Assembly: GCF_000621545.1 (NCBI RefSeq)
Contig: NZ_JHYA01000001.1
Location: forward strand, 186,001 to 250,000
Source: Anaerovibrio lipolyticus LB2005
GTDB lineage: Bacteria > Bacillota > Negativicutes > Selenomonadales > Selenomonadaceae
Direction: 5' to 3'
Length of the DNA: 64,000 nucleotides
Positions 1 through 64,000 of the stretch are shown here, one piece after another. The translations under genes and the position numbers were made by a program. The notes under the pieces were generated by a model. It was not told the origin of the DNA and ran no database searches. It saw only the letters and a list, made by a program, of their open reading frames with translations. Positions within the stretch are counted from its first letter, which is position 1. Each line of letters begins with the position of its first letter.

Positions 1-72
1 TCCAATGAATCCTATGATCACTAAAAAGCCTTTGTAATTTATTTTAAATAAATGGCAAATATATTAATAAAG

Positions 73-109
73 GACTGTGGACACCATTGAGTGCCTACAG
101 TCTTTTTTG
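73..109 (+). terminator. Rho-independent terminator for an upstream gene off the window
   Basis: An imperfect stem pairs GACTGT-GG with CCTACAGTC and is followed by a run of six T on the plus strand. It probably ends a plus-strand gene whose coding part lies left of the window. The rest of bases 1-310 is A+T-rich; I see no gene there. Confidence 0.6.
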
Positions 110-261
110 TATAAATGCCCTACCTAATATTATAAGAAAAAAAGTTATGTTTTCCAAGTTTTTTAGTCTTTTCGAAATTTTCTCTATATTTATTATCACT
201 AATTTTTCCTCACTTCAAAAAGTCCCCCTGCTTCAGCTGCATATAAACCTAAAAAAATGAA

Positions 262-295
262 AAGCTCCCAGACATCATAATTATCCGGGAGTTTT
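262..295 (-). terminator. Terminator of the TetR-flavodoxin operon
   Basis: CTCCC and GGGAG arms about 17 bases apart, extended by AAAAG/AGTTTT, give a hairpin followed by TTTT on the minus strand, just after the flavodoxin stop codon. The flanks are symmetrical enough that it may work in both directions. Confidence 0.7.
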
Positions 296-310
296 AATAT
301 TTTATAGGAT

Positions 311-994
311 TTACAGATTAGCTCCTATCTTGTAGGCCACATCTGCAAACTCAGAACGCTCTACCAAAGAGCGTGCCCCACAGCCTGTTGCCCATACCTG
401 CCCCACATCAGTCCATTCCATATAACGAACCAAGGTATCATAATGATTGGACAGGGCCTCCATGGTCCAGTCAGCACTGTTATAAGCAGTGGCCATCATT
501 ATAGACTTTTTCCTGTGAAGCTTTTCCGTACGGGAATAGAACCGGTCTACTATTATCTTCAGCTGAGCTGACATACCAAAATAATACAATGGCGTAGTCA
601 GCACGATAAGGTCCGCCTCCAGCATTTTCGGCATAAGTGTATTTTCAATAGCGTCCTTAAATACACATGGGCCATCCATACCGCACTTGTCACAGCCCCG
701 ACACGGATGGGTGTCCTCGTTGGCCGCATCAAAGGCAAATACCTCATGCCCTGCACTTTTTGCGCCCTCGGTAAAACGGTCAGCCAAGTATATAGATGTG
801 GATTCATTTTTAGGATGAGGACTTGATGTTATAACTACTATTTTCATATTTTTCCCTCCTGATACACTGCCCTTTGCAGGCACCTCAGTTGTCTTATTCT
901 TATTTTTTCCTGTCAGACCTGAGAGACCACATCCTGAAAGAAACAGGGTAATAGCCCCCATACTAGTGACCTTTAAAAACTCTCGTCTATCCAT
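311..994 (-). CDS. Flavodoxin-fold FMN reductase-like protein with Tat/lipoprotein signal
   Basis: This 227-residue protein belongs to the NADPH-dependent FMN reductase/iron-sulfur flavoprotein group. The first 25 residues carry a twin-arginine motif (RREFLK), a hydrophobic stretch and a lipobox-like LSGC (Cys22), so export and lipidation are likely. From residue 50 a typical flavodoxin domain begins (MKIVVITSSPHPKNEST), followed by a CRGCDKC...C cysteine cluster (about residues 98-110) and the TPLYYFGMSAQLKIIVDR segment that lines the flavin. The start at 994 has the ribosome site AAGGTGAG. A second ATG at 847 is preceded by AGGAGGG at ideal distance, so a soluble 178-residue form is also possible. 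It lies 57 bp after a TetR regulator and is probably controlled by it. The substrate cannot be told from sequence. Confidence 0.85.
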   Translation of the reverse strand: MDRREFLKVTSMGAITLFLSGCGLSGLTGKNKNKTTEVPAKGSVSGGKNMKIVVITSSPHPKNESTSIYLADRFTEGAKSAGHEVFAFDAANEDTHPCRGCDKCGMDGPCVFKDAIENTLMPKMLEADLIVLTTPLYYFGMSAQLKIIVDRFYSRTEKLHRKKSIMMATAYNSADWTMEALSNHYDTLVRYMEWTDVGQVWATGCGARSLVERSEFADVAYKIGANL

Positions 995-1051
995 GGCTTC
1001 TCACCTTAGCTTCCAATACATTTCCTGCCTTTCTTATTGATTTTTTCTACT

Positions 1052-1675
1052 TCAACAGTTCAGTAGCTTTTTTAGGCAATTATAGCTTATTTCATATACT
1101 GAGTGATATACAAAACCCACTTTAGCCTCATCCATGGCTTCCCTTTGCTTTTCATTGATCTCTACATAGGGGTAAATACCATAAATAAAAGGGAAAAATA
1201 CATACAAAAATTCCCGTTTGGCGTCCTCGTTCATATCCTGACAGAACTTATCAAGACAATTCTTTACCGCCCTAATTGAATTACCATATACCTTTTTGAA
1301 TTCCACAAGGCTTTCATACCTGCTGTTTCCCTCCATGTCGAAGTGGTTCATGGTCATCAGCTTAAGCAGCTTTCCACGCCTTTCCAGAGTTTTTGCCAGC
1401 TTATCAGCCAGCTCATCCCTGGAAAGCTCCTTATTATTTCTGCACAGATTTTCCAGGTCTTCTATCCATAACTCGTACTCTTTTTGCATATACGCCAGAA
1501 AAATTTCCTCTTTCGTATCAAAATAATTATATATTGATGTACGATTAAGGGAAGTGGCATTGGCAATTTCTTTAAGGGTTATATCCTTAAAACTCATTGT
1601 CTCATACAGTTGGGCACAAGCATCAATAATTTCCTCCCGTTTCGCCAGCAAAAATTCCTCTGTAACCTTTGGCAT
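1052..1675 (-). CDS. TetR/AcrR family transcriptional regulator
   Basis: This 207-residue regulator has an N-terminal TetR helix-turn-helix at about residues 8-55 (ITLKEIANATSLNRTSIYNYF) and an all-helical C-terminal ligand domain typical of the family. It is the first gene of a two-gene operon with the flavodoxin-like protein, so it probably represses itself and that redox protein in response to a small molecule. A strong promoter with overlapping candidate operators lies about 75-100 bp upstream. The ligand is unknown; the C-terminal domain gives no clue I can recognise. Confidence 0.9.
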   Translation of the reverse strand: MPKVTEEFLLAKREEIIDACAQLYETMSFKDITLKEIANATSLNRTSIYNYFDTKEEIFLAYMQKEYELWIEDLENLCRNNKELSRDELADKLAKTLERRGKLLKLMTMNHFDMEGNSRYESLVEFKKVYGNSIRAVKNCLDKFCQDMNEDAKREFLYVFFPFIYGIYPYVEINEKQREAMDEAKVGFVYHSVYEISYNCLKKLLNC

Positions 1676-1730
1676 ATCCTTCTCCTTAAACCTTAAAATA
1701 TTCCATGGGACAACAATTGCGTTATAAAAA

Positions 1731-1743
1731 TGACTTCGTGTCA
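1731..1743 (-). promoter_or_regulatory. Candidate TetR operator, downstream of the start of transcription
   Basis: On the minus strand the site reads TGACACGAAGTCA, with TGAC/GTCA inverted arms. A related site overlaps the -35 box (TGACACCGTGACG, 1764-1776). Both share TGACAC. Their placement on the promoter of a TetR gene suggests autorepression, which is an inference. Confidence 0.45.
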
Positions 1744-1748
1744 GTTTT

Positions 1749-1777
1749 ATTGTATATAAAAAACGTCACGGTGTCAA
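1749..1777 (-). promoter_or_regulatory. Sigma-A promoter of the TetR-flavodoxin operon
   Basis: TTGACA (1772-1777) and TACAAT (1749-1754) are separated by exactly 17 bases on the minus strand, a near-consensus vegetative promoter. Transcription would start near 1742, about 65 bases before the tetR start codon. Confidence 0.8.
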
Positions 1778-1784
1778 TATAACG

Positions 1785-1945
1785 AGCTTTAAGATGTCCC
1801 CCTCCTCTTTAGGTGGGGGGAAACAAACTTTAACAGCTGGCGAGCATATCTCCCAGCTCGTTGAAACGCTAATTGGAAGATTTTTCTTCTTAAAGAAGAA
1901 AAATTTGAACAATGGCGTTATAAAATAAAACTTCTTGAAATACAG
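1785..1945 (-). mobile_element. Possible IS200/IS605-type end remnant (hairpin cluster)
   Basis: Three stems lie in a row on the minus strand: TTTTTCTTC/GAAGAAAAA (near 1880-1903), AGCTGG/CCAGCT (about 1838-1861) and a C-rich/G-rich hairpin CCCCCCACC-TAAAGA-GGAGGGGG (about 1798-1820). The last two, in this order, resemble the subterminal hairpins and the TnpB-associated RNA region at the right end of IS200/IS605 elements. No tnpA or tnpB reading frame is present, so this would be a solo end or a small non-autonomous copy. A 17-base direct repeat with one mismatch (ACAAT-T/G-GCGTTATAAAA, 1713-1729 and 1909-1925) frames most of it. A 63-codon open frame across the hairpins is not convincing as a gene. 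Confidence 0.4.
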
Positions 1946-1955
1946 TTTTAAACTC

Positions 1956-2004
1956 ATAAAAACACACCCATCTTACTAAACAAAGTCTAGCAAAACGGGT
2001 GTGC
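1956..2004 (-). terminator. Terminator of the sugar operon (after rbsK)
   Basis: CACACCC/GGGTGTG arms, 27 bases apart, are followed by TTTTTATG on the minus strand, 20-60 bases after the rbsK stop codon. It closes the long operon that starts near 13.56 kb. Confidence 0.75.
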
Positions 2005-2021
2005 ATTTTATGTTACGCTAT

Positions 2022-2933
2022 TTATTTCTTCAGCTTATCGAATTCTTCTCTTGTAAGATAAGAATCCTGAGTACCCTTGCGGGTTACGCTAAGGGAAGCG
2101 TACTGTGAAGCCTCCTTCATGGCTTCAGGGATGTTCTGGGTCCGTGAATAGTTTTCCACGAAGCAGCCAATAAAGGAATCACCGGCACCAGTGGTATCCA
2201 CTGCATCGACTTTAACAGCAGGAACCACCAGATAATCCTCCTTGGTAAGCCACATGGAGCCCTTGGAACCCATTGTCACGATTACGTTTTTTAAGCCCTT
2301 ATCCACCAAGGTCTGAGCTGCAGCCTTAATCTCCTCAAGAGTATTGGTTGGCATGCCGGTCAGAATAGACAGCTCAGTTTCATTTGGCACAAAGAAATCG
2401 CAAAGACAAGCCTTCTCAATAGAAAGCTCCTTGCTGGCTGGAGCTGGGTTAAGAAGAACAGGCACATTATGCTTTTTACCCATATCGATGGCGGCATAAA
2501 CCGTCTCCAATGGCACCTCCAGCTGCAACACTATAAGTCCGCATTCCTTCAGAGCATCCTCAGCATCCTCAATGACCTCAGGAGTAAGGCAGGCATTTGC
2601 CCCCTTATGAATGAGAATACGATTCTGTGAAGACTCATCCACCAAAATAGTTGCTACACCATTGGCTACACCAGTGGCTGTCCATACATAATCTGTATTG
2701 ATGTTATTCTCCAGAAAATTGTCCATGGACTTTTCACCGAAAAGGTCATCGCCAATTGCGGTAACCATCATTACATCAGCACCCAATTTGCCGGCAGCCA
2801 CAGCCTGATTTGCGCCCTTACCACCGCAAGCGGTATGAAAGCCAGTGGCTTCTCTGGTCTCACCAGCCTCGGGAATTTTATCAGTGTAGGATACAACATC
2901 CATATTAGTTGAACCAATAACTGCAATCTTCAT
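2022..2933 (-). CDS. rbsK: Ribokinase (PfkB family)
   Basis: This 303-residue sugar kinase phosphorylates ribose to ribose 5-phosphate in the cytoplasm. It has the N-terminal substrate signature (GSTNMDVVSY, then GGKGANQAVAAGKLGA at about residues 36-52) and the C-terminal PfkB motif with the catalytic Asp (DAVDTTGAGDSFIG, about 241-254). Length and motif spacing match the ribokinase family. It is the last gene of the operon, 9 bp after the LacI regulator, and together with RbsD supports at least some ribose use. Related PfkB kinases for other sugars cannot be excluded, because the operon also carries its own FGGY kinase. Confidence 0.9.
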   Translation of the reverse strand: MKIAVIGSTNMDVVSYTDKIPEAGETREATGFHTACGGKGANQAVAAGKLGADVMMVTAIGDDLFGEKSMDNFLENNINTDYVWTATGVANGVATILVDESSQNRILIHKGANACLTPEVIEDAEDALKECGLIVLQLEVPLETVYAAIDMGKKHNVPVLLNPAPASKELSIEKACLCDFFVPNETELSILTGMPTNTLEEIKAAAQTLVDKGLKNVIVTMGSKGSMWLTKEDYLVVPAVKVDAVDTTGAGDSFIGCFVENYSRTQNIPEAMKEASQYASLSVTRKGTQDSYLTREEFDKLKK

Positions 2934-2942
2934 ATAATCACC

Positions 2943-3947
2943 TTATTTTTTCAATTTACCCACGCTGCCCCTAATAACCAGATTATTATATAGTCTGGTG
3001 CATGAATGGGCCTCGTCGCGGTTTTGGATCTGCTCCACCAAGCGGCGAACAGCAAGGCGTCCCATAGCCTTGATATCCACACTTATGGTAGTCAGCCCAG
3101 GAGAGAAGGCCTCTCCCAATGTAATATCATCGAAGCCGATTATTGATACGTCTTCGGGGATGGAAAACCCATTTTTCTGTAATGCCTGCATGGCCCCCAA
3201 AGCAATCATATCATTATCGGCGAAAAAAGCGGTTGGCATTTCTCTGCCTTCTGCAATGTAACGGTTTAGCCCCTCGAAGGCACCCACCACATTGGGTTTT
3301 ACGTTGAACACCAGATTCTTGTCCACAGTAAAACCATTTTCCCACAATGTCCGATTAAAGCTTCGCCCTCTGGCAACAAAGTTTCTGATCCGGGTATCCC
3401 CCTGGAGATAACCAATCTTGGTGTGACCATTCTCCAAAAGATACTTTACTGCCTTTGCTACAGAATCCTCATTGTCCATGAGAACAGTATCAAATTTCAG
3501 CGATTCAAAATAATTATCAACCATCACCAGTGGTATGCTGGCATTCTGAAATATATGGGCATCCTCCTCATTCATTTCAGTTCCCACCAGCAATACTGCT
3601 GATGCGGTATCATTTAATAACTCACGAACATTGTCCTCAAAATCGCTATGATGCCGGTAAAGATTGACAATAGAAACATCGTAGCCCGAACGCCTGCTTT
3701 CAGCCTCAATGCTGTCCAGCAGGGTGGAAAAAAATGGTGATTCAGTAAAGACCTCTCCACTATCGCGGTAAGTAACCATCTTGATTCGCTTAATTTTTTC
3801 ATCCTTGATATACCCGTTTTCCCGGGCTATTTTGATGATTTTTTCAGCTGTATCCTTATTTACTCCCCGCTTGTTACTAAGGGCATTGGAAACCGTTGCT
3901 ACAGAAAAACCAGATAATTCACTGATTTTCTTTATGTTTACCTTCAT
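2943..3947 (-). CDS. LacI family transcriptional regulator (RbsR-like)
   Basis: This 334-residue repressor has a LacI helix-turn-helix at residues 4-27 (KKISELSGFSVATVSNALSN), a hinge helix region and a periplasmic-binding-protein-like effector domain (about 60-330; FFADNDMIALGAMQAL, IIGFDD). It sits inside the operon between rbsD and rbsK, 11 bp from the former, so it is likely autoregulated with the transporter. The effector is probably the transported sugar or its phosphate. A LacI-type AAACGTTT dyad in front of rbsB (8774-8781) is a possible target. Confidence 0.92.
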   Translation of the reverse strand: MKVNIKKISELSGFSVATVSNALSNKRGVNKDTAEKIIKIARENGYIKDEKIKRIKMVTYRDSGEVFTESPFFSTLLDSIEAESRRSGYDVSIVNLYRHHSDFEDNVRELLNDTASAVLLVGTEMNEEDAHIFQNASIPLVMVDNYFESLKFDTVLMDNEDSVAKAVKYLLENGHTKIGYLQGDTRIRNFVARGRSFNRTLWENGFTVDKNLVFNVKPNVVGAFEGLNRYIAEGREMPTAFFADNDMIALGAMQALQKNGFSIPEDVSIIGFDDITLGEAFSPGLTTISVDIKAMGRLAVRRLVEQIQNRDEAHSCTRLYNNLVIRGSVGKLKK

Positions 3948-3958
3948 AGCAGTCCCCT

Positions 3959-4354
3959 TTAAAATACTACACCAGCCCTCAAAATAACATTGGCATAAGG
4001 ACTAAACTCACCAGTGCGGATAGCGAATTTCACCTGTGCGGAAAATTCCTTTAAAGCATCGTGAGGCATGGATTCATGCTCAATACCAGGGAGCTTCTCT
4101 CCCACATAGGCCTTAAGAGCAGGATTTTTGTCATCCATCTCATCAGCCAAAAAATAGTATTCTACTTCCATCTCAGTAAGCAGAGCATCAAGAGTCTGCT
4201 TAAAGGTTGGAATTCCAGGAACAAGTGCCATATCTACAATAGTAACACCTTCAGGAATTGGCATCCCGGCATCACCAATCATAACCAAATCCTTGTGACC
4301 TAAACCAGCAACAAGATAGGAAAGGTCAGCATTTAAAATACCAGTCTTTTTCAT
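3959..4354 (-). CDS. rbsD: D-ribose pyranase
   Basis: This protein of 131 residues interconverts pyranose and furanose forms of ribose, giving RbsK its substrate. It begins MKKTGILNADLSYLVAGLGH and contains the conserved GDAGMPIPEG segment with family-typical length. I chose the ATG at 4354, preceded by GAGGCG; an upstream in-frame start at 4453 would overlap rbsC and add 33 residues unlike the family. It lies between rbsC and the LacI gene. Confidence 0.92.
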   Translation of the reverse strand: MKKTGILNADLSYLVAGLGHKDLVMIGDAGMPIPEGVTIVDMALVPGIPTFKQTLDALLTEMEVEYYFLADEMDDKNPALKAYVGEKLPGIEHESMPHDALKEFSAQVKFAIRTGEFSPYANVILRAGVVF

Positions 4355-4385
4355 AATAATCGCCTCGTAGCTTTCTGCTTTCAAA

Positions 4386-5423
4386 TTAGTCCTTGGACTC
4401 GTTGCGGGCCTGGAGAGCCATCTTAGCCTCCATGTTCCGCTGGAACTGGTCAATGATTACGGCCAGAATAATTACAAGACCCTTGATAATCATCTGCCAG
4501 AACTCGGATACACCGCACATAACCATACCATCGGAAATAACACCGATAACGAAAGCACCGACGATGGTTCCGCCAATAGTACCAATACCACCGGCCATGG
4601 AAGTACCACCAAGTACAGCCGCAGCGATGGCGTTCATTTCCCAAGTCTCACCAGTGGCAGGATGTGCTGCCTCCAGCTGGGATGCAGTAATAAGACCTAC
4701 GATAGCGGCGCATACTGCGGAGAAAATGTATACCAGAATTTTAACCTTATCAACCTTTACACCAGAAAGCTTTGCAGCCTTCTCGTTACCACCGATGGCA
4801 AAGATGTGCCAACCGAATACGGTCTTTTTCAAAAGGATATGAGCGATAATAGCAATTACCACCAAAATCAAAGCACCAACAGGAATCTCAGCAATACGGC
4901 TGCCGAAGAAGCTGAAGCCGGTATTTCCCAGAGCCTCATTACCAGCAAGGCTGGAATAGGTTGCACCGTTGGAGTGAAGCATTGCCCAACCACGGGCCAT
5001 GTACATGGTACCCAAGGTTGCAATAAATGGAGCTACGCCAAACTTGGTAATGATGATACCGTTGAGCCAACCAATAAAGGCACCAACCACAATGGTGAGA
5101 ATAACTACCATAGGAACGCTGAAGTAAAGGGTTACTCCGGCAAACTGGAGAGTTACACCATTCTGAATCATACCGCCGGCAATCATGCCGGCCAAACCAA
5201 CCACGGCACCTACTGACAAGTCGATACCGCCCGTAATAATTACGTAGGTCATGCCGATAGCCAAAATACCATAGAGTGCTACGTGCTTAGCCAACAGCAG
5301 CAAGGTATTAGTAGAAAGGAAATTCTCATTTGCAACGCTGAAGAAAATCAGCAGGAGCACCAATACAATCAAGGTACGGCCCTTCAGGAGGGTCATCATC
5401 AATGATGTTTTATCTTTAAACAT
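4386..5423 (-). CDS. rbsC: Ribose-type sugar ABC transporter permease
   Basis: This 345-residue inner-membrane permease of the BPD_transp_2 (RbsC/AraH) family has about eight to ten hydrophobic segments. Family landmarks include GMTYVIITGGIDLSVGAVVGL (about residues 57-77) and the cytoplasmic coupling region ENAIAAAVLGGTSMAGG-like sequence at about residues 255-275 (seen as MNAIAAAVLGGTSMAGGIGT). It forms the channel with RbsA and RbsB. Its start lies 20 bp after the rbsA stop codon. Confidence 0.94.
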   Translation of the reverse strand: MFKDKTSLMMTLLKGRTLIVLVLLLIFFSVANENFLSTNTLLLLAKHVALYGILAIGMTYVIITGGIDLSVGAVVGLAGMIAGGMIQNGVTLQFAGVTLYFSVPMVVILTIVVGAFIGWLNGIIITKFGVAPFIATLGTMYMARGWAMLHSNGATYSSLAGNEALGNTGFSFFGSRIAEIPVGALILVVIAIIAHILLKKTVFGWHIFAIGGNEKAAKLSGVKVDKVKILVYIFSAVCAAIVGLITASQLEAAHPATGETWEMNAIAAAVLGGTSMAGGIGTIGGTIVGAFVIGVISDGMVMCGVSEFWQMIIKGLVIILAVIIDQFQRNMEAKMALQARNESKD

Positions 5424-5443
5424 TTTAAGTTATCCACCCTTCT

Positions 5444-6997
5444 TTAATTCTTCTTCCCAGAGTTATGCCCCTCATAGGAAGCCATAACCAGTCTGTCCTC
5501 AGTGATTTCATCTCCTGCAAGCTCTGCAGTCTTGATACCGTTGGAGAGAACGATGATGCGGTCTGCAATGGATTTAATCTCCTCCAGCTCAGAGGAAACA
5601 ACCAATAATGAAAGACCTGCATCGGCGAAATGATTCATTATTTCAAATACATCGGTCTTGGCACCGATATCGATACCACGGGATGGCTCATCCAGAAGAA
5701 GAATCTTTGGATTAGTCATGATGCCCTTACCAATAACTACCTTCTGCTGATTACCACCAGACAGGGAAAGAATTGGCAGGCGTTTATCCGCAACCTTAAT
5801 GTGAATTTCATCGATTATCTTGTCAATATTGGATTCTTCCTCATTACTCTTGAGGAAAATACCTTTAGCATAATTTTTCAAGCTGGACAAGGACAGATTC
5901 TTACCAATGTCCATAGTCTGAACAAGACCTTCGCGCTGTCTGTCCTCCGGAATAAGAGCAAAGCCACGATCAATCTGCTCAGTGATACTATTAATCTTCA
6001 AGGTCTCGCCGTTAAGTATAACCTCACCGGTGTGCTCTGGGCGAAGTCCCATAATACACTCGAATATCTCAGTACGTCCAGCACCCATAAGCCCGTAAAT
6101 ACCAAGGATTTCACCCTTCTTAAGCTGGAAGCTGACCTTATCAAGGAGCCAGCCACCGCCCTTCTTAGGCAGTGACAAATCCTTAACCTCAAGAACAGTC
6201 TCTCGCTTAGACCAATCAATATTGCCAGCCCGCTTAGGATAACTTTTTCCCTTACCTACCATTTTCTGTACAATCCAGGAAATATCAATATCCTTAACGG
6301 CTGCACTATCAACCAGCTTACCATCACGAAGAACGGTTACATAATCACCAATCTGCATGATTTCTTCAAGACGATGGGAAATATAGACAATGGAAATACC
6401 TTCTGCTGTCAGCTCACGCATAATCTTAAAGAGAACCTGTACCTCCTGCTCACTAAGGGAGGATGTAGGCTCATCCATAATCAGAATTTTAAGATCATCC
6501 TGAATCAGATTACGGGCAATCTCAATCATCTGCTGCTGACCTACACGCAAATCGCCTACGATAGTATAAGGATCAATTGGATGCTGGAGCTTTTCCATTA
6601 TCCGCTTGGTTTCCTTTACATGATATTCATTGTCCAGACCAACGGTGCCTTTTTTGCGCTCCTTGGCCATAAAAATATTCTGATATACCGCAAGGTTAGG
6701 GAACAAATTCAGCTCCTGATGAATAATGCCGATACCATGTTCTCTGGCCTCAGTTACATCATCAAAATGAACCTTCTCCTCACCCATGAACAGCTCGCCT
6801 TCAGACTCCTGCTCAATTCCGGCTATGATTTTCATAAGGGTGGATTTACCAGCACCATTTTCACCGATGAGTACGTTTACCTTGCCCTTGTACACATTGA
6901 AGGAAACCTCATCCAAGGCTTTGGTACCAGGATAAATCTTGCTGATTTTTTCAGCATGAAGGCAAACATCAGGCCCATTTGTTATATTGACTGCCAT
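5444..6997 (-). CDS. rbsA: Ribose-type sugar ABC transporter ATPase (two ATPase domains)
   Basis: This 517-residue protein has two tandem ABC domains as in RbsA/MglA. The first carries Walker A GENGAGKST (about residues 43-51) and Walker B ILIMDEPTS. The second has the usual degenerate P-loop region GLMGAGRTE and an intact signature LSGGNQQKVVIGK with ILLLDEPSRGID. It powers import through RbsC. It follows the DUF2291 gene by 15 bp. Only the clustering, not the sequence, indicates which sugar is carried. Confidence 0.94.
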   Translation of the reverse strand: MAVNITNGPDVCLHAEKISKIYPGTKALDEVSFNVYKGKVNVLIGENGAGKSTLMKIIAGIEQESEGELFMGEEKVHFDDVTEAREHGIGIIHQELNLFPNLAVYQNIFMAKERKKGTVGLDNEYHVKETKRIMEKLQHPIDPYTIVGDLRVGQQQMIEIARNLIQDDLKILIMDEPTSSLSEQEVQVLFKIMRELTAEGISIVYISHRLEEIMQIGDYVTVLRDGKLVDSAAVKDIDISWIVQKMVGKGKSYPKRAGNIDWSKRETVLEVKDLSLPKKGGGWLLDKVSFQLKKGEILGIYGLMGAGRTEIFECIMGLRPEHTGEVILNGETLKINSITEQIDRGFALIPEDRQREGLVQTMDIGKNLSLSSLKNYAKGIFLKSNEEESNIDKIIDEIHIKVADKRLPILSLSGGNQQKVVIGKGIMTNPKILLLDEPSRGIDIGAKTDVFEIMNHFADAGLSLLVVSSELEEIKSIADRIIVLSNGIKTAELAGDEITEDRLVMASYEGHNSGKKN

Positions 6998-7012
6998 TTG
7001 CAGTTGCCTCCT

Positions 7013-7654
7013 TTACTTAACAATTAATTCTGCTGGGGTTACGAGAATTTCATCTGGCTTATCAACAGTGAATGCACCAGTGAATTCGATGGTCTTGCCC
7101 TTAAGCTCAGTAACCTTTGCAGGGGCAATTACATCCTTTGCCACAACATCATGAATGCTCTGTGATATTTTAGCCCAATCTACCTGATTGGTGTAATCTT
7201 CATATTTAATAAAGCTGAGGCTGTCACGGATAGCTGCGCCCTTGAATACGCTACCAATCTGGAGCTTAACAATCATAGGACCGCTGTATCCATCCAACTG
7301 AACGACCATATAACCAGCTTTCTTTTCGGTGTTAACTTCAGTAACCTGACCCTTGCCCTTTACTACAAAGCTCAGCTCACCGGAATCACCCATGGAATAC
7401 TTGCCGTACTTGCTTGCTACGGACTTTAAAGTGCCATTAGCCTCAGTAAGAAGCTTTGGCAACTCTACTGCCTTTTCCTTCAGCTCTGGAACCGCCTGGG
7501 ACTCCCAAATAGCCTCAACGGACTCAGCAGCATTAAATGCCTTGTTGCCGGTAACCTCATCCTCATGACCGATCTGCACTACCTTAACGCAGCCAGTGAG
7601 AGAAAATACCATTACCAGACAGATCATTAAAATTAAGCTAATTCTCTTCTTCAT
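7013..7654 (-). CDS. DUF2291 family lipoprotein of a sugar ABC transporter operon
   Basis: This 213-residue protein has a lipoprotein signal (MKKRISLILM..., lipobox LTGC with Cys at about residue 21) and then a DUF2291-type domain (VESIWES-like AVEAIWESQAVPELKEKA, then KGKGQVTEV and IRDSLSFIKYEDYTNQVDWAKI). The family is known mainly from rbs-like operons; its job is not established. Acting at the membrane beside RbsB is a reasonable inference. I chose the ATG at 7654 with GAGGAG 9 bases upstream; a TTG eight codons earlier is possible. It lies between rbsB and rbsA. Confidence 0.85.
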   Translation of the reverse strand: MKKRISLILMICLVMVFSLTGCVKVVQIGHEDEVTGNKAFNAAESVEAIWESQAVPELKEKAVELPKLLTEANGTLKSVASKYGKYSMGDSGELSFVVKGKGQVTEVNTEKKAGYMVVQLDGYSGPMIVKLQIGSVFKGAAIRDSLSFIKYEDYTNQVDWAKISQSIHDVVAKDVIAPAKVTELKGKTIEFTGAFTVDKPDEILVTPAELIVK

Positions 7655-7744
7655 AATTGTATACTCCTCGTTTTCCAATTTTCTAAGGAAAGAGGGTGAA
7701 CCGCCTATTGTCCACCCTCACCTTTGCTTTTTATACCTTAAGAA

Positions 7745-8785
<1,041 letters not shown>

Positions 8786-8822
8786 TTTATCAGGTTTAGG
8801 CTCCCTGCTAAATCCAATAATA

Positions 8823-10307
8823 TCATGTACGAGCCAATGTTCTCCTTATTGAGCTCTCCCAACCCGATTTAAGTTGGTCTCTACGGTCCTGACTCATACC
8901 CGACACATAAGTAATTCGAGATATACCGTCAAAAACCTTCTTATTTTCATAAATTCCTACAGAAATTCCCGCAGCATAGGCAGCCCCCATAGCAGAAAGC
9001 TCCTCGGAATCCGGAACCTCCACTGGCCTATCTAAAATGTCGGCCTGGAACTGCATCAGATAATCATTTCTGGTAGGACCACCATCTACCCGCAGTCCCT
9101 TCAGCGTCTTACCCGATTCTTCCTCCATAAGGGTGGCAATATCGGAAATCTGATATGCTATGGAATCCACCACCGCTTTTACCAGCTCCGACTTACCCGT
9201 TACGCGGGTAATGCCAGTAAACATCCCCGTAGCCTCGCTGTCCCAATAAGGAGCACCAAGTCCGGAAAAAGCTGGAACAAAGTAGGTTTTATCCGCAGGA
9301 TTTGCCTTTTTGGCCAAAGCCGCCGTTTCCGCCGCACTTTCTATTAGCTCAACATTATCCTTGAGCCATGTAATGGAAGCTCCAGTGTAGTTGATATTGC
9401 CCTCAAGAACGTACTCCGGCTTGCCATCAAGGCTCCAAGCCAGGGAAGTAACCAAGCCCTTTTGGCTGCTGATTGGCTTTGAACCAATATTCATCATAAC
9501 AGAAGAGCCAGTTCCATAGGTGGCCTTGATCATGCCCGGCAAATGGCAGCCTTGGCCATAAAGGGCTGCATGAGAATCACCAAATACCCCGTGAATAGGC
9601 ACTGGCCGCTCAAACAGTCCATCAAAATCCGTAACACCATAAAGAGCATTGGAATCACAAACCTCAGGTAGGGCCGTGGCTTTTATACCGAAGGCATTAC
9701 ATATATCCTCATCCCATTTAAGAGTGTTGATATTAAACAGCTCTGTACGGGATGCATTGGAATAATCGGTCTTGTGCATCTTACCGCCAGTGAGCTTGTA
9801 AACCAGCCAGCTGTCCATGGTCCCCACGGCCAGTTTATCCTGATCCATCAAGGATTTTGCTTCATCCACATTTTCTATAATCCAGGCCAGCTTGGCAGCT
9901 GAAAAATATGGGGATAATGCCAGTCCAGTGTGGGACTTAACCCTTTCACCAAAGCCATCCTTGTCCAGCCTTTGGCAGATAGCGGCACCTCTGGCACACT
10001 GCCACACGATGGCGTTGTACACTGGTTTTCCGCTTTCCCTGTTCCAAGCTACTGCTGTTTCCCGTTGGTTGCTAATTCCAACAGCAGCAATATCCTTGCA
10101 GCTGACCTTGGTTTCACTTAAAAGCTCCTTGGTAATTTCCAGAAGATTTTTCCAGATTTCTTCAGGATCATGCTCTACCCAGCCCCGTTCATCCACTATC
10201 TGACGATGGCCCTTGTCCACGCGACATACAGCCTTGCCATTTTCATCAAAGAGCAGAACCTTGGTTCCCTGGGTACTCTGATCTATTCCTAAAATGTATT
10301 TAGCCAT
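8823..10307 (-). CDS. FGGY family carbohydrate kinase (glycerol kinase-like)
   Basis: This 494-residue FGGY kinase resembles glycerol kinases in its N-terminal half (GIDQSTQGTKVLLFDENG, GWVEHDPEEIW, GISNQRETAVAWN) and has the C-terminal LRVDGGPTRNDYLMQFQADIL signature. Its place between the split transketolase genes and the rbs transporter indicates that the true substrate is a ketose made by the upstream isomerase, not glycerol. The product would be a ketose phosphate with the phosphate at the end away from the ketol, as transketolase needs. D-Apulose is one candidate. It starts one base after the transketolase stop codon, so the two are coupled. Confidence 0.85.
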   Translation of the reverse strand: MAKYILGIDQSTQGTKVLLFDENGKAVCRVDKGHRQIVDERGWVEHDPEEIWKNLLEITKELLSETKVSCKDIAAVGISNQRETAVAWNRESGKPVYNAIVWQCARGAAICQRLDKDGFGERVKSHTGLALSPYFSAAKLAWIIENVDEAKSLMDQDKLAVGTMDSWLVYKLTGGKMHKTDYSNASRTELFNINTLKWDEDICNAFGIKATALPEVCDSNALYGVTDFDGLFERPVPIHGVFGDSHAALYGQGCHLPGMIKATYGTGSSVMMNIGSKPISSQKGLVTSLAWSLDGKPEYVLEGNINYTGASITWLKDNVELIESAAETAALAKKANPADKTYFVPAFSGLGAPYWDSEATGMFTGITRVTGKSELVKAVVDSIAYQISDIATLMEEESGKTLKGLRVDGGPTRNDYLMQFQADILDRPVEVPDSEELSAMGAAYAAGISVGIYENKKVFDGISRITYVSGMSQDRRDQLKSGWESSIRRTLART

Positions 10308-10308
10308 A

Positions 10309-11238
10309 TCACAGCTGCTCCGTTACTGTTTTAACAATACCTTCTGCATCAAGGCCATAATACTTGAATATTTCTCTTGATTTACCAGTTACCACTGGGG
10401 CATCCGGCAAAGTCAGATTTATCACCTTAACAGGAGCATTGGCTGCAGTAATCTGTGCCACCATGGATCCCATGCCACCATACATGGTGTGCTCCTCCAC
10501 AGTAACGATGAGCTTAGTTTCCTTGGCAGCCTTGATAATTGCATCCTTATCTATTGGCTTTATGCAATACATATCAAGAACTCTTGTGGAAATACCCTTG
10601 CCAGCCAATTCCTCAGCTGCAGCCTTGGCATCCCCCACCAGCTCACCGCAGGCTATAATGGTAACATCTGTACCATCCTTAACCAATGTAGCCTTATCCA
10701 GTTCAAAAGGAACATTGCCCTCTTCGTATACATCCTCAACAGCATTACGGCCAATGCGGATGTATGCAGGCTTTTCATCCTTCAATACGCTTCTTATCAA
10801 AGCCTCAGTCTGGAAACGATCACTTGGGAGATAAACCCGCATATTAGGCATAGAGCCCATAGTTGCAATATCAGTTGCAGAATGATGAGTCATGCCCAAG
10901 GCTCCGTAGCTTACGCCGCCACTGATACCGATTAGCTTTACATTAGTATTGGAATATGCCACATCCACCTTGGCCTGCTCCATACTTCTTGTAGAAAGGA
11001 AGCTGGCTGGTGATACAGCAAAAGGCTTCTTGCCACATGCAGCCAGACCTGCGGAAATACCCACCAGATTCTGCTCGGCAATACCTACTTCCACGAATTG
11101 CTCCGGACGCTGCTCAGCATAGGATTTCATTCCTGCAGAGCCTCTGGAGTCACTGCACAGAACAATAATATCCTTATCCTTTGCAGATTCTTCCAAAAGA
11201 ACGTCATTAATAACCTGCTTATTAGCTATCTTGTTCAT
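10309..11238 (-). CDS. Transketolase, C-terminal subunit
   Basis: This 309-residue protein carries the pyrimidine-binding and C-terminal domains of a split transketolase. The catalytic Glu of the family is seen in FVEVGIAEQNLVGISAG (about residues 48-64), and GGVSYGALGMTHHSATD provides substrate-site histidines. It pairs with the N-terminal subunit encoded just upstream (4-bp overlap). In this operon it probably removes a two-carbon ketol unit from a specific ketose phosphate and gives it to glyceraldehyde 3-phosphate. A general pentose-phosphate role is less likely because the genes are embedded in a sugar-uptake operon. Confidence 0.88.
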   Translation of the reverse strand: MNKIANKQVINDVLLEESAKDKDIIVLCSDSRGSAGMKSYAEQRPEQFVEVGIAEQNLVGISAGLAACGKKPFAVSPASFLSTRSMEQAKVDVAYSNTNVKLIGISGGVSYGALGMTHHSATDIATMGSMPNMRVYLPSDRFQTEALIRSVLKDEKPAYIRIGRNAVEDVYEEGNVPFELDKATLVKDGTDVTIIACGELVGDAKAAAEELAGKGISTRVLDMYCIKPIDKDAIIKAAKETKLIVTVEEHTMYGGMGSMVAQITAANAPVKVINLTLPDAPVVTGKSREIFKYYGLDAEGIVKTVTEQL

Positions 11239-12053
11239 AACTGGGCCCTCCTTTCATCAAGCTCCTTAAGGGCCTGCTGATATTCAGCCTCAGTAGGAAC
11301 CTTGTGATGCCATGCTGCCTTGTTTTCAATGAAGGAAACGCCACAGCCCTTAGTGGTATTTGCAATAATCACAGTTGGCTTACCCTTAGTCTTTTTTGCC
11401 TCTTCCACTGCATTATCAATAGCTTCCATATTGTTGCCAGGAATGGAAATCACATTCCAGCCAAAAGCGGCCCAACGCTCCTCCTGATCATCTGCGGTCA
11501 TAACTTCCTCTGTAGTACCAGAGATCTGAAGTCTGTTGCGGTCAACAAAGGCAGTAAGATTATCAAGTCCATAGTGAGCACCGGCAGTAATTGCCTCCCA
11601 GTTAGAGCCCTCTGCCATCTCGCCATCGCCCATAACCGCATAAACACGATAATCACGCTTATCCATCTTGCCGGCCATAGCCATCCCCACAGCCACGGAC
11701 AAACCATGTCCCAGGGAACCAGTATTCATTTCCACACCGTTAATCTTGTTATTTGGATGACCGATGTACTTTGACAAATGCTTGGAATAAGTATCAAAAA
11801 GCTCCTTCTTGTCAAAGAATCCCCTGTCTGCCAGTACACAGTAAAGGGCCTCCACAGAATGTCCTTTGCTAAGAACAAAACGGTCCCTGTTTGGATCATC
11901 CATTTTGTTTGGATCAACATTCATCTGCTTATAGTACAGGTCTACCAAAATGTCGGTAACACTAAGGTCGCCACCAATATGGCCGCATCCTGCGCTATAA
12001 ATCAGCTCGATAATATCCTTGCGGATATCCAAAGCCTTTGCTTCAAGATTCAT
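11235..12053 (-). CDS. Transketolase, N-terminal subunit
   Basis: This 272-residue protein is the thiamine-diphosphate-binding half of a split transketolase. It contains SAGCGHIGGDLSVTDIL with the substrate-site His, LSKGHSVEALYCVLADRG, GSLGHGLSVAVGMA, and the ThDP motif GDGEMAEGSNWEA...DRNRLQ. It overlaps its C-terminal partner by 4 bp and follows the isomerase-like gene by 3 bp. Both halves are needed for an active site formed at the subunit interface. Confidence 0.9.
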   Translation of the reverse strand: MNLEAKALDIRKDIIELIYSAGCGHIGGDLSVTDILVDLYYKQMNVDPNKMDDPNRDRFVLSKGHSVEALYCVLADRGFFDKKELFDTYSKHLSKYIGHPNNKINGVEMNTGSLGHGLSVAVGMAMAGKMDKRDYRVYAVMGDGEMAEGSNWEAITAGAHYGLDNLTAFVDRNRLQISGTTEEVMTADDQEERWAAFGWNVISIPGNNMEAIDNAVEEAKKTKGKPTVIIANTTKGCGVSFIENKAAWHHKVPTEAEYQQALKELDERRAQL

Positions 12054-12056
12054 AGC

Positions 12057-13457
12057 TTACTCACCTCTCAAATACGCTTTAACCTCTTCCTCTATTGGGT
12101 CGTAAAGATCCGGCTTTACCCCAATGTATTTACATGCCTCATAAAGTACAGGCACAACATTCTTGTGAATACCTACGCAATGGTGGATATATGGTCCTTC
12201 AACCACTTTAGCCTCCAAGCGTTTAATGTTTTCAACCTCAATCCAAAGATAAGTACCCATGCAGCGTGGCCCCTCAACACCCTTAGCATTACCAAGAAGC
12301 ATGGAGTATTCGCCGTTGTCACCGTCGAAGCGGCAAAGGGTTACATCACCGTGACGTGCCTCAGCAGTCAGGGAACCTGGATGGTCAAAGGCTAATGGAT
12401 ATGTAAGCTGAGCCTTTTCCTTGGCAATGGAAATTGGCCAAGGACCACAATGCTGTAAAAGCTCGCCATTTTCAATATCAGGATGACGAATAGTCCAGTC
12501 AGCAAAGAAGGAACGGGTTTCACCCATGCCTGCTGCCTCCACCAAAAGTGCGGTAATGGCACCATGGATATCAGTTTCACAAACTACTGGAATCCCTTCA
12601 TCATTTAACAGTGCATTGGCTGCACATGGCATAATGCCCAGCTCAGACTGGAGAGCATTCCAGCACTGAATTGCTGCTGCATTACAGCCGTATTTCTTTA
12701 TAAGGTTGGACATGCCAACCTTGAGAGCTGCCACATTCTCAAGCTCGTCGTCCTTAACCTTGATTTCCATCTTCTCGCGGCAGTAAGCTACCACCTTCTG
12801 GACCTCTGTGCCCTCTTCCTTGGCTGCCTTTACTGCATCCATTAATTCAGGCATTGGTATAGGAGAAAGCTGAATGTTAAATTTCTCCAAAAGCTCGCCC
12901 TCGTTGCACATGGTGGTCCAGAAATCATAAGGACGTGGTGCAATCTGGAGAATACGGATATTTCTAAAGGTCTTTACTATATTACATACTGCCAGAAAAT
13001 CTCTGATGCCCCGCTCAAAAACCGGGTCGCTGAGGCGGCAGTTAGTCATATAGGTAAATGGCACCTGAAAACGACGGAGCACCTTGCCCGTTGCAAACAA
13101 GCCGCACTGGGTATCACGAAGGCGTACACCATTTGGCTCTGGACGCTCATCAAGAGGTCCCCACAGAAGAACTGGTACGTTCATGTCCTTGGCAAGGCGT
13201 GCACATAAATACTCAGTACCAAAATTGCAATGAGGCAAAAATAATCCGTCGATTTTTTCTCTCTTAAATTTCTCAACGATCTTTAAGCGATCATTTTCGT
13301 CGTAAAGAAGCCCTTCCTCGTTGATATCATCAATATCAACAAATTCAACGCCCAACTCCTCAAGGCGCTGACGGGTTAATCCACGATACTTAACTGCATC
13401 TGGAGCACTGAAGATACTGCGTCTGGTAGGCGCGTAGCCCAACTTGATTTTAACCAT
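12057..13457 (-). CDS. L-fucose/L-arabinose isomerase-like protein, first gene of the sugar operon
   Basis: This 466-residue protein resembles the L-fucose/L-arabinose isomerase superfamily (Rossmann-like N-terminal domains, then GIPVVCETDIHGAITALLVEAAG near residue 300 with Glu and Asp that could bind the metal, and HCGPWPISIAK and HHCVGIH histidines later). It is not a canonical FucI, which is longer (about 590 residues). Its likely job is aldose-to-ketose isomerisation of the imported sugar. I chose the ATG at 13457 because AGGGGG lies 7 bases upstream; an earlier in-frame ATG at 13484 has no such site. The substrate is unassigned. Confidence 0.75.
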   Translation of the reverse strand: MVKIKLGYAPTRRSIFSAPDAVKYRGLTRQRLEELGVEFVDIDDINEEGLLYDENDRLKIVEKFKREKIDGLFLPHCNFGTEYLCARLAKDMNVPVLLWGPLDERPEPNGVRLRDTQCGLFATGKVLRRFQVPFTYMTNCRLSDPVFERGIRDFLAVCNIVKTFRNIRILQIAPRPYDFWTTMCNEGELLEKFNIQLSPIPMPELMDAVKAAKEEGTEVQKVVAYCREKMEIKVKDDELENVAALKVGMSNLIKKYGCNAAAIQCWNALQSELGIMPCAANALLNDEGIPVVCETDIHGAITALLVEAAGMGETRSFFADWTIRHPDIENGELLQHCGPWPISIAKEKAQLTYPLAFDHPGSLTAEARHGDVTLCRFDGDNGEYSMLLGNAKGVEGPRCMGTYLWIEVENIKRLEAKVVEGPYIHHCVGIHKNVVPVLYEACKYIGVKPDLYDPIEEEVKAYLRGE

Positions 13458-13560
13458 GTCATTTCCCCCTAAATAACACATCATTTATGATATATAATTT
13501 TAGTTTCACCTTATGGGTATCTTCCTAACCCTGTACAACGATCTCTTTTACTACATTCTC

Positions 13561-13590
13561 ATTATAGCATTGAGTATATAAATTTTTCAA
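13561..13590 (-). promoter_or_regulatory. Promoter of the 11-gene sugar operon
   Basis: TTGAAA (13585-13590) and TATAAT (13561-13566) are 18 bases apart on the minus strand, giving a leader of about 100 bases before the isomerase gene. The rest of the 391-base gap to rqcH is A+T-rich. Three GGGTAT copies (13515, 13640, 13651) and a TACCC/GGGTA dyad (13628-13644) flank the promoter and could bind a regulator. Confidence 0.7.
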
Positions 13591-13848
13591 TAAAATTTTA
13601 GTAAATTACGCATGATTTTTTATTATTTACCCGTTTTTTGGGTATGTCTTGGGTATATTTCACTTGTTTTCAGTATCAATCAATAGGTATGCGTTAAATA
13701 GTTTTATTCGTCTACAATTTTGATGTAAAAATTTCTTTTAAAATTTTATATATATTTTTAGTATATTTTTTATTGATTAATGCCCCCATTTGACCATGCC
13801 AGGCTGAGATGATATCCTTTACTTAGTTTTCTATGGAGGTATTCTCTT

Positions 13849-15606
13849 ATGAGTTTAGATGGTATTTCTATGCATCCACTGGCCATTGAGTTGGACAGAG
13901 CCATTACAGGCGGACGCATAGACAAGATAAATCAACCAAATAAGCAGTCTGTAATTCTTTCCGTTAGACAGCCAGGCAAAAATTATTTGGTTCATATTTC
14001 AATAAATCCCCAGAACCCTGCGGTTCATATTATTGAAAAGGCACCGGATAATCCACCGGAGCCGCCTATGTTCTGCATGGTTCTCCGCAAGCATATTGAA
14101 ACCGCCCGTATAGCCCGGATATATCAGCACAGTCTTGACCGCATCATCATATTGGACATGGATGTGCTGGCTGCGGGGGGACAAATCGTTACAAAATCCC
14201 TGGTAGTTGAGCTTATGGGCAAGTACAGCAACATTATTCTGGTACAGGACGACAACATCATCGATGTACTAAGAAGAGTCGGGGCCAACTCCAGCCGCAT
14301 CAGGACTGTCCTGCCAGGAGACCCATATATTTTGCCACCTGTGCAGGAGAAAATGAATCTTCTCGAGTGCTCCATTGATGATGTGGTTACAGCCATCAAA
14401 GCCAAAGATGAATTAAAACTCAGCAAGGCCATTCTTGATACCTGTCTTGGCTTTGGCCCTGTAACTGCAAAGGAAACCGCCTATCTGGCCGGACTTCCCC
14501 ATAACCAGTTGGTCAGTGAAATGGATGAAAGTGATTTTGCTTCACTCAATAACGCCTTAACGGAAATAAAGGATGCCTTTAAGGAGCCTTGCGGTGAAGC
14601 CTGCCTCGTGGTGGATGCTAATCAAAAGCTGCTGGCTACCGCCTCTTTTCCACTGCATTACTATATAAACGATACGGTTGTAAAATTTACGACCATAAGT
14701 GAAATGCTGGCTAAGGCTTCCAGTATTGCTGGTAGCTTTCAGCTGCCTGACAGGGACCGTTTCAAAAAGCTCATCAAAAATGAGCTGAGCCGGGCCCAGC
14801 ACAAGGTGGATAAGCTGAAGGATGATATTGCTGCAGCCGACAACGCCGAGGAATATCGTATAAAAGCGGATAATCTTATGACCTATCAGTATCAGCTAAG
14901 GGACCGCGAAGATGCCACAGTTACGGTTACGAACATATACAGTGAATCCGGAGAAAGTATCTCCATCGCCATGGATCAACGTCTTTCCGTCAGTGAAAAT
15001 GTTCAGGCCTATTACAAAAAATATGATAAACTCAAACGAGGCAAGGAGCTTTTGGAAAAGCAGCTGGAAAAATGTATTGATGACATAAAATACCTTGCTT
15101 CCATTGAAACCTCCCTTGAGGCATCCACTTCCCTTGCAGAGATAAATGATATAAAAACAGAGCTTATCACCAATAATATCTTAAGGGAAAATTTAAAGAA
15201 ACACGCCTCTGTGAAGCAGTCCCAGCCATTTAAGTTTACTGCTCCTGATGGCACCACTATTCTGGTTGGCAAGAACAACTACCAGAATGATCGTCTCACC
15301 TTCAAGGTAAGTAACCCGGGAGACATTTGGCTTCACACCCAGGAGATTCCCGGATCCCATGTTATTATCCGCTGTGATGGGGATGAGCCCTCCGAGGATA
15401 CGTTGCTTCTGGCCTCCTATTTGGCCGTTCATTTCTCCCAGGCAGCCAACTCCTCCAAGGTACCAGTGGACTACACCCGTTGCCGCTTTGTGAAGAAGCC
15501 GGCAGGTGCCAAGCCTGGCTTTGTTATCTTCACAAATCAAAGCACTTTGTATGTTACACCTGAGGATGAGGTGCTTAATCCTATTCTTCTGCAGACAAAA
15601 GAATAA
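13849..15606 (+). CDS. rqcH: Ribosome quality-control factor RqcH (NFACT, FbpA-like)
   Basis: This 585-residue protein has the NFACT layout: NFACT-N at the start (MSLDGISMHPLAIEL; LDRIIILDMDV with the DR motif of active Rqc2-type proteins), a long coiled-coil middle (about residues 300-430, rich in Lys/Glu/Leu), and an NFACT-R domain (GTTILVGKNNYQNDRLTFK; DIWLHTQEIPGSHVII). RqcH binds obstructed 50S subunits and recruits tRNA-Ala to add alanine tails to stalled peptides. It was formerly annotated as fibronectin-binding protein. GGAGG lies 8 bases before the ATG. It is transcribed alone, away from the sugar operon. Confidence 0.93.
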   Translation: MSLDGISMHPLAIELDRAITGGRIDKINQPNKQSVILSVRQPGKNYLVHISINPQNPAVHIIEKAPDNPPEPPMFCMVLRKHIETARIARIYQHSLDRIIILDMDVLAAGGQIVTKSLVVELMGKYSNIILVQDDNIIDVLRRVGANSSRIRTVLPGDPYILPPVQEKMNLLECSIDDVVTAIKAKDELKLSKAILDTCLGFGPVTAKETAYLAGLPHNQLVSEMDESDFASLNNALTEIKDAFKEPCGEACLVVDANQKLLATASFPLHYYINDTVVKFTTISEMLAKASSIAGSFQLPDRDRFKKLIKNELSRAQHKVDKLKDDIAAADNAEEYRIKADNLMTYQYQLRDREDATVTVTNIYSESGESISIAMDQRLSVSENVQAYYKKYDKLKRGKELLEKQLEKCIDDIKYLASIETSLEASTSLAEINDIKTELITNNILRENLKKHASVKQSQPFKFTAPDGTTILVGKNNYQNDRLTFKVSNPGDIWLHTQEIPGSHVIIRCDGDEPSEDTLLLASYLAVHFSQAANSSKVPVDYTRCRFVKKPAGAKPGFVIFTNQSTLYVTPEDEVLNPILLQTKE

Positions 15607-15630
15607 CGGGAAAACATATTTTCAATGATA

Positions 15631-15674
15631 AAAAGGACAGCTGGTTCATCAAAACGATGAGTCAACTGTCCTTT
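15631..15674. terminator. Bidirectional terminator between rqcH and the DUF6056 gene
   Basis: AAAAGGACAG and CTGTCCTTTT form a long stem with an inner TGGTTCATC/GATGAGTCA pairing. A and T runs on both flanks let it serve the converging genes on both strands. Confidence 0.85.
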
Positions 15675-15702
15675 TAAATATACCTAAATTACGAAGACAA
15701 CC

Positions 15703-17373
15703 TTATTTATTTTCGTCCTTCAAGACCTTAATGTCCTCTATGCCGTAGTATTTGCACAAGCCATACTTGGTAACTCCATTATCAAAATCAACGAAGAACA
15801 CGTGACGCAGGGCCCGATTTGTCATCTTTATAGGCTCCATATAGGCTATGGACTCACCCTTGGCGGCAGTCTCCTCCACAATGGCAATACGGGCATTATG
15901 CTCCTGCTGCATAGTGTACATCACCAATGTAGCCGCAGAAACAGTGAACAGGCCTATACCAAAGGCACCGGCATACAACAGCTTGGCTGTATATTTCTCA
16001 TAATACTGACGAATGACAGACTCCCTGAACACAGCTATAGCCGCGATGATAATCATGCATACAGAGCTGAAGGTGGCCCGTGCAGGAAAAGTTGGTGCCG
16101 CCATCATTACCATATTATTTAACAATGCCAGTGCCAGCATAATTCCTGCATATCGTACGGATTCATAGGAATCCCAAATTTCTTTTGCCTTAACATTTTC
16201 AGCAAGGAGCTTAATATTTTCCTTGGAAAGTCCCAGCTTCTTTTTCACAATGGCATAAATAAAGAAAATAATGAACCAGTAAATAGCCATTTCCTCAAAG
16301 CCGCGGAAGATATTATTAACCTTATCCACTACTCCTGGATTTGTAAGGCCCGCAGGAACCATTACCAGAGAATAGAGCACATCTCTTATGGCCCAAGCCA
16401 CAAAGCTGCCATTGAAATAAGAAATAACCAAAAGCACAATGAGTCCCAGAAGAATCCACTGGCCAACAGTTACCCTGCTATCAACTGGCTTTAGGGTAAC
16501 TCCCTTCTTTTCCGCCAAAACTATTTTAAAAATTCTCCAGGCAATAAGGAGAGCTAATATTATAGGCAAAATATAGAGAACCATTTCACCGTTGCCGGCG
16601 AACTGATTGCCTATGTGGGTCAGAATACCTTTCCCCTTCCCCTGGTCATCATAACGGACAAAATTACCCGGAGCTGCCACCAGACCAATTAGTCCAATCA
16701 GAGCACCAAAGCAGCCGGCAGGCATCCAGCTAAGCAGACTATGCTTTTTGTAAAAGTGCCAGCTTATAAGAGCAGTGACACCCACCACCGTAACCGCCAG
16801 ATTTTCCACTGACCAGCCGGCAATTACACCCAGCAAAAGCATGGGAATAATCATCCAGCCCTTAAGTACAGATTCCCCTTTTTTCAATGAGAGATTGTAT
16901 GGCAGCAAAAACAGAGCCACAGGTACTGCAGACCATAAATAAACTGTGGAACCGCTTTTCCAGATTGCCACCTCACCAAAATGAGGGAAGGACAACCATG
17001 CCAAAAGGCTGGCAACAGCTACCATTACCGGCTCCCCGGAGAGTTTAATTTCACGGCGGGCATGGAAATATAGAAGGACTACCAAAGCAACAAACATCAA
17101 GGCATTGGCAATATCAAACCAGATTTTTCCCAGCCACAGGAACAAATCAAGACAAAAAACCGTAAACATACGTCCACCATGCAACATATAGTGCACATAG
17201 CAAGAGCGGAGCACATCATCAAAATTTACGATATGAACAGCCGTGGTATAAATCATTGAATATTCATAATCATCACGATGGAGAGGCATCAATATATTAA
17301 GCATAAGCATCAGTAAAAACAGCCCTGCCAATATTAAGCCAACCTGCCAAATATTATTTTTATCCTGAGACAA
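15703..17373 (-). CDS. DUF6056-like polytopic membrane protein (glycosyltransferase-like)
   Basis: This 556-residue membrane protein has about ten or more hydrophobic helices and a short soluble tail. An N-terminal loop MPLHRDDYEY (about residues 29-38), followed by HYMLHGGRMF, resembles DUF6056/GT-C proteins in which acidic residues after the first helix face the outside and act in sugar transfer from a polyprenyl-phosphate carrier. It is last in a three-gene operon with a polyprenol-phosphate sugar transferase and a deacetylase. A role in decorating an envelope glycan is inferred. The exact family should be treated as probable. Confidence 0.7.
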   Translation of the reverse strand: MSQDKNNIWQVGLILAGLFLLMLMLNILMPLHRDDYEYSMIYTTAVHIVNFDDVLRSCYVHYMLHGGRMFTVFCLDLFLWLGKIWFDIANALMFVALVVLLYFHARREIKLSGEPVMVAVASLLAWLSFPHFGEVAIWKSGSTVYLWSAVPVALFLLPYNLSLKKGESVLKGWMIIPMLLLGVIAGWSVENLAVTVVGVTALISWHFYKKHSLLSWMPAGCFGALIGLIGLVAAPGNFVRYDDQGKGKGILTHIGNQFAGNGEMVLYILPIILALLIAWRIFKIVLAEKKGVTLKPVDSRVTVGQWILLGLIVLLVISYFNGSFVAWAIRDVLYSLVMVPAGLTNPGVVDKVNNIFRGFEEMAIYWFIIFFIYAIVKKKLGLSKENIKLLAENVKAKEIWDSYESVRYAGIMLALALLNNMVMMAAPTFPARATFSSVCMIIIAAIAVFRESVIRQYYEKYTAKLLYAGAFGIGLFTVSAATLVMYTMQQEHNARIAIVEETAAKGESIAYMEPIKMTNRALRHVFFVDFDNGVTKYGLCKYYGIEDIKVLKDENK

Positions 17374-17386
17374 AACCTTACACTCC

Positions 17387-18364
17387 TTAACTTTTAGTTA
17401 CCTCCGGCTTTTTTACCGGACTATCATATATAACCTTAATCCCGTTATATTCATCCACCAAATACGCCGGACGATGCTTGCTCTCAGTAAACACTCTGCC
17501 CAAATATTCGCCGATAATTCCCAAGGACAAAAGCTGCACGCCCCCCAAAAACAGCATAACTGTAATCAGTGTAGGATACCCCGCCACCGGATCACCATAG
17601 CACAGGGCGTTAAACAGTACAAAGCACATATACCCCAACGCCAAAACGGAAACCCCCATGCCCAGCATGGTTGTCATTCTCAGAGGTGCTGTGGTAAAGG
17701 AAGTTATCCCCTCTATGGCTAAATTGCACAATGACAGATAATTCCATGTGGTTTTGCCATAAGCTCTTGGTTGAACATGGAAAGGAATTTCCTTTTTTCT
17801 ATAGCCCACCCAAGTGTACATTCCCTTGGTAAACCGCTGGTTCTCACGCATAAGGCGCAAAGCTGCCACGCAACGCTTGTCCAAAAGGCGGAAATCTCCC
17901 ACATCCCGCTGCAGCTTAATCTTTGAAACCGAGTCCATTCCCAAGTAAAACAGATTAGCCGCTGTTCTTTTAAGCCATGCTTCATCCTCACGGCCAGTAC
18001 GCTTGGCACATACGTCATCATAGCCCTTGTGCCACCAGTCAATCATTTCTGGAATAAGCTGTGGTGGGTGCTGTAGATCCGCATCCATAATAATGACAGC
18101 GTCACCCTCTGCATAATCAAGTCCCGCCATCATGGCAGGCTCCTTGCCAAAGTTTCTGGAAAGACCTATATAAGATACATCCTCATGGTCAGCCGCCAGT
18201 TCCCTGATTTTTAACAAGGTATCATCGGTACTGCCATCATTTATAAAGAGATAGCGAAACTCACAGTCCTTTATATCCTTTAAGACATCAGTTACCGCCG
18301 TATAAAATTGTTCCACGCCCTCCTGCTCGTTATAGCAGGGAACTATGATTGTTATTTTATCCAT
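17387..18364 (-). CDS. Glycosyltransferase family 2 (polyprenyl-phosphate sugar transferase, GtrB/YkcC-like)
   Basis: This 325-residue protein has a GT-A domain at residues 1-230 (ITIIVPCYNEQEGVEQFY; VIIMDADLQHPPQLI with the DXD-type DAD; RNFGKEPAMMAGLDYA; DVGDFRLLDKRC) followed by two membrane helices (about 230-300). This is the layout of GtrB and related enzymes that load a sugar from a nucleotide donor onto polyprenyl phosphate at the inner face of the membrane. The downstream multi-helix protein would use the product on the outer face. It starts 16 bp after the deacetylase gene. Confidence 0.9.
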   Translation of the reverse strand: MDKITIIVPCYNEQEGVEQFYTAVTDVLKDIKDCEFRYLFINDGSTDDTLLKIRELAADHEDVSYIGLSRNFGKEPAMMAGLDYAEGDAVIIMDADLQHPPQLIPEMIDWWHKGYDDVCAKRTGREDEAWLKRTAANLFYLGMDSVSKIKLQRDVGDFRLLDKRCVAALRLMRENQRFTKGMYTWVGYRKKEIPFHVQPRAYGKTTWNYLSLCNLAIEGITSFTTAPLRMTTMLGMGVSVLALGYMCFVLFNALCYGDPVAGYPTLITVMLFLGGVQLLSLGIIGEYLGRVFTESKHRPAYLVDEYNGIKVIYDSPVKKPEVTKS

Positions 18365-18380
18365 AGGTTCCTTTGTCTCC

Positions 18381-19241
18381 TTAATTCTCTGTTCCCAGTG
18401 AACGGAAATTGGTTATTTCCACCTTCTTGGCTTCAATCAGCTCCATTACAGCAGGTGAAATCATGGCGGCAAATTCCGCCTCAAAATCATGGTCCCAGCC
18501 AGTATCAGGAATCAGCTTTTTATTATCAGTACCAGGATGCATCATTACCTCGGTAGTGCCAGGCTTCAGGCTCTTAATCACTCCCAAAAGGTTATCCTCA
18601 GATACTGCTTCACCGGCCACAATACCGGCAAAATAATCAGGAGAAGCAATATTTCTGCTTTTTGCCTTGCCTCCTGCTATCATGGCCAAGGTCCCCAGGC
18701 CAACGCGACCAATAAGCTGTCCTATACCTCCAAACTCACCACTGAAAAGAGGTGCCTTTGGTATACGGACTGCCTTAATGCCAGCCTCCTTCGCCAAATC
18801 CAAAACCACATTAATCACGCCCGGCAGTGTGTGCATGTGCTGGTGACTATCCACATGGGTCAGATTAAGCCCCGTATTTTGCATCTTTCTTAACTGGGCA
18901 CTTAGCTCTGCACGAACCTCCTGCATATTGACATGACCAGAAACCAGCTTCTTCACAAATGCTGTATGATCATCCACAAAGACCCCTTCCTCCGTCACCA
19001 GAGAAGGGATTTCAGATGGTGGTAATACCGGGTATCCATTTACCAGTGTAAAATGTATTCCCACGCCAAGCTGAGGGTGTCTTTTACCAATTTCCACCGC
19101 TGAATCAAAGGCTTTAGCTCCTGGCATCAAGGTGGCAGAACGCAAAATACCCTTTTCCACAGCCTGCTCCACCGCTTTATTTATAAGCTCATGCCGACCG
19201 AAATCGTCAGCATTAACAATTAATCGCTTCAAAAATCTCAA
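18381..19241 (-). CDS. ChbG/HpnK-like (YdjC fold) carbohydrate deacetylase
   Basis: This 286-residue metal-dependent deacetylase starts LIVNADDFGRHELINKAV, with the catalytic/metal Asp pair, and has the metal histidines in LTHVDSHQHMHTLPGV (about residues 115-130). The family removes acetyl groups from N-acetyl sugars in chitooligosaccharides (ChbG) or from hopanoid-linked glucosamine (HpnK). As first gene of an operon with a lipid-linked sugar transferase and a DUF6056-like protein, it more likely acts on a lipid-linked amino sugar. No hopanoid genes are in the window. Confidence 0.87.
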   Translation of the reverse strand: MRFLKRLIVNADDFGRHELINKAVEQAVEKGILRSATLMPGAKAFDSAVEIGKRHPQLGVGIHFTLVNGYPVLPPSEIPSLVTEEGVFVDDHTAFVKKLVSGHVNMQEVRAELSAQLRKMQNTGLNLTHVDSHQHMHTLPGVINVVLDLAKEAGIKAVRIPKAPLFSGEFGGIGQLIGRVGLGTLAMIAGGKAKSRNIASPDYFAGIVAGEAVSEDNLLGVIKSLKPGTTEVMMHPGTDNKKLIPDTGWDHDFEAEFAAMISPAVMELIEAKKVEITNFRSLGTEN

Positions 19242-19285
19242 TCCAATCTAAAAAACTGTTTTTCACATCAATGTCTAACTAAAAT

Positions 19286-19314
19286 ATTATACCGCAGATA
19301 GTCCATTTTTTCCA
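19286..19314 (-). promoter_or_regulatory. Promoter of the deacetylase-glycosyltransferase operon
   Basis: TATAAT (19286-19291) is preceded 17 bases upstream by TGGAAA (19309-19314) on the minus strand. Transcription would start about 40 bases before the ChbG-like start codon. Confidence 0.55.
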
Positions 19315-19338
19315 TTTTATGAATAATATTATAACATT

Positions 19339-19365
19339 CAAAAGGACGGCCCTAAGACCGCCCTA
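19339..19365 (-). terminator. Terminator after rarA
   Basis: AGGGCGGTC and GGCCGTCCT pair around a TTAG loop, with two G-U pairs, and TTTT follows on the minus strand directly after the rarA stop codon. Confidence 0.8.
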
Positions 19366-19373
19366 TAAACCTT

Positions 19374-20711
19374 TTATTTGTATCGTTCCGGCCAACAGGC
19401 CTTCAAATATTCACTGATTCTTCCTTCCCTGCCATTAGCAGTGGGATGATAATATGTGACCCCCTTAAGAGCATTTGGAAGATATTGCTGCTTCACAAAA
19501 TGATATGGGAAATCATGAGCATACTTGTAATTTATACCATGCCCCAGCTTGGCCGCCCCCTTGTAATGGGCATCCCTAAGGTGTTCCGGCACTGGTCCAC
19601 AGTTACGATGACGCACATCTGCCAAAGCAGCATCTATAGCCATATAGGCCGCATTACTCTTAGGTGCTGAAGCCACATAGGTTACGGCCTCAGCCAATGG
19701 AATACGGGCCTCGGGCATTCCCACAAACTGCACCGCCTGTACTGCCGCCATGGCAACCACAAGGGCAAAGGGGTCTGCATTTCCCACATCCTCAGCAGCG
19801 CAAATTGCCACCCTACGTGCAATAAAATTAAGGTCCTCTCCCGCTGCCAGCATTCTTGCCAAATAATGAATGGCCGCATCCGGATCACTGCCCCGCATAC
19901 TCTTTATAAAGGCGGACACCGTGTCATAATGGTTATCCCCCTTTTTATCGTAGGTCTGGATTCGCTCCCCCAAAATAGTATGGAGAAGCTCAATATTAAT
20001 TTCACTGCCATCATCAATCATGGCAGCTGCCTGTTCCAAAAGATTCAGTGCCATACGCCCATCCCCTCCGGATAACTGGGCAATGGCTTCCACAGCTTCA
20101 TCAGTAATGGTAAGTCTTCTGGAACCAAGTCCCCGTTCCTTATCCTCCAAGGCCTGCTTGAGCATACGCATCAGGTCCTTATCAGAAAGGGAATTAAGTC
20201 GTACAATTCTGACACGACTCAGCAAAGCATGATTAACCTCAAAAAATGGGTTCTCTGTAGTAGCACCAATCAAAATAAGGCGTCCATCCTCCACGTAGGG
20301 AAGAAGAACATCCTGCTGGCTCTTGTTAAATCGATGAATCTCGTCAATAAACACAATGGTGCGCTTCTGGTAAAAGCGACGGGCTTCCGCCGCCTCATCC
20401 ACTATTTTTCTGATATCCCCTATACCCGCAGATACAGCATTGAGCTTTTTGAAATTACTGTTGGTAAGAGATGCCACCATTTGGGCCAAGGTTGTCTTTC
20501 CCGTTCCCGGTGGCCCATAGAGAATCATGGAAGGAAGCTGGTCCTTCTCAATCATTTTTCTCAGATACTTCCCCTTGCCTACAGCCTCCTCCTGACCTAT
20601 AAATTCGTCAAAATTACGGGGACGCATACGCTGGGCCAGTGGTTCGTATTTTTTGCTGTCGTTTTTTTCTGCCGTAGCAAATAAATCCATACCTAAATCC
20701 ATATCGTTCAC
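19374..20711 (-). CDS. rarA: Replication-associated recombination protein A (RarA/MgsA)
   Basis: This 445-residue AAA+ ATPase acts at stalled replication forks. It has Walker A YGPPGTGKTTLAQM (about residues 64-77), Walker B IVFIDEIHRFNKSQQD (about 118-133), a sensor region (LIGATTENP) and the RarA C-terminal tetramerisation domain (AYMAIDAALADV...PYHFVKQQYLPN). The start is a GTG at 20711 touching the dut stop codon; an ATG three codons later is equally possible. It is last in the miaA-hfq-dut-rarA group. Confidence 0.94.
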   Translation of the reverse strand: MNDMDLGMDLFATAEKNDSKKYEPLAQRMRPRNFDEFIGQEEAVGKGKYLRKMIEKDQLPSMILYGPPGTGKTTLAQMVASLTNSNFKKLNAVSAGIGDIRKIVDEAAEARRFYQKRTIVFIDEIHRFNKSQQDVLLPYVEDGRLILIGATTENPFFEVNHALLSRVRIVRLNSLSDKDLMRMLKQALEDKERGLGSRRLTITDEAVEAIAQLSGGDGRMALNLLEQAAAMIDDGSEINIELLHTILGERIQTYDKKGDNHYDTVSAFIKSMRGSDPDAAIHYLARMLAAGEDLNFIARRVAICAAEDVGNADPFALVVAMAAVQAVQFVGMPEARIPLAEAVTYVASAPKSNAAYMAIDAALADVRHRNCGPVPEHLRDAHYKGAAKLGHGINYKYAHDFPYHFVKQQYLPNALKGVTYYHPTANGREGRISEYLKACWPERYK

Positions 20712-21170
20712 TTACTTTCCCGTCGAACCAAAGCCACCTGTTCTTTCAGCCCCCACGCCGGCAGAATCACCATCCACTGTGAGATACTTATAAAAAATTC
20801 CCTGGGCTACTCTGGTTCCTTTGGCAATAAAAAAATCCTTCTCCCCATGATTAATGAGAGGCACCATGATATGCCCCTCATTTTCAGGATTGTTATAATA
20901 ATCAGCGTCAATAATCCCCTGACTGTTTACACAGGAAATTGAATTCTTGATGGAAATGCCAGAACGCACATGAATCCCCAGATACTCATCATTTTGCATA
21001 TATGCTTTGAGGCCCGTAGGAACCAATACCACCTTATGGGGCACCAGAGTCACATCCTCAGCGGCCTCAATATCATAGCCGGCACTGGAGCCAGTTTTTC
21101 TGCCAGGCAATTTTATACCCTTGCCTTCATAGGCACTTACAATCTGAAAGCCTCTAATCTTATCTGTCAT
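20712..21170 (-). CDS. dut: dUTP diphosphatase
   Basis: This 152-residue trimeric dUTPase hydrolyses dUTP to dUMP and diphosphate, keeping uracil out of DNA. All five motifs are visible: SAGYDIEAAED, HVRSGISIKNSI (the usual RSG(L/M)), NSQGIIDADYY, the QGIFYKY region, and the flexible C-terminal P-loop-like ERTGGFGSTGK. It lies between hfq and rarA with gaps of 11 and 0 bp. Confidence 0.94.
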   Translation of the reverse strand: MTDKIRGFQIVSAYEGKGIKLPGRKTGSSAGYDIEAAEDVTLVPHKVVLVPTGLKAYMQNDEYLGIHVRSGISIKNSISCVNSQGIIDADYYNNPENEGHIMVPLINHGEKDFFIAKGTRVAQGIFYKYLTVDGDSAGVGAERTGGFGSTGK

Positions 21171-21181
21171 TTGTAAAAAAC

Positions 21182-21421
21182 TCAGTCTTTCTTTTCATCA
21201 GTAATATTTTCCACAGGGCGTCCCATTGTAATAGTAGAAATGGCATGCTTATATACCATCTGCTGCTTGCCCATGGAATCAATAATAACCGTAAAATTAT
21301 CAAAGCCCTTTACAAAGCCTTTTATCTGAAAACCATTTACCAAATGAATGGAAACCTGAATGTTTTCCTTACGAACCTGATTTAAAATACTGTCCTGCAA
21401 ATTAATAACCTTTGCTGTCAT
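21182..21421 (-). CDS. hfq: RNA chaperone Hfq
   Basis: This 79-residue Sm-like protein forms a hexameric ring that binds small RNAs and mRNAs. Sm1 runs about residues 8-45 ([21 protein letters not shown]...[13 protein letters not shown]) and Sm2 carries YKHAIST, the family YKHAIS signature. I chose the ATG at 21421, which has GGGGG eight bases upstream; the longer frame adds only MGVIF. It follows miaA, the same gene order as in E. coli and many Firmicutes. Confidence 0.96.
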
Positions 21422-21435
21422 AAAAATTACCCCCA

Positions 21436-22365
21436 TTATCCTTTAAAAAATCTAGCTATATTCCAGGAAACATTATCTACAAGTCCCCGTTCCCTATAGA
21501 GGGCCGGATGATACCAATGCACATAAGGCATTTTTCTATACCAGGTCAGCTGCCGTTTGGCAAAGTGTCTGGTTCCCTTTTTTATATCATCCACTGCCTG
21601 CTCCAGGGTTCCTGTTCCCCGAACATAATTAACCATTTCCTTGTAGCCAATACCACGCATGGACTGACTTTCAGGAGACACACCACTGTTTAGCAAATTA
21701 CGGACTTCATCTACCAGTCCTTGCTGCAGCATCATGTCGACTCTCCTGTTTATTCTATCATAAAGCTCTGAGCGGTGCCAAATCAGACCCGCCACATACA
21801 CATCATAAACGAGGCCCTTTTCCTTTTGGGTGGAAATCTGCTCTCCCCCCAAATGATAGACCTCCAGAGCCCGCATAACCCTTCTGAAATTATTTACATG
21901 GATCCGTTCTGCCGCCTCTGGATTTATTTCCCGCAGCATATCGTGAAGGTACTGCTTTCCCTTTTCCTCTGCCAGCTTCTCCAGCTTAAACCTATATTCA
22001 TCATCTCCGGCAGTATCATTAAACTGATAGCCCTCCAGCAATGACTTTATGTAAAGCCCTGTTCCTCCTGCCAAAATTGGCAGCTTTCCTCTGTTATTGA
22101 GGTCCGTAATAATGGGCTTTACTCTATCAATAAAATCAGCCACATTAAAGGATGCATCCGGGGGCAGTATATCTATCATGTGATGAACCACTCCATCCCG
22201 TTCCTTCATATCCGGCTTGGCTGAACCAATATCAAAGCCCTTATATACCAGCTGGGAATCCCCGGATATAATTTCCGTATCAAATTGCTTTGCCAACTCT
22301 ATAGAAAGGCCTGTCTTGCCTGAGGCAGTAGGACCCAAAACCACAATCAATCGTTCTCTCTTCAT
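21436..22365 (-). CDS. miaA: tRNA dimethylallyltransferase
   Basis: This protein of 309 residues transfers a dimethylallyl group to A37 of tRNAs reading UNN codons. It has a P-loop ([18 protein letters not shown], residues about 7-24), a substrate Asp/Ser segment ([21 protein letters not shown]), [13 protein letters not shown] and the R[12 protein letters not shown] segment. The ATG at 22365 is preferred; a TTG six codons upstream is possible. It is first in the miaA-hfq-dut-rarA group, about 75 bp after the asd terminator. Confidence 0.95.
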
Positions 22366-22440
22366 TCGATACACACACTCCAATGAGTATCAGTCATTTT
22401 TAACTGTATTATGAAGCCGAAAATATTTTCCTCCATTTTT

Positions 22441-22488
22441 AAAACAAAATGGCTGCTGCTCATAATGATACACCACAAGCAACAGCCA
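22441..22488 (-). terminator. Terminator after asd
   Basis: TGGCTGTTGCT and AGCAGCAGCCA form an 11-bp stem with one mismatch around a 17-base loop, followed by TTTTGTTTT on the minus strand. It separates dapB-asd from miaA. Confidence 0.75.
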
Positions 22489-22503
22489 CGCAATTATACA
22501 TTT

Positions 22504-23541
22504 TTATTTCTTGATCATGTCATGCTCCATCATGTATTCCGCAATCTGGAGAGCATTCAGGGCAGCACCCTTACGAATCTGGTCACCACATACCCAGAAG
22601 TTAAGACCATGCTCAATGGAATAATCCTTGCGGATACGGCCAACCTCCACATCATCCTTGCCAGAGGTCTCAAGAGGCATAGGATATTCCTGCTCATCAG
22701 GGTTATCTCTAAGAATAACACCAGGGAACTTGGAAAGAACCTCACGGGCCTTCTCCACGGAAACCTCGTCCTCAAATTCTACGTTTACGGACTCAGCATG
22801 GCTGCGATATACAGGAACGCGGATAGTAGTTGCAGTAATGCGCATATCCTGATCGTTCATGATCTTCTTTGTCTCATCGATCATCTTCATCTCTTCCTTG
22901 GTGTAGAGATTTTCTTTGAAGACATCGATCTGAGGAATCAGATTAAAGGCAATCTGATAGTGCTTCTTAAGGGCTGCACCAGGAAGAATGTTAGCAACAA
23001 CCTCCTTGCCATCATTAATATCCTTCACCTGCTGCTCCAGCTCAGCCATAGCTTCCTTACCGCCACCGGACACTGCCTGGTAGGTGGAAACCACAACACG
23101 CTTAATCTTGGAAACATCATAAAGAGGCTTTAAGGCCATTACCATAATAATTGTGGAGCAGTTAGGGTTGGCAATGATACCCTTATGCCAGGAAATATCC
23201 TCTGGATTTACCTCTGGAACAATAAGAGGCACCTCAGGGTCCATACGGAAGGTACTGGAATTATCAATAACCACAGCACCAGCCTTGGCAGCAGCAGGAC
23301 CAAGAGTCTTACTGATGGAGCCACCTGCAAAAAGAGCAATATCCACGTCGTTAAAGGAATTTTCAGTAGCTTCCTCCACGGTGTACTCCTTGCCCATAAA
23401 CTGGATTTTCTTACCAGCAGAACGCTTGGAAGCGAGCAATTTAAGATTTGCAAATGGGAACTTGCGCTCCTCTATAAGATTCAGAAACTCCTGACCAACA
23501 GCACCAGTAGCACCAAGAATGGCAACATTATACTTCTTCAT
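22504..23541 (-). CDS. asd: Aspartate-semialdehyde dehydrogenase
   Basis: This protein of 345 residues reduces aspartyl phosphate to aspartate semialdehyde with NADPH, the branch point to lysine/diaminopimelate, threonine and methionine. It shows the N-terminal NADP motif (VAILGATGAVGQEF), the active-site cysteine in IIANPNCSTIIMVMAL (about residues 125-140), and the catalytic HAESVNVEFE region. The ATG at 23541 with AGGGGAG upstream is the start; the longer frame is not family-like. It follows dapB by 34 bp. Its product is also a substrate for the carboxynorspermidine dehydrogenase encoded at 47.7-48.9 kb. Confidence 0.95.
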   Translation of the reverse strand: MKKYNVAILGATGAVGQEFLNLIEERKFPFANLKLLASKRSAGKKIQFMGKEYTVEEATENSFNDVDIALFAGGSISKTLGPAAAKAGAVVIDNSSTFRMDPEVPLIVPEVNPEDISWHKGIIANPNCSTIIMVMALKPLYDVSKIKRVVVSTYQAVSGGGKEAMAELEQQVKDINDGKEVVANILPGAALKKHYQIAFNLIPQIDVFKENLYTKEEMKMIDETKKIMNDQDMRITATTIRVPVYRSHAESVNVEFEDEVSVEKAREVLSKFPGVILRDNPDEQEYPMPLETSGKDDVEVGRIRKDYSIEHGLNFWVCGDQIRKGAALNALQIAEYMMEHDMIKK

Positions 23542-23575
23542 GTTTTGTCTCCCCTTCAATTTAAATATATAATAT

Positions 23576-24367
23576 TTAGTCCATGAACTTATCCAAGCCA
23601 ATAATAAGGCCCTTGTGACCTAAAATACTCTTGGCAGCAAGGCATACACCTGGCATAAAGGACTCACGGTTCAGTGAATCGTGACGAATAGTCAGTGTCT
23701 GACCAAGACCTCCGAAAATAACCTCCTGATGAGCCACATAGCCTGGCAAGCGTACACTGTGAATGTGCATACCATCCACATCAGCACCACGGGCACCAGC
23801 AACCTTTTCCATCTCGTTAGGATTACCCTGAACATGGGCCTTGCGAACCTCGGAAATAAGGGCTGCAGTCTGAAGTGCAGTACCAGATGGTGCATCCAGC
23901 TTCTTATCGTGATGAAGCTCTATTATTTCCACCTCTGGCATATACTTGGCTGCCTGCTTGGCCATCTGCATCATCAAAACAGCACCAATTGCAAAATTAG
24001 GAGCAATAAACACCGGAGTATCATTTGTCTCAGCCAATTTGGCCAGTTCCTGCTTTTGCTCATCTGAAAGACCAGTGGTACCAATGACAGGAGCAACCTT
24101 ATTTTTCAAGGCCACCTGCGCACTGCCAAACACCACATCAGGAATGGTAAAATCCACCATTACCTGTGGTTTTACATCATCTATAGTAGTCTGTAAATCT
24201 CTGGTAAAGCTAACGCCGCATTTAGGAAGGCCCACAACCTCCCCCGCATCTCCATCACCAACTATATCAACAGCACCCACCAGCTCCAGGTCCTTGTCCT
24301 CAAGAACAGCCTTTACAACTGCCTGACCCATGCGACCATAAGCGCCGTTTACTAATACCTTTATCAA
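23576..24367 (-). CDS. dapB: 4-Hydroxy-tetrahydrodipicolinate reductase
   Basis: This 263-residue NAD(P)H enzyme makes tetrahydrodipicolinate in lysine and diaminopimelate synthesis. The nucleotide site is VLVNGAYGRMGQAVVKA at the N-terminus and the substrate site is ELHHDKKLDAPSGTAL (about residues 152-167). It starts with TTG at 24367, preceded by GGAGGGG six bases upstream. It is first of a dapB-asd pair with its own promoter. Confidence 0.95.
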   Translation of the reverse strand: MIKVLVNGAYGRMGQAVVKAVLEDKDLELVGAVDIVGDGDAGEVVGLPKCGVSFTRDLQTTIDDVKPQVMVDFTIPDVVFGSAQVALKNKVAPVIGTTGLSDEQKQELAKLAETNDTPVFIAPNFAIGAVLMMQMAKQAAKYMPEVEIIELHHDKKLDAPSGTALQTAALISEVRKAHVQGNPNEMEKVAGARGADVDGMHIHSVRLPGYVAHQEVIFGGLGQTLTIRHDSLNRESFMPGVCLAAKSILGHKGLIIGLDKFMD

Positions 24368-24426
24368 CGCAAACCCCTCCGTAAATTATGATTGTCCACT
24401 ACTGACGCATATAGACATCACATATT

Positions 24427-24455
24427 ATTTTATATACAATAATACTGTTTGGCAA
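24427..24455 (-). promoter_or_regulatory. Promoter of dapB-asd
   Basis: TTGCCA (24450-24455) and TAAAAT (24427-24432) are 17 bases apart on the minus strand, about 55 bases before the TTG start of dapB. Confidence 0.65.
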
Positions 24456-24567
24456 GAAATTTTTGTATTTTTCCATTCACAATATACATTTGTCTATAAA
24501 TACGCAATTCAAGTTACACTATTTTATGTATTTAAGGACTTACTAATAAAGAAAGGTGGAGTAAAGC

Positions 24568-25368
24568 TTGAAAATTAATCTTCCCCAGCTGTATTTCAGC
24601 AAGCTGATGCGAGCCATTACAGAATTTGAGCTTATTGAAAACGGGGATAATATAATGATTGGTGTGTCCGGTGGCAAGGACAGCATCTTTCTGGCCTATG
24701 CCATGGCCATGATGAAAATGCGGTTAAAAAAGGACTTTAACATTAAAGCTGTAACCATAAATCCCATGTTTTCCAACGACTTTGGTGAAGGGGTGGAACG
24801 TATCAGCGAATTTATGAAGGAGCTGGAAATCCCCTTTGATACCATTGATGTGGATATTGCAGGGACAATTAAGGCCCAAAACGGCAAGGACCCTTGTTAT
24901 TCCTGTGCCTTTTTCCGTAGAGGTGCCGTAAACCGCTTTGCCAAGGAGCATGGCTGCAATAAGGTTGCCTACGCCCACCACCATGACGATGCGGTGGAAA
25001 CCTTTTTTATGAGTCTGCTTTATTCCGGACAGATTCACACATTTACACCGAAAACCTACTTGGATAAAATGGATGTTACAGTAATACGTCCACTGGTATA
25101 TTTTAGGGAGCAGGAAATCATTGATGCAATTGAGTATCACGGCTTCCAGCCAGTGCCATCTCCTTGTCCTTATGATGGCAATACCATCCGACAGACAGTA
25201 AAGGAACTTATCGTATCCATGAGCAAGGACAATCCCCAGCTTTATCCTCATCTTGCTTCTGCCATGAGGGAAAACGCAGTAGGTGAGCTGTGGCCTGCCG
25301 CCAAAAACCGCAAAGAAATGAAAAAAGCCTACTTTAGCTACATGTACGGGGCAGAAAATAAAATATAA
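24568..25368 (+). CDS. ttcA: TtcA-like tRNA 2-thiocytidine biosynthesis protein
   Basis: This 266-residue PP-loop ATPase has IMIGVSGGKDSIFLAYAM (about residues 29-46) for ATP, a conserved PCYSC pair in the middle (about 111-115) and HHHDDAVETFFMSLLYSG, the TtcA signature. TtcA enzymes thiolate C32 of certain tRNAs using an iron-sulfur cluster held by cysteines. A further CPYDGNTIRQTVK segment provides the later cysteine. The start is a TTG with AAAGGTGGAG seven bases upstream. It is monocistronic and followed by a folded non-coding segment. Assignment to ttcA rather than to a related thiolase is likely but not certain. Confidence 0.82.
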   Translation: MKINLPQLYFSKLMRAITEFELIENGDNIMIGVSGGKDSIFLAYAMAMMKMRLKKDFNIKAVTINPMFSNDFGEGVERISEFMKELEIPFDTIDVDIAGTIKAQNGKDPCYSCAFFRRGAVNRFAKEHGCNKVAYAHHHDDAVETFFMSLLYSGQIHTFTPKTYLDKMDVTVIRPLVYFREQEIIDAIEYHGFQPVPSPCPYDGNTIRQTVKELIVSMSKDNPQLYPHLASAMRENAVGELWPAAKNRKEMKKAYFSYMYGAENKI

Positions 25369-25370
25369 AC

Positions 25371-25545
25371 GGGTGGCATGGGATATAGACATGAAGCATG
25401 CTGAGCTCAAAATGACACATCAGCACATAATCTATTTGAGCCGATATGAGGTGGCGGACGGCCGCGAAGCCCGTCTATATTAATTTTAATTAATAAATAT
25501 ATTGATGTGGCACTGCGAAGCAAATGAATGTCTTATCCCATGACA
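25371..25545 (+). ncRNA. Candidate structured RNA (6S-like) or miniature inverted-repeat element
   Basis: The ends pair almost perfectly: CATGGGATA (25377-25385) with TATCCCATG (25534-25542) and AGACAT (25387-25392) with ATGTCT (25528-25533), a 15-bp stem with a one-base bulge. Further in, CACATCA (25416-25422) pairs with TGATGTG (25503-25509), leaving two facing unpaired strands of about 23 and 18 bases. This closed-bubble shape, and the inner GAGCCGATAT, recall 6S RNA. A strong plus-strand terminator lies 30 bases downstream. No reading frame is present. Terminal inverted repeats of this kind are also expected of a miniature transposable element, and no promoter is clear, so both readings stay open. 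Confidence 0.4.
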
Positions 25546-25570
25546 GGCCCCGCAAGATTTTCATAAAAAT

Positions 25571-25600
25571 ACTCCCGCTGATATCAACGGGAGTTTTTTA
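25571..25600. terminator. Bidirectional terminator between the ttcA segment and the EAL gene
   Basis: ACTCCCG and CGGGAGT form a 7-bp stem around a 10-base loop, followed by TTTTTT on the plus strand and preceded by AAAAAT for the minus strand. It can end both the ttcA/RNA transcript and the EAL gene. Confidence 0.85.
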
Positions 25601-25611
25601 TATGTATTATT

Positions 25612-27240
25612 TTATCCCACAGGCTTAAGCATCTTCTCGTAATCCTCCACGCAAAGAGGACGGCTGAAATAATAGCCCTGAATCATATCGCAGCCCAAGT
25701 CCTTCAAAATATCCACCTGGAACTTTTCCTCAATACCCTCGGCCACTGTCTTAATACCCAGATCCTTGGCCATCATCAGCATATAGCGAACCACGGCAAG
25801 ATCCTGATTAGTCATATTAATGGTCATGGAATCAAAGAAGCTCTTATCCAGCTTCAATATATCCAGTGGGATACGGTTCAGCAGACCTAAGGAGGAACAA
25901 CCAGTTCCGAAATCATCCATGGCGATTTTAAAGCCCAGCTTGTGTATTTCATTAATAAAATCAATAACCACGGCCTCATCAGTGCCAGTGGAGCTCTCAA
26001 GGATTTCAAACTCAATCAGATCCTGAGGAATATCGAAAAGATACAGCTTCTCCTTTACGAACTGCAAATACCCTGCACCATTTTGCATGGTTGGACGGGT
26101 GACATTTACGGAAATAGGATGGAGCTCCAACCCCTTGGAACGCCACTCACAAATGTTTTGGCATACCAAATCCATAACGTGCATATCAAGACGCTGGGCA
26201 TTACCGTCCCTCTCAAAGAGAGGAATGAACTTTCCTGGTGGCATAAATCCCATTTCATCACTATTCCAGCGAATCAACGCCTCAGCCCCTCCATGAACTG
26301 CCTCATCTCCCCCAATGTAAAATTTAGGCTGATAGTACATCATAAACTCGCCACGTTCAATACCAATAAGGAAAGCATCTTCTATTTTCTTGTCCTCGAA
26401 AATCTCCCGCCGCATACTTTCATCAAAAAGGTATACAGTGTTTATATTTTCGGTTTTTCCCCGTTTACGGGCGATATTGGCATTATCTGCAAACTTGGCT
26501 GCCAGTTCCATGCATCTTTCACGCAAAGCCTCTTGTAGGCATCCAGCCAGATCCTCCCGAAGCTCCTTGGCGCATATCCGCATACCTCCAGCGGAGAAGG
26601 AAATCATGTGGTTATAGATACCGCCATTTAAATTACTCTGAATATCCTCATCATCAGTGGAAACCAGGTCTATGGCCACATTGTCCAAAATACTGCGAAT
26701 CCGCCTGCTATCGCTATCCTTATCCTGACTTTTCAACAGCAAATAAAAAATATCGTTGGTTATTCGGTAGCACCGTTCCCCATCCCGAAGGTTATTGGAG
26801 AGCATTTCCCCCACCATGCGGATAATCTTAGTACCGCAGGCAAAGCCGAAAACATCATTTACCGCCTTAAATTTATCAATATCCAAGGCCACCATGATAT
26901 AATCCTGTTCGTTTTTATTATCTGACAGGAGATTCATAAAATCTTCGTTATAACCAACAATACTCGGAAGATGGGTTACAGAATCCCTTACATCCCGCTC
27001 ATGTTTTTCATGAATCAACTTTTTCTCTGCCAATATAGAATAGCCTGCACTTATGGCCACCAACAAAAAGATGGCCACCAAGCCCTTGTTTAAATAATTG
27101 GCCATTGCTAAAGACTCAGCCCTTGGCAGCACCGACATTAACTGAAATTCCATATAATTGCTAAGGATAAAAAGGGAAATACTGGTAATTAGAGCCAAGA
27201 TTATAATTACGGAGCTTCGCTGTTTTACGCTATTTTTCAT
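25612..27240 (-). CDS. Membrane-anchored GGDEF-EAL protein, probable c-di-GMP phosphodiesterase
   Basis: This protein of 542 residues has two N-terminal helices (about residues 10-30 and 50-72), a GGDEF-type domain (about 85-250) and an EAL domain (about 285-540). The GGDEF active-site loop is replaced (RITNDIFYLLL where RYGGDEFALLL is usual), so cyclase activity is unlikely. The EAL domain keeps its key residues: AEALIRW, SVNVTR, EILES, DDFGTG, LKLDKSF, AEGIE and QGYYFSRP. It should therefore hydrolyse c-di-GMP at the membrane. The ATG at 27240 overlaps the stop of the MFS gene (ATGA) and uses the AAGGAGGGG inside that gene, so translation of the two is coupled. Confidence 0.88.
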   Translation of the reverse strand: MKNSVKQRSSVIIILALITSISLFILSNYMEFQLMSVLPRAESLAMANYLNKGLVAIFLLVAISAGYSILAEKKLIHEKHERDVRDSVTHLPSIVGYNEDFMNLLSDNKNEQDYIMVALDIDKFKAVNDVFGFACGTKIIRMVGEMLSNNLRDGERCYRITNDIFYLLLKSQDKDSDSRRIRSILDNVAIDLVSTDDEDIQSNLNGGIYNHMISFSAGGMRICAKELREDLAGCLQEALRERCMELAAKFADNANIARKRGKTENINTVYLFDESMRREIFEDKKIEDAFLIGIERGEFMMYYQPKFYIGGDEAVHGGAEALIRWNSDEMGFMPPGKFIPLFERDGNAQRLDMHVMDLVCQNICEWRSKGLELHPISVNVTRPTMQNGAGYLQFVKEKLYLFDIPQDLIEFEILESSTGTDEAVVIDFINEIHKLGFKIAMDDFGTGCSSLGLLNRIPLDILKLDKSFFDSMTINMTNQDLAVVRYMLMMAKDLGIKTVAEGIEEKFQVDILKDLGCDMIQGYYFSRPLCVEDYEKMLKPVG

Positions 27241-28631
27241 AGGGAAGCCGTCCCCTCCTTTTTCTTTCTGGCCAATGAAGCCAGTATTCCGAACAAACAA
27301 ATAATGGAGAAAATCTTAAATATAATTTGAATAGCTCCAAGGAGAGCATCATTATCTGCACCAGTCACAGACTGAACAGAATTAACATCCATAACAATGG
27401 TTACAATAGCCATGGAAAAGGCCTGACCAATAAGTCGCATGGTAGCCAACAAAGAGGATGCCGTTCCATAAAACTTTGGCTGGCACGCACCCAAAATTGC
27501 ATTATTGTTAGGTGATGAAAAGAGAGCAAAACCAATACCTATTATCATAAGAATCAGTCCTACCAATATCAGGGAGCTGTCCCTATGGAGCCATGATAGG
27601 GCAAAAAGGCCCACACTGTTAATCGCCATGCCCACAGAGGCCACTATCCCAGGATCAATTTTGTCAGATAGGGCCCCGGCCTTTGGGGACAGGGTAGCCA
27701 TCATAAAGAACTGCAAAAGGATGATACCTCCGGCCACAGTAGCACTAAGTCCACAGATAACCTGTAAATACATGGAAACCAAAAAGCTTATGGCAAAGGT
27801 TGCTGCATAATGGAGCATGGCCGCTAAATTGCTGCAAGTAAACACCCGATTTCCAATAAAAAGACTTACGTCAAGGATAGGATGTTGGCTTTGACGCTCC
27901 ACATAAATAAACAAGGCCAAAGCAGCCAGCCCGGCAATAAATAAATATATTCCCAAGGCATCAGTAATTTTTGAAAAGCCATACAGAATAAGGGGAATGG
28001 TAATCATATAACAAAGGCTTCCCTTGAAATCAAAGGGGGCTCCCCTATCACCATACCATTCTTCCTTTACCCTCAGCATAAAAATCAATCCCGAGGCTGC
28101 CACCGTTCCCGTCAGAAAAAAGAACCAACGCCATCCAAGATACTCACATATCAGCCCGCCTAGAGCCGGACCGCAGGTAAGGCCCACATACACAGAGGCT
28201 GTCTGATATCCCAGGATACGCCCCCGTTCCTTTTTATCAAACACCGAGGCCAATACAGCCATACCAGGACCGAAAACCATTGCCATAAGGCCACCCTGCA
28301 AAAAGCGAATATCCATCAAGAAGTCAACCGACGTGGCAAAGCCGGCAATAAGCAAAGTGACGGAAAACATGACTATACCAATTTTATATAGCCGCTTTCG
28401 CCCCAAAATGTCCGCTGCCTTCCCCAGGGGAAGATTAAAGATAGCGGAACCAAATAAATATGCTGCAGCGACCCAGCTAAGGTCTCCTGTCATAGCATCA
28501 AATTCACGTCCTATGGAAGGAAGGGCTACATTAATACCACTCCCCACCATGGATCCTATGAAAGATGTTATCATAACTGCATACAAAACATATTTCTGCA
28601 AGTTATCATCCCCTGAAAATCCTGTTGGCAT
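27237..28631 (-). CDS. MFS transporter, DHA2 (EmrB/QacA) drug exporter family
   Basis: This 464-residue transporter has the 14-helix DHA2 layout, with motif A LPLGKAADILGRKRLY (about residues 67-82), motif C-like GLTCGPALGGLICEYLGWRWFF and GSGINVALPSIGREF near the start. It likely exports a hydrophobic compound by proton antiport. The ATG at 28631 lacks a ribosome site, whereas AGGGG lies eight bases before a TTG at 28601, so the protein may start ten codons later. ACTAAATATT occurs twice upstream (28638-28647 and 28674-28683) and may be a regulator site. The EAL gene is coupled downstream. Confidence 0.9.
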   Translation of the reverse strand: MPTGFSGDDNLQKYVLYAVMITSFIGSMVGSGINVALPSIGREFDAMTGDLSWVAAAYLFGSAIFNLPLGKAADILGRKRLYKIGIVMFSVTLLIAGFATSVDFLMDIRFLQGGLMAMVFGPGMAVLASVFDKKERGRILGYQTASVYVGLTCGPALGGLICEYLGWRWFFFLTGTVAASGLIFMLRVKEEWYGDRGAPFDFKGSLCYMITIPLILYGFSKITDALGIYLFIAGLAALALFIYVERQSQHPILDVSLFIGNRVFTCSNLAAMLHYAATFAISFLVSMYLQVICGLSATVAGGIILLQFFMMATLSPKAGALSDKIDPGIVASVGMAINSVGLFALSWLHRDSSLILVGLILMIIGIGFALFSSPNNNAILGACQPKFYGTASSLLATMRLIGQAFSMAIVTIVMDVNSVQSVTGADNDALLGAIQIIFKIFSIICLFGILASLARKKKEGTASL

Positions 28632-28745
28632 AAGTTTACTAAATATTAGGTGAATACTCTATTGGAAACACTCACTAAATATTCATTAACAGAATTCGAC
28701 ATTAACCATTAATTTCCTTTAAAAATTAATATTTTCCCCAAGTAA

Positions 28746-28786
28746 AAAGGCCAGAACCCTAAAAATAAAGGGTTCCAGCCTTTTAA
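28746..28786. terminator. Terminator after alaS (bidirectional)
   Basis: AAAAGGC-CAGAACCCT and AGGGTTC-CAGCCTTTT form a long stem around AAAATAA, with A/T runs on both sides, 20 bases after the alaS stop codon. Confidence 0.85.
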
Positions 28787-28807
28787 TTTGTATATTAAAT
28801 CATTTTA

Positions 28808-31432
28808 TCAGCCAACTTGAGCGGTGAGAACCTCAACAGCCTTTTCAAGAGCTGCACTGAGATTTTCAGGCTTCTTGCCACCAGCCTGGGCCATATCTGG
28901 GCGACCACCACCGCCGCCACCAACAACAGCAGCAGCTTCCTTGATAATCTTACCAGAATGAGCGCCCTTGGCCACTGCATCCTTGGAGGCCTTAACCACA
29001 AGATTTACCTTGTCGCCGTTAACAGTACCGAGAACTACAACACCGTTGGAAATCTTGTCACAGGTCATATCTGCAATACTTCTCAGATCATCCATATCAG
29101 CAGCATTTACAGCAGCAGCGATTACACTAACCTCGCCAACAGTCTTAACCTGATCGGTGAGTGCAGCAGCATCTGCCTTTGCCTTTTCAGCATTAACTGC
29201 ATCCAACTGCTTCTGAAGCTCCTTGGCCTGGGCAGCCAGAGTCTCCACATGGGATACCAGCTCATCCTCACGGCACTTCAATGCAGCAGCAGCATCAGAT
29301 ACCTGCTTAGCCTTGGTGTTGGCATATTCCAGTGCTGCACGACCAGTGATGGCCTCAATACGGCGTACACCAGCTGCCACACCGGTTTCAGATACAATCT
29401 TAAAGAGACCAATCTGTCCAACATTCTTTACATGGGAACCACCGCAAAGCTCCATAGAAAAGCCAGGAACACTTACAACACGAACCACGTCACCGTACTT
29501 CTCGCCGAAGAGAGCCATAGCACCCTTTTCCACTGCAGCATCCTTGGACATTTCCTCAATAACCACATCAGTGCCCTTAAGGATTTCATTGTTTACCAGC
29601 TCCTCAACATCAGCTAACTGCTGAGCGCTTACTGGCTCAAAGTTAGTGAAGTCAAAGCGGAGACGGTCACCATTTACAGAGGAACCAGCCTGATTAATCT
29701 GGTCACCCACAACCTTCTTCAGAGCAGCCTGAAGAAGATGGGTTGCAGTATGGTTACGGGCGGAGGAAAGCTTTTCAACCTTGTCCAGCTTAATCTGAAC
29801 CTTGTCGCCAACCTTCAGCTGACCTTCCTCCACATAGGACTCATGGTAAATAGTGCCATCTGGCAGCTTCTTGGCATTTGTAGCCTTGATACGGCCCAAT
29901 TCACTAACGAACAGACCAGTGTCACCCACCTGGCCGCCACCCTCTGCGTAGAATGGGGTAACAGACAGAATAATGCCTGCTTCCTCACCATCCTGGAGGG
30001 AATCAACCAATACGCCATCCTTCCAGATAGCCACAACCTCTGCCTCAGTAGCCTTTTCGTCGTGCTTTAAGGAAGCAGTGTCAATATTCTTCAAATCAGG
30101 AACGGCAAAGCGCTGGTTCTCAGCACGGGCTGCACGGGCGCGGTCACGCTGCTCCTGCATCTCCTTGTCAAAGCCTTCCTTGTCAAAATCCAAACCATTT
30201 TCCTGAAGAATCTCCTCAGTAAGCTCCCAAGGGAAGCCAAAGGTATCATAGAGCTTGAAGCTCAGCTCACTATCAAGAACCTTCTTGCCGGCCTTCTTGG
30301 CCTCAGCCATATAGCCATCCAACAGCTCCAGGCCCTGCTCCAAGGTAGCGGAGAAACGGTCCTCCTCCAGGGAAATAACCTTCTTGATGTAGTCCTGCTT
30401 CTGAGCTAATGCCTCAAAATCGCTGGCACCATCATAAATCTTGCAAACTGCATCCACTGCACCCTCAAGGAACTTGTCCTTGATGCCCAGCATACGGCCA
30501 TGACGGATAGCGCGACGAAGGATACGGCGCAGTACATAACCACGACCCTCATTGGAAGGAAGAATACCATCCATAATCATGATACTCATGGAACGGGCAT
30601 GGTCAGCAATAACCTTCAAGGAAACATCCTTATCAGCATCAACACCATACTTCACACCGGATACCTTAGAAGCGTACTCGATAATAGGGAACAGCAAATC
30701 AGTCTCGAAGTTGCTTGGAACCCCCTGAATTACGGAAGCAATACGCTCCAGGCCCATACCAGTATCAATATTCTTGTTTTCCAGATCGTTGTACTTGCCA
30801 TCCTCAGTACGATCGAACTGAGTAAATACATTATTCCAGATTTCCAGATAACGGTCACAGTCACAACCTACTGCACAGTCAGGGCTGCCACAGCCGCGCT
30901 CCTCTCCCAAGTCGAAATAAATCTCAGTATCAGGGCCGCATGGACCAGGGCCGATTTCCCAGAAGTTATCCTCTAACGGAACGATATGAGATGGGTCAAA
31001 GCCAGGCTGAGCCTCCCAAATCTTGCGAGCCTCATCATCCTTTGGATAAATTGTAGCCCAAAGCTTGTCCTTTGGCATCTCCAAAACCTCGGTAAGGAAC
31101 TCCCATGCCCAAGGAATAGCTTCCTTCTTGAAATAATCGCCGAAGGAGAAGTTACCCAGCATCTCGAAGTAGGTCTGATGACGGGCAGTACGGCCTACAT
31201 TTTCAATATCACCAGTACGAACACAACGCTGGCTAGTGGTAATACGAGGGCGAGGTGGCTTTACCTTGCCTGTGAAATATGCTTTAAAAGGCGCCATGCC
31301 GGCACCAATCATTAACAAAGTAGGGTCATTTTCAGGAATCAGAGAAGCACTTGGCAAGCGCAAGTGGCCTTTCTTTTCAGCAAAGAAAGTAAGATAAGCT
31401 TCTCTAAGCTCATTACCTGTCATTTTCTTCAA
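28808..31432 (-). CDS. alaS: Alanine-tRNA ligase
   Basis: This 874-residue class II synthetase charges tRNA-Ala. It contains the N-terminal catalytic core (FFAEKKGHLRLPSASLIP; GDIENVGRTARHQTYFEMLGNFSFGDYFK), the editing domain with zinc ligands HTATHLL and CGGSHVKNVGQIGLF (about residues 560-670), and the glycine-rich C-Ala end (AAVVGGGGGGRPDMAQAGG). The TTG at 31432 is the better start: GGAGG lies nine bases upstream, against 18 for the ATG three codons later. No T-box was seen; it has a short ordinary leader. Confidence 0.96.
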   Translation of the reverse strand: MKKMTGNELREAYLTFFAEKKGHLRLPSASLIPENDPTLLMIGAGMAPFKAYFTGKVKPPRPRITTSQRCVRTGDIENVGRTARHQTYFEMLGNFSFGDYFKKEAIPWAWEFLTEVLEMPKDKLWATIYPKDDEARKIWEAQPGFDPSHIVPLEDNFWEIGPGPCGPDTEIYFDLGEERGCGSPDCAVGCDCDRYLEIWNNVFTQFDRTEDGKYNDLENKNIDTGMGLERIASVIQGVPSNFETDLLFPIIEYASKVSGVKYGVDADKDVSLKVIADHARSMSIMIMDGILPSNEGRGYVLRRILRRAIRHGRMLGIKDKFLEGAVDAVCKIYDGASDFEALAQKQDYIKKVISLEEDRFSATLEQGLELLDGYMAEAKKAGKKVLDSELSFKLYDTFGFPWELTEEILQENGLDFDKEGFDKEMQEQRDRARAARAENQRFAVPDLKNIDTASLKHDEKATEAEVVAIWKDGVLVDSLQDGEEAGIILSVTPFYAEGGGQVGDTGLFVSELGRIKATNAKKLPDGTIYHESYVEEGQLKVGDKVQIKLDKVEKLSSARNHTATHLLQAALKKVVGDQINQAGSSVNGDRLRFDFTNFEPVSAQQLADVEELVNNEILKGTDVVIEEMSKDAAVEKGAMALFGEKYGDVVRVVSVPGFSMELCGGSHVKNVGQIGLFKIVSETGVAAGVRRIEAITGRAALEYANTKAKQVSDAAAALKCREDELVSHVETLAAQAKELQKQLDAVNAEKAKADAAALTDQVKTVGEVSVIAAAVNAADMDDLRSIADMTCDKISNGVVVLGTVNGDKVNLVVKASKDAVAKGAHSGKIIKEAAAVVGGGGGGRPDMAQAGGKKPENLSAALEKAVEVLTAQVG

Positions 31433-31486
31433 AACAATCTACCTCCAAGAATATGTAAATTTATAAGTATTCACACTAACTTTAAG

Positions 31487-31511
31487 ATTATACCATATTT
31501 ATTGGCCAATA
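31487..31511 (-). promoter_or_regulatory. Extended -10 promoter of alaS with a 12-bp palindrome
   Basis: On the minus strand TATGGTATAAT gives an extended -10 (TATAAT at 31487-31492) without a good -35. The perfect palindrome TATTGGCCAATA (31500-31511) sits just upstream, where an activator or repressor could bind. Confidence 0.5.
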
Positions 31512-31523
31512 TGAAGATTTACA

Positions 31524-31560
31524 CAAAAATAACTGCCGTACAAAAAACCATACAGCAGTT
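31524..31560 (-). terminator. Terminator after hsdS
   Basis: AACTGC-GTA and TAC-GCAGTT, with one mismatch, form a stem around a 10-base loop, then TTATTTTT on the minus strand. Confidence 0.7.
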
Positions 31561-31575
31561 GTTTTCATAGAGTTG

Positions 31576-32589
31576 TTATTGATTCTGTAATTCTTCCTTC
31601 AAAAGATTTAATGTGCATTCCTCTGCTGGGTCATTGGTGCCCAGCTCCCCACGGAAGGCTCTGTCAAGAATGGATTTCTTTATAGTTTCAATAGAGGAAA
31701 GTACATTCTGGCAATTTGTAATAACGGTGTTCTCCTTGGCCAGCAGATTACGAATAATGGATGCGATTTCCTGCTGCTCCGAAAGTGTCGGAACACTCAC
31801 CTGCACATCCTGCATATTCTCACTCTGAGTACCTACACACTGTGATTGCTTCAACCAGTTCCCAAAGGACTCATGGATATCAGAAGAACCCAAAGGCTTG
31901 GTACACCAGCTATCTCTGCTGATGCCTTTAATCTTTCGCCAAAAAGAGGTTAATTTGCCAGTAACGCCTCCATTTATAATGGACTTTTTCCGGATCTCTG
32001 TCCCCCCAAGTACTTTTTCTATCAGTTCCTTGGCTCTATCCAGATCAGCACATGAGGACTCCAAAACAGAAACTATACGCTTTTGTTCCCCCAACGGTGG
32101 AAAAGGTATTGGCATATTCTGCAATACCTTGCCGGCAATCTGAGGGGTTGTTGACCCGGTGGCATTTTCATATAGATAATCCTTAAAATTGGAAAGCAGA
32201 TGTCTTGCGTACGATATATCAACACAATCGCTTCTAAAAGCTGCTACGCCACGTCCAAGGCAATACTCTTTATCAGCAATTACAGATTTGCCAATATTAT
32301 TTTTCATTGAGATAACCAAATCTCCGGACTGGGATACCTTGGTTGCTGTCTTGGTGTATTTTTTTACGGTGATTGAATTATCATCCAGCTCTGCCACACC
32401 GCTTATCACAGGAATAAATGTATCATCATCCGTGGCATCTTCACGCTTTGGATACTGTCCCAATATTATGCTGCCAACGCTTCCCAATCTTGCCCAACAC
32501 CAGTTTTCCGGTACTTTAAAAGGCTGTTCTTCCTCAGGAACCAGAGCATTTTGTATTTTTTCTTCTAGTGTAAGTTGCTTCTTTGCCAT
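31576..32589 (-). CDS. hsdS: Type I restriction-modification specificity subunit, shortened and orphan
   Basis: This 337-residue protein has the HsdS plan, but with one domain reduced. The first target-recognition domain is complete (about residues 20-170; PENWCWARLGSVGSIILGQ ... IPFPPLGEQKRIVSVLES), followed by the first conserved helix. The second recognition domain is only about 45 residues (DSWCTKPLGSSDIHESFGNW to SENMQDVQVSVPTLSEQQEI) instead of the usual 150 or so, and the second conserved helix is present. No hsdM or hsdR lies nearby. It may be a silent cassette, a half-site specificity subunit for a distant methylase, or a decaying remnant. It starts four bases after a small open frame and is coupled to it. 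Confidence 0.8.
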   Translation of the reverse strand: MAKKQLTLEEKIQNALVPEEEQPFKVPENWCWARLGSVGSIILGQYPKREDATDDDTFIPVISGVAELDDNSITVKKYTKTATKVSQSGDLVISMKNNIGKSVIADKEYCLGRGVAAFRSDCVDISYARHLLSNFKDYLYENATGSTTPQIAGKVLQNMPIPFPPLGEQKRIVSVLESSCADLDRAKELIEKVLGGTEIRKKSIINGGVTGKLTSFWRKIKGISRDSWCTKPLGSSDIHESFGNWLKQSQCVGTQSENMQDVQVSVPTLSEQQEIASIIRNLLAKENTVITNCQNVLSSIETIKKSILDRAFRGELGTNDPAEECTLNLLKEELQNQ

Positions 32590-32592
32590 TTC

Positions 32593-32811
32593 CTATTCTT
32601 TCTCCAGTGAGCTCAGGGTATTTACCACATTCTTCAACAAGGTTGCTGCTTCATCCAGCTGTTTTGCAGCCTCCTGAGCCGCCTCCAAAGGATCCGGCAA
32701 AATCTCAGGCTCTGCAGCAGGGGCATCCATCAAAGCCTCCCCCTCACAGTTGCTGTCGTTGGTGGCTATTCCTTCACCATCAAGAGTATTTAAGCTATTA
32801 TCGAGTTCCAC
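32593..32811 (-). CDS. Small acidic protein of unknown function upstream of hsdS
   Basis: This 72-residue frame starts with GTG, with GGAGG seven bases upstream, and ends two codons before the hsdS start. The protein is acidic and Ala/Glu/Leu-rich. The second half (about residues 40-72, PDPLEAAQEAAKQLDEAA...) is likely a single amphipathic helix or coiled coil. I do not recognise a family. It may be a helper of HsdS or the rest of a lost methylase gene. Confidence 0.55.
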   Translation of the reverse strand: MELDNSLNTLDGEGIATNDSNCEGEALMDAPAAEPEILPDPLEAAQEAAKQLDEAATLLKNVVNTLSSLEKE

Positions 32812-32910
32812 TACTATTCCTCCACGATGTTACCTTCTATAGTAAAAAGTATATTTTCAAAATACTATCTATATAATGATAATATATGGAGCCGAATTTG
32901 ACAAATAAAG

Positions 32911-34224
32911 TTAATGCTCAGCCAGAAAAGCACCCAAATACAGCGGTAAAGTTAAAACTTTTCCTTGTCTTCCCACCTGGGCATTTGCAAGTTTAACAGC
33001 ATTATCCACATGATATCTGTCTGGATTCGATAATATATGCTTCAGACTTTTGGCATTACCATTTTGTGCCTTTACCTCCACCAAGGTTGCTTTACCTTTA
33101 TATCTGATGACAAAATCTATTTCCAATCCGGATTTTTTATGAAAATAATAGAGCTTGCGCCCCATCTTACCAAAAAAATCTGCTACAAGATTTTCAAAGA
33201 TTGCCCCCTTATATCCAAGCAAATTTCCTTGGAGGATATCAGCCTGGGTACCATCCTCCAGCATACTGACAAACAGTCCTGTATCTGCCATATATACTTT
33301 AAAAATATTATCCTCTGCATTTCCGGAAAGTGGTAATTCCGGTACTGACAGATTATAACATCGATTTACTATACCAGCAGACTCAATCCAATCAAGGGCA
33401 TTCTCAAATTTTGCTGATGTACCTCTTTTTTCTACAACTGAATATTGAAATTTTTTGTTTTCCTTGGCTAATTGCTTGGGGATAGATAAAAATGCCTTAC
33501 GAATACGAATTTTATCATTATTAACAGCATATTTTACCATATCATCCCCATAGGAAGTTACAATATCCCGCTGCATGGCAAGTACACTTCCCATATTATG
33601 GTTATCAACAAAGTCCTGTACCACTGCAGGCATACCACCCACCACTGCATACTGTAACAACAACTCCTTCATCCGCTGATGAATAGCCTCAGGTACCTCT
33701 TTTTCATCATCTATACACTGCTTCAGCAATGCAATAATATTATCATTTATTCCATTTGCCCAAAGAAATTCTTCAAAATCCATAGGGGTCATATCCATAG
33801 TTGTTTCATATCCCACTGGAATGGACTTTGGTGTACCAAACCCTTTTACTCCAAGCAGTGAACCAGTGGCAATTACATCATAGCGGCCATCTAATTTAAA
33901 GAATTTTAAAGAAGTTCGCGCCTCCGGACACTCTTGTATTTCATCCAAAACAATAACAGTTTTGTTATTTTCAAACTTACAACCAGGGATATGGGCGGAC
34001 AAGAGGATTTTTATTTTATCTATCTCCAAACTCCCTTGGAAAATACTGCTTAAATTTGGATTTTCAAAAAAGTTTAGATAAATGACATTTTTATAATTTT
34101 CTTTGGCAAAATTCAATACTGACCATGTTTTTCCGCACTGGCGACATCCCTTTATTATCAATGGCAAATGATTAGGATTATCCTTCCATGCTTTAAGATT
34201 AGCATAAATTTTTCTTTTTAACAT
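32911..34224 (-). CDS. AAA_14/DUF4143 family ATPase
   Basis: This 437-residue protein has a variant P-loop (IIKGCRQCGKTWSVLNFA, about residues 23-40), a Walker B-like TVIVLDEIQECP (about 89-100) and a sensor ATGSLLGV, followed by the DUF4143 winged-helix and PD-(D/E)XK-like nuclease fold (LEIDFVIRYKGKATLVEVKAQNG, about 370-392, with the D...EVK pattern). The family is widespread, often in several copies and on mobile regions; its role is unknown. It has GGAGGTGGAGAGG before its ATG. No terminator is evident after it. Confidence 0.88.
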   Translation of the reverse strand: MLKRKIYANLKAWKDNPNHLPLIIKGCRQCGKTWSVLNFAKENYKNVIYLNFFENPNLSSIFQGSLEIDKIKILLSAHIPGCKFENNKTVIVLDEIQECPEARTSLKFFKLDGRYDVIATGSLLGVKGFGTPKSIPVGYETTMDMTPMDFEEFLWANGINDNIIALLKQCIDDEKEVPEAIHQRMKELLLQYAVVGGMPAVVQDFVDNHNMGSVLAMQRDIVTSYGDDMVKYAVNNDKIRIRKAFLSIPKQLAKENKKFQYSVVEKRGTSAKFENALDWIESAGIVNRCYNLSVPELPLSGNAEDNIFKVYMADTGLFVSMLEDGTQADILQGNLLGYKGAIFENLVADFFGKMGRKLYYFHKKSGLEIDFVIRYKGKATLVEVKAQNGNAKSLKHILSNPDRYHVDNAVKLANAQVGRQGKVLTLPLYLGAFLAEH

Positions 34225-34276
34225 TTCCTCTCCACCTCCAAAGCCTTGTTTTTCTACATTATAAAAAGCTGTAAGG

Positions 34277-34420
34277 TTTTTTTCAAGTGACTTTTATGTT
34301 GTTTTTAGTTTTTTTCAAGTGACTTTTATGTTGTTTTTAGTTTTTTCAAGTGACTTTTATGTTGTTTTTAGTTTTTTTCAAGTGACTTTTATGTTGTTTT
34401 TGGTTTTTAAAAAGGGACTT
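34277..34420. repeat. Tandem repeat of 31-32 bp, four copies plus a degenerate fifth
   Basis: The unit contains CAAGTGACTTTTATGTTG followed by TTTTTAGTTTTTTT. Copies start CAAGTGAC at 34284, 34316, 34347 and 34379, with only the T-run length changing. A fifth degenerate copy (GGGACTTTGTGGTGG) follows. It lies between the DUF4143 ATPase and a small open frame whose end reads through the repeats. Confidence 0.9.
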
Positions 34421-34540
34421 TGTGGTGGTCAAGCAATTCATCTCTACGGGTGATATCACAAAAAAGCTGTATTTCCCTTGATTAACATCCTCATTGCAAA
34501 CTGCCCGCTGAAATTTAGCCTTAAAAAATACGAACACCAT
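34346..34540 (-). CDS. Small basic open reading frame of unknown function
   Basis: This 64-codon frame begins MVFVFFKAKFQRAVCNED with GGGAGG seven bases upstream of its ATG, which argues for translation. Its Lys/Asn/Thr-rich C-terminal third (about residues 42-64) is encoded by the first units of the tandem repeat, so the original end was probably lost by repeat expansion. I recognise no family. It could be a remnant gene. Confidence 0.35.
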   Translation of the reverse strand: MVFVFFKAKFQRAVCNEDVNQGKYSFFVISPVEMNCLTTTKSLFKNQKQHKSHLKKTKNNIKVT

Positions 34541-34596
34541 ATTTATTCCTCCCATCTCTTTTCTGGGTTATTTATCCTTTCACTGTAGTATACCCA

Positions 34597-34629
34597 CAAA
34601 AAAACTGCCCGTATTAAACCGGCAGTTTA
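34597..34629 (-). terminator. Terminator-like hairpin, minus strand
   Basis: AAACTGCC and GGCAGTTT form an 8-bp stem around 11 bases, then TTTTTTT on the minus strand. No minus-strand gene lies directly upstream, so it may block antisense transcription from beneath thiN or be left from a lost gene. Confidence 0.6.
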
Positions 34630-34714
34630 ACCATTTGGCGATTGCCATATTTTTTTTGCTGTAGTAGGATGGTATTGGTGCAAAGCATTACACTTTAATA
34701 ATTTGAGGAGTATT

Positions 34715-35419
34715 ATGGTGTCAGAGATAAAAATTCCAAAACTAAATATAAAATATGACTGTGAGCTTCCTAATAAACAGCTAGTGCTGGTTGGTGGCGG
34801 CAGACAGCCTTCAAAAGCCTGGCTGCAGGAGGCGGTCAAGGGCAGAACCCTTTGGTGCATTGACCACGGGGTGGATATATGCCACGAGCTGGGCCTCGTG
34901 CCGGAGAGGTTACTTGGAGACTTTGACAGCTGTAATAATGCTAGCCTCCAATGGGCCAAAGGCCATGGCACCATCATCGAAGAATTTGATACCCACAAGG
35001 ATTTTACAGATACCCAGGCAGCACTAAGGCTGGCCAGGGAAAAGAATGCTTTCTGTATTCTCACTGGGGCTCTGGGGAAGCGTTTTGACCATACCTACAG
35101 CACTATTTTTTCCTTTGGCAACTCTCTAGTGAAGGGCTGTATCGCCGATGAAAGGGAAACTATATGCTTTATTCGGGATGGTGAGTCATTGACTATTACC
35201 CCACAGACATCCCCAAAAGCCATTTCACTGTTGCCCATCACGCCAAGGGTAGCAGGTGTTTCCACCAGAGGACTTCACTGGGAGCTTAATATGTCAGAGC
35301 TTACTCAAGTAAATCCTTACGCCATCAGCAATATAATCGCTGATGACGGTGATAGCAACAGCTTCACAATTTCTATAAACAACGGAACATTGGCAATATA
35401 TCTGTGCTGGGAGGAATAA
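34715..35419 (+). CDS. thiN: Thiamine pyrophosphokinase
   Basis: This protein of about 234 residues transfers diphosphate from ATP to thiamine. Catalytic motifs are LLGDFDSCNN (about residues 69-78) and THKDFTDTQAALRLA (about 95-109), and GALGKRFDHTYSTIF follows, as in the TPK catalytic domain; the C-terminal B1-binding domain is at 170-234. GAGGAG precedes both the ATG at 34715 and a GTG at 34718, so either may start the protein. It is monocistronic. Its product is the cofactor of the transketolase encoded at 10.3-12.1 kb. Confidence 0.9.
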   Translation: MVSEIKIPKLNIKYDCELPNKQLVLVGGGRQPSKAWLQEAVKGRTLWCIDHGVDICHELGLVPERLLGDFDSCNNASLQWAKGHGTIIEEFDTHKDFTDTQAALRLAREKNAFCILTGALGKRFDHTYSTIFSFGNSLVKGCIADERETICFIRDGESLTITPQTSPKAISLLPITPRVAGVSTRGLHWELNMSELTQVNPYAISNIIADDGDSNSFTISINNGTLAIYLCWEE

Positions 35420-35455
35420 CCTCCGAAAAATGTCTAAATTAATAACAGAAATAAA

Positions 35456-35516
35456 AAATCCCCCTATATAGGCTTTGGATACAGATGGGAACAGCCTATG
35501 TACGGGGAATTTTTAT
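35456..35516. terminator. Bidirectional terminator between thiN and the TrmH-like gene
   Basis: Two stacked stems (TCCCC/GGGGA, then TATAGGCT/AGCCTAT) with AAAAAT and ATTTTT flanks lie between converging genes. Confidence 0.8.
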
Positions 35517-35537
35517 TTAACTCTAAAGTGTATTGTA

Positions 35538-36368
35538 TCACAAAATGGAACGTTTACGGAAGGCCTCATATAAAAGAATTGCTGCAGCTGCGGAAACATT
35601 AAGTGATTCAGCCTTGCCAGTCATTGGAATATACACTTTTTGATCAGCTTCCTCCAGCATTTTTTGTGATACACCGTTGCCCTCGTTACCAAAAACAATG
35701 GCACATGGGCTTACATAATCGGCCAGATAATGGCGTACAGCAGTATCATCTACAGCTGTGGCAATGAGAGCCACCTCGTTATCCTGACACACATCCCTTA
35801 ATTCTTCAGGGGTAATTCCAGTCATTACAGGAATATTGAATAAAGAGCCCATGGAGGCCCGTACCACCTTGTCAGCAAAAATATCCGTGGTGCCTTCCAA
35901 ACACACTACGCCGGAACATCCAAGGGCATCAGCGGTACGAATAATATTGCCCGCATTCCCCGGATCCTGGACGCCATCAAGAACAGCAATAAGTGGTGCT
36001 GAGGCATCATCATTATTGGACTTAAGAATTTCCTGCCAAGTAAAAATACGGAAGCCCATTACTAAAAGCAGCCCCTGAGGAGTTACCGTATCAGCCGCCT
36101 TGTCGTAAAGCTGGTCACTCACCTGATATACGGGACATCCCTTTTCCTGGAGCTGCTCCACCACTGCCACAGCCCGTGGGTTTTCCATGGCAGAATCAGA
36201 TATAAGAGCAAATTCCATAGGCCAGTCAGACTGTGCAGCCATTTCCACCAGACGAACGCCCTCGGCTACAAAAAGATTTTCTGCTTTACGGTATTTATTT
36301 GTATGCAGCTTGGCTGCCAATTTTATCTTTGAATTGGTGAGACTTTCGATACGTTCAAGCTCAATCAT
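35538..36368 (-). CDS. TrmH/SpoU family RNA methyltransferase
   Basis: This 276-residue SPOUT enzyme has an N-terminal SpoU substrate-binding domain (NKYRKAENLFVAEGVRLVEMA) and the three C-terminal SPOUT motifs: DPGNAGNIIRTADALGCSGV, AIVFGNEGNGVS and IPMTGKAESLNVSAAAAILLYE, which make the trefoil knot. It methylates a 2'-O ribose of rRNA or tRNA using S-adenosylmethionine. The exact target cannot be told. It lies downstream of rplT but beyond a terminator at 36428-36459. Confidence 0.9.
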   Translation of the reverse strand: MIELERIESLTNSKIKLAAKLHTNKYRKAENLFVAEGVRLVEMAAQSDWPMEFALISDSAMENPRAVAVVEQLQEKGCPVYQVSDQLYDKAADTVTPQGLLLVMGFRIFTWQEILKSNNDDASAPLIAVLDGVQDPGNAGNIIRTADALGCSGVVCLEGTTDIFADKVVRASMGSLFNIPVMTGITPEELRDVCQDNEVALIATAVDDTAVRHYLADYVSPCAIVFGNEGNGVSQKMLEEADQKVYIPMTGKAESLNVSAAAAILLYEAFRKRSIL

Positions 36369-36427
36369 CAGATCAGCTCCTTTCCCTCATCTTTATATTA
36401 TATCACAAGGGGCTTTTTTTGCACCAA

Positions 36428-36459
36428 AATAAAAAGAGCTGTCAATAAAGACAACTCTT
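36428..36459 (-). terminator. Terminator of infC-rpmI-rplT
   Basis: AAGAGTTGTC and GACAGCTCTT form a 10-bp stem around TTTATT, then TTTATTTT on the minus strand, 12 bases after the rplT stop codon. Confidence 0.85.
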
Positions 36460-36470
36460 AATATTCAATA

Positions 36471-36824
36471 TTACAGGTTTTCCTTAGCAACTGCAACCAT
36501 CTGAGCAAATGCGTTAGCATCGCTGATAGCAAGGTCAGCCAACATCTTGCGGTTAACCTCTACACCAGCCTTGGTAAGACCAGCGATAAGACGGCTGTAG
36601 GAAATACCATTAGCACGTGCTGCAGCATTGATACGTGCAATCCAGAGACGACGGAAAACGCCCTTCTTCGCACGACGGTCACGACGAGCGTAGTAGAGAG
36701 CCTTCATAACGGTCTCATTTGCCTTCTTAAACTGCTTGCTCTTGGAGCCCTTGTAGCCCTTTGCTAACTTTAAAATCTTATTATGACGTCTATGTGCAGT
36801 CACGCCGCTTTTAACTCTTGGCAT
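36471..36824 (-). CDS. rplT: Large ribosomal subunit protein bL20
   Basis: This 117-residue ribosomal protein opens [20 protein letters not shown] with the basic N-terminal extension and continues [42 protein letters not shown]-type sequence. It binds 23S rRNA early in assembly. In Firmicutes it also represses its own operon by binding the infC leader. GGAGG precedes the ATG. Confidence 0.98.
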
Positions 36825-36861
36825 GTTCTTTTCCTCCTAAATGTATCTGTTATTTAATGAA

Positions 36862-37059
36862 TTAAGCGTATGGGAGACACTTAATCTCGCGCTTGTAGTC
36901 ACCTGCAACCAGCAGAGCTGCCTTACGCATGTTACGCTTACGCTTTGGAGACTTCTTCTCCAGGATATGTCTCTTATAAGCCTTGTTTCTTCTAATTTCG
37001 CCAGTACCAGTTACAGTAAAGCGCTTTGCAGCTGCTCTACGAGTTTTCATCTTCTGCAT
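36862..37059 (-). CDS. rpmI: Large ribosomal subunit protein bL35
   Basis: This 65-residue basic protein reads [20 protein letters not shown] and continues with [17 protein letters not shown], typical of bL35. Its ATG shares one base with the infC stop codon (TAATG), and AAAGGAGG nine bases upstream lies inside infC, so it is translationally coupled. An ATG three codons later is too far from that site. Confidence 0.97.
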
Positions 37060-37598
37060 TACTGTTTTCCTCCTTTAGTTTGAGCCTTAGGGGCTAAAAT
37101 CATAATCATATTTCTACCTTCAAGCTTAGCATCCCGTTCTACGGTTACTGAATCCTTCAACGCATCTGCAAACTTGCTAAGGATTTCCTTACCAAGCTCT
37201 GGATGGGACATTTCACGGCCACGGAACATAATAGTTACCTTAACCTTGTCGCCATCTGCCAGGAAACGCGTAGCATTCTTCAACTTGACGTCAAAATCAT
37301 GCTGTTCAATGTTTGGACGAAGCTTAACTTCCTTGATGGAAATAACCTTCTGCTTCTTGCGTGCTTCTTTCTCACGCTTCTGCTTTTCATATCTATATTT
37401 ACCGTAATCCATGATACGGCATACAGGTGGCTTCGCCTTAGGAGCAATCTCCACCAAATCAAGATGCTGCTCCATAGCCATATTCAATGCATCTTTTACC
37501 TGCATTACACCCAATGACTGGCCTTCTGCGTCAGTCACGCGGATTTCACCGCCACGAACTCGGATTTCTTCGTTGATTCTCTCAGTTTCCTTACTAAT
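37059..37598 (-). CDS. infC: Translation initiation factor IF-3 with a probable AUU start codon
   Basis: This protein of about 179 residues has the IF3 N domain ([19 protein letters not shown]), a lysine-rich linker ([17 protein letters not shown]) and the IF3 C domain ([36 protein letters not shown]). The protein should begin [12 protein letters not shown]. The codon there is ATT at 37598, with GGGAGGTG eight bases upstream. The only nearby ATG (37619) would place that ribosome site inside its own codons 3-5. An AUU start, used for autoregulation by IF-3 in E. coli and seen in other bacteria, explains this best. It lies behind an L20-type leader. Confidence 0.93.
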
Positions 37599-37618
37599 AA
37601 AAAACACCTCCCGCTTCA

Positions 37619-37740
37619 TTTTTAAACCACATAAAACAAAAATGAGGGCGGCATACACCACCCTCACAAATACAATCTGTATCAGACCCGCTGACCTAAT
37701 CAGCAAGGTGAGAAGCGGTGGCCTCTGCTTTGTTTACCTT
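37619..37740 (-). promoter_or_regulatory. L20-type leader of the infC-rpmI-rplT operon
   Basis: The leader of about 120 bases contains a CACCGCTTCTCACCTTGCTG block near its 5' end, then two pairing segments and a terminator hairpin just before infC. Position and content match the Firmicute L20 leader, where bL20 mimics its rRNA site and favours termination. The family match is by eye. Confidence 0.7.
37635..37667 (-). terminator. Attenuator hairpin in the infC leader
   Basis: TGAGGGTGG and CCGCCCTCA pair (with one G-U) around a short TGTATG loop, followed by TTTTTGTTTT on the minus strand, inside the transcribed leader and ahead of the infC ribosome site. Confidence 0.8.
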
Positions 37741-37744
37741 GAGT

Positions 37745-37773
37745 ATATTAACACTTAGAAGCCACGCTGTCAA
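37745..37773 (-). promoter_or_regulatory. Promoter of infC-rpmI-rplT
   Basis: TTGACA (37768-37773) and TAATAT (37745-37750) are 17 bases apart on the minus strand, immediately after the thrS stop codon. The operon can thus be expressed apart from thrS. Confidence 0.85.
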
Positions 37774-37791
37774 CAGATATTTTTATTTTTT

Positions 37792-39711
37792 TTAATACTC
37801 AGCAGACTTGGTTGCAATCTTCTCCTGAAGCAGTGCAATGAACTCGTCCACCTTCATGGTTCTTGTTTCCTTCTGACCATGGCAGCGAACATTTACAGTA
37901 CCGTCAGCAACTTCCTGATCACCCACAACCAAAAGATAAGGTATCTTCTTCACCTGGCCATCACGCATCTTGTAGCCAACCTTCTCATTGCGATCATCCA
38001 CCTCTACACGATAGCCCATATCGAACATTTTCTTTTTCAGCTCGAAGGCATAGTCCATGTGCTTATCAGTAATAGGGAGAATCTTTGCCTGAACAGGAGC
38101 CAACCAGGTTGGGAAAGCACCAGCATAGTTCTCAATAAGAATACCGATGAAGCGCTCAATGGAACCATATACTACACGGTGAATCATAACAGGACGATGC
38201 TTCTGCCCATCCTCACCGACATAAGTCAGATCAAACTTCTCTGGCAGCTGCATATCAAGCTGAATAGTACCGCACTGCCAAGTACGACCAATGGAATCCT
38301 TCAGATGAAAGTCAATCTTAGGACCATAGAATGCACCATCACCCTCGTTGACAATGTATTCCAGTCCACGATGTTCAAGGGCATTTCTCAAGCCGTTGGT
38401 AGCCAGCTCCCACATCTCATCAGAGCCCATGGAATCCTCCGGACGGGTAGAAAGCTCAGCATGGTACTCCAAGCCGAAGGTGCTGTACACCTCATCAAAA
38501 AGGTCAATAACCTTCTGGATTTCCCCTTCAATCTGCTCAGGAGTCATGAAAATATGGGCATCATCCTGAGTGAAGTTCCGAACACGGAAAAGGCCGTGAA
38601 GAGCACCAGAAAGCTCATGACGATGAACAAGACCAAGCTCACCGGCACGAAGTGGGAGATCACGATAGCTGTGCTGCTGAGTCTTATATACAATCATACC
38701 ACCTGGGCAGTTCATTGGTTTTACTGCATAATCTTCACCATCAATTTCAGTGAAGTACATATTTTCCTTGTAGTGAGCCCAGTGACCGGAACGCTCCCAA
38801 AGCTGACGGTTCAAAATCATTGGAGTCTTAATCTCCTGATAGCCATAGCGACGATGAACCTCACGCCAGTAGTTAATCAGCTCATTTCTGATTACCATTC
38901 CATTTGGATGGAAGAATGGGAAGCCAGGACCCTCCTCATGGATACTGAAGAGATCAAGCTCCTTGCCCAACTTGCGATGGTCACGCTTGGCAGCCTCCTC
39001 CAGCATATGGAGATATGCATCCAGCTCATCCTTCTTTTCAAAGGCAGTACCATATACACGCTGAAGCATCTTGTTCTTAACATCACCGCGCCAGTAAGCA
39101 CCAGCCACGCTCTGAAGCTTAATAGCCTTTACCTTGCCAGTGGAAATAACATGAGGGCCGGCACAGAGATCAGTGAACTCACCCTGAGTGTAAAGGGAAA
39201 TAGTAGCATCCTCAGGCAGATCGTTAATAAGCTCCACCTTGTAGCCCTCGCCAGCAGCCTTGAACATATCAAGAGCCTCCTGACGGCTTACTTCCTTGCG
39301 CTCCAGCTTAAGGTTTTCCTTAACGATTTTGTTCATCTCTTTTTCGATGTCCTTAAGGTCTTCCTCGGTGAGGCGCTTTTCCATATCAATATCATAGTAG
39401 AAGCCGTTATCAATAGCAGGGCCGATAGCCAGCTGAACATTCTCAGACTTATAAAGTCTTTTAATAGCCTGGGCCAAAATATGGGAACCAGTATGACGCA
39501 GTGCCCAGCGGCCTTCCTCATCCTCAAAGGTCAAAAACTTGATGCTGGCATCCTTGTCAAGGATAGTTGTAATATCCTTGGTCTCACCATCAATACTGAT
39601 AGCCAATACCTTCTTTGCCAAACTGTTGCTGATGGACTTTACCAGCTCCAGGCCGCTTATACCAGCCTCAACTTCACGAACTGCGCCATCTGGCATAGTT
39701 AATTTAATCAT
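37792..39711 (-). CDS. thrS: Threonine-tRNA ligase
   Basis: This 639-residue class II synthetase has an N-terminal TGS domain (about 1-62), an editing/SAD domain with HTGSHILAQAIKRLY (metal His pair) and DLCAGPH, the catalytic core (GPGFPFFHPNGMVIRNEL; MNCPGG; FRVRNFTQDDAHIF; RPVMIHRVVYGSIERFIGILIEN) and a C-terminal anticodon-binding domain. A threonine T-box leader controls it. There is no clear terminator after it; the infC promoter follows at once. Confidence 0.97.
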   Translation of the reverse strand: MIKLTMPDGAVREVEAGISGLELVKSISNSLAKKVLAISIDGETKDITTILDKDASIKFLTFEDEEGRWALRHTGSHILAQAIKRLYKSENVQLAIGPAIDNGFYYDIDMEKRLTEEDLKDIEKEMNKIVKENLKLERKEVSRQEALDMFKAAGEGYKVELINDLPEDATISLYTQGEFTDLCAGPHVISTGKVKAIKLQSVAGAYWRGDVKNKMLQRVYGTAFEKKDELDAYLHMLEEAAKRDHRKLGKELDLFSIHEEGPGFPFFHPNGMVIRNELINYWREVHRRYGYQEIKTPMILNRQLWERSGHWAHYKENMYFTEIDGEDYAVKPMNCPGGMIVYKTQQHSYRDLPLRAGELGLVHRHELSGALHGLFRVRNFTQDDAHIFMTPEQIEGEIQKVIDLFDEVYSTFGLEYHAELSTRPEDSMGSDEMWELATNGLRNALEHRGLEYIVNEGDGAFYGPKIDFHLKDSIGRTWQCGTIQLDMQLPEKFDLTYVGEDGQKHRPVMIHRVVYGSIERFIGILIENYAGAFPTWLAPVQAKILPITDKHMDYAFELKKKMFDMGYRVEVDDRNEKVGYKMRDGQVKKIPYLLVVGDQEVADGTVNVRCHGQKETRTMKVDEFIALLQEKIATKSAEY

Positions 39712-39734
39712 GATCTATTCCTCCCAAATAATAA

Positions 39735-40010
39735 AAATACTCACAGGGAAAATAAAAATACCCCGTTCCCATATAGGGACGAGGTATATACTTCGCGGTT
39801 CCACCCTGCTTGCCACACTTACATAAAAATGTGACCAACTTTGGCGATGTTAACGGACTCATTCCGGCAGCATTTAGTAAAATTTCATGCTGCGGCTCCG
39901 AAGGGGTAACAACAGACTCAATTATAGGACTTTCCAGCAACCGTCCCTCTCTGAATAACGAAATTCTGCGTCATGGCTTCTTCACGGCCTGTGCAATATC
40001 TAAATTACTG
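39735..40010 (-). promoter_or_regulatory. Threonine T-box leader of thrS
   Basis: The T-box sequence GGGTGGAACCGCG is present near 39796-39808. It is followed by a terminator that competes with the antiterminator. The likely specifier is ACC (39905-39907): it precedes CCTTCGGAGCC exactly as the Phe codon precedes ACTCTGGAGCC in the pheS leader of this window. Uncharged tRNA-Thr should allow read-through. Confidence 0.9.
39752..39785 (-). terminator. T-box terminator upstream of thrS
   Basis: TACCTCGTCCC and GGGAACGGGGTA form the stem on the minus strand, followed by TTTTTATTTT. It overlaps the 3' side of the T-box antiterminator. Confidence 0.85.
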
Positions 40011-40014
40011 TCTA

Positions 40015-40043
40015 ATTATAGTATTCACATTACCTACTGTCAA
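40015..40043 (-). promoter_or_regulatory. Promoter of thrS
   Basis: TTGACA (40038-40043) and TATAAT (40015-40020), both perfect, are separated by 17 bases on the minus strand. Transcription would start about 300 bases before thrS, at the front of the T-box. Confidence 0.9.
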
Positions 40044-40048
40044 GAAGA

Positions 40049-40345
40049 TTATTGGCGGCTAGCCACCTGTACCTTCTGTTTATCACCGGCTATAACTGGT
40101 ATTTGCAGCTTGCGGCCGGCTCTAAGATCACGATCATTCTTTATATCATTGATTTCCTTAATGGCAACAGTAAGCTCCTGAAGCTGTTCGTTGTCAGAGG
40201 TATAACGGCTGGCAATAGTTTCAATACTTTCTCCATGTTGTAAGATTACAGTATCAAATTCAGAGGTTCTGAGATAGGAATTAGTCAAATTAAAGGGAGA
40301 GAGAACAGCTAGTCCAATAAGTATGGCAATAATAATATTTTTCAT
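40049..40345 (-). CDS. Small LysM protein with N-terminal membrane anchor (YneA-like)
   Basis: This 98-residue protein has one N-terminal hydrophobic segment (about residues 3-20, KNIIIAILIGLAVLSPF) and one LysM domain (about 32-85: VILQHGESIETIASRYTSDNEQL...LRAGRKLQIPV) that would bind peptidoglycan. The ATG at 40345, with AAAGGAGC upstream, is the start. Size and layout match YneA, the SOS-induced division inhibitor of Bacillus, though LysM proteins are common and sequence identity cannot be judged. Three LexA-like boxes lie just upstream of the start codon and a fourth inside the promoter, which supports DNA-damage control. Confidence 0.75.
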   Translation of the reverse strand: MKNIIIAILIGLAVLSPFNLTNSYLRTSEFDTVILQHGESIETIASRYTSDNEQLQELTVAIKEINDIKNDRDLRAGRKLQIPVIAGDKQKVQVASRQ

Positions 40346-40368
40346 AATATCTGCTCCTTTACTCTTAA

Positions 40369-40410
40369 GAAAATCAGTTCTTGGAAAATTAGTTCCAAGA
40401 AAATAAGTTC
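40369..40410 (-). promoter_or_regulatory. Three tandem LexA-like boxes, 15-bp spacing
   Basis: On the minus strand GAAC-N4-TTTC occurs at 40369-40380, 40384-40395 and 40399-40410, exactly 15 bp apart. Each matches 7 of 8 fixed positions of the Gram-positive LexA consensus GAAC-N4-GTTC. They lie between the transcription start and the LysM start codon. Confidence 0.6.
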
Positions 40411-40431
40411 TTAAAACTTTTGTTTGGTGAT

Positions 40432-40460
40432 ATATTAGCATAGAATCCATGTTCTGTCAA
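40432..40460 (-). promoter_or_regulatory. Promoter of the LysM gene with an embedded LexA-like box
   Basis: TTGACA (40455-40460) and TAATAT (40432-40437) are 17 bases apart on the minus strand. The spacer contains GAACATGGATTC (40443-40454), again one position off the GAAC-N4-GTTC consensus. Confidence 0.75.
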
Positions 40461-40482
40461 TAAAATACCAAACAAATTTTCG

Positions 40483-40511
40483 TTGATTTTATTATTCCTT
40501 TTTGATACAGT
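40483..40511 (+). promoter_or_regulatory. Divergent promoter of the 86-residue protein gene
   Basis: TTGATT (40483-40488) and TACAGT (40506-40511), 17 bases apart on the plus strand, point towards the small gene at 40548. It is back to back with the LysM promoter and could share its regulator. Confidence 0.55.
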
Positions 40512-40547
40512 ATCCTTATTAATTTTCAGTTTACAAAGGAGGTTCCC

Positions 40548-40808
40548 ATGGTTTTACACGGAGCCGTTATTATTGAACAGGGCGTAAAATTTGCCCTTCT
40601 ATCTGTAAAGCAGTCCGTTACCCAATACACTGTCCGTTCCACCAGATTCCGCCAGGCCGTTAGACCATTTTTCCCTAACATGCCTATTATTCTCATGTCC
40701 CAGGACAAAGATGGTGTCCCCCACTACTATGGACGTAAGGACATTGTGGAATTTTTGAAAACCGTACCTCTGGATCGGATTCCGTGGAAAGTGTATCACA
40801 TCTATTAA
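40548..40808 (+). CDS. Conserved-looking small protein of unknown function
   Basis: This 86-residue protein starts MVLHGAVIIEQGVKFALLSV with AAAGGAGG directly upstream. It has no signal peptide or membrane helix, a basic middle (RSTRFRQAVRPFF) and an aromatic end (WKVYHIY). The pattern (a hydrophobic strand, then helix, then HYYGRKDIVEFLKTVP) suggests a compact alpha/beta fold. I recognise no family. It is divergent from the LysM gene and is the only plus-strand gene here; a shared regulator is possible. Confidence 0.65.
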   Translation: MVLHGAVIIEQGVKFALLSVKQSVTQYTVRSTRFRQAVRPFFPNMPIILMSQDKDGVPHYYGRKDIVEFLKTVPLDRIPWKVYHIY

Positions 40809-40830
40809 CAAAGTACATGAAATAATGGCA

Positions 40831-40872
40831 AAAAAAATAACCATCCCACTTAAACGGGATGGTTATTTTTTC
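40831..40872. terminator. Bidirectional terminator after pheT and the 86-residue gene
   Basis: AAATAACCATCCC and GGGATGGTTATTT pair perfectly around ACTTAAAC, with A and T runs on both flanks, between converging genes. Confidence 0.9.
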
Positions 40873-40894
40873 GTTCTATTTTATTAACAGATTA

Positions 40895-43330
40895 TTACTT
40901 GCGGAGCTCTGCGTCAAACTTCTTCTCCACTGCAGCAACAATCTTATTGAAGGACTCATCCACCTCTTCATCGGTGAGGGTCTTGTCGTTGGACTGGAAC
41001 AGCATGGTAAAGGCCACACTCTTCTTGCCGGCATCAATCTGCTTGCCGGTATAGAGGTCAAAGAGGACAGCTCTCTTGAAGTACTTACCGCCATTTCCGA
41101 TAATTGTCTTTTCGATGTCAGAAGCATTTACATCCTTGTCCACCAATATTGCCAAATCACGGAATACAGCCGGATACTTAGGAAGTACATCAAAGTTGAA
41201 CTTTGCGGAACTGTACTTCATAAGAGTAGCCACATCCATTTCGAAAATGTATGCCTTTTTAGTAATACCAAAATTCTCGGCCACCTGTGGATGAAGCTCA
41301 CCTACAGCAGCGATAATATCCTTGCCCTTCTTAAAGAGAGCAGTCTTGCCAGGGTGCATTGCAGTATACTCTCCTGCTTCCACCGTATATCTGGTGATGT
41401 TTCGTCTGGCCAGCAGCTCCTCAACAACACCCTTGGCATCGTAAAAATCAATCATATCGTCGCCGGTATTCCAGCCCACTGGGTTGCGGCGTCCGCACAT
41501 AAAGCCTGCCACCTTAACCACCTCATCAGGAAGCTCGGTAAGAGGCAGTGACTTTGGATAAAATACAGGTGCCACATCATAAAGGCGGATATCCTCGTTC
41601 TTGCGGGAAAGGTTGCGAACAGCATTTTCGATAACGCTGGCCAAAAGACTGGTACGAACCAGCTGTGCCTCCTCAACAAAAGGATTCATAAGAGGAATAG
41701 CGTTGCGAAGCGGACTGTCAGCTGGAACCAGCATCTTGTCCAAGATATCATAATTGCTGAAGCTGAAGGAAAGCTCCTCGCTTAAGCCAATGTGGGTCAA
41801 GGTAATCTTAATATGGTCGATGAAGTCCTGCAATGGACTCTGAACGCCCTGAACCATGGTACCCTCTGGAGTAGTGGACTGAATGTTGTCAAAGCCGTAA
41901 ATACGGGCAACCTCCTCGGAAATGTCCTCCATAAAGGTTACATCATTTCTCCAGGAAGGAACTGCCACATGGTAGCCCCCCTTACCATCTGCCTCGCACT
42001 TGAAGTCAAGGCTTTCCAGAATTTCCACCATCTTTTCTGCTGGAATATCAGTACCCAGACGCTTATTAATCTGCTCTGGAGTGAAGTCTACAGACACTGG
42101 CTGCTTTTCTACTGGATATACATCAACGATACCCTTGGTAACAGTGCAGGCACCCATGTCCTGCAACAGCTGGGCTGCTCTGTCAAGAGCTCGCATGGTC
42201 TGTGTTTCATCCACGCCACGCTCAAATCGCCCGGAAGCCTCAGAACGAAGTCCACAAGAACGAGCAGTACGACGGATGCTGGCACCATTAAAGGCAGCAG
42301 CTTCCAATACAACAGTGGTAGTGTTCTCTGTAACCTCAGACTCCAGGCCACCCATTATACCAGCCAAGCCAGCAGGCTTTTCACTGTCGGCAATAACCAG
42401 CTCCTCCCCCTTGGCAGTACGGGAAGAATCATCAAGAGTATGGAGGTTTTCCCCAGCTACAGCCCGGCGGGCAGTAAGACTTTTACCAGCTATCTGATCA
42501 TAATCGTAGGCATGCATAGGCTGCCCCAGCTCTACCATTACAAAATTAGTTACGTCTACAATATTATTGATAGCACGGATTCCTGCATTTTCCAGACGAA
42601 CCTGCATCCACTCAGGAGATTCCATAACCTTTACATTTTTTAACACTCTGGCGGAGAAACGGGAGCAAAGATCATTTGCCTCAATGCCAATCTTAATCAT
42701 ATCAGCTGTGGAGACATCGTCATCCTCGTTAACCTTAATTTCAGGCCACTTTGGAGTATTGCCTGTAAGAACAGCAATCTCGCGAACCAGGCCAAAAACG
42801 CTGAAGCAGTCACCACGGTTGGCAGTAAGCTCAAACTCCAGAATATCGTCATCAAGACCAAGAGCATCCTTGGCTGGGATACCGATTTCAGTATCGGCTG
42901 GCAGAATGTAAATACCGTCCTTCTGCTCATCGGTCAAGGTGGTAAGATCCATCTTAAGCTCATCAGCGGAGCAAAGCATTCCATTGGAAGGAACACCACG
43001 GAGCTTGCCCTTGGAAATCTTCAGGCCATTTGGCAGCTTGGCACCGATCATGGCAACGGGAACAATATCCCCCTGCTTAACATTCTGGGCACCAGTTACA
43101 ACCTGAACCAGCTCTGGCTGGCCCACATTCATCTGGGTAATGAACATGTGGTCAGAATCTGGATGACGCTCGATGGACTCAACCTTTCCAGTTACGACCT
43201 TCTCCAGTCCCTCGCCGGCGTGAACCACATTTTCCACAGGAATACCCGCCATGGTCAGCTTGTCAGCCAACTCATCGGAAGTTTCAGTGAAATCTATATA
43301 ATCGTGAAGCCATTTAATTGATACCTGCAT
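40895..43330 (-). CDS. pheT: Phenylalanine-tRNA ligase beta subunit
   Basis: This 811-residue subunit has an N-terminal tRNA-binding domain (about 40-150; VVTGKVESIERHPDSD), B3/B4 editing domain (NIVDVTNFVMVELGQPMHAYD; FERGVDETQTMRALDRA), B5 domain (FTPEQINKRLGTDIP), a catalytic-like core and the C-terminal ferredoxin-fold anticodon-binding domain (PKYPAVFRDLAILVDKDV). It forms the alpha2-beta2 enzyme with PheS and follows pheS by 18 bp. Confidence 0.96.
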   Translation of the reverse strand: MQVSIKWLHDYIDFTETSDELADKLTMAGIPVENVVHAGEGLEKVVTGKVESIERHPDSDHMFITQMNVGQPELVQVVTGAQNVKQGDIVPVAMIGAKLPNGLKISKGKLRGVPSNGMLCSADELKMDLTTLTDEQKDGIYILPADTEIGIPAKDALGLDDDILEFELTANRGDCFSVFGLVREIAVLTGNTPKWPEIKVNEDDDVSTADMIKIGIEANDLCSRFSARVLKNVKVMESPEWMQVRLENAGIRAINNIVDVTNFVMVELGQPMHAYDYDQIAGKSLTARRAVAGENLHTLDDSSRTAKGEELVIADSEKPAGLAGIMGGLESEVTENTTTVVLEAAAFNGASIRRTARSCGLRSEASGRFERGVDETQTMRALDRAAQLLQDMGACTVTKGIVDVYPVEKQPVSVDFTPEQINKRLGTDIPAEKMVEILESLDFKCEADGKGGYHVAVPSWRNDVTFMEDISEEVARIYGFDNIQSTTPEGTMVQGVQSPLQDFIDHIKITLTHIGLSEELSFSFSNYDILDKMLVPADSPLRNAIPLMNPFVEEAQLVRTSLLASVIENAVRNLSRKNEDIRLYDVAPVFYPKSLPLTELPDEVVKVAGFMCGRRNPVGWNTGDDMIDFYDAKGVVEELLARRNITRYTVEAGEYTAMHPGKTALFKKGKDIIAAVGELHPQVAENFGITKKAYIFEMDVATLMKYSSAKFNFDVLPKYPAVFRDLAILVDKDVNASDIEKTIIGNGGKYFKRAVLFDLYTGKQIDAGKKSVAFTMLFQSNDKTLTDEEVDESFNKIVAAVEKKFDAELRK

Positions 43331-43348
43331 TTTCTATCCCCTCCCTAA

Positions 43349-44377
43349 TTAAAACTGCTCCAACAGACGAATGTCGTTGTCGTAGAACAGGCGTAAATCG
43401 TCAATACCATATTTCAGCATGGTGATGCGCTCAACACCCATACCGAAAGCAAAGCCGCTTACCTTGGAAGGATCATAGCCGCTCATTTTGAGTACATTTG
43501 GGTGAATCATACCAGCACCCAGGATTTCAAGCCAGCCGGTACCCTTGCACACACGGCAGCCCTGGCCCTTGCACATTACGCAGGAAATATCCACTTCGGT
43601 GCTTGGCTCAGTGAATGGGAAGAAGCTAGGACGAAGACGAACCTTAACATCCTTGTTGAATATCTGTCTGAGGAAGTCCTCAAGGGTGCCCTTCAAGTCA
43701 GAGAAACTGATATTCTTGTCAATAACCATACCCTCGATCTGAGTAAACATTGGGGAATGGGTAGCATCATAATCGTCGCGGCGATATACACGGCCTGGGG
43801 CAATCATGCGGATTGGGCTGTTTGGCTCATGGGCCTCCATGGTACGGGCCTGTACTGGGGATGTCTGGGAACGCATGAGAATATCCTCAGTGATATAGAA
43901 GGAATCCTGCATATCACGGGCAGGATGATCCTTTGGCAGATTCAGTGCCTCAAAGTTATAGTAGTCCTTCTCGATTTCAGGACCCTCCTCCACACTGAAG
44001 CCCATACGCATGAAAATATTCTTGATCTGCATAAGGGTTACAGTAAGAGGATGAATATGACCATGGTTGGTTGGACGACCTGGCAGTGTTACATCAATCT
44101 TCTCGCTGGCCAGACGCTTTGCCATTTCCTTAGCCTTCAGCTCCTGATTTTTTTCAGCAATGAGCTGCTCCAGCTGCTGACGGGCCTCGTTTACAATCTG
44201 ACCGATACGAGGACGATCCTCGGCACTGAGCTGTCCCATACCTCGGAGGATAGAGGTGAGCTCACCCTTTTTACCAAGATACTTTACACGAATATCGTTT
44301 AAATCATTAAGAGTACCAGCTACATCTTTGATAGCCTTGGCTGCTTCCTGGCGCAGCTGTTCAATCTTGCTTTCCAT
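43349..44377 (-). CDS. pheS: Phenylalanine-tRNA ligase alpha subunit
   Basis: This 342-residue subunit has an N-terminal coiled coil (about 1-85) and the class II catalytic domain ([63 protein letters not shown]-type motif 2/3 region [34 protein letters not shown]). It charges tRNA-Phe together with PheT. Expression is set by the T-box upstream. Confidence 0.97.
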
Positions 44378-44404
44378 AATTGCCTCCTGATAACTGATTT
44401 TTTG

Positions 44405-44630
44405 TAATATAAAAGACCCTCACCCAAAAAGGGGCGAAGGTCTAATTCGCGGTACCACCCTAATTTATAACTCATTTACGCCATAACGCTGCTGTGCGCC
44501 CCGACTACATCTCTTCACCAGGGAGGCTCCAGAGTGAACTTCACAAGACTTTAGCTGCCCTGTTCTCAGTTATCAGGACTTCCTGTAAGCATATTTTCCA
44601 GCTACTCTCTCTTTCCTTGCCTAATGTAGA
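44405..44630 (-). promoter_or_regulatory. Phenylalanine T-box leader of pheST
   Basis: The T-box GGGTGGTACCGCG lies near 44448-44460, followed by a terminator (AGACCTTCGCCCC with GGGTGAGGGTCT, then TTTTAT). The specifier codon TTC (44536-44538) sits before ACTCTGGAGCC. AGAGAGTAGC near the 5' end fits stem I. Confidence 0.92.
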
Positions 44631-44632
44631 AC

Positions 44633-44661
44633 ATTCTATCACTAACAGGAAAATAATGCAA
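44633..44661 (-). promoter_or_regulatory. Promoter of pheST
   Basis: TTGCAT (44656-44661) and TAGAAT (44633-44638) are 17 bases apart on the minus strand, at the start of the T-box leader. It lies just beyond the marR stop codon. Confidence 0.65.
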
Positions 44662-44676
44662 ATGATTATTTATAGG

Positions 44677-45132
44677 TTATTCAGCTGCTCCAGAGAATAA
44701 CTTCTCCTTTAAATTGCCTACCATTTTGCTAAGAATTCCAAGGAACACTTCCTTTTCCTCTTCGGAAATACCGGAAAATTCGGCTTCTATCCATTTCTTG
44801 CGGCAGTCATCAATGGACTGAGCAGCTTTTTTTCCCTTAGGAGTTACCATAATATGGTTCTTTCTGTGGTCCACTACATCCTTTTCACGAACAATGTAGC
44901 CCAGACGGGCCAGAGAATTCAGCTCTCTAGTCACATAAGCCTTATCCATATTCAGGAGCTTACCAATATCATCCTGTACCAGCCCCTCATGAAGATAGGA
45001 TGAATACAAAACGGCCCCCATTGTAACAGTTCTGATGGAGTATTCCTTCATGCTCTGTTCAAAATACCTTTTCCAGTACATAACAAGAGCAGACATGGTC
45101 ATTTCAATTGATTGGGTTACTGATGTTTTCAT
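44677..45132 (-). CDS. MarR family transcriptional regulator
   Basis: This 151-residue protein has the MarR winged helix-turn-helix (about residues 50-115: QDDIGKLLNMDKAYVTRELNSLARLGYIVREKDVVDHRKNHIMVTPKGK) framed by dimerisation helices. It is the last gene of the polyamine-lipase series, 15 bp after the lipase gene. It may control that operon or a distant target; no operator is evident. Confidence 0.9.
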   Translation of the reverse strand: MKTSVTQSIEMTMSALVMYWKRYFEQSMKEYSIRTVTMGAVLYSSYLHEGLVQDDIGKLLNMDKAYVTRELNSLARLGYIVREKDVVDHRKNHIMVTPKGKKAAQSIDDCRKKWIEAEFSGISEEEKEVFLGILSKMVGNLKEKLFSGAAE

Positions 45133-45147
45133 CTCTGTATAATCCTC

Positions 45148-46518
45148 TCATTCAAAATTTTCTCTATTCATGGTGCAACGGCCCAAACTATATAAAACAG
45201 CCTCTATTGGTGATAAATTATCCGTGGTGGTTCCACAGGTCTGGGTACTGATTATATTTCCGTAAGGATCTGAAATATCCTCCTGAACAGTTATCTGATA
45301 TACCTTTCGTGTCAGCTGCTTTGCCCCAATGCTCACCCGGCATATGCGGTCACAGGAGGTTCTGATGGCTGCTGCATTTTGGGCTCTCTCATCTGTCTCC
45401 TCGCCGTCTACGGATTCATCAAACTCATAGCCTTCTATCAGCTCTGTGAGCTGTTTCATATAAACCGCATCATTATCAATATCATCGGGAATATTAACTA
45501 CGGCTGGAGCCAAATAAGCCCTTCCCTTAACTGGCTTTCCTGGCAATGAAAAAACCTTGGCTGTATCATTTACAGCGGCATGGTTATGCAAATCCACATT
45601 TTCTGCCTCCAAGGTATCCAGAAAATTACGAATAGAAGAATCCAGATACTCGGACATATTGTGGCTGAACTTCAGCGAATTTGGATTGCGCTTGCATTTT
45701 ACCTCTTCACCGGTCTGTTCATAACCAGCCTTAATAAACTGCAACAAACCATGCACAGGATCGCCGCTCATGGTATATCTGGTATGCTTCACCACATCAC
45801 CATATTCCTTGGCAAAGGTTTTATTCCCCACTGCCGGGGCTCCAAAGGTAACCACCTGAATACTCCCCGGAGGAATACCCATGCATTCCATGCGGGAACC
45901 CAACAGCACTGCAACTGCTCCCCCAAGGCTATGACCAGTAAGAAGCAGATCCTCATTATCCTTATAGATTATTTCCATAAGAGGATCCACTCCCAGGGAA
46001 CCATCCTCCTTTGGTGTAAAAAAGGCGGTCTGGGTATAGTCATTAAACCCTTTATGAACTAATGGCTGGGCCGAAGTGGTCTTCTCAGTTTTGGCATATT
46101 GCTCAAATTCCGAAGGAACAGAGCCACCAAACAGGACCTTCTGAAATCTAAGGTCCACCTCCACATCCTTCATTTTTTCAGTCCCCGGAACAGCAACGAT
46201 ATTAAGGAATTTTCCCGTAAGCTCTCCCGGTTCCTTTGACCTAAGCAAAATGAAGTTGGTAGCAGCCTTCTCATCTTCATGCTTGTAATTGACAATTTCA
46301 TAGCCAAAATCAGAAATCACATCTCTAATGACCTCGTTCAGCTGGCTCTTATAGGCCATCATATCCAGCAAAGCACAGGCATACTGAACCCCGGCTTTTT
46401 GAACAGCCTCTGATGCAGCATTGGCCTGCCCAACAGCTACAAAGAGAACCAAAGAAACTGCTATTATGATTTTACTGCCAAAGGATATCACTTTAGATAC
46501 GCATTTTGAAATCTCCAT
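45148..46518 (-). CDS. Secreted class 3 lipase-like alpha/beta hydrolase
   Basis: This protein of 456 residues has an N-terminal signal peptide (hydrophobic about residues 13-34, ending GQANA) and a Lipase_3 domain. The nucleophile elbow LLLTGHSLGGAVAVLLG (Ser at about residue 195), the following VTFGAPAVGNKTFAKEYGD with the likely acid, and a later SHNMSEYLD-type His complete a plausible triad. A C-terminal region of about 150 residues is unassigned. The ATG at 46518 overlaps the end of nspC by 26 bp, so the genes are coupled. The substrate may be a lipid, or another ester in the envelope. Confidence 0.85.
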   Translation of the reverse strand: MEISKCVSKVISFGSKIIIAVSLVLFVAVGQANAASEAVQKAGVQYACALLDMMAYKSQLNEVIRDVISDFGYEIVNYKHEDEKAATNFILLRSKEPGELTGKFLNIVAVPGTEKMKDVEVDLRFQKVLFGGSVPSEFEQYAKTEKTTSAQPLVHKGFNDYTQTAFFTPKEDGSLGVDPLMEIIYKDNEDLLLTGHSLGGAVAVLLGSRMECMGIPPGSIQVVTFGAPAVGNKTFAKEYGDVVKHTRYTMSGDPVHGLLQFIKAGYEQTGEEVKCKRNPNSLKFSHNMSEYLDSSIRNFLDTLEAENVDLHNHAAVNDTAKVFSLPGKPVKGRAYLAPAVVNIPDDIDNDAVYMKQLTELIEGYEFDESVDGEETDERAQNAAAIRTSCDRICRVSIGAKQLTRKVYQITVQEDISDPYGNIISTQTCGTTTDNLSPIEAVLYSLGRCTMNRENFE

Positions 46519-47683
46519 AGCCAAATCCCCTTACAATCTCCACCTCATCACGGTTATTTACTGCACAAATGTGAGGCAGTGGCATTCCGTTGAAGGTATT
46601 GTTCTTTACCATGCTGTAAATTGCCATATCACCAAAGAGAAGTCTGTCCCCAGGCTTTAAGGCATTGTCAAAGGAATAGGTCCCAATCGTATCTCCTGCA
46701 AGGCAAGTAGGCCCTGCCAAGGTGTATGTATGTGGCTTCTCATTAGCCTCTCCACTTCCCATAAGGGGCGGTCTGTATGGCATTTCCAAAACATCCGGCA
46801 TGTGGCAGGCAGCGGAAGTATCAAGAATGGCAATATTTGCCTTTCTTCCGTTGTCTGGTGTGGCCTCAATAATCTCCAATACTGTTGCCACCAAAAAGCC
46901 TGCATCAAGTGCCACAGCCTCTCCAGGCTCAATATACACCTTTAAGCTGTATTTTTTCTGTATTCTGTTTATACATTCCTCCAAAAGAGGAATATTATAA
47001 TCTTCTCTGGTAATGTGATGACCGCCACCAAAGTTCAGCCATTTAAGATGCTTAAAATATTTGCCAAACTTTTTTTCCACAGCCTCAAGGGTTTCTGCCA
47101 AAGGCTCCGCCCCCTGCTCACACAGGGTGTGAAAATGAAAGCCACTAATCCCATAAAGGAAATCCTCCTCTGGGGCTTCCTTCAGGGCCTGCTCCAACTC
47201 ACTTAGCTTGGTGCCCAGTCGGCTGTCACCGGAGCATGGATCGTAAATGGCATGCTCCTCTGGCTGTGTGGAATGCTCCGGATTAATCCTTAGGCCATAG
47301 GATCGGCCAGCTTGTTTAGACATTGATGCATATTTCTTCAGCTGACCGATGGAATTAAACACTATATGATCACATATTTCCAGAATCTCTGGAAAATCCT
47401 TCTCCTGATAGGCAGGAGAAAAAACGTGGTTTTCCCCGGGAAATTCCTCATGGGCCAGCTTGGCCTCATATATGCCACTGGCGGTGGTTCCCTTTAGGTA
47501 CTTGCTGATAAGGGGATAGAAATGAAACATGGAAAAGGCCTTCTGGGCCAACAAAATACTGCACCCAGTTCTATCCTGAACCCCTTTAAGTATTTCCAGA
47601 TTGTGCCTTAGCCGTGATTCCTCCACCACATAGCTGGGTGAAGGAACCTCCTGCAGCCATTTAGGCTGATAGACAAAGCTCAT
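46493..47683 (-). CDS. nspC: Carboxynorspermidine decarboxylase
   Basis: This 396-residue PLP enzyme of the alanine-racemase/group IV decarboxylase fold removes the carboxyl group from carboxynorspermidine or carboxyspermidine. The PLP lysine is in SILLAQKAFSMFHFYPLI (about residue 48), the phosphate and substrate sites include GLRINPEHST, SGFHFHTLCEQG and LNFGGGHHI, and C-terminal GPTCLAGDTIG carries the catalytic cysteine/aspartate. It shares one base with the preceding dehydrogenase gene (TAATG). It therefore works directly on that enzyme's product. Confidence 0.93.
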   Translation of the reverse strand: MSFVYQPKWLQEVPSPSYVVEESRLRHNLEILKGVQDRTGCSILLAQKAFSMFHFYPLISKYLKGTTASGIYEAKLAHEEFPGENHVFSPAYQEKDFPEILEICDHIVFNSIGQLKKYASMSKQAGRSYGLRINPEHSTQPEEHAIYDPCSGDSRLGTKLSELEQALKEAPEEDFLYGISGFHFHTLCEQGAEPLAETLEAVEKKFGKYFKHLKWLNFGGGHHITREDYNIPLLEECINRIQKKYSLKVYIEPGEAVALDAGFLVATVLEIIEATPDNGRKANIAILDTSAACHMPDVLEMPYRPPLMGSGEANEKPHTYTLAGPTCLAGDTIGTYSFDNALKPGDRLLFGDMAIYSMVKNNTFNGMPLPHICAVNNRDEVEIVRGFGYGDFKMRI

Positions 47684-48891
47684 TAGTCCACCAATGCAGG
47701 GTTATGGCTTTCCTGCCAAGGAAGGCCCCACTTGTTAAGCGCCTCCATAAATGGATCTGGATCAAATTCCTCAATGTTATATACGCCAGGCTTCTTCCAA
47801 GTGCCGTTCATTACCAGCATGGCACCAATCATGGCTGGTACACCAGTGGTATAGGAAATAGCCTGGGAACCAACCTCTTTGTAGCACTCCTGATGGTCGC
47901 ATACATTGTAAAGATAATAGGTCTTATCCTTGCCGTCCTTCTTACCCTGGAAAATACAACCGATATTGGTCTTGCCCACAGTACGAGGACCGAGGCTGGC
48001 TGGGTCTGGCAGAACAGCCTTCAGGAACTGCAATGGAACAATCTGCTTGCCCTCAAACTCAATTGGCTCAATGGAGGTCATACCAACATTTTCCAGACAC
48101 TTCAAATGACGGAGATAGCTCTCACCAAAGGTCATAAAGAAGCGGATGCGCTTAATACCAGGAATATTGATACCAAGGGACTCCAGCTCCTCATGGTGCA
48201 AAAGATACATATCCTTTGGTCCCACCTCTGGGAAATCATAAACCCGCTTAATTTCCATAGGCTCAGTTTCAACCCACTTGCCATCCTCCCAGTAGCTGCC
48301 CTTGGCAGAAACCTCACGGATGTTGATTTCAGGATTGAAATTAGTAGCAAATGGATAGCCATGGTCACCCGCATTGCAGTCCAAAATATCAATATAGTTA
48401 ATTTCATCAAATTCATGCTTTAATGCATAAGCACTGAATACACCAGTAACACCTGGGTCGAAGCCAGAGCCTAAAAGTGCAGTAATGCCAGCCTTCTCAA
48501 AGCGCTCCCGATACTCCCACTGCCACTTGTACTCAAACTTGGCAGTATCCTCTGGCTCGTAGTTGGCAGTATCCACATAGCTTACCTTGCATTCCAGACA
48601 AGCATCCATAATAGTAAGATCCTGATAAGGCAATGCCAAATTCAGTACCACATCAGGCTTAACCTCTTTCATAAGGGCCACAAGCTGCTCAACGCTATTG
48701 GCATCCACCTGGGCGGTGGTAATCTTGCATACATTACCATACTGCTTTTCCAGTACATCCTTCAGCTTGTCACACTTGCTCTTGGTTCGGCTGGCAATGC
48801 AAATTTCATTGAATACCTCGTGATTCTGAACACATTTATGAATTGCTACACTGGCTACACCGCCGCAGCCAATAACTAAAACCTTACCCAT
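47683..48891 (-). CDS. Carboxynorspermidine (carboxyspermidine) dehydrogenase
   Basis: This protein of 402 residues belongs to the saccharopine-dehydrogenase-like family. It starts MGKVLVIGCGGVASVAIHKC, an NADP-binding Rossmann fold, and contains DVVLNLALPYQDLTIMDACL and ALLGSGFDPGVTGVFSAYAL. The enzyme joins aspartate semialdehyde to diaminopropane or putrescine with NADPH; NspC then decarboxylates the product. The ATG at 48891, with CAGGAGG nine bases upstream, is the start. It lies 261 bp after speB, across a folded repeat element. Confidence 0.92.
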   Translation of the reverse strand: MGKVLVIGCGGVASVAIHKCVQNHEVFNEICIASRTKSKCDKLKDVLEKQYGNVCKITTAQVDANSVEQLVALMKEVKPDVVLNLALPYQDLTIMDACLECKVSYVDTANYEPEDTAKFEYKWQWEYRERFEKAGITALLGSGFDPGVTGVFSAYALKHEFDEINYIDILDCNAGDHGYPFATNFNPEINIREVSAKGSYWEDGKWVETEPMEIKRVYDFPEVGPKDMYLLHHEELESLGINIPGIKRIRFFMTFGESYLRHLKCLENVGMTSIEPIEFEGKQIVPLQFLKAVLPDPASLGPRTVGKTNIGCIFQGKKDGKDKTYYLYNVCDHQECYKEVGSQAISYTTGVPAMIGAMLVMNGTWKKPGVYNIEEFDPDPFMEALNKWGLPWQESHNPALVD

Positions 48892-48920
48892 TGTAAATTC
48901 CTCCTGTATATTGAACACAA

Positions 48921-48926
48921 ATTATA
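48921..48926 (-). promoter_or_regulatory. Possible -10 box of the carboxynorspermidine dehydrogenase gene
   Basis: TATAAT on the minus strand lies about 30 bases before the start codon. The matching -35 position would fall inside the right end of the inverted-repeat element and is poor (AGGAAA), so a separate promoter is only possible. Confidence 0.3.
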
Positions 48927-48933
48927 CTAATTA

Positions 48934-49138
48934 TTAGGGATAGTTTCCTATAGCGAGGGACTCAGAACTAAAAATCTTTTTTACTCTCAATTACACATCA
49001 AGAAAAATCCAAACTCGCTTCGCCCTTACAGGACTAACTTCGCGTCGCTCAAACAATGGATATTTTCTCGATGGGAAAGAATGTAAAAAACATTTTCTTA
49101 ACGTTCTTCCCCCAATGCTACAGTAAATCTATCCCTAA
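48934..49138. mobile_element. Miniature inverted-repeat element between speB and the carboxynorspermidine genes
   Basis: The 205-bp segment is bounded by TTAGGGATAG (48934-48943) and CTATCCCTAA (49129-49138), a perfect 10-bp inverted repeat that continues imperfectly to about 22 bp (CTATAGC against CTGTAGC). An inner stem pairs CATCAAGAAAAATCCA with TGGATATTTTCTCGATG around a loop that holds CGCTTCGC and TTCGCGTCGC. A third hairpin (GGGAAAGAATGT with ACGTTCTTCCCC) follows. There is no reading frame. This is the pattern of a MITE; an obvious target-site duplication was not seen. A large RNA regulatory fold is the alternative. Confidence 0.6.
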
Positions 49139-49152
49139 AATCTATACTTAAA

Positions 49153-50031
49153 CTATATTTGTTCTGGGCCTTTTATAAATGGCTCCTCCAGCTTTAACAG
49201 CATTTCCCGCAGAATTTTTAATGCGGCAGCTGTGGATGCACCACTCTGATCCAAGCCAGGGGACAGCTCCACTATATCACAGCCAACAACATTCAGGCCA
49301 CAGCCTGCTATAGCCGCCTCCATCAGCTCTTTAAAGGAAACACCGCCATATTCCGGGGTCCCAGTGCCAGGGAAAACTGATGGATCCATTACATCCAAAT
49401 CAATCGTAAAATATACCGGCTTGCCCTTCAAGGCTGCCAGCGCTTGTGGCATGGCCATCAAATCAAATTTATGAAGATGGGTGTGCTCCCTTGCCCACTG
49501 GAATTCCTCACGCAAACCGCTGCGAATTCCCAGCTGCCAGATACGGCCATCCCCCACAATATCCCAGGCCCGCCTAATAACCCCTGCATGGGTCAAATGG
49601 GTACCAAGATATTCATCCCTAAGATCAGTATGGGCATCAAAATGAAGAATATGAAGATCTGGATATCTTCTGGCCACAGCTCTGATAGCACCCAAAGATA
49701 CTAAATGCTCACCGCCAATCATAAAGGGCAGCTTGTTGGCTTCCAAAATCTCCTCCGCCCGCATTTCAATATCCTTAAGGGCCTTTTCAGCATCGCCAAA
49801 GCACAGCTCAAGATCTCCACTGTCAAAGACCTTGGCATCCTCCATGTCCAGATCCTGATACGGACTATATGTCTCCAACCCGTATGACTCACCACGCATT
49901 ATCTTGGATGCAAAGCGGGTACCAGGTCTGAAGGATGTGGTACTATCAAAAGGAGCACCGTAAAGCACAATACGTGCCTCATTAAAAGGGGCCTCGCAGC
50001 CCAAAAATGTCTCTACATTAGGACTCAACAT
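49153..50031 (-). CDS. speB: Agmatinase
   Basis: This 292-residue ureohydrolase splits agmatine into putrescine and urea. The binuclear manganese ligands are seen in FMIGGEHLVSLGAI, LHILHFDAHTDLRDEYLG and VYFTIDLDVMDPSVFPGTGTPEYGG. It overlaps speE by 14 bp. With SpeA upstream in the operon the agmatine source is clear, so agmatinase is preferred over guanidinobutyrase or arginase. Confidence 0.93.
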   Translation of the reverse strand: MLSPNVETFLGCEAPFNEARIVLYGAPFDSTTSFRPGTRFASKIMRGESYGLETYSPYQDLDMEDAKVFDSGDLELCFGDAEKALKDIEMRAEEILEANKLPFMIGGEHLVSLGAIRAVARRYPDLHILHFDAHTDLRDEYLGTHLTHAGVIRRAWDIVGDGRIWQLGIRSGLREEFQWAREHTHLHKFDLMAMPQALAALKGKPVYFTIDLDVMDPSVFPGTGTPEYGGVSFKELMEAAIAGCGLNVVGCDIVELSPGLDQSGASTAAALKILREMLLKLEEPFIKGPEQI

Positions 50032-50872
50032 CTCTCAGCAACTCCTCTACATAATTTGGCAGAGCAAAAGCACCGGCATGCAGAGCTGTATTATAATATT
50101 TCAGCTTTAAGCCAAGCTTTTTCCACCTATCCCAATTTACCCCTTTCACAGGATGATACTTCTTGGAGGCAAAGCCAAAAAGCCAATGCCCCGACGGATA
50201 TGTTGGAATATGAACCTGATACACCTTGGAAATTGGGAAAGACATGCAGATTCGCTTGTGAGCCCGCTGCATAGCCTCAGCGTCACCCTCATAAAATGGA
50301 CTTTCATGCTGATTTACCATTATGCCGTCATCATGAAGAGCCTTGTAGCAGTTGCCATAGAATTCTCTGGTAAAGAGGCCCTCCCCAGGACCAAAGGGAT
50401 CTGTGGAATCCACAATAATAATATCGTATTCGTCAATAACACGACGAATAAATTTCAAACCATCCTCAAAATAGCAGGTAACCCTTGGGTCATCCAGCTT
50501 CAAAGCTGTGGTGTGCAGATATTTTTTACTTACATCCACCACTTCCTCATCGATTTCCACCAAATCAATCTTTTCGATGAAATCGTACTTGGTAAGCTCA
50601 CGGACCGTACCACCGTCACCACCACCAATAACCAGTACCCTTTTTGGATTTGGATGAACACACATAGCTACATGGGTTATCATCTCATGATAAATGAATT
50701 CATCCTTCTCTGTCAGCATCAAATAGCCGTCCAAAACCATAATACGGCCAAATTCCTTGGAATCAAAAATATCGATACGTTGGAACTCACTTTTGCCACT
50801 GTATATCTGCTTGTCAACTTTTATTGAAAGGCTAACATTATCAGTATGTTTTTCTGTATACCATAACTCCAT
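50018..50872 (-). CDS. speE: Polyamine aminopropyltransferase (spermidine synthase)
   Basis: This protein of 284 residues moves an aminopropyl group from decarboxylated S-adenosylmethionine to putrescine. It has the N-terminal beta domain (MELWYTEKHTDNVSLSIKV; QRIDIFDSKEFGRIMVLDG), the nucleotide site VLVIGGGDGGTVREL (about residues 78-92) and the gate-keeping DSTDPFGPGEGLF. The ATG at 50872, six bases after AAAGGTG, is preferred. It lies between speA and speB. Confidence 0.95.
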   Translation of the reverse strand: MELWYTEKHTDNVSLSIKVDKQIYSGKSEFQRIDIFDSKEFGRIMVLDGYLMLTEKDEFIYHEMITHVAMCVHPNPKRVLVIGGGDGGTVRELTKYDFIEKIDLVEIDEEVVDVSKKYLHTTALKLDDPRVTCYFEDGLKFIRRVIDEYDIIIVDSTDPFGPGEGLFTREFYGNCYKALHDDGIMVNQHESPFYEGDAEAMQRAHKRICMSFPISKVYQVHIPTYPSGHWLFGFASKKYHPVKGVNWDRWKKLGLKLKYYNTALHAGAFALPNYVEELLRDVES

Positions 50873-50883
50873 CTGTATCACCT

Positions 50884-52332
50884 TTATTTCATAACATTTA
50901 AGAATCTAATATTCATATCCTCCGGGCCGGTCATGGAACAGCCCTTTTTCTTGGCATAACGAATATACTGGAGGATTTCCTCGGTAATTTTTTCCCCTGG
51001 AGCCAAAATAGGAATTCCAGGAGGATAACACATTACAAACTCGCTACAAACCCTTCCTACAGTCTGGTCTATAGGCAGGGATTCTTTTTCGCTATAAAAA
51101 GCCTCCTGAGGTCCGCAAATCACCTGTGGATTAATGTATTCCGCCTTTAGCATTTTACGTCCTGTCTGACGGTAATTTCTCCGAATCTCCGCCAAAGCGG
51201 ATACCAAACGTTCAATATCCTTCAGACGGTCTCCCACAGACACATAGGCCAACAAATTGGCAATATCACCAAATTCAGTCTGTATATCGTACTCATCACG
51301 AAGGATATCATAAACCTCTATACCGGCCAGACCAATGGAACGGGTATATACCGACAGCTTGGTGATATCAAAATCAAAAATGGAATCACCATTTATAAGC
51401 TCCTTGGAATAAGCATAATAATCACCAATGGTATTAATCTCATCCCTGGCATATTCCACCTGGTCAATAATCTTATCTATCATTTCCGTGCCACGAAGAG
51501 CCATATTTCTACGGGAAACATCCAGACTGGCCAGCAAAAGATAAGAGGCAGAGGTGGTCTGGGTCAAATTAATAATCTGATGTACATACCCCTCCGGCAC
51601 CCGATTCCCGATAAGCAGCATCGAGCTCTGAGTAAGGGAACCACCTGACTTGTGCATGGAAAGAGCCGCCATATCCGCATCGGCATGCATAGCGGCAACA
51701 GGCAGCTTATCACTGAAATACAAATGAGACCCATGGGCTTCATCTGCCAACAGCAGCATACCGTTATCATGGGCCAGCTTTGCAATTGATTTTATATCTG
51801 AGCATATACCGTAATAAGTCGGATTGTTTACAAAAACTGCCTTAGCATCAGGATTTTCCCTAATGGCCTGCTCCACATCAGCCACACTCATACCCAGAGA
51901 AATCCCCAGCATGGAATCCATCTGGGGATTTACGTATACTGGCACTGCTCCACAAAGAATCATGGCGTTAATAGCACTTCTATGTACATTACGAGGAATA
52001 ATAATCTTATCCCCTCTCTTGCAGGCAGTCATGACCATGGCCTGAACAGCGGAGGTGGTACCACCTACCATAAAAAAGGCATGGGCAGCACCAAAGGCGT
52101 CTGCAGCCAACCGCTCAGCATCCTTAATAACGGAAACAGGATGACAGAGATTATCCAGCATCTTCATGGAATTTACATCCACGGAAAGACACTGCTCTCC
52201 CAAGAATTCCGTCAGCTCCGGATTGCCCCGGCCTCGCTTATGTCCAGGCACATCAAAGGGAACCAGACGGGCCCGTTTCATCTTCTCCAAAGCCTCCAAT
52301 ATAGGGGCTCTATCCTGAGAATAGTATTCCAT
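50884..52332 (-). CDS. speA: Arginine decarboxylase (short fold-I type)
   Basis: This 482-residue PLP enzyme has the short form of the Orn/Lys/Arg decarboxylase major domain, like SpeA of Bacillus (without the N-terminal wing of E. coli inducible enzymes). The PLP lysine is in LSMHKSGGSLTQSSMLL (about residue 229), with LLADEAHGSHLYF (cofactor Asp) and FFMVGGTTSAVQAM. A co-transcribed agmatinase makes arginine the likely substrate, giving agmatine; lysine or ornithine use cannot be excluded from motifs alone. It follows speD by 15 bp. Confidence 0.9.
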   Translation of the reverse strand: MEYYSQDRAPILEALEKMKRARLVPFDVPGHKRGRGNPELTEFLGEQCLSVDVNSMKMLDNLCHPVSVIKDAERLAADAFGAAHAFFMVGGTTSAVQAMVMTACKRGDKIIIPRNVHRSAINAMILCGAVPVYVNPQMDSMLGISLGMSVADVEQAIRENPDAKAVFVNNPTYYGICSDIKSIAKLAHDNGMLLLADEAHGSHLYFSDKLPVAAMHADADMAALSMHKSGGSLTQSSMLLIGNRVPEGYVHQIINLTQTTSASYLLLASLDVSRRNMALRGTEMIDKIIDQVEYARDEINTIGDYYAYSKELINGDSIFDFDITKLSVYTRSIGLAGIEVYDILRDEYDIQTEFGDIANLLAYVSVGDRLKDIERLVSALAEIRRNYRQTGRKMLKAEYINPQVICGPQEAFYSEKESLPIDQTVGRVCSEFVMCYPPGIPILAPGEKITEEILQYIRYAKKKGCSMTGPEDMNIRFLNVMK

Positions 52333-52347
52333 TAGTTCCTTCTCTCC

Positions 52348-53148
52348 TTAGAAAACATTTATCCCGCTAAAGATTTCAATCATTTCCTTACGCAGGTTAT
52401 CATGTATTTCCAGGCGGGTTTTTGGCGGTATTTCATAAATATCCGTATTGAACAGATAATTTTTCAGGTCTAGCTCCTTGATAAGCATCTTAGTATGGAA
52501 CAAATTGGCCTGATATACATTTACATCCACCGTATCATATTTATCTATGGTTTTCTTATCGATAAAATTCTGAATGGAGGTGATATTGTGGTCCATGAAT
52601 AATTTTTTACCGGAAAGGTCACGGGTGAAGCCTCGTACGCGATAATCCATAGTAATTATATCCGAATCAAACATTCCGATAAGATAATCCAATGTTTTCA
52701 ATGGTGTAATCTCACCACAGGTGGCCACATCAATATCAACGCGGAAGGTAGCTATACTAGTTTCTGGATGATATTCCGGATAAGTATGAACCGTAACATG
52801 GCTCTTGTCCAGATGAGCCAGAATAGTTTCATTAACAGGCTTAACTACCGTATCTCCCAATGGTTTCTTTTGTCCGGAGGAAACCGCCGCCTCCTCTGCA
52901 ATCAGCAGGGTTACACTGGCACCCTGAGGATCATAATCCTGTTTGGATACACTAAGAACCTGAGCGCCTATCATTTCCGTTACCTTAAACATAATCTTGG
53001 TCAAACGCTCCGAGTTGTACTGGGAATCAATATATTTTATATAATCCTTTTGTTCTCTAGGTGTCTTAGCATAACAAATATCATAGATATTAAAGCTAAG
53101 GGATTTGGTCAGGTTGTTAAACCCGTAAATTTTCAGCTTATCTTCCAA
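52348..53148 (-). CDS. speD: S-Adenosylmethionine decarboxylase proenzyme (E. coli type)
   Basis: This 266-residue pyruvoyl enzyme follows the E. coli class (KIYGFNNLTKSLSFNIYDICYA near the start) rather than the short Bacillus/Thermotoga type. The self-cleavage site is Lys-Ser in AHLDKSHVTVHTYPEYHPE, which yields the beta and alpha chains and the pyruvoyl group; TFRVDIDVATCGEITPLKTLDYL and DYRVRGFTRD are also conserved. The start appears to be TTG at 53148 with a weak ribosome site. It is first in the polyamine operon, behind a 180-base leader with a terminator. Confidence 0.93.
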   Translation of the reverse strand: MEDKLKIYGFNNLTKSLSFNIYDICYAKTPREQKDYIKYIDSQYNSERLTKIMFKVTEMIGAQVLSVSKQDYDPQGASVTLLIAEEAAVSSGQKKPLGDTVVKPVNETILAHLDKSHVTVHTYPEYHPETSIATFRVDIDVATCGEITPLKTLDYLIGMFDSDIITMDYRVRGFTRDLSGKKLFMDHNITSIQNFIDKKTIDKYDTVDVNVYQANLFHTKMLIKELDLKNYLFNTDIYEIPPKTRLEIHDNLRKEMIEIFSGINVF

Positions 53149-53328
53149 TCTGATCTCACGCCCCTAATAATAATTTTTTACATAAAAAAACTCAGGTACA
53201 GCAGCCTGTGCCCTGTTCACCCTGAGAAAAAACAGCAATTAACCACAAATGAGCCATTGTGCTGCGGAACAGTCGAAAATGCTGCTTCTACAGTTATTGC
53301 TGATTTGGGTATTTCTCCCTCTTAAGCA
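53149..53328 (-). promoter_or_regulatory. Attenuator-like leader of the polyamine operon
   Basis: Between the promoter and speD lies a leader of about 180 bases holding a terminator hairpin, segments that could pair alternatively (AGCAGC near 53286 with GCTGCT inside the terminator) and two short frames: an 11-codon frame near the 5' end and a 21-codon frame (53192-53257, MAHLWLIAVFSQGEQG...) that ends in the terminator. Neither has a good ribosome site. Control by a polyamine, S-adenosylmethionine or translation is possible. I match no known riboswitch class. Confidence 0.5.
53184..53226 (-). terminator. Terminator within the speD leader
   Basis: CTCAGG (53221-53226 on the minus strand) pairs with CCTGAG (53191-53196), with an inner ACAG/CTGT pairing, and TTTTTTT follows. 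It lies about 35 bases before speD, so it must be bypassed for operon expression. Confidence 0.8.
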
Positions 53329-53334
53329 TATATT

Positions 53335-53363
53335 ATTGTATATTAAATGGGTCATAAAAGCAA
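53335..53363 (-). promoter_or_regulatory. Promoter of the polyamine operon
   Basis: TTGCTT (53358-53363) and TACAAT (53335-53340) are 17 bases apart on the minus strand, giving a start near 53328. Confidence 0.7.
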
Positions 53364-53387
53364 GCATTCTCCCTACTCCATTAGCTA

Positions 53388-53437
53388 TAAAAAAGAGGGA
53401 ACCGACACAAACTTATGTCTATGGCTCCCTCTTAAAC
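53388..53437 (-). terminator. Terminator after the secreted-protein pair
   Basis: AAGAGGGAGCC and GGTTCCCTCTT form the stem on the minus strand, then TTTTT, about 45 bases after the stop of the 134-residue protein gene. Confidence 0.85.
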
Positions 53438-53479
53438 TATCCAGCATCCACACTGGACTTCTTAATCATAAATGTACTA

Positions 53480-53884
53480 TCAGCCGGCTTTGTTAGACCA
53501 ATGGGTATTGGTATGGGATTTCCAAGTGAACTTTTTATGATATTCTGGAATTCCCGCATTTTTTAAAATATAGTTATAGTGCACGATTCCATACGCTGGA
53601 ACCTTCTGCTCTACATAATGACGCATACCTACTCCCGCCCACATCTGTTGTTTATTGGTAGCTGTAAGGGTAAGGTCAAGATCTACCCACTTTACATAAC
53701 CAGTGGTATCACCATCATTAGTAAAATGTCCCTCAATGGTAGCCTGCCCAGGGGAATATAACCGTACGTGGTCCACATGGTAACGTATCTTTGCCTTGGC
53801 CTCAGCCGACGGAGAAAAGCTCATTACGCATAGTAATGATAGCGCAAAAAATGCCAACAATCCCACAAATAAATGCTTCTTCAT
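53480..53884 (-). CDS. Secreted protein of unknown function (134 residues)
   Basis: A clear signal peptide covers residues 1-30 (KKHLFVGLLAFFALSLLCVMSF, ending AEAKA). The mature part of about 105 residues has a beta-rich pattern (VRLYSPGQATIEGHFTNDGDTTGYVKWVDLDLTLTATN) like an immunoglobulin- or FxLYD-type sandwich. No family is recognised. It follows the 259-residue secreted protein gene by 28 bp and shares its promoter and terminator. Confidence 0.75.
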   Translation of the reverse strand: MKKHLFVGLLAFFALSLLCVMSFSPSAEAKAKIRYHVDHVRLYSPGQATIEGHFTNDGDTTGYVKWVDLDLTLTATNKQQMWAGVGMRHYVEQKVPAYGIVHYNYILKNAGIPEYHKKFTWKSHTNTHWSNKAG

Positions 53885-53912
53885 GGGTACCCTCCTTTTT
53901 AAAACTTAGTTA

Positions 53913-54692
53913 TTATTTCAAAAATTCCATGTCCTGACCGGCTTTGTCCTTGTTGTCATACCACTTCAGCACGCCATCACGAAGAACAAGCTCGCAGCTT
54001 CCGTCATCATATACATTAACATCTGTTTCTTTGCCGTTATCATATACGATAACATCGGTGCACAAGCCGTTGCCAGGACATACAAGAATAGCACTGTCCT
54101 TATCGTAGCGGCAAGAATAAGTCCATACCCTGTGCTCAGCTGCACTACTTGCCCAGCTGATGTCTGCAGTATATCTATTGTCTTCCTTGTTAATTACGAT
54201 GGTGCAACGGCCACAGCCCCAAACACCAAGATAACTCTCCGGGGTTATACCTTCGGTCTTGCCGGAATACTCGTAATTGTCAAAACGAATAAAATGCAGG
54301 GCACCATCCTGGCCGGACCAGAGATCCTTTTGAAGAGTACCATCCACATCATTCTTTGGGAACATGGCCCAGTTCTTCCCATCAACTTCATCAAAGGAGT
54401 ACCACGGGGAATATGTGCCATCTGGATGCTCTTCACCAATTACCCGTACTGTACCACAGGAAGTTCCTCCTCCCCTGTAGACCAGTTCATAGGTGTAATC
54501 TGGATTTACCCTCAAAACTCTTGCATCAAGGGCATCTCCCTCCCGCCATGTACCTATGATTGCCTGAATGCTGGTGTCAACCTTGCTCATATCCACCTCT
54601 GCTGAAGCCATTGGAGTTTTCCCGTATACCAATGCAACACAAAGGACCAGCATCAATACAACCATGTACCTAAGATATCCACTAACTTTCAC
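53913..54692 (-). CDS. Secreted protein of unknown function (259 residues)
   Basis: An N-terminal signal (hydrophobic about residues 8-24, with processing near MASAEV) is followed by a beta-rich domain containing IIGTWREGDALDARVLRV at about residue 45 and a second similar block, ESYLGVWGCGRCTIVINKED, at about residue 155. The two GTW/GVW segments suggest an internal duplication of a lipocalin- or beta-barrel-like unit. A CGRC pair and further cysteines could form disulfides. The function is unknown. It is the first gene of a two-gene unit. Confidence 0.75.
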   Translation of the reverse strand: MKVSGYLRYMVVLMLVLCVALVYGKTPMASAEVDMSKVDTSIQAIIGTWREGDALDARVLRVNPDYTYELVYRGGGTSCGTVRVIGEEHPDGTYSPWYSFDEVDGKNWAMFPKNDVDGTLQKDLWSGQDGALHFIRFDNYEYSGKTEGITPESYLGVWGCGRCTIVINKEDNRYTADISWASSAAEHRVWTYSCRYDKDSAILVCPGNGLCTDVIVYDNGKETDVNVYDDGSCELVLRDGVLKWYDNKDKAGQDMEFLK

Positions 54693-54726
54693 GCAAATCC
54701 CTCCTATTCTTTTTTAACTTCAACAT

Positions 54727-54753
54727 GGCAGAGACGCCATTTGCTCCTCTGCC
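54727..54753 (-). other. Stem-loop in the 5' leader of the secreted-protein unit
   Basis: GGCAGAG and CTCTGCC form a 7-bp stem around 13 bases in the leader between promoter and start codon. There is no T run, so it may stabilise the mRNA rather than terminate it. Confidence 0.45.
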
Positions 54754-54773
54754 CCCGAATTCTAGGTACACAC

Positions 54774-54802
54774 ATTATATACAATTGTTCATGTTCCCAC
54801 AA
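54774..54802 (-). promoter_or_regulatory. Promoter of the secreted-protein unit
   Basis: TTGTGG (54797-54802) and TATAAT (54774-54779) are 17 bases apart on the minus strand, about 75 bases before the start codon. Confidence 0.7.
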
Positions 54803-54888
54803 TAGAACTATGAAACTATTTTGAATTTTCACCCAATTTTAATGTAGAAAGAATAATGCCAATGCAAACCTTAATGATATGTGGTACC

Positions 54889-55197
54889 TCATTCTTCTTC
54901 TATGGTTTCAATGAAAAAGCTGACAGGGCGAAAGCCATCATTGCAGGATATCATGGCAGAGCGAGGATTTTTCATCCAGCCGTCATAGATATTCTCTCCC
55001 CCGTGGGCCAGTGTCATAACGAAGGGGGACATGCTTTCCCAGGCACTTTCGCAAAGTCCTTTTGGCCGCTGCCACCCATCGGCAATAAATACCTGTCCCT
55101 CCTCCATATCACAAGCATGCTCTATAGGATTTTCATATTTTTCCATAAGATCCTGATAACAGGCCTTCCTCATAACCGTAATACGAATCTTTTTCAT
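54889..55197 (-). CDS. TIGR04076 family protein
   Basis: This 102-residue soluble protein matches the pattern of the TIGR04076 family: a basic first strand (KKIRITVMRKACYQDLMEKY), a middle GQVFIADGWQRPKGLCESAW, then a glycine pair (AHGGENIYDGW) and the end segment SCNDGFRPVSFFIE. The family is found in anaerobes, often beside redox enzymes; its role is unknown. Cys14, Cys29, Cys49 and Cys85 could bind a metal. It has GGAG upstream and appears monocistronic. Confidence 0.75.
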   Translation of the reverse strand: MKKIRITVMRKACYQDLMEKYENPIEHACDMEEGQVFIADGWQRPKGLCESAWESMSPFVMTLAHGGENIYDGWMKNPRSAMISCNDGFRPVSFFIETIEEE

Positions 55198-55219
55198 TTC
55201 AAACTACTCCATTTTACAT

Positions 55220-55248
55220 TAGACAACAACATACCCCTATGATATACT
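55220..55248 (+). promoter_or_regulatory. Promoter of the TauE/SafE gene
   Basis: TAGACA (55220-55225) and TATACT (55243-55248) are 17 bases apart on the plus strand, about 40 bases before the start codon. Confidence 0.6.
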
Positions 55249-55286
55249 TTCATATACTGTAAAAAATCAGATAGAAGGTAATAATT

Positions 55287-56045
55287 ATGTTATTTGTTTC
55301 CATGCTAATAATGGGTATGATAATTGGCTTTATTGGAATTGGCGGGGCTGGTATTACCATTGCCCTTTTGACTGTGGGCTTTGGGGTGCCTATACACACT
55401 GCCCTGGCGGTGGCCCTTTCCGCCATGGTATTTACCACCATGTCAGGGGCGCTCAGCCACTTCAAGGAGGGTAATGTTATTCCCAAAACAGGTGCTGTGC
55501 TGGGTATCAGCGGTATGTTAGGTGCCTTTATGGGAGCCAATATATCTAATATTATTCCTTCTGATATATTGGGAAAAATGTCCGGCTCCATCATGGTACT
55601 GTCCGCCGTTCTTCTTTACACAAAGGTTTATCAGCCACAGTGGCTTAATAAGCACTTTCCTCCCAGGGCAGGACTTCTCGACGGTCATAAGCTCTACATC
55701 TACGGAAGTATAGCCGGCTGTGTGAACGGCCTTATATCTGGTGCCTTTGGTATCGGTGCAGCTGCTTTTATACAGCTGACTCTTATGATAATATTTGGCG
55801 TTCCCGTTCTTTACGCCATTGGAACCTGCATGATGGTAATTCTCCCCATATCCATTGCAGGAGGCTTGGGCTACTTCTTAAATGGCCAGCTGGATTTGTG
55901 GATATTCATCCAGACCCTTGTAGGACAGGCAGTAGGTGCCTATCTAGGTGCAAAGCTCACCCGTCTGGCACCCCGCCCAATATTAAAATTCTTTATGGTG
56001 GCCATGTCAGCCTCCGGTGGGCTGGTAATGCTGCTGCTATACTAA
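55287..56045 (+). CDS. TauE/SafE family anion exporter
   Basis: This 252-residue membrane protein has about eight helices in the two-repeat TauE/SafE layout (GFIGIGGAGITIALLTVGFGVPIHTALAVA and, in the second half, GLISGAFGIGAAAFIQLTLMIIFGVPVLYAIGT). The paired GxGGG-like and GAFGIGAA segments are the family hallmark. Members export sulfite, sulfoacetate or other organic sulfur anions. No sulfur genes lie nearby, so the substrate is open. Confidence 0.88.
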   Translation: MLFVSMLIMGMIIGFIGIGGAGITIALLTVGFGVPIHTALAVALSAMVFTTMSGALSHFKEGNVIPKTGAVLGISGMLGAFMGANISNIIPSDILGKMSGSIMVLSAVLLYTKVYQPQWLNKHFPPRAGLLDGHKLYIYGSIAGCVNGLISGAFGIGAAAFIQLTLMIIFGVPVLYAIGTCMMVILPISIAGGLGYFLNGQLDLWIFIQTLVGQAVGAYLGAKLTRLAPRPILKFFMVAMSASGGLVMLLLY

Positions 56046-56167
56046 ATCAAGTTATTATCATCATAATTTGCTGAACACACATTCACATACTTTTAGTGTT
56101 CGCCAAAGCATAACTATTATCCTGCTAAAACATAGAATACTCTATGTATGATAAGTCCCAAAACAAT

Positions 56168-56196
56168 TCGACATAGATAAGCTCCTATGCTATACT
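56168..56196 (+). promoter_or_regulatory. Promoter of the H/G/Y-rich membrane protein gene
   Basis: TCGACA (56168-56173) and TATACT (56191-56196) are 17 bases apart on the plus strand, about 35 bases before the ATG. Confidence 0.65.
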
Positions 56197-56235
56197 TTCC
56201 CTTGTGCAATTAAGTATAGTTAGGAGTTTTTTCTT

Positions 56236-57423
56236 ATGACACGATCTGAATGGGTAATAAAGCAACTTACGTCATGGCAAAACATTTCCAGTGTTTTGTC
56301 CCTTTTGGTCTTTCTGACATATCTGTTCGTCTTTAATTACCATCCAACCACTGTAGTTATTTTCTTTGCCCTTTTCTTTTTGGCCACTGCCTGGCGCATG
56401 TTGGCAATGATGCTGGTCTTTTCCCTTATAGCCTTTGGTATTGTTTCACTGTTGCCCTTTTTGGCACCAGTGGCATTTATTATTATGCTTGGATTATTTT
56501 TGGCAAGAATTGGCTTTGTGCTGAAAAACTGGCGGGCTGTTATTTCCGGTCTTTTGGTCTATGGCCTTGCCTATATCCTATATGATGAGGATGGTATAGA
56601 TCTACTTGACCCTATATATAAGGCTGGTGCATACCTTATAACCTCTGTCCCTACCACATGGCTTGGAGGTCTTCAGCTGGGATTGTTTTACGAATGCTTT
56701 CAGCTGACCTTCACTGCCTGCGCAATTGCTTTCTTTTTCCAGTCTCTGCTCTATTGGCAGTACCGAAATGGATATACTGCCACCGGAGCTTTAAACATTA
56801 TGGGCAGTATTCCTCTGGTTATTATCGCTCTCATTTTGCCTTTTCTGAAGCTGGTATCAGCTGATGGTATGGTTGCTGATGGTGCTGGTGGAGATTACAT
56901 GCATCAGGGAGATTTTGCACCAGAGGGCGATGTTGTTCATGATACAGCCATTGCCCATGATAGTTATATGAGCCATGATGGATATATAAGCAATGAAGGA
57001 TATGCCGGACACGACGGCTATGTCAAGGCACCTAGTGGCTATCACCATGTAAATGCCTATGAACGTATCTCCCCTACAGGCGAGATTGAACACGTAAACG
57101 GATATATCCGCTCCAATCCTGATGGCATTGTGGAAAATAACCTTTCTTACCACGGGGAGCATGGTTACAACGGGGAATCCAATGTGCCTGGTTATCGTGG
57201 TGAAGGCAGCTACGGTGATGGTCAGACAATAGATGCTGAACCGGTTTTTGAGGATGTACCTTATGTGATGGTTAATAACACCTACAGCTCCAAACTGGAA
57301 AGCTTCCTTGGATTTTTTAGTCCTAAGAAACATATTTTCCTCACCCTTATTACAGGCTTCCTCTCCATGAGTATTCTGCTGACAGGTGTACTCTACTCAT
57401 ACTTTGCTTATACTTCTATTTAA
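56236..57423 (+). CDS. Membrane protein with a His/Gly/Tyr-rich loop, function unknown
   Basis: This 395-residue protein has about six or seven hydrophobic segments in residues 15-205, a hydrophilic section of about 155 residues (207-362) and one last helix (about 366-392). The hydrophilic part is rich in His, Gly, Tyr and Asp (HDSYMSHDGYISNEGYAGHDGY) and then holds HVNGYIRSNPDGIVENN, a short motif that recurs in secreted proteins of other bacteria (VxGYxRSNPDGxxxNN). AGGAG lies nine bases before the ATG. No enzyme motif is recognised; metal binding by the histidines or a surface role are guesses. Confidence 0.75.
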   Translation: MTRSEWVIKQLTSWQNISSVLSLLVFLTYLFVFNYHPTTVVIFFALFFLATAWRMLAMMLVFSLIAFGIVSLLPFLAPVAFIIMLGLFLARIGFVLKNWRAVISGLLVYGLAYILYDEDGIDLLDPIYKAGAYLITSVPTTWLGGLQLGLFYECFQLTFTACAIAFFFQSLLYWQYRNGYTATGALNIMGSIPLVIIALILPFLKLVSADGMVADGAGGDYMHQGDFAPEGDVVHDTAIAHDSYMSHDGYISNEGYAGHDGYVKAPSGYHHVNAYERISPTGEIEHVNGYIRSNPDGIVENNLSYHGEHGYNGESNVPGYRGEGSYGDGQTIDAEPVFEDVPYVMVNNTYSSKLESFLGFFSPKKHIFLTLITGFLSMSILLTGVLYSYFAYTSI

Positions 57424-57444
57424 AAGACAATAATACAGTATTCA

Positions 57445-57484
57445 AAAAAAGACCTCCATTACAACAAGATGGAGGTCTTTTTAT
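57445..57484. terminator. Bidirectional terminator between converging genes
   Basis: AAAGACCTCCAT and ATGGAGGTCTTT pair perfectly around TACAACAAG, with A and T runs on both sides. Confidence 0.9.
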
Positions 57485-57508
57485 ATTAGAAAAGCATATT
57501 TCTATATA

Positions 57509-58330
57509 TCATGCGATATTTTTTACAATCCAGGCCAGTAAATGATCTTCCACCCCGCAGCCGATATGCTGTGCAATTTTTTTTGTATCCTCATGGGCGT
57601 TGGCTGGGGCCACACCGATATCAGCGGCGGCCAGCATTTCATTATCGTTGAGATAATCACCACAAGCAATAATTTCAACCCCCGGCAGCTCTTCTCTGAT
57701 AAAGGATAGCATAGAGCCTTTGGAGACATCCTTGGCTACAAACTCATAGTAATTATCCTCAGAGTAAAAGCCGTTGGCCAGTTCTGCCACTCCCATTTTT
57801 TCCGCCAAAGCCACATATTTTTCCAAATGCTCATGCTTGTCACAAGCAAAAAATTTCAGCCATGGTGTCTTCACCGTATCTGTAAGCTGTGACAAATCCG
57901 TATGGCCATAGCTATAAAACTCATTAGGCAAGCGTGGATCATCATTGGCCTCTGGTGTAATAATATGACAGTTTTCAGCAGTATAAACCTCCAAGCAGGC
58001 TTCAGGAAATTCTATCAAGGCCTGCTGGGCAAACTGTGGCCACAGCTTTTTGCTGTCAACATCAGTCAATGGCAAGGTTTTAATGACTTTTTTCTGCTCC
58101 CAATCATAAAGCATTGCACCATTAAAGAACACCGAAGGAGCATTAATTGGCAAACCCTTGACATAACCTGCCGCCGCTTCCGGTGTGCGGCCGGTGGCGA
58201 TGGCAAAGTGGCCACCACCTTTAACAAATTCTTCAATGGCAGCCTTATTTTCTGGTGAAATCACGCCACCACGGGGAATTAGGGTACCATCCAAATCAGA
58301 AATAATCATTTTTCCTGTATATTTTCCCAT
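57509..58330 (-). CDS. HAD superfamily hydrolase, Cof/YidA type (sugar-phosphate phosphatase-like)
   Basis: This protein of 273 residues has HAD motif I MIISDLDGTLIPRGG, motif II IATGRTPEAA and motif IV ACGDYLNDNEMLAAADIGVAPANAH with a C2-type cap (about residues 85-190). Such enzymes dephosphorylate sugar phosphates, FMN or other small phosphate esters. The ATG at 58330 has GAGGAG eight bases upstream. It follows the response regulator by 12 bp and so is probably co-transcribed with the two-component system and importer, which hints at a sugar phosphate as substrate. Confidence 0.9.
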   Translation of the reverse strand: MGKYTGKMIISDLDGTLIPRGGVISPENKAAIEEFVKGGGHFAIATGRTPEAAAGYVKGLPINAPSVFFNGAMLYDWEQKKVIKTLPLTDVDSKKLWPQFAQQALIEFPEACLEVYTAENCHIITPEANDDPRLPNEFYSYGHTDLSQLTDTVKTPWLKFFACDKHEHLEKYVALAEKMGVAELANGFYSEDNYYEFVAKDVSKGSMLSFIREELPGVEIIACGDYLNDNEMLAAADIGVAPANAHEDTKKIAQHIGCGVEDHLLAWIVKNIA

Positions 58331-58342
58331 AATCACAACTCC

Positions 58343-59107
58343 TCACAGCTTAATACCCACAGTTATTTCCTGCATAAACGCCTTAGGTGTAGTATGAAGG
58401 TACTTCTTAAATGCCTGGGTGAAATTTTTATAGTCGCCAAAGCCCGTCTGCTCTGCCACCTCATAGACCCTCCATGTACCCGCCTGGAGCATTTCTATGG
58501 CCTGCTGTAACCTATACTGGGTTAAAAGGCCACCAAAGGTCAGCCCCGTTTCCTCCTTTAGCTTCCTCGAAAGATAACTAAAAGAAACTCCCAGCTCTTC
58601 AGCTATAGCCTCACCGCTCAGGCGTCCCTGAAAGCCCTCTTCTATCCGTTTCAGAGCCTTTTGAACATAAGGATTCCCTGTATGATATGCCGCCCGCAGG
58701 CCCTCATCCCAAGATAATTCCTCACTTTTCTGAACTTCCCTGTGTCCGTCAATTTTCGCCAAAGCATTTGCTAAGTCCGCCTCATTAACGGGTTTAAGCA
58801 GGTAATCAGTAACGTCCAGCTGTAATGCCCGCTGGGCGTAGGAAAAATCAGCATAACTGGTGAGATAAATTATTTTTGCAGGATTGGCCGCAGCCTTTAA
58901 CGCCTCTGTCATGGCAATACCATCCATCACCGGCATTTTTATATCAGTCAGTATTACATCTGGCTTAGTAGCCTTTATGACCTCCAGGGCCTCCTTGCCG
59001 TTAGCAGCTTCTCCCACCACCTTGGCCCCCATTTTCAGCCAGTCGATGGTACATACCAGCCCACGACGTATTATTTCTTCATCTTCCACAATAACCAAAT
59101 TAAGCAT
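58343..59107 (-). CDS. Two-component response regulator, AraC type (YesN-like)
   Basis: This 254-residue regulator has an N-terminal receiver (LNLVIVEDEEIIRRGLV; phosphoacceptor Asp in DVILTDIKMPVMDG, about residue 55; LTSYADFSYAQRAL; Lys in DYLLKPV) and a C-terminal AraC DNA-binding domain (SGEAIAEELGVSFSYLSRKLKEETG; YEVAEQTGFGDYKNFTQAFKKY). It overlaps its kinase gene by 8 bp. YesN-type regulators usually control nearby sugar uptake genes, so the adjacent ABC importer is the expected target. Confidence 0.93.
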   Translation of the reverse strand: MLNLVIVEDEEIIRRGLVCTIDWLKMGAKVVGEAANGKEALEVIKATKPDVILTDIKMPVMDGIAMTEALKAAANPAKIIYLTSYADFSYAQRALQLDVTDYLLKPVNEADLANALAKIDGHREVQKSEELSWDEGLRAAYHTGNPYVQKALKRIEEGFQGRLSGEAIAEELGVSFSYLSRKLKEETGLTFGGLLTQYRLQQAIEMLQAGTWRVYEVAEQTGFGDYKNFTQAFKKYLHTTPKAFMQEITVGIKL

Positions 59108-60650
59108 CTTTCCGCTCCTTCTTCGCCAGAGGCAAACTCAGACGAATTTCCGTGCCGCCATCATGGGGACAGCTAATTGTTAAACCATAATCCGTGCCAT
59201 AAATCAGCTGCAAACGCCGCTGCACATTGAATAGTCCCCAATGTCCCGTATCATTTTCACTGCTTTCCAAAAGTTTTCGCAGCTGGGCCAATTTCTCATC
59301 TTCTATACCACGACCAGCATCCTTTACCAATACATGTAGCTGCCCGTCTGAAATCCCCACCTGAAAACTAATCTTCAGCTTGCCACATTCATCCTCACCA
59401 TATTTGATGGCATTTTCCAATAGCGGCTGAAAGAGCAGCTTTGGAATAGCGGCTGAACGGGCTGCCTGTTCAATATTGGCATTAAACTCCAACCGACTGC
59501 CAAAGCGATATTGTTGGATTTTTATATAGCTTTCCAGATACTTTATATCCTCCTGAAGCTCCACCTGCTGCCCGCTACTGGTAATACTATATCGCAATAA
59601 GGTCGACAGAGCCATAATCATCTCGGTAGCCGCCCCAGGATCCAAGCGCACCATGAATTTAATATTTTCAAGGGTATTAAAAAGAAAATGAGGGTTGAAC
59701 TGTGATTCCAATTCACGCAGTTCTGCAATAACAGTAAGATCATCTATGGCCTGACTGGCCATCTTTGTTTCCTGGGCAATGCTGCGCAAAATCAAAGGCA
59801 CCATTAACAATACAGCCAACAAAATTGCCCCAGCTCCTATAGCATAGCGCATTAGCAGATCTGAAACCTTTGATACAGACTGGAGCCGATAGCTTTCACC
59901 GCCAAAATCTATACCCTGCTGGGAAACATAGTAAATGCCTCTATTGGTAGACACCAGACCATTTCTCTTTTTGGCAAAATCTCCTGGAATCTTACGATGT
60001 TCTACCACCTCATCGGCCGCTTTTACCAGACGGGCATTATCCAGCTTATCTGACAAAATAATGCCTGACCGTCCATCCCCCACCAGCTGCTGTAAATAAT
60101 CAGCCGACAAAATATAAATTAAATATCCTGCCACCTGCCCCTTGATACAAACTGCCTGACCACAGACTAAATCCTGTCCATCTGGCTGCAGCAAAAATTC
60201 ATGCTTTGGAATCCCAGGCTGATCAGCCAACCGCGACCATATACCCCAATCACGTTCTACTGGGAATAAATTAGTCGGCAATTCATCCTTGCTCCCCAGA
60301 ATAATCCTTCCCTTGGTATCCAACAAGTAAAACTCCACACCACGATAACTGGTATCTGAATACAGTCTAGCAAAAGCCTCCGAACGTAGAGCCTTATCGC
60401 TCTCCCAAAGAGAAAGATCCGGCACAGTCCCCAGAAATTCTGCTTCCACCTCAGAACGGTGCAAAAATTCCTGGCCAATATTGGACAGAACATCTGCCGC
60501 CAGCTCCCGTGCTTCGTGGTTAACCTGTATAACTGCATACCGCCAGCTATCCAGCATTAACAGCGACCCCAGAAATACCATTATCAACACTGGTACTAAA
60601 GCATACCAGGCCAAAGTCCGCTGCAGACGGGATTCAAAATAACGGTGCAT
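59100..60650 (-). CDS. Sensor histidine kinase, YesM/LytS-type (His_kinase family)
   Basis: This 516-residue membrane kinase has a helix at about residues 12-32, an extracytoplasmic sensor of about 240 residues (Cache-like; GVEFYLLDTKGRIILGSKDE), a second helix at about 278-300 and a cytoplasmic His_kinase domain with ESQFNPHFLFNTLENIKFMV (phospho-His) and HATPase motifs LLFQPLLENAIKYGED and VKDAGRGIEDE. The HAMP segment usual in YesM is short or missing. It senses an external signal, likely bound sugar or the binding protein next door, and phosphorylates the AraC-type regulator. Confidence 0.92.
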   Translation of the reverse strand: MHRYFESRLQRTLAWYALVPVLIMVFLGSLLMLDSWRYAVIQVNHEARELAADVLSNIGQEFLHRSEVEAEFLGTVPDLSLWESDKALRSEAFARLYSDTSYRGVEFYLLDTKGRIILGSKDELPTNLFPVERDWGIWSRLADQPGIPKHEFLLQPDGQDLVCGQAVCIKGQVAGYLIYILSADYLQQLVGDGRSGIILSDKLDNARLVKAADEVVEHRKIPGDFAKKRNGLVSTNRGIYYVSQQGIDFGGESYRLQSVSKVSDLLMRYAIGAGAILLAVLLMVPLILRSIAQETKMASQAIDDLTVIAELRELESQFNPHFLFNTLENIKFMVRLDPGAATEMIMALSTLLRYSITSSGQQVELQEDIKYLESYIKIQQYRFGSRLEFNANIEQAARSAAIPKLLFQPLLENAIKYGEDECGKLKISFQVGISDGQLHVLVKDAGRGIEDEKLAQLRKLLESSENDTGHWGLFNVQRRLQLIYGTDYGLTISCPHDGGTEIRLSLPLAKKERKDA

Positions 60651-60720
60651 GACGGGCCGCTCCTTTCGTTTAATGATATTACTATTATAACGGAAAGATA
60701 TCTATTTATAAAGACAAGAC

Positions 60721-60775
60721 AATAGCGTGAAAAACCAATTTTATGATTAAAAATCCCTTGGTTTTCCACGCTATT
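60721..60775. terminator. Long stem-loop between the binding-protein gene and the kinase gene
   Basis: AATAGCGTG-AAAAACCAA pairs with TTGGTTTTCCACGCTATT, about 17 bp with one mismatch. The minus-strand flank lacks a strong T run (GTCTTGTCTTT), so it may be a partial terminator or an mRNA stabiliser that keeps binding-protein mRNA above kinase mRNA. Confidence 0.6.
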
Positions 60776-60803
60776 TAAAGGATCTAATTACTACACGTTC
60801 AAA

Positions 60804-61847
60804 TTACTGCACGCTGGTGAAGATATCTCTGAACTTATCCAGCCATGCCTTCTTGTTCTTGTTTACTACTTCCTCATCATCAGTAATGGACTTAATCTCA
60901 GCCTTTGGCAGGAGACCTACAGGTGCATCTACGTCATCGCGAACACTACGACGATGCAGCTTCTGAGTAATCAGAGTCTGAGCCTTCTTGCTGGTAATGA
61001 AATCGATGAACTTCTTAGCGTTTTCCATGTGCTTAGCATTCTTGATGATATAGATACCATCTGGCTTGGAAATAACGCCTTCCTTCATGTATACCAGCTT
61101 AACAGGTGCACCGTCAGCAACATATTTTGCGCCACCTTCTTCGAAGGTAAGACCTACAGCATATTCACCGTCAGCAACGCCTTTGTATACAGCAGAAGAA
61201 CCGGACAGCAGCTTGCCATCGAGATTCTTGGACAGCTTAGTTACATAATCCCAACCATTGTCAGGGTTACCATTGCCCATAGCATAGAGCATGTTAATCA
61301 GATGCTCATAGGAAGAAGAAGATTTAGATGGATCAGCAAAAGCGATTCTACCCTTGAGAGCAGGATTCAACAAATCCTCATAACCTTCTACCTTAACATC
61401 ACCAATCAGGTTAGTGTTAATCATGATAACACTTGGAATATCGGTGAAGCGGGTAATGGAGCCTTCCACATTCTTGAAATCCTTCTGAATATGGTCTTCA
61501 TTAATGGAACGATATTCCTCAAAGAGTGCAGCCTTAGGCTTTACAGTGGAAAGGGAACCACCCCAGAAGATATCGGCCAATGGGTTTGCTTTTTCCGATT
61601 CCACACGTTTCAAAAGCTCACCAGTACCAGCGGCTACTACCTCAACCTTTACGCCGCTTTCCTTCTCAAACTCCTCTACCAATGGATTGATAAAGGCCAG
61701 TGGATGCGGACAATAAATTACGACTTTGTTCTCGTCGTTACCTGCAGGCTTAGCCGCATCCTTGTCACCGCCACCGCCGCAACCAGCGAGACCGACGGTG
61801 AGCATTGCCGCACCTAAAAGTCCGGCAATAAGTTTTTTCAGCTTCAT
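60804..61847 (-). CDS. ABC transporter substrate-binding lipoprotein (AfuA/FbpA-like)
   Basis: This 347-residue protein has a lipoprotein signal (LTVGLAGCGGGG, Cys at about residue 23) and a type-2 periplasmic binding fold (VVIYCPHPLAFINPLVEEFEKESGVKVEVV; AAGTGELLKRVESEKANPLADIFWGG; FADPSKSSSSYEHLINMLYAMG; LLSGSSAVYKGVADGEYAVGLTFEEGG). The family includes ferric-iron binders (FbpA) and AfuA, which binds hexose phosphates. Strong resemblance of several segments to AfuA as I recall it, and the two-component/HAD neighbours, favour a phosphorylated sugar, but this is not proven. A 48-bp gap with palindromes precedes it. Confidence 0.88.
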   Translation of the reverse strand: MKLKKLIAGLLGAAMLTVGLAGCGGGGDKDAAKPAGNDENKVVIYCPHPLAFINPLVEEFEKESGVKVEVVAAGTGELLKRVESEKANPLADIFWGGSLSTVKPKAALFEEYRSINEDHIQKDFKNVEGSITRFTDIPSVIMINTNLIGDVKVEGYEDLLNPALKGRIAFADPSKSSSSYEHLINMLYAMGNGNPDNGWDYVTKLSKNLDGKLLSGSSAVYKGVADGEYAVGLTFEEGGAKYVADGAPVKLVYMKEGVISKPDGIYIIKNAKHMENAKKFIDFITSKKAQTLITQKLHRRSVRDDVDAPVGLLPKAEIKSITDDEEVVNKNKKAWLDKFRDIFTSVQ

Positions 61848-61870
61848 AACGAAACCTCCTTAAAAAAAGT

Positions 61871-61896
61871 TATAGTACTATAACGCCTAAGGCGTT
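61871..61896. repeat. Two adjacent palindromes between permease and binding-protein genes
   Basis: TATAGTACTATA (61871-61882) is a perfect 12-bp palindrome and AACGCC-TAA-GGCGTT (61882-61896) a 6-bp stem that overlaps the permease stop codon. Such intercistronic stems often protect the downstream or upstream mRNA or mark a regulator site. Confidence 0.5.
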
Positions 61897-63545
61897 TATA
61901 ACGTAACATCCCGGCGACCGGATACCTTGAAGAAGATAACCATGGCCGTGATGGTCGTTACCGTAAGGATAGTAGACAGAGCCGCTGCAGTGCCGTAGCT
62001 GGCACGAATAACCTCGGTATAAATGGCAACCGACATGGTTTTAGTGGCTCCAGTAAAGAGGATAACCGAAGAACTCAATTCGTTGATAGCCGTAATCCAG
62101 GAAATAATAGCTCCACTCATTACACCTGGCAACATCATAACTGCCGTAACCTTGAAGAAGGTTTTAAGAGGTGAAGCTCCCAAGCTAATGGATGCCTCCT
62201 CCAGACTCGGACTCAGCTGATAAAGAATAGCTGAACTGGAACGGAGAGTGTATGGCAAACGGCGGATAACCAGTGAAATGATGATAATAAGCGCCGTGCC
62301 GGACAGAAGCATAGGGTCATCATTGAAGGCCAAAAGCAGGGTAATACCAAGTACAGAGCCTGGAATGATATAAGGGAACATAGTCAAGGTATCAATGATA
62401 TCAGTCAGCCAGCTCTTCTTGCGGGTTGTCAGATATGCCACCGTCATGCCCAGGAACACAATTACAGCCATGGCTGCGGTACTAAAAATGTAAGTGTTAC
62501 TGATAGCTGTTCCCAAGGAACCAAATATCGTGCGGTAGCTGTCCAAGGAATAACCATCCACGAAAATGGCACCGTTAGTTTTAAGGAAAGAAGTGTAGAT
62601 AACTACCAGCTGAGGAATCATGGATAAAGCCACCAGCAGATAGATACACAGATGCATAACCACATTCTTGATACCCTTCATCTCTCCCACTGGCAAAGGC
62701 CGCAGGGAACTCATGGTGAAGGATTTCTTATTTACTACATATTTCTGCAGCATAAAGATGGTGGATGTAATCAATACCATAATAGCAGCCATAGCCGCTG
62801 CAAAATTGGCCTGATCGCCAACCTCGTTGATGAACTCAGAATAAATCATAACCGGCATAACATTGAAGCCTTCACCAATCAACATTGGTGTACCAAAGTC
62901 TGCCATAGCATTCATAAATACCATTAAGGCTCCAGCAAGGATGGTTGGTGTAATCAGTGGCAACATAATGGTAACCACTTTTTTGATACCGCTGCATCCC
63001 AAGCTCTCTGCTGCTTCAATCAAGGCTGAGTCAATATTTTTCATGGCTCCGGCCACATAGAGGTAGATGAACGGATATAGTTTCAAGGTCAGAACCAGCA
63101 ATATCCCGGCAAAACCGTAGATAGACGGGAATTCTATACCCATACCAGCCAGCCACTGGGTCAAAATACCGCTGCGACCACCAATCAAAATCCAGGAGTA
63201 AGCACCGATAAATGGTGGTGAAAGCAAAGAAATGATAATGCAAATTTCCACAATTCCCTTGCCCCGGACCTTGAACAGAGTCATAAAATAAGCCAAGGCC
63301 GTGCCCACAACTACCGCCAGCACCGTCACACAGGCGGTAACGCTGAAGCTGTTAATCATGGACTGGTAGTAATACTTCCTTTCAAAGAAGTGGGTGAAGT
63401 TCTCCATGGTGAATGCCCCGGTAGTGGCATCCTGAAATGCACTGAGGAACAGGGAGAACAGCGGATAAATCAGAAACAGTCCAAAGATAACTATGGAAAG
63501 CAGGGTTATCCATGCCCAGAAGTCCCATTGGAATTTCTTATTCAT
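61896..63545 (-). CDS. ABC transporter permease, fused two-domain (AfuB/FbpB-like)
   Basis: This protein of about 549 residues has two BPD_transp_1 domains, each with about six helices, as in FbpB/AfuB. The EAA-type coupling loops are EAAESLGCSGIKKVVTIMLPLI (about residue 180) and EEASISLGASPLKTFFKVTAVMMLPG (about residue 455). The ATG at 63545 overlaps the ATPase stop codon by 8 bp. It forms the channel for the substrate delivered by the lipoprotein. Confidence 0.92.
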   Translation of the reverse strand: MNKKFQWDFWAWITLLSIVIFGLFLIYPLFSLFLSAFQDATTGAFTMENFTHFFERKYYYQSMINSFSVTACVTVLAVVVGTALAYFMTLFKVRGKGIVEICIIISLLSPPFIGAYSWILIGGRSGILTQWLAGMGIEFPSIYGFAGILLVLTLKLYPFIYLYVAGAMKNIDSALIEAAESLGCSGIKKVVTIMLPLITPTILAGALMVFMNAMADFGTPMLIGEGFNVMPVMIYSEFINEVGDQANFAAAMAAIMVLITSTIFMLQKYVVNKKSFTMSSLRPLPVGEMKGIKNVVMHLCIYLLVALSMIPQLVVIYTSFLKTNGAIFVDGYSLDSYRTIFGSLGTAISNTYIFSTAAMAVIVFLGMTVAYLTTRKKSWLTDIIDTLTMFPYIIPGSVLGITLLLAFNDDPMLLSGTALIIIISLVIRRLPYTLRSSSAILYQLSPSLEEASISLGASPLKTFFKVTAVMMLPGVMSGAIISWITAINELSSSVILFTGATKTMSVAIYTEVIRASYGTAAALSTILTVTTITAMVIFFKVSGRRDVTL

Positions 63546-64000
63546 TTTCCACCACACCTTCCATCAGGCTCTTGCTGCCATCTGCACGGAATACATTAAT
63601 CTTGGCGGCATTAGGCTTCAGATATACCGTATCTCCGATTTCCAAAACCTTTTCTGCATGTCCCAAATCCTGGCTATACTCAATAGCAGGCTGGTCAGGA
63701 ACCAGCATATCATCTGGAAAATCAAGTCCATAAGTAATATATTTGCCCAGGAAAACCTTGGTTTTAATTTTACACTTAATACCCTGACCTTCTCCACAGA
63801 TGGAAAATTCTTCCGGACGTACTGCAATGGTAACATCATCACCGATTTTTCCCTCTTCCCCAATGGTACTCATTGGAAGGACGAAGCCATCTGCAAAAAC
63901 TACTGCTTTGCCGCCGTTAGCTTCCTCAATGCGTCCCTTAAAGAGATTGGAATGACCGATAAAGGTTGCTACAAACACGTTGTATGGACGGGTATATATA
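63538..64000 (-). CDS. ABC transporter ATP-binding protein, C-terminal part (cut by window edge)
   Basis: The frame is open to the right edge, so only the last 153 codons or so are seen. They read Y-TRPYNVFVATFIG and continue as a regulatory TOBE domain (about 63600-63900; VTIAVRPEEFSI, GDTVYLKPNAAKINVF), as in AfuC/FbpC/PotA-type ATPases. The ATPase core with Walker motifs lies outside the window. It is translationally coupled to the permease gene. A GTG inside the frame (63978) is not the start. Confidence 0.88.
   Translation of the reverse strand, partial: IYTRPYNVFVATFIGHSNLFKGRIEEANGGKAVVFADGFVLPMSTIGEEGKIGDDVTIAVRPEEFSICGEGQGIKCKIKTKVFLGKYITYGLDFPDDMLVPDQPAIEYSQDLGHAEKVLEIGDTVYLKPNAAKINVFRADGSKSLMEGVVENE

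Follow-up and report, generated by a model that had tools for sequence, protein, structure and literature searches.

A probable hybrid polyamine operon in Anaerovibrio lipolyticus and an altered SpeE in SpeD-less operons of Negativicutes

The window, a 64,000-nucleotide stretch of the Anaerovibrio lipolyticus LB2005 genome, carries six intact open reading frames on its minus strand in the order speD-speA-speE-speB-CASDH-CANSDC (Table 1). This operon is probably a hybrid of the dcAdoMet and aspartate-semialdehyde routes of the type found in C. leptum, with spermine as the likely product, an option absent from the earlier note on this DNA. The note had described a continuous gene series encoding two complete spermidine routes, to be explained by two different triamines or a replacement in progress, among other options. 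The six genes were found intact in the claimed order and both routes look functional from their sequences; however, a 261-bp gap separates speB from CASDH and breaks the series. The presence of both routes therefore stands, whereas two triamines and a replacement within the window are not supported.

Table 1. Features of the polyamine operon in the window
Feature	Position	Strand	Assignment	Basis
speD	52348..53148	-	class 1a AdoMet decarboxylase, 266 aa	TIGR03331 411 bits (cut-off 256)
speA	50884..52332	-	short AAT-fold decarboxylase, 482 aa	PF01276 (OKR_DC_1) 236 bits
speE	50018..50881	-	aminopropyltransferase, 287 aa, canonical active site	TIGR00417 334 bits (cut-off 250)
speB	49153..50031	-	agmatinase or aminopropylagmatine ureohydrolase, 292 aa	TIGR01230 276 bits (cut-off 174)
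repeat	48920..49150	-	dispersed repeat, inserted in speB-CASDH gap	own-genome matches, fold, congener gap
CASDH	47683..48891	-	carboxyspermidine or carboxyaminopropylagmatine dehydrogenase	NF043000 425 bits (below cut-off 800)
CANSDC	46493..47683	-	decarboxylase matching CASDH, 396 aa	nspC TIGR01047 435 bits (cut-off 409)

What is observed for the window is its gene content and order, intact catalytic residues and the wide conservation of the whole operon. In a profile search, speD, speE, agmatinase and nspC of the window passed their NCBIfam cut-offs. The six-gene order of the window recurs in 16 of 20 further Negativicutes loci fetched, and therefore this arrangement of genes of one pathway is not due to chance. 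The six genes also stand in order in 16 of the 40 Oscillospirales stretches fetched.

Catalytic residues are intact in both arms. SpeD contains the sequence KSHVTVHTYPE, whose serine we take, by analogy, to be the pyruvoyl-forming residue. The possibility that this protein is an ornithine or arginine decarboxylase was rejected, since the published diagnostics cover class 1b, whereas window SpeD belongs to class 1a and lies above the AdoMet decarboxylase cut-off. SpeA is most likely an arginine decarboxylase, a substrate suggested by the neighbouring speB, and its length is comparable to that of the ancestral-form arginine decarboxylases of Selenomonas and Bacillus (PMC8503589, in part). Alignment showed that the donor and acceptor sites of SpeE hold the same His, Asp, Asp and Glu as in SpeD-positive genomes. 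SpeE also carries the Asp, Gly (+2) and Glu described in spermine synthases; because the spermidine/aminopropylagmatine enzyme SpeE of T. maritima shows them as well, the pattern is not specific for spermine. CASDH more likely starts at the ATG at 48891, behind AGGAGG, than at the GTG at 48918. Its nearest solved structures are 4rl6 (680 bits), 4ina (616 bits) and 8deb (585 bits), and the HEE triad of the last, a Bacteroides fragilis CASDH (PMC10413350, in part), is kept. CANSDC is closest among solved structures to C. leptum 9eaf (505 bits), and comparison with this structure revealed that Lys43, His170, Cys173, Glu237 and Glu240 are retained.

In the proposed pathway, SpeA would convert arginine to agmatine, and CASDH would combine agmatine (or putrescine) with aspartate semialdehyde, using NADPH, into a carboxy product. 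CANSDC would turn this product into N1-aminopropylagmatine (or spermidine), and SpeB would remove urea to yield spermidine (or convert agmatine to putrescine). SpeD would make dcAdoMet, from which SpeE would transfer an aminopropyl group, most likely as the second such group, to form spermine. The routes would then form two stages of a single pathway, with agmatine and SpeB common to both.

Agmatine as the acceptor and spermine as the end product are predicted by homology to the assayed C. leptum enzymes, whose operon unites the same six functions (PMC10413350 and PMC11999265, both in part). As described in the accessible part of PMC11999265, C. leptum CASDH and CASDC make aminopropylagmatine, the aspartate-semialdehyde arm makes spermidine from agmatine, and SpeE of the dcAdoMet arm makes spermine; these assays point to a hybrid rather than a duplicated route. 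The hybrid arrangement itself is thus already published, as is a "two paths" remark on the C. leptum operon, and the window is a further case, which extends the arrangement to the family of Selenomonas and predicts that spermine is made there. The C. leptum CANSDC is the nearest solved one to that of the window, and both systems have an AAT-fold arginine decarboxylase; they differ in that C. leptum belongs to another class, that the window has an inserted repeat before CASDH, and that the specificities in the window are assigned by homology. The authors of PMC11999265 consider, in the same part, that the presence of an arginine decarboxylase best indicates the agmatine route, and the combination of SpeA and SpeB points to this route in the window. 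CASDH/CANSDC homologues also act on agmatine in the carboxyaminopropylagmatine route of Synechocystis (PMC11999265, in part). On the other hand, the window genome additionally encodes a lysine/ornithine decarboxylase, so putrescine may form without agmatine, and C. leptum CASDH was measured with putrescine, which was named as its likely substrate (PMC10413350, in part). The texts consulted gave no residue rule from which the substrate of CASDH could be read off its sequence.

Spermine as the product is opposed by Sporomusa ovata, from another Negativicutes lineage, which resembles the window in having both arms in one genome and belongs to the same class by name (diderm Bacillota). According to the available part of PMC11999265, its SpeE makes only spermidine, with no detectable spermine. 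This favours two parallel, redundant routes in which SpeE is a spermidine or N1-aminopropylagmatine synthase and the two arms converge on one product, possibly each under its own conditions; of 18 bacterial spermidine synthases assayed, 17 accepted agmatine (PMC11107197, in part). We consider redundancy somewhat unlikely, however, because the other four SpeE proteins assayed from genomes with both routes, including that of C. leptum, are all spermine synthases (PMC11999265, in part), and because in our trees the operon SpeE is separate from the non-operon SpeE proteins sampled in Negativicutes. The proposal that the CASDH/CANSDC arm makes norspermidine and the SpeD/SpeE arm spermidine is highly improbable. 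The decarboxylase does lie above the cut-off of a model named carboxynorspermidine decarboxylase, but that model also accepts spermidine-forming enzymes such as that of C. leptum, whose 9eaf chain is likewise so named. The dehydrogenase belongs to the carboxynorspermidine synthase family NF043000, yet at 425.5 bits it is far below the cut-off of 800, which leaves the two different triamines of the earlier note without support.

The note had also held that most bacteria use one route and proposed a survey of Negativicutes, where co-occurrence proved to be common. Of the 220 Negativicutes genomes sampled, 101 encode both SpeE and CANSDC (excluding nspC matches below 200 bits), as do 48 of the 52 genomes of the window's family, and 71 of the 220 encode SpeD in addition, so the generalisation is weak for Negativicutes; no p-value is attached to these associations because related genomes are not independent. 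Both routes in one genome are not odd for Negativicutes and are the rule in the family of Selenomonas. In 54 of the 71 genomes with SpeD, SpeE and CANSDC, speE and nspC do not lie on a common contig at a distance of 10 kb or less, but in 37 of the 54 the two genes are on different contigs, and contig breaks may hide clusters. The frequency in the family argues against a replacement in progress in which one arm of the window genome is decaying, as do the intact residues examined in the window and the dN/dS values of 0.016 for speE and 0.020 for CASDH between G176 and G077, two congeners that share the operon. With intact genes in conserved order, such a decay can scarcely be credited in the window. 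Related lineages have lost SpeD and altered SpeE, however, so replacement has happened elsewhere.

The gap between speB and CASDH is an inserted dispersed repeat, because only about 20 bp separate the protein-match ends in congener G077, compared with 237 bp in congener G176. The repeat has 27 matches in its own genome including itself, most of them partial. A polyamine-responsive leader RNA was considered for this gap and rejected, since the strong fold (z -5.8) is better explained by the dispersed repeat, which is absent from G077. An Rfam search of the window gave a single match, a T-box before pheS, which is unrelated to the polyamine operon.

A side result matters more than the window operon itself. 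In 30 of the 220 Negativicutes genomes, SpeE and CANSDC are kept, with speE adjoining CANSDC in all 30, and no live AdoMet decarboxylase was found. The His of SpeE that touches the dcAdoMet aminopropyl group, in the motif YHEM, is Asp or Asn in 26 of 26 aligned SpeD-less genomes (four of the 30, G031, G063, G090 and G137, had no SpeE locus and were left out), whereas it is His in 140 and Ser in 2 of the 142 aligned of 146 SpeD-positive genomes. In an alignment with 2hte it maps to Plasmodium His103: the motif is shared, and the spacing to the Asp of GGGD is 24 in both. The altered SpeE also has Gly at the Glu of QHESPF; the window has speD, both the His and the Glu, and a canonical SpeE. Only the His change is distinctive, because E. 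coli SpeE shares Glu-to-Gly and B. subtilis SpeE shares Asn-to-Thr, and such changes also occur in several His-type Oscillospirales. Eighty named loci all have the change, but the search that recovered them used two peptide patterns, of which one ends in Y[DN], and this biases their 80/80 at that residue; the Negativicutes and Oscillospirales sets were chosen without this pattern.

The altered SpeE proteins form one clade inside the operon SpeE clade (support 99/95 in one tree and SH-aLRT 92 in another) and are under strong purifying selection. Repeated losses of SpeD with SpeE changing each time do not agree with this single clade; therefore a single origin plus transfer appears simpler. We tentatively suggest that the altered SpeE may work through a changed donor rather than dcAdoMet. 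That this donor would be AdoMet itself is a bolder and rather unlikely form of the idea: the enzyme would transfer the 3-amino-3-carboxypropyl group of AdoMet to agmatine or putrescine, yielding exactly the carboxy-intermediate on which CANSDC acts, which would make the loss of SpeD possible. Alternatively, the enzyme may use another donor or act non-catalytically alongside CASDH/CANSDC, or these genomes may have an AdoMet decarboxylase of unrelated and unrecognised type. The analysis provides a list of genomes and a defined clade in which a donor-contact residue is lost and which probably arose once, inside a dcAdoMet operon. If true, a new donor would explain a "spermidine synthase" without AdoMet decarboxylase in Selenomonas and in many Lachnospiraceae and Oscillospiraceae, and it might account for that puzzle in pneumococcus too. 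The pneumococcal-type operon, as given in parts of PMC7990898, PMC7531197 and PMC10413350, contains arginine decarboxylase, SpeE, CASDH, CASDC, agmatine deiminase and carbamoylputrescine amidase; it shares with the window a SpeE beside CASDH and CASDC but is described there without speD. Three loci with this gene set (L187, from Lacrimispora xylanisolvens, L440 and L441) carry the altered SpeE, as does the Selenomonas locus L138. In TIGR4, none of the metabolites measured in rich medium responded to deletion of speE, and therefore genetics does not settle the function of such a SpeE.

Annotation can mislead here in two ways: the "spermidine synthase" cut-off admits the altered SpeE, and that for "adenosylmethionine decarboxylase" admits a SpeD homologue lacking the serine. 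Several counts weigh against the changed-donor reading, the two SpeD-positive genomes with Ser among them. Among the 31 His-type Oscillospirales stretches, three (L412, L416 and L421) are without speD, and the genome of L421 (G260) carries speD in another stretch, L422. A SpeD-family match was found in 9 of the 33 genomes behind the named loci with altered SpeE: five are of the serine-less type (four Selenomonas and one titled Phascolarctobacterium), one (G240) has the serine but an in-frame stop, and three (G230, G243 and G248) are of the live type, and in each of these three a second SpeE lies no more than 3 kb from SpeD.

The six genes of the polyamine operon were read as six frames on the minus strand, confirming the order claimed in the earlier note and the presence of both arms. 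Four of the six products exceeded their NCBIfam cut-offs, and SpeA matched Pfam OKR_DC_1 with 236 bits. The dehydrogenase belongs to the carboxynorspermidine synthase family, yet it stayed below the model cut-off (425 versus 800 bits); the solved structures nearest to this carboxyspermidine/carboxyaminopropylagmatine dehydrogenase (CASDH) were 4rl6, 4ina and 8deb (Bacteroides fragilis CASDH). The best solved relative of the matching decarboxylase (CANSDC, gene nspC) was 9eaf, the Clostridium leptum enzyme (505 bits). The genome contains one speE copy and also encodes a lysine/ornithine decarboxylase near 5gjm (717 bits).

Coordinates of the operon and associated features (window positions unless marked otherwise)
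Feature	Position	Remarks
speD, speA, speE, speB, CASDH-type dehydrogenase, CANSDC-type decarboxylase, in this order	53148-46493	minus strand
Likely CASDH start (ATG)	48891	preceded by AGGAGG
Palindromic dispersed repeat between speB and CASDH	48920-49150	no copy at this place in congener G077
Class 3 lipase gene	45148-46524	overlaps CANSDC end; neighbour common to G176, G077 and G141
T-box leader before pheS	44427-44626	Rfam RF00230, 103.5 bits; lies beyond the 3' end of the operon, with no relation to it
Second SpeD homologue of the genome	G000:C8:75616-75936 = L089 4488-4973	outside window; adjoins lgt
Altered-SpeE clade beside CASDH/CANSDC without speD	loci L127, L137-L216, L420, L432 and others	outside window

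The distance from speB to the likely CASDH start is 261 bp. Measured between the ends of the protein matches, congener G077 has a gap of about 20 bp here and congener G176 one of 237 bp. The gap stretch has a strong predicted fold (z -5.8) and 27 matches in its own genome including itself, mostly partial. The gap is an inserted dispersed repeat and provides no evidence for two separate gene sets.

The window SpeD contains KSHVTVHTYPE, the serine of which we take, by analogy, to be the pyruvoyl site. In the alignment, the window SpeE has residues of the canonical type at every position examined, namely the His and Asp of the donor site, the catalytic Asp and residues of the acceptor site. The His-Glu-Glu triad of CASDH, named in PMC10413350, is kept in the window enzyme within LLHHEELESL, and Lys43, His170, Cys173, Glu237 and Glu240 of 9eaf, taken from PMC11866407, are all kept in the aligned window CANSDC. 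Nothing in the residues examined points to a dead arm.

An operon with the same six functions has been published for C. leptum (PMC10413350). According to PMC11999265, both routes co-occur in genomes of several phyla, including Sporomusa ovata, and in C. leptum the SpeE product is spermine and the CASDH/CASDC product is aminopropylagmatine. In PMC8503589, a figure legend on gene clusters of firmicutes that surround characterised arginine decarboxylases names speD, speE, speB and casdh. The earlier note had proposed two complete spermidine routes; both arms were indeed found with the examined residues intact, but they are better read as one hybrid pathway. By homology, we moderately favour a hybrid of the C. 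leptum kind, in which agmatine, aspartate semialdehyde and NADPH would yield N1-aminopropylagmatine and then spermidine, and SpeD/SpeE would then attach a second aminopropyl group, making spermine. The formation of spermine is the least secure part of this reading, because the residue pattern reported for spermine synthases is non-specific, being present in the window SpeE and equally in T. maritima SpeE, and because no spermine was detected with S. ovata SpeE in PMC11999265. PMC10413350, contrary to PMC11999265, considers putrescine the probable substrate of C. leptum CASDH. The window finding is real and of an already published kind; the SpeD-less descendants of the operon are the source of most interest.

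Among 220 Negativicutes genomes, CANSDC (an nspC match over 200 bits) was found in 109, SpeE in 180 and both in 101, including 48 of the 52 genomes of the window's family, to which Selenomonas belongs. A listed SpeE position was available for 75 of the genomes with both, and in 21 of them speE and nspC lay within 10 kb. These 21 are the window's own locus and 20 others, all 20 of which were fetched: 16 carry the full set of six in the order seen in the window, and four have the same order without speD. In Oscillospirales, a SpeE like the window's (E below 1e-60) was found in 106 of 345 genomes, and the complete six-gene order in 16 of the 40 stretches fetched (39 genomes).

Class 1a SpeD was found in 150 of the 220 Negativicutes genomes. 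The 180 genomes with SpeE comprise 71 with SpeD and CANSDC, 75 with SpeD only, 30 with CANSDC only and four with neither. speE lies 2.1-3.6 kb from nspC in all 30 CANSDC-only genomes; where SpeD, SpeE and CANSDC are all present, it lies within 10 kb of nspC in 17 of 71, and in 37 of the remaining 54 speE and nspC are on different contigs. No live AdoMet decarboxylase was found in any of the 30 CANSDC-only genomes searched. G015, G110 and G189 have no SpeD homologue at all, and in the homologue left in the others the pyruvoyl serine is replaced by Gly (26 genomes) or Ala (G080). The four SpeE genomes without class 1a SpeD and CANSDC keep the SpeE His. Class 1b SpeD with the serine was found in G002, G023 and G123, which lack both class 1a SpeD and CANSDC. 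In the fourth, G167, Glu replaces a catalytic Asp of SpeE and the SpeD homologue lacks the serine, probably a relic.

A SpeD-family match beyond the class 1a gene was found in most Negativicutes tested, including genomes without SpeE. In the second homologue of the A. lipolyticus genome, Gly replaces the pyruvoyl serine and the C-terminal tail is basic and conserved; this protein barely passes the NCBIfam AdoMet decarboxylase cut-off (77.1 versus 75.65).

In SpeD-less, CANSDC-positive genomes, the His of the SpeE motif YHEM is replaced by Asp (14) or Asn (12) in the 26 of 30 whose SpeE was aligned. This His contacts the aminopropyl group of decarboxylated AdoMet; its mapping to Plasmodium His103 was checked on the alignment with 2hte. 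All 26 keep both aspartates, and all 26 have Gly for the Glu of QHESPF. Of the 146 SpeD-positive genomes with SpeE, 142 were aligned; the YHEM position holds His in 140 of them and Ser in the other two. The 40 Oscillospirales stretches, chosen by similarity to the window SpeE, comprise 31 of the His type (28 with speD in the stretch) and nine of the Asp type (none with speD). A scan of named genomes with the altered-SpeE alignment kept 80 loci (Selenomonas, Lachnospiraceae, Oscillospiraceae, Lacrimispora and others), with CASDH in 78, CANSDC in 76, speA in 75, and speD and speB in none. A SpeD-family match was absent in 24 of 33 genomes examined from among those behind these loci, including the complete genome of Lacrimispora xylanisolvens, and present in the other nine. 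The Lacrimispora operon continues with agmatine deiminase and N-carbamoylputrescine amidase genes, resembling in both the 4rl6 operon of PMC10413350.

The sampled altered SpeE sequences formed a single clade nested in the window's operon-SpeE clade (99/95 with 103 rows; SH-aLRT 92 with 111 rows), in trees that kept the trait columns in the alignment and whose nesting depends on the outgroups used. Transfer of the altered SpeE is likely, because Selenomonas sequences are interspersed with those of Lachnospiraceae and other Clostridia. The dN/dS of altered SpeE was 0.010-0.026 in the five pairs with an estimate (one near saturation; two further pairs were saturated), and that of CASDH in the same five pairs was 0.005-0.025; the altered protein is under strong purifying selection and shows no decay. 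Judged by sequence, the altered SpeE is strongly conserved beside CASDH/CANSDC despite the loss of a contact to decarboxylated AdoMet (dcAdoMet), in genomes mostly without a dcAdoMet source. The boldest reading, which we regard as unlikely, is that the enzyme might use AdoMet itself and form the carboxy-intermediate directly; no description of such an enzyme was found in the open-access literature searched. Besides altered SpeE, three genomes (G243, G248 and G230; loci L217-L219 and L367-L369) have a live-type class 1b SpeD; the gene next to it encodes another SpeE, which is longer (open frames of 504-528 aa).
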